Shown here: piece by piece, positions 1 to 33,305 of the stretch
How positions within the stretch are numbered: position 1 is the stretch's first letter
Layout of the letters: the number at the start of each line of letters is the position of its first letter
Source: Hyperthermus sp.
Lineage (GTDB): Archaea; Thermoproteota; Thermoprotei_A; Sulfolobales; Pyrodictiaceae
Assembly (NCBI GenBank): GCA_003978665.1
Contig: QNYQ01000013.1
Location: 1-33,305, forward strand
DNA length: 33,305 bases
Direction of reading: 5' to 3'
The notes under the pieces: generated by a model
What the model was told of the DNA's origin: nothing
What the model saw: only the letters and a program-made list of their open reading frames with translations
Database searches by the model: none
Position numbers and translations under genes: made by a program

Positions 1-2
1 CC

Positions 3-956
3 AGAATACCTGTTCCCCTGCCTGGGATAGGCCATGTAAACACCTATATTGTCGGTGATGAGGAGGTGTGGATTATCGATCCAGGATTCTACACGGCCAC
101 TGCCGCACGAAGCCTCTTTCGCTCACTGAAGCTTCATGGTGTCAGCCCCTGCAGTGTTAGAGGGGTGATCGCTACACACTTCCATGTAGACCATGTAACC
201 ATGACCCCGCTTCTCGGCGAGTTGGCCTCGGCTACACTCTACATGGGGAGGGATGATTGGAGGATCTTGGAGAATGGTGTAGAGAACTTTGTGTCATCAG
301 TGGTCGAGATCTATCGCTGGAGCGGGGTCCCGGCTGGAGAGGCTGAGGTGATACTACGGCAGCATCCTGCAGTCCGCATGCTGGAAGCCTACAATGCTCT
401 CCTAGAGTACAAGTGGAATACTGTCACTGACGGAGACTTGCTGCGTGCTGGCACAGTGGAGTTCAGCGTAGTAGCAGCACCAGGCCATACCCCAGGCCAC
501 ATACTTCTCGCAGTAAACAACACAGTGTTTACGGGGGATGCACTTCTAGGAGATATAACGCCCCACATACTGCTCCACGATCTCGATGCAGATCCTCTAG
601 GGGACTATATGGAGACCTTGAAGCGTATAGAGAGAGGCTTCACTGGAGTTCTGGGTCTTCCAGGCCACCGAGAACCAATACGCGATGTAGCGGCTAGAGC
701 AGCCCAGCTGAGAAGACACCATGAGAAGAGGCTACACGAGATCCATGGCCTTCTCGTTAGAGAGAAGTTCCTCACAGGATACATGGCAGCTAAAATGGTT
801 AAGTGGAGGACGAAGCACCGTTCATGGAGCGACTACTCTCCAGCCGAGAAGTTCTTCGCTGTGGGAGAGGCGCTGGCGCACTTGAAGAGGCTTGAAGTGA
901 TTGGGCTTGCGGAGAGAGTGGAGAAAAACGGGCTAGTGGGGTGGAGGCCAGCCTAG
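3..956 (+). CDS. Metallo-beta-lactamase-fold hydrolase (5' truncated by window edge)
   Basis: Motif THFHVDHV (HxHxDH) and GHTPGH/FTGDALL; frame is open upstream of the track start to base 3 (RIPVPLPGIGHVNTYIVGDEEVWIIDPG). Confidence 0.85.
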   Translation, partial: RIPVPLPGIGHVNTYIVGDEEVWIIDPGFYTATAARSLFRSLKLHGVSPCSVRGVIATHFHVDHVTMTPLLGELASATLYMGRDDWRILENGVENFVSSVVEIYRWSGVPAGEAEVILRQHPAVRMLEAYNALLEYKWNTVTDGDLLRAGTVEFSVVAAPGHTPGHILLAVNNTVFTGDALLGDITPHILLHDLDADPLGDYMETLKRIERGFTGVLGLPGHREPIRDVAARAAQLRRHHEKRLHEIHGLLVREKFLTGYMAAKMVKWRTKHRSWSDYSPAEKFFAVGEALAHLKRLEVIGLAERVEKNGLVGWRPA

Positions 957-1029
957 TTCCCGGCCAACGCTATTTCCCGAGGCGTAGTGGGTCAAGGGGT
1001 TCCTGATAGACTGTTTCTTCAGCCCCTAG

Positions 1030-1518
1030 CTAGCCTCGACGGCACTCACCTTCCCTATAGAGGCCGCCGGCAACGATTAGCTTGGCCTGGTTTGGATCAT
1101 ACTTCCAGTCGGCCGGAAGCTTACCTACTCTCTTATAGTAGTTGACGAGCCTTCTTATCTTAGCCTCCAGGTCTAGTAGCCCCTTCTTGGCTGGCGTATC
1201 CTTAGGGTGCTCCTCGAGATGCCTTCTCAGGTTTATAGCCTTCTCTATTAGCCTGAAGAGGTCCTCTGGCACCACGGGGGTGATGCATCTCTCTTCTAGC
1301 ACCTGGCTTATGCTCTTGCCCAGTATGGGTTTAACCAGTGGTATGCCGAACTGGTCTCTCAGCACTATACCTATCATGCTTGGCCCATAGCCCTTCCTGG
1401 CAAGATCAACGATTATCTCCTCAATCTCTTCGGGGTCGTACTGGACCCACTTCGGAACTGTAGGGCTTGCTGGCCTAGTGGAGTGAGACCTACCCTTCTT
1501 CCTCTTTTTTCCAGCCAC
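1030..1518 (-). CDS. rps15: 30S ribosomal protein S15 (archaeal S15P)
   Basis: [14 protein letters not shown]...[21 protein letters not shown]...[27 protein letters not shown] matches the archaeal S15 pattern; ribosomal/t6A cluster context. Confidence 0.95.
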
Positions 1519-1659
1519 GTCCTACAACACCTCTCAAAGCCTGGTGGGCTGGAGCCAGGAAGATAGTTATGCTTTGGGCCTCCCCGCCCGGTTCTCCTCT
1601 TCTGCCTCCCGGCTTGCTCGGGGGCCCCAGCCCCCAGGATGGCTAGCCGCTGGCGGGGG

Positions 1660-2247
1660 TTATGATCCGGGAGCTAATAAGCGTGAGTTCTCCCTTAACC
1701 ACTCGCATAGCTTCCTGGCTGCTTTGGCTCTGTGAGAGTATTTGTTTTTCTCCTCGATTTTCATTTCCGCAAACGTTCTAGTTGAGCCCTCGGGTATGAA
1801 TATGGGGTCGAACCCGAATCCTTGACTCCCCCTAGCCTCCATGGCTATTATGCCTCTAACCTCTCCCTCAAACACTACGATCCCCCATGGCCCGGCGTAG
1901 GCTATTACTGAGCGGAATAATGCCTCTCTATTGTCCTCGCTGGCCATGAGCTTGAGTATGCCCTTTAAGCCTATAGTCTTATAGACATAGCTGCTATAGG
2001 GGCCTGGGAACCCGTTGAGGGCTTTAATGAAGAGGCCTGCATCCTCTACTGCGACTGGTTTTCCTGTAGCATGGTATGCGAGGGCTGCTGCAGTGGAAGC
2101 TATTGTTTCCAGACTATTGCTTTGAAGCTCTATCTTAGGGGCCTCTACGGTCTCCACTCGGTAGCCGCAATCGCCAAGGACAAGGCCTATTTCAGCGACC
2201 TTATGCCTGTTCCCCGTGGCCAGCAGCACACTCCTGGTGGCTGCCAT
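1660..2247 (-). CDS. XTP/dITP diphosphatase (HAM1/RdgB family)
   Basis: ATGNRHKVAEIG...AVEDAGLFIKALNGFPGPYSSYV...GSQGFGFDPIFIPEG...FAEM motifs. Confidence 0.95.
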   Translation of the reverse strand: MAATRSVLLATGNRHKVAEIGLVLGDCGYRVETVEAPKIELQSNSLETIASTAAALAYHATGKPVAVEDAGLFIKALNGFPGPYSSYVYKTIGLKGILKLMASEDNREALFRSVIAYAGPWGIVVFEGEVRGIIAMEARGSQGFGFDPIFIPEGSTRTFAEMKIEEKNKYSHRAKAARKLCEWLRENSRLLAPGS

Positions 2248-2250
2248 GTG

Positions 2251-2916
2251 CTACTCCCTCCTCTTAAGCCTCTCCTCCCTATAGCGTCCCATAAGCCTTA
2301 TCTCTCTCACTAGCTCAAGCATCTTCGAGGCTTTCTCTCCTCTAACCTCTCCGTAACCCTTCATGAATGCTTCAAGGAGTCTTCCGGAGTAATGGGGGTG
2401 TGTTGCTTCAAGGCTTCGGGCTAATAGATGTACATCAACTGCCTGGTCTAGTTCGTCGGCCCTTAAGCTTGCAAGCCCGAAGTCTATTAAGACGAGGCTG
2501 CCCTTTTTGGCTACGATCACATTGCTTGTGGTTAGGTCTCCATGAGCTATATTGGCCTCGTGCAGCATGCCCGTTATCCTGCCCAGAACTCTCATCTCCT
2601 CCTCTCCCCTAGCGGGATTATCTTCTATAACATCGGCCAGAGTGGTTCCTTCAATGTACTCCATGACTATTGTCGTGCCGGGTAAGTCTACGAGATAGGG
2701 GGTTGGCGCGGGCACTCCTGCCTCAAGAGAGGCCTTCATAGCTCTAGCCTCTACTGCTGTTCTCTTAGCACGGAGTTCCTCGTCGAGAACCCTGCTCCTA
2801 TACGGCTTTGCTATCCTCTTCTTAACTACGGCCAGCCCGTCAATCCACTTGACAACGTAGAGTATTGCCTCAGCGCCCTCAAACGTTTTAATCACACGCG
2901 ACTCGTCTACCTCCAA
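2251..2916 (-). CDS. bud32: Bud32 (Kae1-associated kinase, KEOPS subunit); TTG start proposed
   Basis: EYIEGTTLADVI, HGDLTTSNVI, LIDFGLAS. Proposed TTG start after GGTGGAGG, overlapping the Kae1 stop by 10 nt; the track start at 3012 would overlap Kae1 by >100 nt. Confidence 0.9.
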   Translation of the reverse strand: MEVDESRVIKTFEGAEAILYVVKWIDGLAVVKKRIAKPYRSRVLDEELRAKRTAVEARAMKASLEAGVPAPTPYLVDLPGTTIVMEYIEGTTLADVIEDNPARGEEEMRVLGRITGMLHEANIAHGDLTTSNVIVAKKGSLVLIDFGLASLRADELDQAVDVHLLARSLEATHPHYSGRLLEAFMKGYGEVRGEKASKMLELVREIRLMGRYREERLKRRE

Positions 2917-3959
2917 GGCGCCTCCACCATGTCCAGCCTCCACCTCTGCCTTACAACGGCCTCCTCGGGCTCGACTACTAGGCCTGCAAGATAGTTTAGG
3001 AGGCCAAGCCACGCGATCATGGCCCCATTGTCCCCGGCTAGCTCGGGAGGCGGGGCGGCGAATCTTCTATCGTGGAGCTTAGCCATTATCCCTGCCTTCT
3101 CCTGTAGCACCGGGCTGGCCGCAACACCTCCTGTTAGGAGTAGAGCGTTCTTACGCGTATGCATGAGCCCTCTCTCAGCAACCTCTACTGCAGCACCATA
3201 GGCTACCTCCCTTAATCCCAGGCAGACAGAGTGCCTTTCCATTCCACGGACCCTGTGCCAGGCTCGCAGCGCGGCTGTTAATAGGCCAGAATATGAGACA
3301 TCCATCCCCTTGACCGTGTAGGGGAGCAATAAGGGTTCACGAGCCCTTAAGGCACAGTGGTCCACTGCGTGTAGGCCTTCCTTAACGTAGGGGGGTGCGA
3401 GGCCCACTTCTCTTGCAAACGTGTCGAGGAGGTTGCCCAGGGCTATGTCGAGCGTTTCACCGAAGACCCTGTAGCGGCCCCTGGCGTAGGCGGTAACCAT
3501 GGTGTTTCCTCCAGACACGTAGAGGACAAGGGGATCCTCGAAGCCAGCGTAGAAGCGGGCCACTTCTATATGGGCCAGGGCATGGTTTACGGCGACCAGG
3601 GGTTTACGATAGTATGCTGCAAGCCCCCGGGCAATAGTTGCCCCAACACGGAGTGCTGGCCCGAGGCCTGGGCCCAGCGCCACTGCTATAGCATTGATCT
3701 CGGAGATTCCTACGCCAGCCTTTTCCAGAGCCTCGGCCAGGACCTGGGCGGAGACGGACACGTGGTGGGAGGCTGCTTCTCTTGGGTGAATGCCGCCCTT
3801 TAATGGCTGATAGCTTCTTCTAACGTTGGCGAGTATGTAGGGTTTCCTCGAAGAGGCTATGCCTACTCCGAAGGTGTGGGCGGTGGATTCGATTCCCAGG
3901 ACGATTATGCTACGGGACCAGTCTAGGCTGGGGTAGAGGGTGGAAGGGTCGGCACGCAC
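2907..3959 (-). CDS. kae1: tRNA N6-adenosine threonylcarbamoyltransferase Kae1 (KEOPS subunit); GTG start proposed just after the S27ae stop
   Basis: LGIESTAHTFGVGI, VNHALAHIEVARF, LYVSGGNTMV, GELAGDNGAMIAW motifs. Confidence 0.95.
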   Translation of the reverse strand: MRADPSTLYPSLDWSRSIIVLGIESTAHTFGVGIASSRKPYILANVRRSYQPLKGGIHPREAASHHVSVSAQVLAEALEKAGVGISEINAIAVALGPGLGPALRVGATIARGLAAYYRKPLVAVNHALAHIEVARFYAGFEDPLVLYVSGGNTMVTAYARGRYRVFGETLDIALGNLLDTFAREVGLAPPYVKEGLHAVDHCALRAREPLLLPYTVKGMDVSYSGLLTAALRAWHRVRGMERHSVCLGLREVAYGAAVEVAERGLMHTRKNALLLTGGVAASPVLQEKAGIMAKLHDRRFAAPPPELAGDNGAMIAWLGLLNYLAGLVVEPEEAVVRQRWRLDMVEAPWR

Positions 3960-3960
3960 G

Positions 3961-4143
3961 CTACTTAACGAACTCTGTGTGGCCGCAGCCTCCACAATGC
4001 CACCTCGGTGTAGGGTAACGGTGGTATGCCATGAAGCTGCCGCATCTCGGGCATATCTTGTTCTTTCTTCTCAGCACACCCTTCTCGTAGTCGTACTCGT
4101 ATAGTCTGTGAACATACAGTTTCAACTCCTTAGCCACACTCAA
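3961..4143 (-). CDS. rps27ae: 30S ribosomal protein S27ae
   Basis: CPRCGSFMAYHRYPTPRWHCGGCGHTEF: CxxC...CxxC Zn-ribbon typical of S27ae; conserved neighbourhood. Confidence 0.92.
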   Translation of the reverse strand: MSVAKELKLYVHRLYEYDYEKGVLRRKNKICPRCGSFMAYHRYPTPRWHCGGCGHTEFVK

Positions 4144-4155
4144 CCACCCCTAAGC

Positions 4156-4524
4156 CTACTCCTCTTCAGGAAGCTTATTCCTCTCAATGATGTATTTCGG
4201 CTCAAACTCTAATGCACGCTCCACACTATCATACACGTGAACCTCGACCCTAGACCTCCCAACACCGTACTCGCTCCTAATGCTACGTATGAAGAGCTTC
4301 TCCACAGGAACCCCGAGGGCCTTGGAGAGCTTGTAGCGTAGCTCAAGCCTGCTAGGCGTAGGCTTACCCACATGCAACACTACAAGCTCAAGCTCTCTCC
4401 TGCCTATGAGGGGGTTACGCTTATCCCTAACAATATAGAACTCGTACCCCTCCAGGCCCTCAACCATAAGCCTCTCAGCACCACTAGGCCTAAGTAGCTC
4501 AACTACATCAACGCCAGCAGCCAA
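4156..4524 (-). CDS. rps24e: 30S ribosomal protein S24e
   Basis: RDKRNPLIGRRELELVVLHVGKPTPSRLELRYKLSKALGV and C-terminal pattern of S24e. Confidence 0.93.
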   Translation of the reverse strand: MAAGVDVVELLRPSGAERLMVEGLEGYEFYIVRDKRNPLIGRRELELVVLHVGKPTPSRLELRYKLSKALGVPVEKLFIRSIRSEYGVGRSRVEVHVYDSVERALEFEPKYIIERNKLPEEE

Positions 4525-4589
4525 AGCTCACCGCACCCTCCAGCCACGAGCCTCGGCCAGCCCTCTAATACCCTTACTATCCCCCACGT

Positions 4590-5240
4590 TCATCGAATGG
4601 CCCTATAAGCCCTTAGGACGGGGATGCTTAGGGCAGCTGCCATGAACGCTTTAAACACGTCCCAGGGGATGAAGACCAGCATGCCAGTAACCACAGCCTT
4701 CCTCAAAGACTCTAGTAGCCCGACGCCAGCAGAGTAATGTATCCAGGCACCGAGCCAGGAGGCGCCCAGGGCGTATACGGGAACTAGGGATGTAAGCGAC
4801 GCGGCCAGTAGCCTACGATACGTTGCGGGTCTTGCAAGCATCCCAGCAACATAGGCTGCTATAGGGAAGCCTAGAAGGTAGCCGAAGCTGGGTGATAGTA
4901 CGTAGCCAGGGCCACCACCATGGGCGAAAACGGGTGCGCCAGCGAGGCCGAGAGCTAGGTAGGCCAACAGTACTCTGGGAGCCCTCACACCCAGCACGCA
5001 TGCCAGAAACTGTAGTGCAAGGGTTTGCAGGGTAAACGGGACAGGAAGTCCGGGAATATCTAGGTGTAGTCTTGCAGAGGCCGCAAGCAATATGATGGAG
5101 AGGGAAACCTCGAGTAAAGCTATCCCTAAAGCCTTAAAGGGAGCCAGAACCAGGCCCTCAACCACAACCAGGCCATCGCCACGCAACCGAAACCCGTAAA
5201 CCTCAAGCGTGTAAGCTGCCTTAACCCAGGCACCTCTCAC
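4590..5240 (-). CDS. bioY: BioY-family biotin transporter (ECF S component)
   Basis: Hydrophobic protein with LPGLPVPFTLQTLALQF-like motif (DIPGLPVPFTLQTLALQFLACVLGVR), GGGPGYVLSPSFGYLLGF. Confidence 0.87.
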   Translation of the reverse strand: MRGAWVKAAYTLEVYGFRLRGDGLVVVEGLVLAPFKALGIALLEVSLSIILLAASARLHLDIPGLPVPFTLQTLALQFLACVLGVRAPRVLLAYLALGLAGAPVFAHGGGPGYVLSPSFGYLLGFPIAAYVAGMLARPATYRRLLAASLTSLVPVYALGASWLGAWIHYSAGVGLLESLRKAVVTGMLVFIPWDVFKAFMAAALSIPVLRAYRAIR

Positions 5241-5252
5241 TTCATCGACACC

Positions 5253-5270
5253 CTCCTATGAAGGTAGGAG
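5253..5270. promoter_or_regulatory. Inverted repeat CTCCTA-TGAAGG-TAGGAG near predicted bioY transcription start
   Basis: Perfect 6-bp arms read directly; located between the bioY start codon and a TATA-like GATAAATGT (minus strand, ~5288-5296). Confidence 0.4.
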
Positions 5271-5311
5271 CTTGAGGGCGCTCCACACATTTATCTCAGT
5301 TACTGGCATAA

Positions 5312-5337
5312 GGTAGGGCTACACCATGATCCCTACC
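5312..5337. repeat. Inverted repeat GGTAGGG-(12)-CCCTACC in the bioY/cdc48 divergent intergenic region
   Basis: Perfect 7-bp arms read directly from the sequence. Confidence 0.45.
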
Positions 5338-5573
5338 CTCTCTATGGTTGGGGGCTAGAGGACGTGAGGATCCTGCCGCCAGCGCGTCTCAGGAGAGCTG
5401 CCCCGATAGCCTTGCCCTTCACGTAACGGGTCCCACGTTCCCTCCTAGCATGAAGGAGGACTCTCTGGAAGCCCTTACTCTTCCTCTAAGGGTTTATTTT
5501 GCAATGTTTAGGGCTTAGTAGAAAAGGGGGAGGAGTGTTCTAGGGAGTGTTTGACGGGTGAGGGAAAGGGTTC

Positions 5574-7787
5574 ATGTCGATTGTGAGTTCTAGTAGACGA
5601 AGGAGGGAAGTTGTGCTGCGGGTTGCTGAGGCTAAGCAGAAGGATGTGGGCAAGTGGAAGGTTAGGGTTGATGTTGATGTTCTCCGTATGATTGGAGTCG
5701 AGCCCGGCGACGTTGTTGAGATTGAGGGGAGGAGGAGGACTGCTGCTATAGTGTGGCCTGGCTATCCTGAGGATAGGGGGCAGAATATTATACGTATGGA
5801 TGGCTTGATAAGGAAGAATGCTGGCGTTGGCATCGGCGATAAAGTCGTTGTCCGTAAGGCTGTTGTCCAGCCTGCTGCTGTGGTTAGGCTTGCGCCAGCA
5901 AACTTCTCTATAACTATTGACTCTGGTTTCGTAAAGTATGTGAGGAAGAAGCTTGTGGATAGGCCTATTGTTGAAGGTGATACCGTTGTTGTCCCGGTGC
6001 TCAACCAGCCTATTCCCTTCGTTGTTGTCCAGACCAAGCCCGGCGGCGTTGTCATGATCACGCACGACACTAACATCATTGTTCTCGAAAAGCCTGTGGA
6101 ACAGGGTAAGATACCTAGGGTGACCTATGAGGATATAGGTGGTATGAAGGATATCATACAGAAGGTGCGGGAGCTTATCGAGCTTCCCCTGAAACACCCC
6201 GAGGTCTTTAAGAGGTTGGGGATCGAGCCACCTAAAGGTGTTCTGCTTTACGGGCCTCCTGGCGTAGGCAAGACTCTCTTGGCCAAAGCTATCGCCAACG
6301 AGACCAACGCATACTTCATGGCAATCAACGGGCCCGAGATCATGAGCAAGTACTACGGCGAGAGCGAGCAGAGGCTGAGGGAGATCTTTGAGGAGGCAAA
6401 GAAGCATTCTCCCAGCATAATATTCATTGACGAGATAGATGCTATCGCGCCAAAGAGGGATGAGGTTGTCGGCGAGGTGGAGAGGCGTGTTGTGGCTCAG
6501 CTTCTCGCGTTGATGGACGGGCTTGAGAGTAGAGGTGACGTGATGGTAATAGCTGCAACCAATAGGCCTAACGCACTTGACCCAGCATTAAGGAGGCCCG
6601 GGCGATTTGACAGAGAGATCGAAATCCCCTTGCCAGATAAGCAGGGCAGGCTTGAGATCCTGCAGATACATACGAGAAACATGCCCTTGAGCAGCGACGT
6701 GGATCTCGAGAGGCTTGCCGAGATAACTAGAGGGTATACCGGCGCCGATTTAGCGGCGCTGGTTAGGGAGGCTGCAATGAGAGCGCTGAGACGCTACCTT
6801 CCAATGATAGATCTCTCAGAGGAGCATATTCCATCAGAGATCCTAGAGTCCATGGAGATAAGGATGGAGGACTTCATGGCAGCTTTACGCGAAATTGTTC
6901 CAAGCGGGCTGCGGGAGATCTATATTGAGGTTCCTGAGGTTCATTGGGATGATATTGGTGGTTTGGGTGATGTTAAGCAGCAGTTGAGGGAGGCTGTTGA
7001 GTGGCCCCTCAAACACCCAGAAACTTTCAGAAGGCTAGGCATCACACCGCCTAAGGGTGTTCTCTTGTTTGGGCCTCCGGGCACCGGTAAGACGCTGTTG
7101 GCTAAGGCGGCGGCCACAGAGAGCGGTGCAAACTTCATAGCCGTGAGGGGGCCAGAAGTACTAAGCAAATGGGTAGGCGAAAGCGAGAAGATGATAAGAG
7201 AGATATTTAGGAAAGCTAGGCAACATTCTCCCGCGATAATATTCTTCGACGAGATCGATGCCATTGCTCAGACGCGCGGAGTATATGATACAAGCGGTGT
7301 CACATATAGGATCGTTAATCAGCTGCTAGCCGAACTTGATGGCATAGTACCTCTTAGCAATGTCGTCGTTGTTGCCGCCACCAATAGGCCGGATATTCTC
7401 GACCCGGCACTGCTTAGGCCCGGCAGGTTTGATAAAGTCATATATGTTCCCCCGCCGGACAAGGAGGCAAGGCTGGAGATACTGAGAATACACACGAGAA
7501 AAATGCCACTAGCAGAGGATGTGGACTTGGAGCTCTTGGCGATACGTACTGAAGGCTATAGTGGAGCGGACCTAGCAGCACTAGCTCGAGAGGCTGCAAT
7601 GCTTGCTCTGAGAGAAGACATAAATGCTACCAAGATACACATGAGGCATTTCACACAGGCGCTCGAGACCATTAAGCCCAGCATAACACCGGACATGGCT
7701 AAGTTCTATGAAGAATGGTACCAGAAGGCCAGGCAGCAGCTGCCGGGGAGTAAGCTAATACACATAAGACCCACAATATACACATAA
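5574..7787 (+). CDS. cdc48: Cdc48/p97/VAT AAA+ ATPase (two ATPase domains)
   Basis: N-domain plus two Walker A ([16 protein letters not shown]), two Walker B ([20 protein letters not shown]), two RPGRFD motifs; C-terminus ...TIYT. Confidence 0.98.
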
Positions 7788-7821
7788 GAACTTGCACAGC
7801 TTATGGCTGAGGGGTTACCGC

Positions 7822-8064
7822 ATGCCCCGCTCCCTAGCCCCGTGGCGTACAACCCCCCTCTACTATGCTATTGTAGAGGAGCTTGAGCGCCGCGGGGGGA
7901 GTGCAAAGGACATAGAGGTATATAGGGCTCTACGAGAAAAGTATTTGACATTGTCGTTCTCGGACTTTCTACACGAGCTAATGAAGCTTGAGATGCAGGG
8001 CGTCATCTATGTTAGCGTGATTAAGGAGGATCTGCGTAATATAGAGTTGCTTGCTAGGACGTGA
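7822..8064 (+). CDS. Small conserved archaeal protein, possible winged-helix
   Basis: MPRSLAPWRTTPLYYAIVEELERRGGSAKDIEVYRALREKYLTLSFSDFLHELMKLEMQGVIYVS: helix-turn-helix-like layout; internal ATG preferred. Confidence 0.6.
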   Translation: MPRSLAPWRTTPLYYAIVEELERRGGSAKDIEVYRALREKYLTLSFSDFLHELMKLEMQGVIYVSVIKEDLRNIELLART

Positions 8065-8195
8065 GGCAGCATGTATAACTGCTTCCAGGGGCTTCGGGCA
8101 TAGTTTCGAATACAGCGTAGGGGTTCTTCAGCGAGGGCGAACGTGTAGGGTAAAATGGTCTAATGATCCGCGTTCCCGATGCGGTCTCCAATGCT

Positions 8196-8627
8196 CTATG
8201 CTAGCCTTTTACCCTCTTGGAGGCTTATTCCCCGCGTTCTTATGGGCTGAAATTTTAGGCCTAAATGGGAAGCTAATGCTTGCACCGCGTAGTCATCAGT
8301 TACTAGTACTACCTCTCCTCCGCCCCCCTGACCGCGTTCTTTTAGTTCGAGGGCTAGCGCTACCACGGATATGTCCGTGCTGGATAGCTTCCTTAGCATC
8401 TTGAGCCTCTTTGCCTCCTCCCTAACCCTTTCGACATAGCTGGGGGACGGATCGGTTACGCTTACTCTTCCGAGTTCTGTTATGGTGTTAAGTGCCTCTA
8501 GGCTTTCACGGTCTTTAACCTCTTCTATGACGAGGCTTGTGGTGTATTGTTTTACGCCTATGGGTGGAGAGTAGAGGGGGAGTTTCGCTATGAATGCTGT
8601 AGTGTCAAGCACTAGTATTAGATCCAT
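8196..8627 (-). CDS. PIN-domain endoribonuclease, Nob1-like
   Basis: VLDTTAFI, VIEEVKDRES, LSSTDISVVALALEL, LVTDDYAVQALASHLGL: PIN acidic residues with Nob1-like spacing; no Zn-ribbon. Confidence 0.75.
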   Translation of the reverse strand: MDLILVLDTTAFIAKLPLYSPPIGVKQYTTSLVIEEVKDRESLEALNTITELGRVSVTDPSPSYVERVREEAKRLKMLRKLSSTDISVVALALELKERGQGGGGEVVLVTDDYAVQALASHLGLKFQPIRTRGISLQEGKRLA

Positions 8628-9439
8628 GGTGTTTTGATCCTCCTCTCACCGCTGAGCCTTACTATGTGGACTGGTGCACCGTTTAGTGACGCTTCTATGA
8701 TCGAGCCCTTATGTAAGGGCTTCTCTACAACACCGTCAACGATGAGTTTTACCGGTCTTATGGTGTGCTCGACCAGCACGCGTATGGTAGCGCTGCCTGG
8801 CACTACTAGGGGTCCTGCACTTCTCCCTAGGCTATTTACTGGAGTTATACTTATAGCGTCGAGGGAGGGGTGTATGACGGGTCCTCCTGCACTATAATTG
8901 TAGGCCGTCGAGCCTATGGGGGTCGAGATTATTACTCCATCACCCTCCATCCCCCGATAAACAATCTCGTCACCTACCTGTATCCTAAGGCTTACCGTCT
9001 TGGAGCCAAGCGCTAGTATAGCGGCCTCGTTTAAGGCCAGCATTTCCATGCCACGATATCTTAGCCTCAACCTCCTATACCTATCAATGTTGTAGCGCCC
9101 ATTAACCACACGTTCTATCCCAGCTAATGCTTCATCGAGACCCACGTCGTCAAAGAGGAATGCCCTCCTGCCATACTTTATAAGATATAGGAGGGGCGTA
9201 CTAGACCCGAGTAGTTGAAGAAGCCTGAGAAGAGTCCCATCACCCCCGATCACGACAACAAGATCCACGCTTCGAAGCCTAAGGTCTATGGCGGGCCCCT
9301 CCAAAATGCCCGCAATAGAGATGTCATAGTACGTACTAACGCCCAGCCCACTTAACACGCGGAAAGCTTCTCTAGCCACCTTCAAGGCGCCTTCAAGGTC
9401 GGGTCTAGCATAGATGCATGCAGAGCGTAATCCAGGCAA
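8618..9439 (-). CDS. nadK: NAD kinase (ATP-NAD kinase family); TTG start proposed, longer ORF to 9508
   Basis: VVVIGGDGTLLRLL (GGDGT), NEAAI, GDGVIISTPIGSTAYNYSAGGPVIHP motifs. Confidence 0.93.
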   Translation of the reverse strand: MPGLRSACIYARPDLEGALKVAREAFRVLSGLGVSTYYDISIAGILEGPAIDLRLRSVDLVVVIGGDGTLLRLLQLLGSSTPLLYLIKYGRRAFLFDDVGLDEALAGIERVVNGRYNIDRYRRLRLRYRGMEMLALNEAAILALGSKTVSLRIQVGDEIVYRGMEGDGVIISTPIGSTAYNYSAGGPVIHPSLDAISITPVNSLGRSAGPLVVPGSATIRVLVEHTIRPVKLIVDGVVEKPLHKGSIIEASLNGAPVHIVRLSGERRIKTPWI

Positions 9440-9521
9440 GGAGAGACCCCTCGACCACTGCCTTAGCGTGCTCGTATCCCCTGCCTGCGGTGAAAGGGCT
9501 AGAGCCAAGATTTACCCGGTA

Positions 9522-10466
9522 ATGAGGAAGGGGTATAAGCCATGCAGCCGCCAACATGTCAGGCTAAAGACGCCCCTATTCGTGGTTGAAGACGTGGAGG
9601 CAGCGAAGAGGATTATTAGAGAGCTAGGAGAAGAGTGCAGCACAACTGTTGAAGTCGTTGAGGTGTGCTGTAGGAGAATCTTCCGTGAAGCACCACCACG
9701 TTCATACGTTACTATAGGACCTGCCGCAATAGTGTCCATAGATGTTGAGAGGAAGCCCCTAGATTATTGGAGGAGTATAGCGAGATCATTGCTGGACACT
9801 GTGCCGGGTATAAGGGCTGTTTACGGTAAGGTACAGACGAGGGGTAGGCATAGGGTCCCGGAGCTTGTCCACTTAGCGGGAGAGGAGCTGAGCGAGGTCA
9901 TACACGTAGAATACGGGATAAAATTCCTCGTGCCCTTGGGTAGAGTATACATGAATCCTAGGCTCGCCAGCGAGCACGAACGCTTATCCAGGAGGGTGAA
10001 GGAGGCCGAGATAGTACTTGACATGTTTGCTGGGGCTGGAGGATTTACACTACATATAGCAGCAAAGGGCAAGGCTAAGCTCATAGTAGCCAACGACATA
10101 AATGTTCATGCGACAAGATCACTCATACACTCAATGCACTTGAATGAAGGGAGGCTAGCCACACCCATAGTAGTCGTGAATAGTGATGCTCGACTCCTGC
10201 CAAGGCTCCTGCCACCAATATTTACACGGATTATAATGGATTTGCCACATGCATCCCAAAACTTTCTGCCCCACGCCTACAAGCTTTGCAGCCCCAGAGG
10301 CTGTATGATACACTTGTACAGAGTCGGGAGAGAGGAGCGTGAAGTTGTCAGCGATCTAAAGCTACCAGCTCGGCTATTTATTAGAGAGGTTAGAAGGGTC
10401 CTCGACTATGCTCCTGGCAAGTATATTTTCAGAGTCGATATCGAAGCTGGGCGTGTAGGTGATTAA
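9522..10466 (+). CDS. Trm5-family tRNA (guanine-N1)-methyltransferase
   Basis: HVEYGIKFLVPLGRVYMNPRLASEHERLSRRV, VLDMFAGAGGFTLHIA, DLPHASQNFLPHA; ATG at 9522 avoids overlap with nadK. Confidence 0.85.
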   Translation: MRKGYKPCSRQHVRLKTPLFVVEDVEAAKRIIRELGEECSTTVEVVEVCCRRIFREAPPRSYVTIGPAAIVSIDVERKPLDYWRSIARSLLDTVPGIRAVYGKVQTRGRHRVPELVHLAGEELSEVIHVEYGIKFLVPLGRVYMNPRLASEHERLSRRVKEAEIVLDMFAGAGGFTLHIAAKGKAKLIVANDINVHATRSLIHSMHLNEGRLATPIVVVNSDARLLPRLLPPIFTRIIMDLPHASQNFLPHAYKLCSPRGCMIHLYRVGREEREVVSDLKLPARLFIREVRRVLDYAPGKYIFRVDIEAGRVGD

Positions 10467-10874
10467 TAGGCCAAAGCACATGGTAAAACTGCTTCGGAGC
10501 GCTCCTTTAAGCTCCTGTTTTAAGTCCCTGGAGCTGAGCGACGCGTTCACAATCACGCTGTCGTGTCTAACACTGCTCTTCCTCACTATGATTCTCTTAG
10601 CCTTGCTTGCGGGCGAGAAACCGTTCACTTCCACATACTCTATCTTCATAGACTCGAGAGGCGCCGCCACTAGATAGAGCTTTGCTAAGCCTCTAAGCCT
10701 AGCGCACTCGGAAGGCGATGGAGTACTCCTCCTCTGCCTACAGCCAACACAGACGATGCAGTCGCCCCTTACCCCTAATCTTTCATCTCTTTCAAGCTCC
10801 AAGGTAGAAGGGTGGTCAGCCTCAACGTTGGGGTGACCCTTGCAGGCTACTAGACTAAAGCAGAATCTTTCCAT
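10374..10874 (-). CDS. DUF371 family protein
   Basis: KGHPNVEADHPSTLELERDERLGVRGDCIVCV matches the GHPNV...H.TTLE...GDCI signature of DUF371. Confidence 0.8.
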   Translation of the reverse strand: MERFCFSLVACKGHPNVEADHPSTLELERDERLGVRGDCIVCVGCRQRRSTPSPSECARLRGLAKLYLVAAPLESMKIEYVEVNGFSPASKAKRIIVRKSSVRHDSVIVNASLSSRDLKQELKGALRSSFTMCFGLLITYTPSFDIDSENILARSIVEDPSNLSNK

Positions 10875-10990
10875 GCATTGCAACCCCACCTAGATAAGGG
10901 GTGTAACTGGATTAGAAAACATTTGGCTAGAGCATGCCGCTGGCTCAGCCATGGTGGACTCCGGAAAGCTATGGGAAGGGTGTGTAGATA

Positions 10991-11665
10991 ATGTTTGAGG
11001 AGAGGCGTAGAGCCCTTGTGGAGAAGCTGGTCAGGGAGGGTTATGCTAGGTCGGAGCACGTGATCAACGCGTTGCTGAGAGTCCCCCGTGAGCTCTTTGT
11101 TCCCGAGGAGCTGGTAGAGCTTGCCTACGAGGACACACCTCTCCCAATAGGTTTTGGGCAAACGATAAGCGCACCTCACATGGTTGCTCTCATGACGGAG
11201 CTCGCTGAGCTTAAACCAGGCCATAAGGTGCTTGAGATAGGGGCTGGCTCCGGGTACCATGCAGCCGTAATGGCTGAAGTAGTTGCTCCTAGCAGTGCGC
11301 CAAGAGAGGAGTGGGGGCACGTGTACACCGTGGAGAGGATAAAAGGCCTCGTGGAGCTTGCAAGGAGAAACCTGAGGCGTGCCGGATATGCTGACAGGGT
11401 TACTGTAGTTGAGGGAGACGGTACCCTAGGCTACAGCGAGGCAGCACCCTTTGACCGTATAATAGTTACTGCATCAGCACCTCATCTCCCCCCGCCGCTG
11501 GCCGAGCAGCTGAAGCCCAGAGGGCGTATCATAATACCTATAGGCGACAAGTACCTGCAACACCTATACCTCATAGTGAAGAGTGAGGAGGGAAAGCTCA
11601 AGTACAGCAAGATAACCCCCTGCCTCTTCGTACCACTCATAGGGAGATACGGGTGGAGAGAATAA
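10991..11665 (+). CDS. pcm: Protein-L-isoaspartate O-methyltransferase
   Basis: [51 protein letters not shown]. Confidence 0.96.
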
Positions 11666-11738
11666 GCCCGCCAAAAAGACTCTTAATGGTATCCTTAGGC
11701 TCTCATTCACCGTACCAGGTTGACGGATCCAGTACGGC

Positions 11739-12797
11739 TTAGGCCCTACCAGGCTTCAGCCATGCATCGAGACCCATCTGTTTACCCCGCATATGCTCGT
11801 TGTAAGCCTTCCTTAACCTATTTAACGCATTCTTGACACGCTCGGGATTGAAGTCATGTTCATCTACTAGAATCTTGTATACCTGCTCGTCTCTTGGCTG
11901 CCTCCATTCAAGCTTATAGTCCTCGTTAACTGGCGGGTTCAGGAAGTACTCGTATATCTTTACTGGGTCCTCGCTCATTTTGGGACGTATTGCTTCGAGA
12001 AGCTTCTCTATGCTACGATAGCTTTTAACCATGCGTAGCGCTGTCTTGGGGCCAATACCCTTCACACCCTCTGGGTTGTAGTCAGTACCCACTAGTATGC
12101 CGAGCACTATGAGCTGTTGCCTCGTCAACCCCAGCTCTCTGAGCAGCTTGTCTAGCATCACTAGCTCGGGAGCGATCTCTACATATATGTTCTTTCGTGG
12201 AAGCTTGCGTTTGCCCGTGATGGTGAGGTTTCTGACAAGCCTGGGAGAGCCGAAGAGCAGAGAGTCATAATCCTGGCTGGCAGTAGCCCATGCATCACCA
12301 CGCCTCGTCATAAACGCTGCCTGAGCCTCGCCCTCGGCGGGCGCGTTGACGTAGGGTATTCCCATGGCCTCTAGGAGACGTTTAGCATCATTAACCATCT
12401 CCGACGTCAGCGTCGAGCTAGCCTGCGCATATCTCCTGGCAGCCTCTATCTCGCCACGACTAACCGCATACATATACTTCTGCATAGCTTCGGCCCTAAG
12501 CTTCCTCCTTCTCTCTATCTCACCCTTTTTCATCTCGGGGGGCTTACCATCAAACACGTACACCACTTTCAAACCATGCTCAAATAGGTTTATGGTACGG
12601 TAGAAGAGGCCACTTAGGTGGCTTGTTATCCTCCCCTTAGAGTCCATGAGAGGGGTTCCATCAGGCTGCCTTATAGCTGCTAGAAACTGGTATAGTGCAT
12701 TATAGGCATCCACCGCTATAACCTTGTACCTTAAGCTGTCTAAATCAATATTCTCCACGGCAGTAGACGGGATGATCTCACGAATGTTTACTCCCAC
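11739..12797 (-). CDS. fen: Flap endonuclease FEN-1
   Basis: VFDGKPPEMK, APAEGEAQAAFM, ASQDYDSLLFG, GTDYNPEGVKGIGPKTAL; C-terminal PIP-box-like QMGLDAWL. Confidence 0.97.
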   Translation of the reverse strand: MGVNIREIIPSTAVENIDLDSLRYKVIAVDAYNALYQFLAAIRQPDGTPLMDSKGRITSHLSGLFYRTINLFEHGLKVVYVFDGKPPEMKKGEIERRRKLRAEAMQKYMYAVSRGEIEAARRYAQASSTLTSEMVNDAKRLLEAMGIPYVNAPAEGEAQAAFMTRRGDAWATASQDYDSLLFGSPRLVRNLTITGKRKLPRKNIYVEIAPELVMLDKLLRELGLTRQQLIVLGILVGTDYNPEGVKGIGPKTALRMVKSYRSIEKLLEAIRPKMSEDPVKIYEYFLNPPVNEDYKLEWRQPRDEQVYKILVDEHDFNPERVKNALNRLRKAYNEHMRGKQMGLDAWLKPGRA

Positions 12798-13073
12798 AAT
12801 CCTACCCAGATAGTCAAGTGGAAACTTAGACTGGCCTTAATAACTACCTGCCACTAGTCCCCCAGCAGGGCGAGCAAGACGAGTACTCCGGCTTCAGCGC
12901 AGGATCCCAGGCGTGAACAATACCATCCCAGTTCACGACAAAAGAGTTCCGATGAGGGAAAAAAGGGGCTGGTAGATGCTGGAGACAGTACGGCTCCTCT
13001 GTGGAAGAGAATATGGGTGGGAGAAGGCAGCATTAATGCTTAGGAGGGTGGTCTCTTCTTTAACCGAACGCTA

Positions 13074-13352
13074 TTAATACTGAGATATTCTATGAACGGC
13101 TTCTACCTCTATCTCCTCAACACCCTCAACACTCTTCAGTAATTCCTCAAGCCTTGCAGTACCTCCCTCGCTCTCCTCGGGCATTATAAGGTACATCTTC
13201 AACGCGTTAAGCCCAAAGGCTATTGGAACTTTATCGTAGCGTGCCACCTCATAGTCTGAAGGAAGCTTCGATTTTATAGTTGACACTAAGCCCTCAAGGT
13301 CTATGCCTGGGTCGGAGGGATAGACCGAGACAACTACAAGCACCCTGGCCAT
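13074..13352 (-). CDS. ef1b: Archaeal elongation factor 1-beta (start of conserved region at MARV)
   Basis: MARVLVVVSVYPSDPGIDLEGLVSTIKSKLP...IAFGLNALKMYLIMPE...VEGVEEIEVEAVHR matches aEF-1beta. Confidence 0.93.
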   Translation of the reverse strand: MARVLVVVSVYPSDPGIDLEGLVSTIKSKLPSDYEVARYDKVPIAFGLNALKMYLIMPEESEGGTARLEELLKSVEGVEEIEVEAVHRISQY

Positions 13353-13413
13353 AAGCCATAACACCTCACGCGGATCCGGGCCCGAGCCTAATCACGTAAC
13401 CGTTGCAGAGGGG

Positions 13414-13443
13414 TTCCACCACCGCTCAGTAGAGTTGGTGGAA
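13414..13443. repeat. Inverted repeat/hairpin TTCCACCA-(14)-TGGTGGAA between the Zn-ribbon gene and ef1b
   Basis: 8-bp perfect arms read directly; ~11 nt downstream of the Zn-ribbon stop codon on the minus strand. Confidence 0.55.
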
Positions 13444-13454
13444 AGACGCGCTAA

Positions 13455-13670
13455 TTAAGGGCCTTCAAAGCCGCATTTAGGACATCTATATGTGACGCCA
13501 AGCTTCCTGCAACTAGCACACCTCCAGATTACCACCTCGCCGCATCCAGGACAGAGGAAGGCTACTCCCTTCTCCCATGGAGCGATAGGCCTACCGCAAC
13601 TAGTGCATGTAGGTACCCTAGCCACGTCAACGATGCTTATCTTCCTCTGCACGGCAAGCTCCAGCGCCAT
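13455..13670 (-). CDS. Archaeal Zn-ribbon protein (DUF1610-like), linked with ef1b
   Basis: Four CxxC knuckles: CTSCGRP, CPGCGE, CASCRK, CPKCGF. Confidence 0.85.
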
Positions 13671-13800
13671 AGCCTAAGCCCCGGAGGAGTCTCCTTAGCA
13701 TACGCCTAAAAATAGGCTTTCGAAGCCTCTAAGCCTCCTAGAGGAAACGAGTTTATTACAGCCAGTATCAGGATAGCTGGAAGAGCCTAGGGCTAACAGC

Positions 13801-14181
13801 ATGTTGGCTGCTAGGAGTGACTACAAGCAAGTGATAGCAGTGAGAACCGATCTTGACATGGGAAAGGGGAAAATAGCTGCGCAGGCGGCGCATGCCTCGG
13901 TGGAGGCCGTATTTCTCATACTTGACAGTGGAAGAGACGAGTGGAGGCTGTGGCTCCGGGAGTGGAGAAGAAGTGGTCAAAAGAAGGTGGTGGTGAGGGT
14001 TAGTGGTGAAAAGGAGCTTATGGAAGTATACGAGAAAGCCTTGCGTATAGGCCTGCCAGCAGTCATAATTGCCGATGCTGGCCTTACGCAGATACCCCCA
14101 GGGACAAGAACAGCTGTCGCTGTAGGGCCTGGACCCACCCCTCTCATCGACCAGGTGACGGGCGGGCTAAAGCTGCTTTAA
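13801..14181 (+). CDS. pth2: Peptidyl-tRNA hydrolase, Pth2 family
   Basis: KQVIAVRTDLDMGKGKIAAQAAHASVEA, DAGLTQIPPGTRTAVAVGPGP. Confidence 0.97.
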   Translation: MLAARSDYKQVIAVRTDLDMGKGKIAAQAAHASVEAVFLILDSGRDEWRLWLREWRRSGQKKVVVRVSGEKELMEVYEKALRIGLPAVIIADAGLTQIPPGTRTAVAVGPGPTPLIDQVTGGLKLL

Positions 14182-14211
14182 CCCAGCATACGCTAAGGCC
14201 TGGGCCATCCC

Positions 14212-15438
14212 ATGCACATTACGAGGGTCCCCAAGGAGATGGAAAAGGCTCTCACGGGCAGCGTGGTACAGGAGGTTTTTCAGCCGGCGACAAGGCCTCT
14301 TGATCTACTCGTAGGCATGCTGTATAGACTCCTTCCCGAAAAGACCTACGCGAAGATAGCGTCTCCCCGCGAACGCAGCTTTATAGTCATGGAGCAGTAC
14401 CGCTCCGAGATCCCAGGTATGGCTGGGAAGCAGGGACACTACTGCATCTACCTCATGGTGAAGAGGGGGGAGGCCAGCATTGATGCCGCACGAAGCATAG
14501 CCAGAAGGATAGGGGTGGCCGTGCAACCGTTAATATATGGGCTTAAGGATGCCGAAGCTACAACACTACAGGTTGTCTGCATGAAATGTGAACCCGGACA
14601 AGCCCGCCCCCTAGTAACAGTGCCGGGCAGGGTCTGGGCTAGGCTCCTAGCCAAAACCGCCCATTGTCCTTCAAGGAACCTTATGAGAGGTAACTGCTTC
14701 ATCGTCATACTTGAAGCCTTAGATAACCTAGAGGAGGTAATGCAGGCTATCCAATACGTGTTTAGCGCGAGGCTGCCCGCCTACTACGCCTATCAACGCT
14801 TCGGTACGCGCAGACCTAATAGCCACATCATTGGGAAAATAATGTTAATCAACGATAGGAGGAGCCTCCTCCTGGAACTACTAGACTCTGATTACCCAGA
14901 TGAATCACCCATGTCGATAAAGTGCAGAAGGCTTTTATGGGTAAGCGAGGAGTGCAGTCATACAAGACTCTACGAGCGCCGCATAGCAGAGGCTATTCTG
15001 CACGGCAAGAACATAGATAGGTCAATACCACACCATGTTAAGAGAATCGCCGTATCAGCACTACAAGCATACATATTTAACATATACTTGTCACTTCGGA
15101 TAAGGGAGGGGTACCCCTTAACCAAGCCCCTAAGCGGAGAACGCTTGAAAGGCTCAAGGCCGCTGGCGTGGGTGCCTGGCATTGGAGAGCCGTTGACTCT
15201 TAAGGATGAGGCCGGGGAGCTGTTGGCGAGGGCGCTTGAATACGCGGGCCTCACAGCCAGTGATCTTAGGAATCCACCGCGCCTGGTTCCGCGCGTGCAC
15301 GGCTACTGGAGGCCTATCTACACCCAAGTGACAAGCCCTAGCCTAGACATGGTTGACGAGGGGCGTCTGGTTGCGAGGTTTTGCATGGAGAGGGGGATGT
15401 ACGCGTCGCTTGTGCTGAGAGAGATAGGTGCATGGTAG
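14212..15438 (+). CDS. truD: tRNA pseudouridine synthase TruD family
   Basis: YGLKDAEATTLQ (catalytic GLKD), YYAYQRFGTRRPNSHIIGK, ALQAYIFNIYLSLR; pth2-truD adjacency. Confidence 0.88.
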   Translation: MHITRVPKEMEKALTGSVVQEVFQPATRPLDLLVGMLYRLLPEKTYAKIASPRERSFIVMEQYRSEIPGMAGKQGHYCIYLMVKRGEASIDAARSIARRIGVAVQPLIYGLKDAEATTLQVVCMKCEPGQARPLVTVPGRVWARLLAKTAHCPSRNLMRGNCFIVILEALDNLEEVMQAIQYVFSARLPAYYAYQRFGTRRPNSHIIGKIMLINDRRSLLLELLDSDYPDESPMSIKCRRLLWVSEECSHTRLYERRIAEAILHGKNIDRSIPHHVKRIAVSALQAYIFNIYLSLRIREGYPLTKPLSGERLKGSRPLAWVPGIGEPLTLKDEAGELLARALEYAGLTASDLRNPPRLVPRVHGYWRPIYTQVTSPSLDMVDEGRLVARFCMERGMYASLVLREIGAW

Positions 15439-15471
15439 GCTGTATGGATTGTAGTGGACACTCCCCCGCGG

Positions 15472-16005
15472 CTAGTAGCCTGATTTTATGTGTACTTTCT
15501 TCCCGAGCATCTCTGAAAGGATTCTCTCATAAACCTCCTTAGCCCTACCCATTCTCCTTTCATCTCTTTTCGTCACTCTCACAACATACTCTATGCTACC
15601 GTCAGGAAGCCACACAGTGTTAACGCCGAGCACTCTTGCCGGATAGAGTAGGTGAATAGCTAAGCCTCTTACATCGTTAGCCTTAGGTATAATCTTGACA
15701 CGCATACCTAACTTACCCTTCAATCTCTGCTCAAGGTCCCTAGCGTATCGCGTAAACACTGGCACGCTAACTCCTACACCTAAATCCATCACTAGGATCG
15801 CGAAGTTATTGTCCACAAAATACGTCTTGTAGTATGTAGCCTTGCGGAGCAGCTGCACACCTTCAGATTCCTCTAGTTCTATCAATGCCTTCATAACATC
15901 AATCTCTCTTTCATCAACAACACCACTATCAACTAAACCCTGGCATCTCGGACATAGGACGCCGCTTTTTACGCATACGTAGTCAAGAGGAATTTGTACC
16001 GAGAT
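15472..16005 (-). CDS. Zn-ribbon plus KH/NusA-like putative RNA-binding protein; start codon uncertain (no ATG/GTG/TTG for the N-terminal part)
   Basis: Track ORF is 15472..15894; the same frame upstream encodes IPLDYVCVKSGVLCPRCQGLVDSGVVDEREID, then an in-frame TGA at 16009-16011. GGAGGTGA lies immediately 5' of GCG ATC. Confidence 0.6.
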   Translation of the reverse strand: MSVQIPLDYVCVKSGVLCPRCQGLVDSGVVDEREIDVMKALIELEESEGVQLLRKATYYKTYFVDNNFAILVMDLGVGVSVPVFTRYARDLEQRLKGKLGMRVKIIPKANDVRGLAIHLLYPARVLGVNTVWLPDGSIEYVVRVTKRDERRMGRAKEVYERILSEMLGKKVHIKSGY

Positions 16006-16170
16006 CGCTCACCTCCAGCCAGCACACACCCCCAACAATATATCTACAGTGTTGATGCTGCCCAACCCCGGCAAAGCCGCAGGGAACAGGGATTACTTAA
16101 AATAACTGATGCAGGGTAATGGCCCTAGGGGGTCCGAGAGGGGCTCTAGGACAAGTTACGGTATGAGAAT

Positions 16171-16527
16171 ATGGGAGGAAGGACGGGGAGGCAGGATAGG
16201 ACGCCTCCGGTTGTTCTCCAACAAGCAGTTATAGGGGGTAGGCCTTTGAGGCCCGGGGACATATGGCTAGCCCTGGCAAAAATCATGTACAGCCATGGTG
16301 ACAAGGAGGGAGGATACGTGACAATAATTGAAAGAGGGGGCGGTAGTGCAAGGCTGAGAGAGATACCTTTATCTAGAATAACCGTGCTGAAGAAAGGGTA
16401 TATCATACTAGACGATGGCACCCTAATACCATTGCATCGTATAATGAGTATAGTTGACGGCAAGGGGAGGACACTTTACTCTAGGCTAGAGCCCAAGAAG
16501 CAGGCCTCCTCTCAAAATAGTGTATGA
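16171..16527 (+). CDS. DUF504 (UPF0248) family protein
   Basis: Pattern VTIIERGG...REIPLSRITVLKKGYIILDDGTLIPLHRIMSIVDGKGRTLY fits DUF504. Confidence 0.72.
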   Translation: MGGRTGRQDRTPPVVLQQAVIGGRPLRPGDIWLALAKIMYSHGDKEGGYVTIIERGGGSARLREIPLSRITVLKKGYIILDDGTLIPLHRIMSIVDGKGRTLYSRLEPKKQASSQNSV

Positions 16528-16533
16528 CCCCTC

Positions 16534-17100
16534 TCAGCCCACTGCCTTAACCTCTCTCAGCGTCCTGTAAATAGGGCCACTTCTGGTGAGGATGCTCTGC
16601 TTGATACGCACATGCTCCAGGAATACCACTCCTACATCAACATCCCTGAACTGGTGGAGAAGCTTGACAAGCCTGTCCATATTCCTCCTGCCCTTAACCC
16701 TGGCAATAGTAACGTGGGGTACAAACTCTTCTCGCTCACCCTTCCATCCCAGCCTACGTACACCCTTCTCTATAGCCTCATAGAGTCTCTGGAGCTCACC
16801 CTCCTCCTCGACGCCAACCCATATGACCCTCGGCCTTTCAAGCGAGGGGAAAGCACCCACGCCTCGAAGCATGAGCCTTACTCTCCGAGGCCTAGCATTG
16901 GAAATTATGGCAGCCAGCTCGTCTATGAGTGATATAGGAGTGTTGCCGAGAAACCTCAACGTTATATGGAAGTTAGCATCTTCAACAGGCTTCAACGGCG
17001 CGCCAGTGGCTACTAGAGAGTCTCGAATAGAAGCTAGCCGGGAAACCACTGTAGGATCCTCTATGTCGACGGATATGAATGCACGCAAATACTCGCCCAA
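16534..17100 (-). CDS. thpR: RNA 2',3'-cyclic phosphodiesterase / 2'-5' RNA ligase family
   Basis: Two HxT motifs HITLRFLG and HVTIARVKG; RAFISVDIEDP start. Confidence 0.95.
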   Translation of the reverse strand: MGEYLRAFISVDIEDPTVVSRLASIRDSLVATGAPLKPVEDANFHITLRFLGNTPISLIDELAAIISNARPRRVRLMLRGVGAFPSLERPRVIWVGVEEEGELQRLYEAIEKGVRRLGWKGEREEFVPHVTIARVKGRRNMDRLVKLLHQFRDVDVGVVFLEHVRIKQSILTRSGPIYRTLREVKAVG

Positions 17101-17246
17101 GCTACAACCCCTTAAACCCAGCCCATAGTACAGTGCCAGCCAAGCATAGTTATATTAATAACACCGCTGGACTCCACAGTCATCCTCCCCGGAAAGCAAG
17201 GAGACAATGCTAAAAAACAGAGAGCTGTGAGGGAAACCGTCTGGAA

Positions 17247-17325
17247 GCGGCGGTCGTCTAGCCTGGACTAGGACGCCGGCCTTCCAAGCCGGTGGTCCCG
17301 GGTTCAAATCCCGGCCGCCGCACCA
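17247..17325 (+). tRNA. tRNA-Gly (anticodon UCC), CCA encoded, no intron
   Basis: Cloverleaf: acceptor GCGGCGG/CCGCCGC, anticodon stem CCGGC-CUUCCAA-GCCGG, T-arm CCGGG-UUCAAAU-CCCGG, discriminator A, CCA. Confidence 0.97.
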
Positions 17326-17715
17326 AACCCCTCCTACAGCTTCCTGCTCCAAATATGCTGTCCGGCAATCCAGCATCTTCAGGGGGACAATGAGGTTTGA
17401 GCCAGCCAGGTCAATAAAGATCCCTTCTGCCAACTACTGCCAGGATTGGATGCGTATAGCCTATATTACATTCCTCTGGGCAATTTCACACTGACAGTTT
17501 TAGGTTATAGCCTTCTTCCTCCATGCACACTTTCAAGAATGTCATGCTAGCAGGATGCTGCCATGCTTGGTGGAAATCATCTTGTATACGGGTCTTTGTG
17601 GGATGCGTGCTGGCATATGGTCTTATGTAGGTTCTAAGGGCTTATTGATTGACATAGGGGGTTACTAAGGTCTTAACGGCGTATTCTCCGTGTGTGAAGC
17701 GGTCCGTTCTGGTGC

Positions 17716-19242
17716 TTGAAGGGGTGGCTTGAGGGGGTTCGTGCTCTATACTGGTGTGGTGTAATGCGTAGGTGTGGTTCTTCTCCGACACTGCTTAGGG
17801 CATGGTATGATCTCGGCGATGGATATGGGCTGGTGTTAAGCGTAGTTGATGGTATGGATGCCTGCATTCTGCCTGGTGATGGTATTTCGGAGGTGGTGCT
17901 GCCTCTAAGTATAGTTGAGGCGGATATTTATGATTCTCTGCTTGCCGAGGCTGTTGCAAGTCTCACCCTTGCTCCAGCTGAGAGGATTGATGGAGATAGG
18001 GGTCTTCTTGACTCCTTAGCTGCCAGGTATGTTAAGAGGATTGCATGCGAGGAGTACAATTACATGCAGAAGCTCATGGGGCTTATGGCGCAGCATGCAC
18101 GCATAGCTGATGTAGGTGTCCCAGCCATCAGAATTTCAAAGCTCTTCCGTGTCAACCTGTGGCTTCGTGACCTCTATAGGAGGACCCTACTGGGTCGGGG
18201 CGCTAGTAGGCTTAGACGGCTTGTAGGAGAGGCGTTAGGCGTCGAGGACAGGTGGGTCCCACTTGACCTGCTTTCCAAGAATTGTAACAGCCATAGGATG
18301 CTGCTTGGAGAGAGGCTGGCAAAGCTTACTAGGCTAGCCTTCAACATGCTGTCTCCATCCCTCCTCCATATAGTACCAGCCAGCCTTCTATTCCGTTCCA
18401 TTTCAGCCAAGGGTCCCGGGTTGCTGCGCGACCCCCTCCTCTACGTGAAGCTTGATAAGGGCAGGATGGCTACGCGGCTCATCCCTTTCGAAAAACAACT
18501 CTACGCGATCACTGGAGTAGCTAAGGCCTCCAGCGAGAGGACAAGCCTCTTGAGATCAACCCTAGTTGTCAAGTCGACCGGAGGTTTTAAGCCAGCTGTG
18601 GTGAAGCGTTATCGTGACATAACCTCGGCAAAGTGGATTATGGTAGCAGCCGCCTCTATATACCTATCAAAGCCGCGGACAAGGCCCCGGCAAAGACTCC
18701 AGGCAGAATACCATTACAATCTACTCGTGGGCTCAATGGGCTTTAACGTGCCGGAACCCCTGCTCATAGACCCTCGGAGAATGATGGCAGCATACGTCTT
18801 CATTGAGGGAAAGAATCTCCTAGAACTCCTGCAGCATAATCCAGCACCACCAGAGTATCGTGAGTATGGGCGCCTTCTAGCCGAGCTGCATGGTAAGGGA
18901 ATAGTCCTCTGGGACTCCAACCCCTCGAACGTTATCAAGCACGATAATGAACTGTACATAGTTGATCTAGAGCAGGCAAGGGAGTCTAAAGAGCTGGGCG
19001 ACAGAGCACTAGACATTGCCGTGGCATCATACTACAGCATCCCCTATAGTCCGCTAGCATCCCATGAAAGAGCCAGGATGCTCGCAGAAGGCTATATTGA
19101 GGGTGGGGGAGACGCGCAAGTGCTTCTAGAAGCGTCAAAATACCGCTATGCAGCGCTCTTCCTAGCAGGTTCACCGCCACAAGTACTGGAGAAGACCAGG
19201 AGAAGTCTCCTTCACGTGTATAGGAGCCACCACACGGGGTAG
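17716..19242 (+). CDS. Large atypical Bud32/RIO-like kinase-fold protein with unrecognised N-terminal domain
   Basis: C-terminal kinase-like motifs AVVKRYRD (Lys), AEYHYN (helix-C Glu), LLAELHGKGIVLWDSNPSNVI (catalytic loop D..N) and YIVDLEQA (metal Asp). Confidence 0.75.
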   Translation: MKGWLEGVRALYWCGVMRRCGSSPTLLRAWYDLGDGYGLVLSVVDGMDACILPGDGISEVVLPLSIVEADIYDSLLAEAVASLTLAPAERIDGDRGLLDSLAARYVKRIACEEYNYMQKLMGLMAQHARIADVGVPAIRISKLFRVNLWLRDLYRRTLLGRGASRLRRLVGEALGVEDRWVPLDLLSKNCNSHRMLLGERLAKLTRLAFNMLSPSLLHIVPASLLFRSISAKGPGLLRDPLLYVKLDKGRMATRLIPFEKQLYAITGVAKASSERTSLLRSTLVVKSTGGFKPAVVKRYRDITSAKWIMVAAASIYLSKPRTRPRQRLQAEYHYNLLVGSMGFNVPEPLLIDPRRMMAAYVFIEGKNLLELLQHNPAPPEYREYGRLLAELHGKGIVLWDSNPSNVIKHDNELYIVDLEQARESKELGDRALDIAVASYYSIPYSPLASHERARMLAEGYIEGGGDAQVLLEASKYRYAALFLAGSPPQVLEKTRRSLLHVYRSHHTG

Positions 19243-19317
19243 AGCGGTCGAGGCTCCAGCCAATAATACTCTTTTAAGCTCCTTAACCTCACCCCGCAGC
19301 TAGAGGGTGAGACAGAA

Positions 19318-19482
19318 TTGCCGGGAGCCAGGCCCTGCCCAGTATGTGGCAGGGGAATGTTCAGGAGGAGGGCATTACTAGACCATATAAAACGCGCACA
19401 CGGCTGGTACTTCAAGCAGTTCATCGAGCCTAAGGGTAAGGGCGGTGGAGGAGGTGCTAAGAAAAAGAAGGAGAAGAGGTGA
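19318..19482 (+). CDS. 54-aa C2H2 zinc-finger protein with Gly/Lys-rich tail (TTG start; not in ORF track)
   Basis: Translation MPGARPCPVCGRGMFRRRALLDHIKRAHGWYFKQFIEPKGKGGGGGAKKKKEKR*; CxxC...HxxxxH; upstream GAGGGTGAG SD and TATA-like CTTTTAAG. Confidence 0.75.
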   Translation: MPGARPCPVCGRGMFRRRALLDHIKRAHGWYFKQFIEPKGKGGGGGAKKKKEKR

Positions 19483-19538
19483 AGGCTGGAGGCCGCGCGC
19501 CAGGATTGGGAGAGGTATCGGGGGGAGGCCCATAGTAT

Positions 19539-19552
19539 AGTTTTTAAAATAT
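19539..19552 (+). promoter_or_regulatory. TATA-box-like element upstream of hemL (agtttttaaaatat)
   Basis: A/T tract ~35-45 nt upstream of the hemL start, with archaeal BRE/TATA appearance. Confidence 0.5.
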
Positions 19553-19585
19553 CCTCGGCGCGGACGGTAAAGTATACCTAGATGG

Positions 19586-20884
19586 TTGATGGTCGTGACG
19601 GCTGAGGAGACTTGGCACAAAAGTGCTGCACTGTGGAGTGAGGCTCAGAGGGTCTTCCCGGGCGGCGTCAATAGTCCCGTTAGGGCTGCCGTTAAACCCT
19701 ATCCCTTCTACGTTGAGGGTGGGGACGGAGCCTATATTTACAGTGTTGATGGTGTAAGGTTCATCGACTATGTTTTGGCCTATGGCCCGCTAATGCTGGG
19801 GCATAGGCATCCTAGAGTGCTAGAGGCGTTGAAGAAGCAGGCTGAGAGGGGGTGGCTTTTCGGCACTCCCACGGAAGTTGAAGTTCGGTTGGCAAAGAAG
19901 ATACTTCAGTACTATCATAGGGGCGGCATGATTAGGTTTGTTAACAGCGGCACTGAAGCTACTATGACAGCAATAAGGCTGGCTCGTGGTGTGACTGGGA
20001 GGAGGTTCATCGTTAAGTTTAATGGATGTTATCATGGCGCACATGATAACGTGCTTGTTGCTGCTGGAAGTGCTGCAGCACATTATGGGACGCCTACAAG
20101 TCTGGGTGTGCCGGGCGAGGTTGCTGGACTAACTCTCGTGGCCAGGTACAATGATGCTGACATGGTTGAGAAGATTCTAAAAGAGTATAGTAATGATGTA
20201 GCAGCTATAATAGTAGAGCCGGTAATAGGTAACGCTGGCGTTATACCGCCTCGCGACGGTTTCCTTAAAGCGCTAAGGGAGATTGCCGACAAGTATGGGG
20301 TCCTACTGATAATTGACGAGATAATAACTGGCTTCCGGCTTGGGCTTGGAGGTGCACAGGAGAGGTATGGGGTTAGGGCAGACATAACTACACTGGGAAA
20401 AATCATTGGAGGAGGACTACCTATAGGGGCTGTTGTGGCTGAGAGGGAGATCATGGAGTACTTGACCCCTGCAGGAAAAGTGTTCAATGCCGGGACCTTC
20501 AACGCCCACCCGCTGGCAATGGCCGCAGGCCTCGCAACAATAGAGGTTCTCGAGACCGGTGAACCCTACAGTGTAGCCGAGTATGCAGCAGCGAAGGTTG
20601 CCGAGGCCTTAGAGGATGCTGCTTCACGCAAGGGGGTGGACTATGTTGTTAACAGGGTTGCAAGCATGCTCCAGATATTCTTCCACAAGGGCCCCGTAGA
20701 ATACCCTGAGGATGCGATGAAGAGCAATAAGATGCTCTACCAGAGGCTTCATGAAGAGCTCTTGAAGCTCGGCGTCTTCATAGCGCCAAGCCAGCTTGAG
20801 GCAATATTTACGAGTGGGGCACACCATAAGGAAGTTGTCGAGTCAACACTTAACGCGATAGAAGAAGCGTTTAAGAGGCTTTGA
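19586..20884 (+). CDS. hemL: Glutamate-1-semialdehyde 2,1-aminomutase
   Basis: FPGGVNSPVRA, GCYHGAHD, IIDEIITGFR, TLGKIIGGGLPIGA (PLP Lys). Confidence 0.98.
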   Translation: MMVVTAEETWHKSAALWSEAQRVFPGGVNSPVRAAVKPYPFYVEGGDGAYIYSVDGVRFIDYVLAYGPLMLGHRHPRVLEALKKQAERGWLFGTPTEVEVRLAKKILQYYHRGGMIRFVNSGTEATMTAIRLARGVTGRRFIVKFNGCYHGAHDNVLVAAGSAAAHYGTPTSLGVPGEVAGLTLVARYNDADMVEKILKEYSNDVAAIIVEPVIGNAGVIPPRDGFLKALREIADKYGVLLIIDEIITGFRLGLGGAQERYGVRADITTLGKIIGGGLPIGAVVAEREIMEYLTPAGKVFNAGTFNAHPLAMAAGLATIEVLETGEPYSVAEYAAAKVAEALEDAASRKGVDYVVNRVASMLQIFFHKGPVEYPEDAMKSNKMLYQRLHEELLKLGVFIAPSQLEAIFTSGAHHKEVVESTLNAIEEAFKRL

Positions 20885-20889
20885 TACGC

Positions 20890-21804
20890 ATGAAGCTGAG
20901 GGTTGCAACCAGGGGGAGCAAGCTCAGCAGGATCCAGACCCTTGAAGCGCTGGAGTATGTGAGGAGGAGAGCTGGCACTAGGATCGATTTCGAGCTTGTA
21001 ATCGTGAAGACCCGCGGCGACCGCTACAGCGATAGGCCCTTCACCATGATAGGTGGGAAGGGAGTTTTTGAGAAGGAGGTTAACCTGGCTGTAATAGAGG
21101 GGCGCGCGGACATAGCTGTTCACAGCATGAAAGATGTGCCGAGCGATGTTGACCCTAGGCTAGTACTGGCAGCTGTTCCTCCAAGAGGCTCGCCCTTCGA
21201 CGTACTCGTCTCCCGCGGCAACTCTGCTAAAACCTTATGGGAGCTGGCTCACGGTGCCATAGTGGGAACAAGCAGTGCTCGAAGAGCAGCCTTCCTTAAA
21301 AAAGCCAGGAGCGACCTTGTCATAAAACCGCTCCGGGGCAATGTAGATACTCGGTTGAGGAAGCTTGATAGTGGAATGTATGATGCTATAGTGCTGGCTG
21401 AGGCGGGGCTGCAAAGACTGGGGGTGAGGCGAGAATACTGGCGAATACCTCCGGAAATAATCCCTCCAGCACCTGGACAGGGAATAATCGGAATATACAG
21501 CCTACGCCAAAGGATAGAACTGCTTAGGATTCTGAGAAAGACCTCGCATCAGCCCACGCTCGCCGAGGCCATGGCTGAGAGGGCATTCCTCGCATACGCT
21601 GGCGGGGGATGCCATGTCCCCCTGGGAGGCTACGCTCAGACCGTCAATGGACGGTTAAAGTTCATAGCTGGAATAGCCTCCGCCAACGGTGGAGAAGCAG
21701 TGATGATAGAGGTGGAAGGCGATATTGAGAGGCCTTCACAGCTCGGGATAGAGGCTGCATTCGAGCTCCGCAGACTGGCGGGTAATGCTGGAATAAAATA
21801 CTAG
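20890..21804 (+). CDS. hemC: Porphobilinogen deaminase (hydroxymethylbilane synthase)
   Basis: LRVATRGSKLSRIQT, HSMKDVPSD, GTSSARRAA, LRGNVDTRLRKLD, AYAGGGCHVPLG (cofactor Cys). Confidence 0.98.
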   Translation: MKLRVATRGSKLSRIQTLEALEYVRRRAGTRIDFELVIVKTRGDRYSDRPFTMIGGKGVFEKEVNLAVIEGRADIAVHSMKDVPSDVDPRLVLAAVPPRGSPFDVLVSRGNSAKTLWELAHGAIVGTSSARRAAFLKKARSDLVIKPLRGNVDTRLRKLDSGMYDAIVLAEAGLQRLGVRREYWRIPPEIIPPAPGQGIIGIYSLRQRIELLRILRKTSHQPTLAEAMAERAFLAYAGGGCHVPLGGYAQTVNGRLKFIAGIASANGGEAVMIEVEGDIERPSQLGIEAAFELRRLAGNAGIKY

Positions 21805-21812
21805 AACCCACG

Positions 21813-22583
21813 GTGGGGCAGGCATTGGCGCATGAGAAGTGCAAGGGCAGAGTATACATCGTTGGCACGGGTCCGGGGGATCCAGAGCTACTCACACTGA
21901 AGGCCGTAAAGGCGATAAAGGAGGCAGACACCATAGTCTACGATAGGCTAATACCCGTAGAAGCACTAAGCTATGCTAGGAAGGATGCAAGACTGGTCTA
22001 CGCTGGAAAACAGCCAGGCAAACACGCAATGACCCAGGATGAGATAAACCGGCTCCTCCTCAGGGAGGCTTGTGAGGGCAGGAGTGTCGCACGCCTACAC
22101 GGAGGCGACCCCTATCTTTTCGGTAGGGGGGAGGAGGAGTGCATGTTTCTCTTAGAGCACGGCGTTGAATGCATCGCCATACCAGGCGTTAGCAGTATAA
22201 CAGCAGGGCCACTCTACGCGGGGATACCGCTCACGAGTAGAGGCGTAGCATCGAGTTTCGCAGCCGCAACAGGGAGAGAGGCGGCTGGCAAAGAGAAGAG
22301 GGTAATCAACTATGGTCTAATACTTAAGTCCGTACAAACACTGGTCGTAGTGATGGGGGTAGGCAGCCTAGAGAGGATCGTGGAGGAAATGCTGAGAGAA
22401 GGAATCCCTCCCTCGCTGCCCGTAGCACTGATAGAAAACGCAACACTGCCAAACCAGAGGGTTATTGTAGGCGAGCTGGGTAACATTGTCGAAAAAGCAC
22501 GAGAACATAACGTGAAACCACCCGCTATCATAGTTTTCGGCAACACCGTTAGGTTGAGGGAGAAATTATGGAGGCTGGCATGA
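21813..22583 (+). CDS. cobA: Uroporphyrinogen-III C-methyltransferase (SUMT)
   Basis: VYIVGTGPGDPELLTLKAV, VYDRLI, RLHGGDPYLFGRGEEE, VVMGVGSL. Confidence 0.97.
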   Translation: MGQALAHEKCKGRVYIVGTGPGDPELLTLKAVKAIKEADTIVYDRLIPVEALSYARKDARLVYAGKQPGKHAMTQDEINRLLLREACEGRSVARLHGGDPYLFGRGEEECMFLLEHGVECIAIPGVSSITAGPLYAGIPLTSRGVASSFAAATGREAAGKEKRVINYGLILKSVQTLVVVMGVGSLERIVEEMLREGIPPSLPVALIENATLPNQRVIVGELGNIVEKAREHNVKPPAIIVFGNTVRLREKLWRLA

Positions 22584-23311
22584 AAAAACCTAGAATACTC
22601 CTCTTACGCCCTCCAGACGCTAGCCTCTCAGAGCACATGTATCCTTCAATCATATTAGCCCACATACCCATAATAGATGTAGTGCCCGAGCCCGACGCGT
22701 TAGAGAAGATCAAGCAGTGGCTGCCACGGTGTGACTGGCTGGTATTAACTAGTCCACGTACGCCACGCATGCTCACTGAGCTTAAAACTGAATTAGCAAG
22801 TTCGGGCATCCGCGTGGCAGTAGTAGGCGCTAAGACGGCCAATGCATTGCGTGTACAGCTGGGAATAGAACCGCACCTTGTTCCCAGGGATTATAGAGGC
22901 TTATCCTTGGCGTTGGAGCTGGTAGAGGCTGGGGCTAAGTGTGCCCTTCTCGCAAGATCGGAGAAGGCTGTTAGGGAGCTTCCGGAGGCCTTGGAGAGAA
23001 GGGGAGTTAAAGTTGTTGAGGTACCTATTTACAGGGTTGAGCCCTTGCATGACATGGCTGCGGCTGCTGCAAAGATAGCTGACTCGTTTGACTATGTGGT
23101 TTTCACGAGCCCTTCAATAACGGTAACCTTTACAGCACATTATCCGAGGCCTTCAAAACCCTTCTTCACTCCCGTGGCAATAGGGCCTACGACGCGGAGA
23201 GCCCTCTTAAGTCACGGATACCCCGAGCCCTTAATGCCGCAGAGGTATACTATGGAGGATGTGCTACAGCTAATACTCGAGCACTACCGAGGCATGAAGG
23301 GGAGGGTATAG
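22568..23311 (+). CDS. hemD: Uroporphyrinogen-III synthase
   Basis: DWLVLTSPRT, VAVVGAKTANAL, ARSEKAVRELPEALERRGVKVVEVPIYRVEP, YVVFTSPSI; operon position. Confidence 0.93.
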   Translation: MEAGMKKPRILLLRPPDASLSEHMYPSIILAHIPIIDVVPEPDALEKIKQWLPRCDWLVLTSPRTPRMLTELKTELASSGIRVAVVGAKTANALRVQLGIEPHLVPRDYRGLSLALELVEAGAKCALLARSEKAVRELPEALERRGVKVVEVPIYRVEPLHDMAAAAAKIADSFDYVVFTSPSITVTFTAHYPRPSKPFFTPVAIGPTTRRALLSHGYPEPLMPQRYTMEDVLQLILEHYRGMKGRV

Positions 23312-23351
23312 GAGCTGAACGTACAGCATTATCAACTTCTCCAGCTCCACC

Positions 23352-23693
23352 TTACCCTTTACCCTCCCCATGGGGAGCTTGCCCCACCTCTCCTCTAGCC
23401 CACTCACAGTACTCTCTATTACACGCTACCACGGGGAGGCCTAGTATCTCGGGTACAGTGTACGGGTGTATTTTCTTCACCTCCTCTATTAGCTTGCCCA
23501 TAGCAGTTACAGTAGTCTTGACTATAAGCAGGTCTTCATCGTCCCTCTCGATCCTTCCACGCCACCAGTACATGCTCTTTACGGGCACTATGTTAACGCA
23601 TGCAGCAAGTCTTTTCTCTAGTATCTTCATCGCTATGTCCTCCCCCTTAGCTCTAGGAGCAGTTATAAACACCACGATTACTCCGCTCTCCAT
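23352..23693 (-). CDS. cutA: CutA1 divalent-cation tolerance family protein
   Basis: VVFITAPRAKGEDIAMKILEKRLAACVNIVPVKSMYWWRGRIERDDEDLLIVKTT, HPYTVPEILGLPV. Confidence 0.97.
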   Translation of the reverse strand: MESGVIVVFITAPRAKGEDIAMKILEKRLAACVNIVPVKSMYWWRGRIERDDEDLLIVKTTVTAMGKLIEEVKKIHPYTVPEILGLPVVACNREYCEWARGEVGQAPHGEGKG

Positions 23694-23799
23694 GCTCCCT
23701 CCCTCCTTCCAGGTCCCTTATATCCGAGGAAAGGGTCTTTTGCTTGCTGGCCGCAACCTCCCTTTTACACGCGTTGGCGGCTAAAGGAGGACTGCTGCT

Positions 23800-24276
23800 T
23801 TGGATAGGAGGATCGAGGAGAGGGAGAAGGAGAGGCATATCGTTGCTCTTGCAGCTGCGTTCGCATATGAGTCTGCTGAGCTATTAGCCTTTGCAGCTTT
23901 GATCTCGGCTGTAGCGTATAGTGTCTATGATTTCTTCCACGGTCTTCTCAGTGAGGGCTTCGTTTATGCTCATGTAATGGAGAGGCTGCTGCTAATACTG
24001 GTGTTTGTTGACTTAATGCGAACCATTGTAGGAGGAATCGTTGAGGGAAGATTTAGGATGGATATATTGTTGGAGGCTATAACAATAGCTATAGCAAGGG
24101 ATGTGATAAGCGCACTTGCATTGATCAAGGAGGAATTTAACCTGCTAAGGCTGGTTGTCCTAACCGGGATGCTTGTATCATCAACGCTGCTCTGGTGGCT
24201 TGCAAGAAGGGTTGAGAGGAGGGAGCCGGGGCCGCGGCTAAGGCCGAGGCAGAGAAGGGTTATGGTTGAGGACTAG
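23800..24276 (+). CDS. Small multi-pass membrane protein, PsiE-like
   Basis: About four hydrophobic segments; FVDLMRTIVGGI.EGRFRMDILLEAITIAIARDVI resembles PsiE-family proteins. Confidence 0.55.
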   Translation: MDRRIEEREKERHIVALAAAFAYESAELLAFAALISAVAYSVYDFFHGLLSEGFVYAHVMERLLLILVFVDLMRTIVGGIVEGRFRMDILLEAITIAIARDVISALALIKEEFNLLRLVVLTGMLVSSTLLWWLARRVERREPGPRLRPRQRRVMVED

Positions 24277-24359
24277 GAGATACAAGATTAAAATATAATA
24301 CGGCTTATGAGGCATAGACTATGCTGGGTGAGCATAAGTCGATAATAGGGTAGCTGGGT

Positions 24360-27300
24360 TTGTCGAGCCGTGAAGGAGTGGCGATCACCGTAAACACTGA
24401 GCTGCCCGATCACGTTGAGGTTGCCCCTGGAGTTGACAGGATTGAAGTGGGCTTCGCTGAGGTAGTGGTCACTTATAGGTGCCCTGGTGGAGTGTTCGCA
24501 CGTAAGAGAAGATGCAGCGATGATATAGTGATTGGTGTAGAATACGATGGCCCCCTGCTCGTCACCGCCGCAGGCGAGGCTGTAGGCCGCTTATTGACTT
24601 TGGAGAAGCTCAGCGAGGAAAGCTATGTGATCCGGGTTGCACGGGGAACAGGCTCAGCGAGCGCACGTTTACTGTTTAAAGTCTACGTGAGGCCCCTGGG
24701 CGAGGAGGGCTCTAGGCATGTGGCTAGTGTTAAGATATACCGTGCCGAGGCTAGGCCCGTGGGTATAGCCGGCAAGGAATACATGTATGGTCACAGCATG
24801 ATAATTGAGGTGATGAACCCGCTAAGCATAGATGCCGTATCTATAAGGCCCTCCTCCCCGGTCTTTTTTGTAGGAGATGAAGTAGAGCTCTTGGTATCCT
24901 TGTCTTCTTCTAAGCAGCGAAGCATTGCCTTGAGGATCGAAGGGCCGGGCGTGGAGGAGTATTTCAGCGTTGCATTAAAGTCTGGAGAGAACCTAGTAGC
25001 GAGGAGGATCAAGTTCAATGCACCCGGCAAGAGTATCGCTGTAAGAGCTGAGATCGTGGAGACAGGGTTTACTGTAGAGAAGACAATCCCCGTACATGTC
25101 ATAGAGCCCCCACGTACACGTATCACAGCAAAGCCTGAGGCTTCATCGATGCTAGGTAAACCATACCGTCTCCTACTGGTCGCTGTAAACAAGAGCCCCA
25201 GCACCACCACGAAACTCGCTATAACTGGTAACGTTTACACGCACATTGTTAAGGAGGAGGTCTCCCTAAGCCCTGGTGAAACAAGGATAATCACTCTCAA
25301 TACTGAAAGGCTTAGTGAAAGCGATTCTCTTGCCAAGGAGGCTAGGATCAGGATAGTAGAGCATCCTGGGCCCTATCAATGGGACATTGTAGTCTCACTG
25401 CCCCAGCCCCAGAGGCCTAGAATTGAGGTGCTTGGGGGAGGCGGAGAGGCTAAGCTCTTGTCTTCAGAAATAGGTGCTCTGACATTTACTATAGAGAATG
25501 GATTCGACGAGGAGATTGAGGTGGATGTTGTAGGCGTTGAAATTGAGCCGATGATAGCTGAGCCCGTTGAGTTAGGGCATACGAGAGTTGCTCCTGGCGG
25601 ACGGTCACCCCTATCTATAGCTTTGAAGCCGAGGGCTTTAGGCAACGCAACTATGAAGCTTGATTTCTCCGTGAAGGTTGCAGGCAAGGAGACGATGAGC
25701 CTACAGCATACCGTGAGCGTAGAGGTCAAGCCTTCATTTAGCATTAAGGAGGTAAAAGCGATCCCTAATACCACTAAAGTCCTCCCGGGCCAGAAGATAA
25801 AGGCAAACATAGTCTTGGAGTACATGGGGAAGGGTACGGGAGAAATCAACATACTGTCCCTGAGCCGTAGCATCGAGATCGCTCCTGAGAGCGTCAATGT
25901 TACTCCAGGCGTCAATAACATTGAAGTCGAGGTCAATGCGTTAGAGACAGGTAGGCCCGTTTTACTCGTGAGCGATGGGATATGCGAGGAGCAAGTCAAG
26001 CTACCATTCTCAATAGTAGACCCTGAGGTGAAGGTTGACTATAAGCCTAGGAGGATAATTGGAGGGGTAGTAGAGGTCCTTGAATATAGGGTTTCGAACC
26101 CGTTCATGGAGAGGCTTAGAGTGCACGAGACGATCAAGGTACAAGGCCCCCTAAGGATTGTTGAGAGCCCGCCGCTAGACTACGTTCTCGAACCATCATC
26201 ATCAGCTACAAGGCTCGTGAAAGTCATAGGGGTTAGGAGGGGGGATGCCGCTCTAGTAGTGCAGCACACGCTACATGCCCCTCTCTCCTCGAGAACACAG
26301 ACCACTACGCTTGAACTGAGCATCGAGCAACCCATCACGATACGCGTTGAGGACGACGAGCCGCTGCTCTTACCCTTACACTTCGATGAGAGGCTCTGGG
26401 GTTCTGAAGCCGTGGGGGTGCCAGTAAGGATTCTGGTGGCGGCTAAAAGGGATCTAAGTGGTCTTGGACTGGAGGTTGTACTCGAAAACTCTGAGGTGAC
26501 CGCGTCGGGGAGGATAACTATTCCACGGCTCGAAGAGAACACGCTCACAATGGTCTATGTTGCACCAAGATTGCCCTTGTCGGTATCGGAGAGTTTGAAG
26601 GCAACCTATAGGGTTCAGGTTGGCCCTTACTTCGAAGAGGGCTCACTAGGCAGTCTTAGAGTTGCTAGAGGAGTGTTTGCTCCAATACTCTACGAGACGC
26701 CTCTGGCCGAGGAGTGCCCTTATCCTTCAAGGAGGATTGGAGGGCTGTGGGAGGCGGCCATCCCAGTGAGGGGTGCTATGGAAGAGTTGTGTGGCAGACC
26801 TCACGTGCTCGGAGAAAGGCTGCTGGACACCGTGAGGATGATCGAGAGTGTTCTTGAAACGGCTAGAGGGGGCAAGGAGGATGAATTGTTATCGGTAGCC
26901 ATGCTGATCTATAATGCCGTGGGCAAGGGCGATCCGGGAAGCCTGGCTAAGGCCAGACAAGTTACTGCGCAGGCGGATTATGAGGTTGGAGATGGACTCC
27001 TCATACCCCAGGCACTAGCGTGGGCTGCGCTGCTGAGGCGTGTGCTCAGGGGAGGATCCCTCATCAATGAGGGAGTCCTGCAAAGGGATTTCGTTATAGG
27101 GCCATTGATTCTGCCCTCCAGCAGGGCTGCAATACTCCGCTCCAGCATCTACGCCTGGCTTGTTGAGGCTGCCCTCGACTGTAACCCTTATGCTGTGGAA
27201 CGGGTTCTGGAAGCTCTTAGGGAGGCTCGTATCTGGGAGTACGGGTTGGCGTCGTTGGTGGCTACAACGTGTACTGGGAAGCCCGTATCCTATAGTGAGG

Positions 27301-27551
27301 CGACGGCATCAATCATCTATGGCCATGACCCGGGCGAGTACGTATTGTATCTTACAGCCACAAGGTTTTCATGGCTATCCTCGGAAAGCGAGTATGGGAG
27401 GCTGAAGAAGCTGCTGGAAAACGTTGCTGGAAAGCTTTCGGGAAGGCTCGCTCTGGGCCTCGCGTTACTGTATGAGAGCGCCGTCATTCACAGCTTGGAA
27501 GTATACCGGTATGTTGTCTCCGACACACCCTACGCCGCACTTGTAGCGTGA
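24360..27551 (+). CDS. 1063-aa protein: serial beta-sandwich (CARDB/Ig-like) repeats plus helical C-terminal domain, no signal peptide or TM segment seen
   Basis: Long intact ORF (TTG start) with recurrent beta-strand patterns such as SPVFFVGDEVELLVSL, SLSPGETRIITL and NVTPGVNNIEVEV; TATA-like aaaatataata at ~24291. Confidence 0.8.
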   Translation: MSSREGVAITVNTELPDHVEVAPGVDRIEVGFAEVVVTYRCPGGVFARKRRCSDDIVIGVEYDGPLLVTAAGEAVGRLLTLEKLSEESYVIRVARGTGSASARLLFKVYVRPLGEEGSRHVASVKIYRAEARPVGIAGKEYMYGHSMIIEVMNPLSIDAVSIRPSSPVFFVGDEVELLVSLSSSKQRSIALRIEGPGVEEYFSVALKSGENLVARRIKFNAPGKSIAVRAEIVETGFTVEKTIPVHVIEPPRTRITAKPEASSMLGKPYRLLLVAVNKSPSTTTKLAITGNVYTHIVKEEVSLSPGETRIITLNTERLSESDSLAKEARIRIVEHPGPYQWDIVVSLPQPQRPRIEVLGGGGEAKLLSSEIGALTFTIENGFDEEIEVDVVGVEIEPMIAEPVELGHTRVAPGGRSPLSIALKPRALGNATMKLDFSVKVAGKETMSLQHTVSVEVKPSFSIKEVKAIPNTTKVLPGQKIKANIVLEYMGKGTGEINILSLSRSIEIAPESVNVTPGVNNIEVEVNALETGRPVLLVSDGICEEQVKLPFSIVDPEVKVDYKPRRIIGGVVEVLEYRVSNPFMERLRVHETIKVQGPLRIVESPPLDYVLEPSSSATRLVKVIGVRRGDAALVVQHTLHAPLSSRTQTTTLELSIEQPITIRVEDDEPLLLPLHFDERLWGSEAVGVPVRILVAAKRDLSGLGLEVVLENSEVTASGRITIPRLEENTLTMVYVAPRLPLSVSESLKATYRVQVGPYFEEGSLGSLRVARGVFAPILYETPLAEECPYPSRRIGGLWEAAIPVRGAMEELCGRPHVLGERLLDTVRMIESVLETARGGKEDELLSVAMLIYNAVGKGDPGSLAKARQVTAQADYEVGDGLLIPQALAWAALLRRVLRGGSLINEGVLQRDFVIGPLILPSSRAAILRSSIYAWLVEAALDCNPYAVERVLEALREARIWEYGLASLVATTCTGKPVSYSEATASIIYGHDPGEYVLYLTATRFSWLSSESEYGRLKKLLENVAGKLSGRLALGLALLYESAVIHSLEVYRYVVSDTPYAALVA

Positions 27552-27556
27552 TGAGG

Positions 27557-28894
27557 CTAAGTGTTGGTGCATACTTCCTCCAATTGCCTGGTAGACGGTG
27601 TGGGGTCCTTCCCAAGCTCTATTTCGACCAAGCCAAGCACTTTGCTTACGGCGTCTTCAGGATTGCGCGCGAGAATCCTTCTAGTAGGAGCCCTTAGCAT
27701 TGCTTCGGGGTCTTTGAGGCTGTGGCCTGTAAGTACTGCTACAACTATTTCATCGGGACTTATAACCTCCTTGGACAACAGCTTCCTGAGCCCAGCTATA
27801 CTTGCAGCTGAGGCTGGTTCAACTCCTATGCCCTCTAGTCTAGCAAGGGCTATCTGGGCCCACATAATTTCATCATCACTTACCTTGACGAATACGCCCC
27901 TACTTTCACGCACAGCTGTAAGGGCTTTCGGCCAGTTGACTGGATGTCCTATACGTATCGCTGTAGCTATGGTTTCGGGCCTATCTACGAACAGGGGCCT
28001 ATTCAGCCCCCTCTCCCAGGCACGAGCCAGGGGGGCTGCACCCTCAGCCTGCACACCAGCCATGCGTGGGAGTCTAGAGATGAGGCCATGCTGGTAGAGT
28101 TCACGGAACCCCTTCCATATAGCCGATATGTTGCCGGCGTTGCCTACGGGCACTATAACCCAGTCGGGGGCATCACCAAGCGACTCGGCGATCTCGTAGG
28201 CTAGTGTCTTCTGGCCCTCAAGTCTCCACGGATTAAAGCTGTTGAGGGGGTAAAGGCGATAGTCCTCCTCTACAGCCTTCATGACGGCGGACAAGGCGTC
28301 GTCAAAGCTACCCTGAATCTCAACAACGTCGGCACCATACAGTATGCTCTGGCCCAGCTTGCCGAGCGCCGTCTTACCCTGGGGTACAACCACAATACTC
28401 TTGAGCCCGGCTCTAGCAGCATAAGCCGAGACGCTGGCTGCCGTGTTCCCCGTGCTAGCCACCACCACAGCCCTTGCCCCGGCAGCCTTGGCTAATGTCA
28501 CCGCAACAGTCATTCCCCTATCCTTAAAGCTCCCTGTAGGATTCTGGCCCTCATGCTTAACATAAACCCTTTCAGCACCTATCCTCTCAGCAAGCCTCCC
28601 AAGCCTAACAAGAGGAGTGGCACCCTCACCCATACTTACAGGAGTAGAGCCCTTAGCAGCCGGCAGCAGCTCCCGATATCTCCAAACGCCAGGCTTCCTG
28701 GAGGACCACAGGCTCCAGCTTAGCTCGGTAGAAGGCTTAACCTCGACGTCTAGGAGCCCCCCACACCGCGGGCATCGTGTCAGCCTCGGGTTAGGCTCAT
28801 ACTCTAAGCCACAGGATATACAACGCAGCTTTACTTCCTGCTCATACTCGAATCCAACCAGGACACCACTCTCCACGTATCCAATCTCCCACAC
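27557..28894 (-). CDS. thrC: Threonine synthase
   Basis: N-terminal Zn-ribbon CISCGLEY..CPRCGG; EGQNPTGSFKDRGMTVA (PLP Lys), STGNTAASVSAYAARAG, VPVGNAGNISAIWKGF. Confidence 0.96.
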   Translation of the reverse strand: MWEIGYVESGVLVGFEYEQEVKLRCISCGLEYEPNPRLTRCPRCGGLLDVEVKPSTELSWSLWSSRKPGVWRYRELLPAAKGSTPVSMGEGATPLVRLGRLAERIGAERVYVKHEGQNPTGSFKDRGMTVAVTLAKAAGARAVVVASTGNTAASVSAYAARAGLKSIVVVPQGKTALGKLGQSILYGADVVEIQGSFDDALSAVMKAVEEDYRLYPLNSFNPWRLEGQKTLAYEIAESLGDAPDWVIVPVGNAGNISAIWKGFRELYQHGLISRLPRMAGVQAEGAAPLARAWERGLNRPLFVDRPETIATAIRIGHPVNWPKALTAVRESRGVFVKVSDDEIMWAQIALARLEGIGVEPASAASIAGLRKLLSKEVISPDEIVVAVLTGHSLKDPEAMLRAPTRRILARNPEDAVSKVLGLVEIELGKDPTPSTRQLEEVCTNT

Positions 28895-28991
28895 CGAGCC
28901 CCATCAAGGCAGGGAGGGTCTTAAAGGCTTCCCTCCAGAAGGGTGCGCAGGGAGTTATGAAGGAGGCTCCTCAACTAGGACAGCGTGCATC

Positions 28992-30743
28992 ATGTTATCC
29001 ACTAAGGCCTACCGTGCAAGGAGCGTGAGGAGGGCTGTGGAGAGAAGGAGGCTCATAATAATAGCTGCCGCAGCTGTAATAGCAGCCGCTATAGTATTCC
29101 TACTCGTGATTAAGCCACACTTCCTCAGTGAAAAGGGTAAGGCGAAACGTCACGTGAAACACAAGTCCACAGTCCCTGCGGCTGGAAAGACGAGGGCAGC
29201 TAAACCTTCTGCTCCTCCAAAGCCCCGTCTCACCGGTATAGTTGACACTGATATAGTTAACTATGCTGCTTACCTAGTGTCGAGGGGAGTTAGACGTGTA
29301 AGGTATACGGTGTGGAGTTTTGGGGGCCCCCATGACCTCATGAGGGGCTATGCGATAGCTGAAGCCGCGTACAAGCTTAACATGCTTCTCGCCGAGAAGA
29401 AGATCCCTTTAAGGATCCAGGTAGACACAGTATTCATGAGGACTGACGGCAACAAGTTCCTCTCGACACTCATTAAGGCCTACCGAGAGGGAAGGGGGCC
29501 AGACATAGTAGCAGTTACTCCTCAACAATTAGCGGTGCTAGCCGACAACGGCTACATAATGGATTTGACAAGGCGCCTCAAAGCCTATGAGGCTAGGGAG
29601 CTGAGAGACTACTATAAGAGCCTGCTCGAGGCGGGAAGGATTAGAGGCAAAGCTTATGGTATACCCTGCGAGGCAGACACGTGGCTGCTGTATTGGTCGG
29701 CAACCGCTACTAAATGCCTCTCGGCAAGGATGGGTGAGAGCGTTCAGGCCAAACTGAAGCTGGGGGTTGAGAGAGCAGAGATAACCTGGAGCAGCATATA
29801 CGATTACATGAGGCTTGCTGTAGCAGACAACTGTGCTTCATGGGGTCTACTATATAGTGAGGGGGGAGAGTACGAGCACATAGCATTGTTCGTTTACGCT
29901 TTCGGAGGCAGACTGTTCGATCCAAGCAAGGGGAAGCTGGTATTCGAGCCCTCAGCAATACGCGAGTGGCTCCGCTTCGAGTGGAGACTGGCAAGGGAAA
30001 ATCTAATGCCCAGCGACATAATGAAGTGGTACACAGACAGCCAACTCTACCCAGCAGTACTCTCCGACGAGACCATGCTCTGGATAGGCAGCGTTAGAGA
30101 CTGGATAATATGGCAGAAGAAACCCTACTACTGGGATGCTAGGAGAGGCCTTGAACGCCCCCTCACCAGCACTGAGCTAAAACAGAAGTTCTACTATACA
30201 CTCTTCCCAGCAGGTTCACGCGACAAGAAACCACTAGTCCTTGCCAATCCCATACTATGGGCTATCTCAAACACCGCTGGCAGGCAAAACCCTAGCTACA
30301 AGGAGCTCAGAGACATATACGAGACAATCGCGTTAATCCTACTACTCAAAGCAAACGACCCCGAAATCTCAGCTCTTCACAGCATAATATCGTTCAAGCT
30401 ACCGCCGCGAGAAAAAACCGCCAGGCTCCTAGGCAGCAGAAAATGGCCCACTAGAGCAACAGCACTACATGCAGGGCTAAGCAATGAGCTAAAAGAAAGG
30501 ATGAACAGAATTCTAGCAGAAAACAAGCATGACGCATGGTTCCTAGCAGAAATAAGCCCCATGCTCAAACACGCCAAGACGCCGCCACCACACCCGCTCT
30601 ACAAGAAGTACATGAAAATACTTGCCATAAGCCTCGCCAATGTCCTCCAAAACAAGCTAAAACCGGAGGAAGCCGTAAACTATGCAGAGCAACTAATAAG
30701 AAAAGACAGCCAGCTCTACAAGAACACCATAGTGCTACGTTAG
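28992..30743 (+). CDS. Membrane-anchored ABC-type extracellular solute-binding protein (family 1)
   Basis: N-terminal RRRLIIIAAAAVIAAAIVFLLVIKP anchor, Pro/Ala/Lys linker, then GRGPDIVAVTPQQLAVLADNGYIMDLT...GKAYGIPCEADTWLLYW. ATG at 28992 chosen; track ORF from 28617 overlaps thrC antisense. Confidence 0.82.
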   Translation: MLSTKAYRARSVRRAVERRRLIIIAAAAVIAAAIVFLLVIKPHFLSEKGKAKRHVKHKSTVPAAGKTRAAKPSAPPKPRLTGIVDTDIVNYAAYLVSRGVRRVRYTVWSFGGPHDLMRGYAIAEAAYKLNMLLAEKKIPLRIQVDTVFMRTDGNKFLSTLIKAYREGRGPDIVAVTPQQLAVLADNGYIMDLTRRLKAYEARELRDYYKSLLEAGRIRGKAYGIPCEADTWLLYWSATATKCLSARMGESVQAKLKLGVERAEITWSSIYDYMRLAVADNCASWGLLYSEGGEYEHIALFVYAFGGRLFDPSKGKLVFEPSAIREWLRFEWRLARENLMPSDIMKWYTDSQLYPAVLSDETMLWIGSVRDWIIWQKKPYYWDARRGLERPLTSTELKQKFYYTLFPAGSRDKKPLVLANPILWAISNTAGRQNPSYKELRDIYETIALILLLKANDPEISALHSIISFKLPPREKTARLLGSRKWPTRATALHAGLSNELKERMNRILAENKHDAWFLAEISPMLKHAKTPPPHPLYKKYMKILAISLANVLQNKLKPEEAVNYAEQLIRKDSQLYKNTIVLR

Positions 30744-30759
30744 AAGGGGGCCGGATAGG

Positions 30760-31065
30760 CTATCCCAGGATCAAATCCATCACCCTACCAACAATAAGCT
30801 GTTCCAGAAACGGATCTCCCATGACTAGGTCATCTATGCCGTCGCCGTCAGCGTCAGCATCACGTATAGGTCACCCACTGCTATGATAAACCAGCACAAC
30901 AGCCCCATCCTCGCCTAAGCAACAGCAGCCACTAAGACCGTCAACAGACGCGGGCCATCAGGATAAAGCGGGGCAGTACCAGCACATTCACTGAGTCCAG
31001 CATTAGCCCGCTAGCATACCCAACCAGGCCCGCGAGATGGCGGTAAGGGTAGCAGAAGCCCCGGT
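30760..31065 (-). pseudogene. Decayed FG-GAP/Ca-binding-repeat-like secreted protein gene (in-frame TGA, frameshifts)
   Basis: Minus-strand reading GEDGAVVLVYHSSG*PIRDADADGDGIDDLVMGDPFLEQLIVGRVMDLILG*; the DADADGDGIDD motif covers 30829-30861. Confidence 0.45.
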
Positions 31066-31088
31066 GCGGTTATGTTACGTATCTCAAT

Positions 31089-31130
31089 GGGTATATACTT
31101 ATGGGTATATTCCAGCGGGTATATACTGGG
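31089..31130 (+). repeat. Three tandem 14-bp TATA-containing repeats spanning the ATPase start codon
   Basis: gggtatatacttat / gggtatattccagc / gggtatatactggg read directly. Confidence 0.75.
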
Positions 31131-32450
31131 CGGAAGGAGTTGGGAGAGACACGTGTACTGTGGCGGCGCGAGTTCCTCGAGCTGGAGCGTCGTAGCAGCT
31201 GGCTGCTGGTTTACGGGCGTAGGAAGACCGGGAAGAGCTTCATGGTTCGCTTGCTCCTCCCATGGCGGCTCTACGTGACCGTGACACGCGACCTAACAAC
31301 AGTGGTGGAGGAGCCCGGGAAGAGGCCGGTTGTCGTTGAGATCGAGGAAGCAATGTCTAAAGCCGTGGAGCTGCTGTCCAGAAACGCTGTAGTGGTTATC
31401 GATGAGTTCCAGCGGCTACCGGAGCGCTACTGGGACATGCTAGCCACACGCCATCCAGAGGGCAGGCTTGTCCTCGTAGCTTCTAGCCTCGGGGCCGCTA
31501 ACCGCGTGTTCGACCGGCGCAGCCCCCTACTGGGCCTGGTGATGCCCCTACGCATAGACCCGCTACGCTACGCCGATGTTGTCTCGTCGCTTCTACCCCG
31601 ACTCGGGCCCCGCCGCGCCCTGCTATGGGGTGTCGTGCTGCGAGAGCCCTGGCTCCTACCGCTAGTCCCAGGGCTCGAGAGCGAGCCCTGGCGCTTCGTA
31701 GCCAGCAACGCCTACATGCTAGCACAGATGGTGCGGGGGCTGGTAGGGGAGGTCTTCGAAGAAGAGGAAAGGCGGCTAACAAGACTCTACGAGGCAGCCC
31801 TCCGCCTACTAGCAGCCGGGGTGTGGAGCAGCGCTAGGCTAGCAGGACTCCTATACCAGCGGGGCCTCCTCTCCAGTGCCGGAGCAGGGCCGGCTACGGG
31901 GCTCCTCGATAGGCTATCCGAGATAGGGCTGGTAGCCAAGACCCGGCTCTGGCGTACACGAGGCGCCCGCGTCTACTATCGCCACTCCTCGCCACTACTA
32001 GCTATAGTCTACGGACTGGCAGAGCGTTACGGCATAGACGAGCAACCAGGCTACGATCCAGGGCTCCTCCTAGACGCCGCCCGCAGCCTCTACGCGAGAG
32101 AACTACAGTTTACACTAGGCGAGCTACTAGCCGAGCACCATGGAGGCCTACAAGCATACACTCTTCTGCCAGGCGGCCAGGGCGACATAGACGTCGTGGT
32201 ACTCGACCACAAGGGCCGCAGAGCCATAGCAGCCTACGAGGTCAAACTCGGCCCATGCAGCCAAAGCGACATGAAAACCGCCCTCCAGCGTGCAGAAGTC
32301 ATAGGCGCCAAGAAAGCGGGCATAGCCTGCCTAGGCGGCATAGAGTCGCAGCCACCCCCAGGCCTCGAAGCATTAGGGCCACAGGAGCTAGCGGAGGCCG
32401 CGATAGACTGCGTAAAGAAAGCGGTAACCAGCACGCAACAAGAGGCCTAG
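31101..32450 (+). CDS. Archaeal ATPase (pfam01637-type AAA/STAND) with C-terminal DUF234/PD-(D/E)xK-like domain
   Basis: Walker A YGRRKTGKS, Walker B VVVIDEFQRL; C-terminal GDIDVVVLDHKGRRAIAAYEVKLG (D..ExK). Confidence 0.88.
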   Translation: MGIFQRVYTGRKELGETRVLWRREFLELERRSSWLLVYGRRKTGKSFMVRLLLPWRLYVTVTRDLTTVVEEPGKRPVVVEIEEAMSKAVELLSRNAVVVIDEFQRLPERYWDMLATRHPEGRLVLVASSLGAANRVFDRRSPLLGLVMPLRIDPLRYADVVSSLLPRLGPRRALLWGVVLREPWLLPLVPGLESEPWRFVASNAYMLAQMVRGLVGEVFEEEERRLTRLYEAALRLLAAGVWSSARLAGLLYQRGLLSSAGAGPATGLLDRLSEIGLVAKTRLWRTRGARVYYRHSSPLLAIVYGLAERYGIDEQPGYDPGLLLDAARSLYARELQFTLGELLAEHHGGLQAYTLLPGGQGDIDVVVLDHKGRRAIAAYEVKLGPCSQSDMKTALQRAEVIGAKKAGIACLGGIESQPPPGLEALGPQELAEAAIDCVKKAVTSTQQEA

Positions 32451-32625
32451 AGCTCCCGGAGACCGTACCGCTACCCCCAACCTCTCCATGCACCCTGACA
32501 ACCGGGCGGGCCCGCAGAACCACATGGCTAGGCCCATTTCCTCTATGAAAATATCGGCAGACCATACGAGCTGCACACGTTATTCGCTACTTCCCCCGCT
32601 ATAATTAACTTAACAACGTTAGGGT

Positions 32626-32871
32626 TTACATTGTTTGCAATAACTTGTATGCCAGAGCGCCAACACTAAAAGCCAGAAGCCGCGTAGTTCCATTTCTAAA
32701 CACCCCAGCAAAGACTCCTGCCGAGTTTATGATGAATAAGGCAAAGGATGACGAGCTAGCCATCACACCCTTCGTATGCTACGAGAAAACTGCTGCCAAG
32801 CCTATATCTATGATGTTAAGTAATATATAGCGGAGAGATGCAGAGCAATGCAGGAAGTATTCTGATGAAGA
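32626..32871 (-). pseudogene. Possible decayed membrane-protein fragment (one in-frame TAG)
   Basis: Minus frame RYILLNIIDIGLAAVFS*HTKGVMASSSSFALFIINSAGVFAGVFRNGTTRLLAFSVGALAYKLLQTM*. Confidence 0.25.
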
Positions 32872-33128
32872 TTAGTGAAGCCCGTTCAAAGGATTCTCGA
32901 AGAGGCCAGCGCTGCCACTAGCCCCCTTAAGCTCAGGGGAGAGTCTGCCAACGTACTAAGAGGCACACTGCACCAGGCGCTTAAAGAGACTTATGAACCT
33001 TGAAGATGTCCTCAGGGGCTACATCCTTAATAAGGGCAGAAGTGACCTCGCATCCAGCTGCCATAGCGCCAGCATGGATTATACTGTGCGCTGACGAGGA
33101 GAAGGGTTAGCGTGGAAGAGGTGTCCGG

Positions 33129-33305
33129 TTAGCCTATGAGGCCTTTGTCGAGCAGCCCCTTTAGTTCGTCTATGTTAAGTAGTCCTATACCAGCCATGTA
33201 GTCTGCTGCGCCATATGTTATTAGGGCTTCTTTTCCGTTCAGCTGCCAGAGGCCGCAGGGAAAGATTGTGTAGGGTCGGTCGCCGTAGATCTCGTAGAGC
33301 GTCTT
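33129..33305 (-). CDS. C-terminal fragment of GH130-like glycosidase/phosphorylase (truncated by window edge)
   Basis: Minus frame KTLYEIYGDRPYTIFPCGLWQLNGKEALITYGAADYMAGIGLLNIDELKGLLDKGLIG*: FPCG..., YGAAD pattern of GH130 C-termini. Confidence 0.65.
   Translation of the reverse strand, partial: KTLYEIYGDRPYTIFPCGLWQLNGKEALITYGAADYMAGIGLLNIDELKGLLDKGLIG

Follow-up and report, generated by a model that had tools for sequence, protein, structure and literature searches.

The closest described systems in which a gene holds on to a non-canonical start codon are bacterial. The infC gene, encoding initiation factor IF3, has an odd start that IF3 represses, and in the sigma factor gene sigR of Streptomyces a GTC start has been shown by experiment, with GTT inferred in 2 species (PMC5472188). 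For Archaea, a 2021 review states that elongation and termination were the only steps where non-canonical translation had been shown (PMC8211752), and the factor aIF1 discriminates against non-canonical starts, as described from Sulfolobus and in the same review. We describe here an archaeal gene that, with moderate probability, is translated from a non-canonical start kept by selection, with initiation at [A/U]CG and control by the stringency of initiation.

The window, meaning the whole 33,305-nucleotide stretch of DNA under analysis, is a contig of a 970 kb draft genome that is 61% complete, so sequencing error had to be excluded first. Features of the locus are collected in Table 1. The minus-strand frame has an in-frame TGA at its upstream end and its stop at 15472, and the codons after the TGA read GCG ATC TCG GTA CAA ATT CCT CTT GAC TAC. 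The first ATG, GTG or TTG in the frame 15472-16008 is the internal ATG. An earlier sequence-only reading had named the same TGA as the boundary of the frame, had seen no canonical start between it and the internal ATG, and had placed a strong Shine-Dalgarno sequence (SD) just 5' of GCG-ATC, and our reading agrees with it on these points.

Table 1. Features of the NusA2-like locus, in positions of the window
Feature	Position	Strand	Basis
Proposed full CDS, NusA2-like KH protein, 176 codons, TCG start to stop	15472..16002	-	Frame, phmmer, NCBIfam
Shine-Dalgarno GGAGGTGA	16009..16016	-	6 nt before TCG, 9 nt before GTA
Most likely start codon TCG (relatives: ACG or TCG)	16000..16002	-	Parsimony 4,0,0; WCG counts
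GTA: Val second codon or rival start GUA	15997..15999	-	Changes 0,0,4
Upstream in-frame TGA, inside SD	16009..16011	-	Same offset in 10/14 Pyrodictiaceae
Internal ATG, first canonical in-frame start	15892..15894	-	Stretch before ATG under protein-level selection
Metal-site-like motif DxxC...CxxC, N-terminal	15943..15984	-	D4, C7, C14, C17 (IPLD numbering)
NusA-like KH domain (KH_5)	15619..15813	-	Pfam PF13184 E = 7e-9, 36.1 bits vs cut-off 27

The gene, whose product is assigned to NusA2 below, is found with its conserved N-terminal stretch IPLDYVCVKSGVLCPRCQ in 172 of 197 genomes of the order, and weaker matches outside the order occur in Jordarchaeia and in Thaumarchaeota/Nitrososphaerales records. 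In the window, truD and pth2 lie convergent to it, and the arrangement recurs in Pyrodictiaceae and several more families, some Sulfolobales among them; because this neighborhood is shared we take the orthology to be sound. Other things seen nearby are a tRNA-His gene (G018:C1:107760-107834) that shares the strand of the NusA2 gene and precedes its start by about 100 nt, together with tRNA-Ala genes near that start in G007 and G018; the f9 orthologue, G009:C8:119506-119982, has one in-frame TAG. Most families have ATG, GTG or TTG two codons before the IPLD of the protein, as in ATG AAA ATT CCT. At that place, after the SD, all 14 Pyrodictiaceae orthologues (every one found among 20 genomes) have [AT]CG GT[ACT], written WCG and GTH from here on, and the same is seen in 3 related clades, namely 3 f10, 3 f6-g40 and 2 f8-g38 genomes. 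The consensus over Pyrodictiaceae and these clades is SD-N6-[A/T]CG-GT[A/C/T]-(C/A)A(G/A/C)-AT, and on the tree about 4 switches between canonical and non-canonical states are needed. Alignment to orthologues, the check that had been advised, finds the CxxC-containing N-terminus to be universal. Sequencing error, one of the options first listed, is excluded because the absence of a canonical start is common to 14/14 Pyrodictiaceae orthologues and the 3 other clades; the Pyrodictiaceae in the set include near-complete genomes, with G018, G028, G039 and G063 each in one contig and G007 in two, every one at 99% completeness.

The strict motif SD-N6-WCG-GTH occurs once each in 14 of 229 genomes of the class, always at the NusA2 gene, and a reversed control over the same 229 genomes gave no match. 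A looser WCG-GTH pattern run over 300 genomes of the phylum matched in G018 and G069 only, the number being small because this pattern demands AAR after GTH. How rare such a start is within a genome was gauged by comparing 0.8 Mb of G007 with 1.2 Mb of G018, which gave 379 non-overlapping reciprocal best pairs. A few pairs show, in both genomes, some aligned residues ahead of the first canonical start; on inspection of that list, only the NusA2 gene among the 379 has an N-terminus of this kind that is strongly conserved and preceded by an SD. With a single convincing case, the non-canonical start is gene-specific and not genome-wide.

From IPLD onward, per-base parsimony over the 14 Pyrodictiaceae orthologues finds codon positions 1 and 2 nearly unchanged, while third positions of the same stretch have 2-6 changes each, about 4.5. 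With the first two positions fixed and the third variable, we conclude that the N-terminal stretch is translated and under protein-level selection, and therefore that initiation takes place at or above the codon preceding (C/A)A(G/A/C). This purifying selection in Pyrodictiaceae rules out a real loss of the Zn-ribbon, another of the options; the option of non-canonical initiation is supported. The CxxC N-terminus itself was rightly noticed as far as conservation goes, but it is not an isolated CxxC: there are 3 cysteines, C7 and C14xxC17, and a conserved Asp. Across 32 sequences, C14 and C17 are invariant and D4 and C7 nearly so, and the Asgard relative L017 has CxxC...CxxC in place of DxxC...CxxC. 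From its sequence, the DxxC...CxxC motif may bind metal.

As to which codon is the start, the 2 candidates of the sequence-only reading find no support. ATC at 16003-16005 is replaced by GCC, GTC, ACC, GTT or GCG in relatives and is merely 3 nt from the SD, and ATT codes for the conserved Ile of IPLD, downstream of the start in all canonical orthologues. What is left is the hexamer between them. In the 14 Pyrodictiaceae, the WCG codon (position -3) has 4,0,0 changes at its three bases, which is the signature of a start codon, and the GTH codon (position -2) has 0,0,4, the pattern of a synonymous Val codon. In the canonical families it is codon -2, the start, that has 0-4,0,0 changes, and codon -3 is free, with 3-9 changes per base. 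WCG stands at -3 in 22 of 25 non-canonical orthologues versus 0 of 88 canonical ones (Fisher p = 1.6e-20, a value inflated by kinship, 4 clades being involved). Canonical relatives are also found that start at -3 with Val next, as ATG GTG, TTG GTG (L062, L059) and GTG GTT (L268). Furthermore, the Val codon at -2 is never GTG in Pyrodictiaceae, although in 2 such genomes 33-47% of Val codons are GTG; this suggests, on about 4 changes in the family only, that a canonical GTG start is kept out at that position. The start codon is thus most likely ACG or UCG, the latter in the window, going by these substitution patterns.

The strongest competing explanation puts the start one codon further on, at GUH (GUA in the window, GUC or GUU in relatives), in the ancestral position and with a third-base mismatch. 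It shares an alignment column with the ATG, GTG or TTG of most families, and this ancestral column made it our first preference. At 9 nt from the SD, it is near the spacing of canonical orthologues, although the spacing measured on 83 confident starts is broad, 5-10 nt, and so allows the 6 nt of WCG as well as the 9 nt of GTH. There is precedent in the GTC and GTT starts of Streptomyces sigR, and a third-base mismatch would also be like the AUU or AUC of infC. But a GUH start leaves unexplained why [AT]CG precedes GTH in 4 clades and in none of the 88 canonical orthologues, and why WCG has its 4,0,0 pattern, and at its third base GTH varies just as fast as synonymous sites ordinarily do. Because of the parsimony counts and the 0/88 count, our preference moved to WCG, and we now regard initiation at GUH as unlikely.

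A set of exceptional loci bears on the same choice. Part of f8 counts against a WCG start, since L077, L082 and L134 have ATA GTA or ATA GTC in place of WCG GTH, and these are loci that a GUH start would cover uniformly. Their sister L090 has ATA GTG, and in L077 and L082 the SD contains an in-frame GTG. It is possible that the f8 loci represent a second form, with an AUA or GUH start. In L048, L055 and L131, an in-frame ATG or GTG occurs upstream of the site, by chance in L048 and L055. L131 has ATG ACG GTA and its near-identical sister L133 (f6 g40) has ATA ACG GTA, so an ATG has been gained or lost there.

The invariant C and G of WCG and the free swapping of its first base between A and T are also what would be seen if the start were made by C-to-U editing in the mRNA, turning ACG into AUG, as is known in chloroplasts, and UCG into UUG; in the sister family f4, ATG and TTG stand at this site in the genome itself. 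Our literature search found no archaeal mRNA C-to-U editing, and the f8 ATA loci are not covered by it, and we hold editing to be quite improbable. Initiation at the internal ATG, with the Zn-ribbon stretch untranslated, is more improbable still. That ATG is the first canonical start of the frame and nearly all relatives have an in-frame ATG at the same place, but it has no adjacent SD, the N-terminus ahead of it is universal in orthologues, and the codon positions of that stretch have the conservation pattern described above; taken as the start, it is likely an annotation error. Equally hard to credit is a start supplied from an upstream exon through archaeal splicing, from frameshifting or from readthrough, for which one could cite the few genomes where the frame is open by chance and the upstream ATG or GTG of L048 and L055, but most genomes have a stop within the SD, the SD lies directly before the hexamer, the neighboring gene is divergent, and a conserved upstream exon was not apparent on inspection.

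The product is, by its sequence and modeled fold, NusA2. Phmmer gives full-length matches to Protein Data Bank entries 9FJL (E = 9e-44) and 9F9U (E = 3e-41), which are the NusA2 of S. acidocaldarius and S. solfataricus. NCBIfam PRK06418 matches a query without the first residues at E = 1e-47, but its 161.8 bits are below the curated cut-off of 175; the placement rests on the solved structures. The AlphaFold model has a mean pLDDT of 90.9, and Foldseek with this model lists the 2 NusA2 structures first and then, as matches 3-50, eukaryotic entries of the 40S, the 80S or pre-ribosomes. Where the chain name is known, they are eS7 (e.g., 9bh5_AH, 7qix_H, 3j80_H and 6qzp_SH), scoring E = 4e-9 to 3e-7 with probability 1.00 and TM about 0.5-0.56. 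With a profile of the NusA2 family, archaeal NusA 2CXC is matched at E = 2.4e-6 and eS7 chains are matched at 1.5e-5, and the Pfam Ribosomal_S7e model weakly matches 16 of 32 family members, at best with E = 1.4e-5. This weak profile similarity is over the C-terminal half, and is weaker still over the N-terminal half. In 59 genomes no match to Ribosomal_S7e was above the Pfam cut-off; where any match is obtained in genomes of the order, it is in most of them the NusA2 locus, below cut-off. The NusA2 family is also present in Jordarchaeia (L017, L019, L020). On model and profiles the protein is eS7-like, and we do not call it eS7. A literature search joining eS7, NusA, archaea and ribosomal protein found no paper. 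The new subunits named in the S. solfataricus 30S study are aS33 and aS34; we considered whether either is the same protein and rejected it, as that paper describes different proteins and its main text is without NusA.

We picture the mechanism as follows. Guided by the strong SD, the 30S subunit would come to lie on the hexamer [A/U]CG-GUH, and a start at [A/U]CG, the UCG of the window, would yield M-V-Q-I-P-L-D.... The place of the ancestral ATG, GTG or TTG, one codon downstream, would have turned into a plain Val codon, with GTG barred. Such a start would be weak by design, and output from it is expected to vary with how stringently starts are selected, which in Archaea would be the province of aIF1. 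Since NusA2, with its similarity to eS7, is a KH protein related to the ribosome, the likeliest purpose would be feedback or growth-linked control of translation. By analogy with infC and sigR, the odd starts of which IF3 represses, we infer that NusA2 output may be set by initiation stringency, possibly with feedback. Working against this explanation, UCG mismatches AUG at 2 positions, and we know of no natural UCG start. ACG and UCG also swap about 4 times, which is odd if start efficiency mattered. Folding of 25 sequences around the start gave no shared RNA structure by eye, and no unusual initiator tRNA was seen in the parts of G007 and G018 surveyed, that of G018 looking normal. A wider statement, that in Pyrodictiaceae and relatives a selected [A/U]CG start, through mismatch or C-to-U editing, ties an eS7-like factor to stringency, is offered tentatively, its chances being somewhat short of even.

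If this is true, Archaea would have their first conserved case of non-canonical initiation. The gene provides a natural, conserved example in which sister lineages of the canonical and the non-canonical type serve as built-in controls and protein structures are already solved. Gene callers will trim a conserved N-terminus in the NusA2 family. To our knowledge, eS7 is regarded as a ribosomal protein of eukaryotes only, and if the resemblance holds, it bears on an archaeal origin of eS7.

With respect to the known systems, NusA2 of Sulfolobales (9FJL, 9F9U; PRK06418) is the same family over its full length, at 41-44% identity in the fold alignment, and differs in starting at an ATG one codon later, the window protein being below the NCBIfam cut-off. 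The likeness to eS7 is one of fold and, weakly, of profile, below the Pfam S7e cut-off, and the present protein differs by its extra N-terminal Cys motif; NusA2 is also not reported as a subunit of the S. solfataricus 30S. As for the start, features of the infC and sigR kind are found together here, with no canonical start, conservation across genomes, and a strong SD 6 nt from the TCG. The kind is known in bacteria, and as far as our literature search goes, a conserved archaeal case with ACG or UCG is new. Like infC with its AUU, the gene has a conserved odd start, a strong SD and a place in the translation apparatus, and from that likeness a response to initiation stringency is expected here; it differs in being archaeal, in having ACG or UCG and not AUH, and in that its product is not a known initiation factor, the feedback being proposed by analogy. 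Like sigR, it has a non-canonical start, there genus-wide, that annotation tools misplace (PMC5472188), and sigR has an extended SD, AGGAGGTG, where the NusA2 gene has GGAGGTGA; in the sigma factor gene it is the third base of the start codon that has changed, and here it is likely the second, from U to C.
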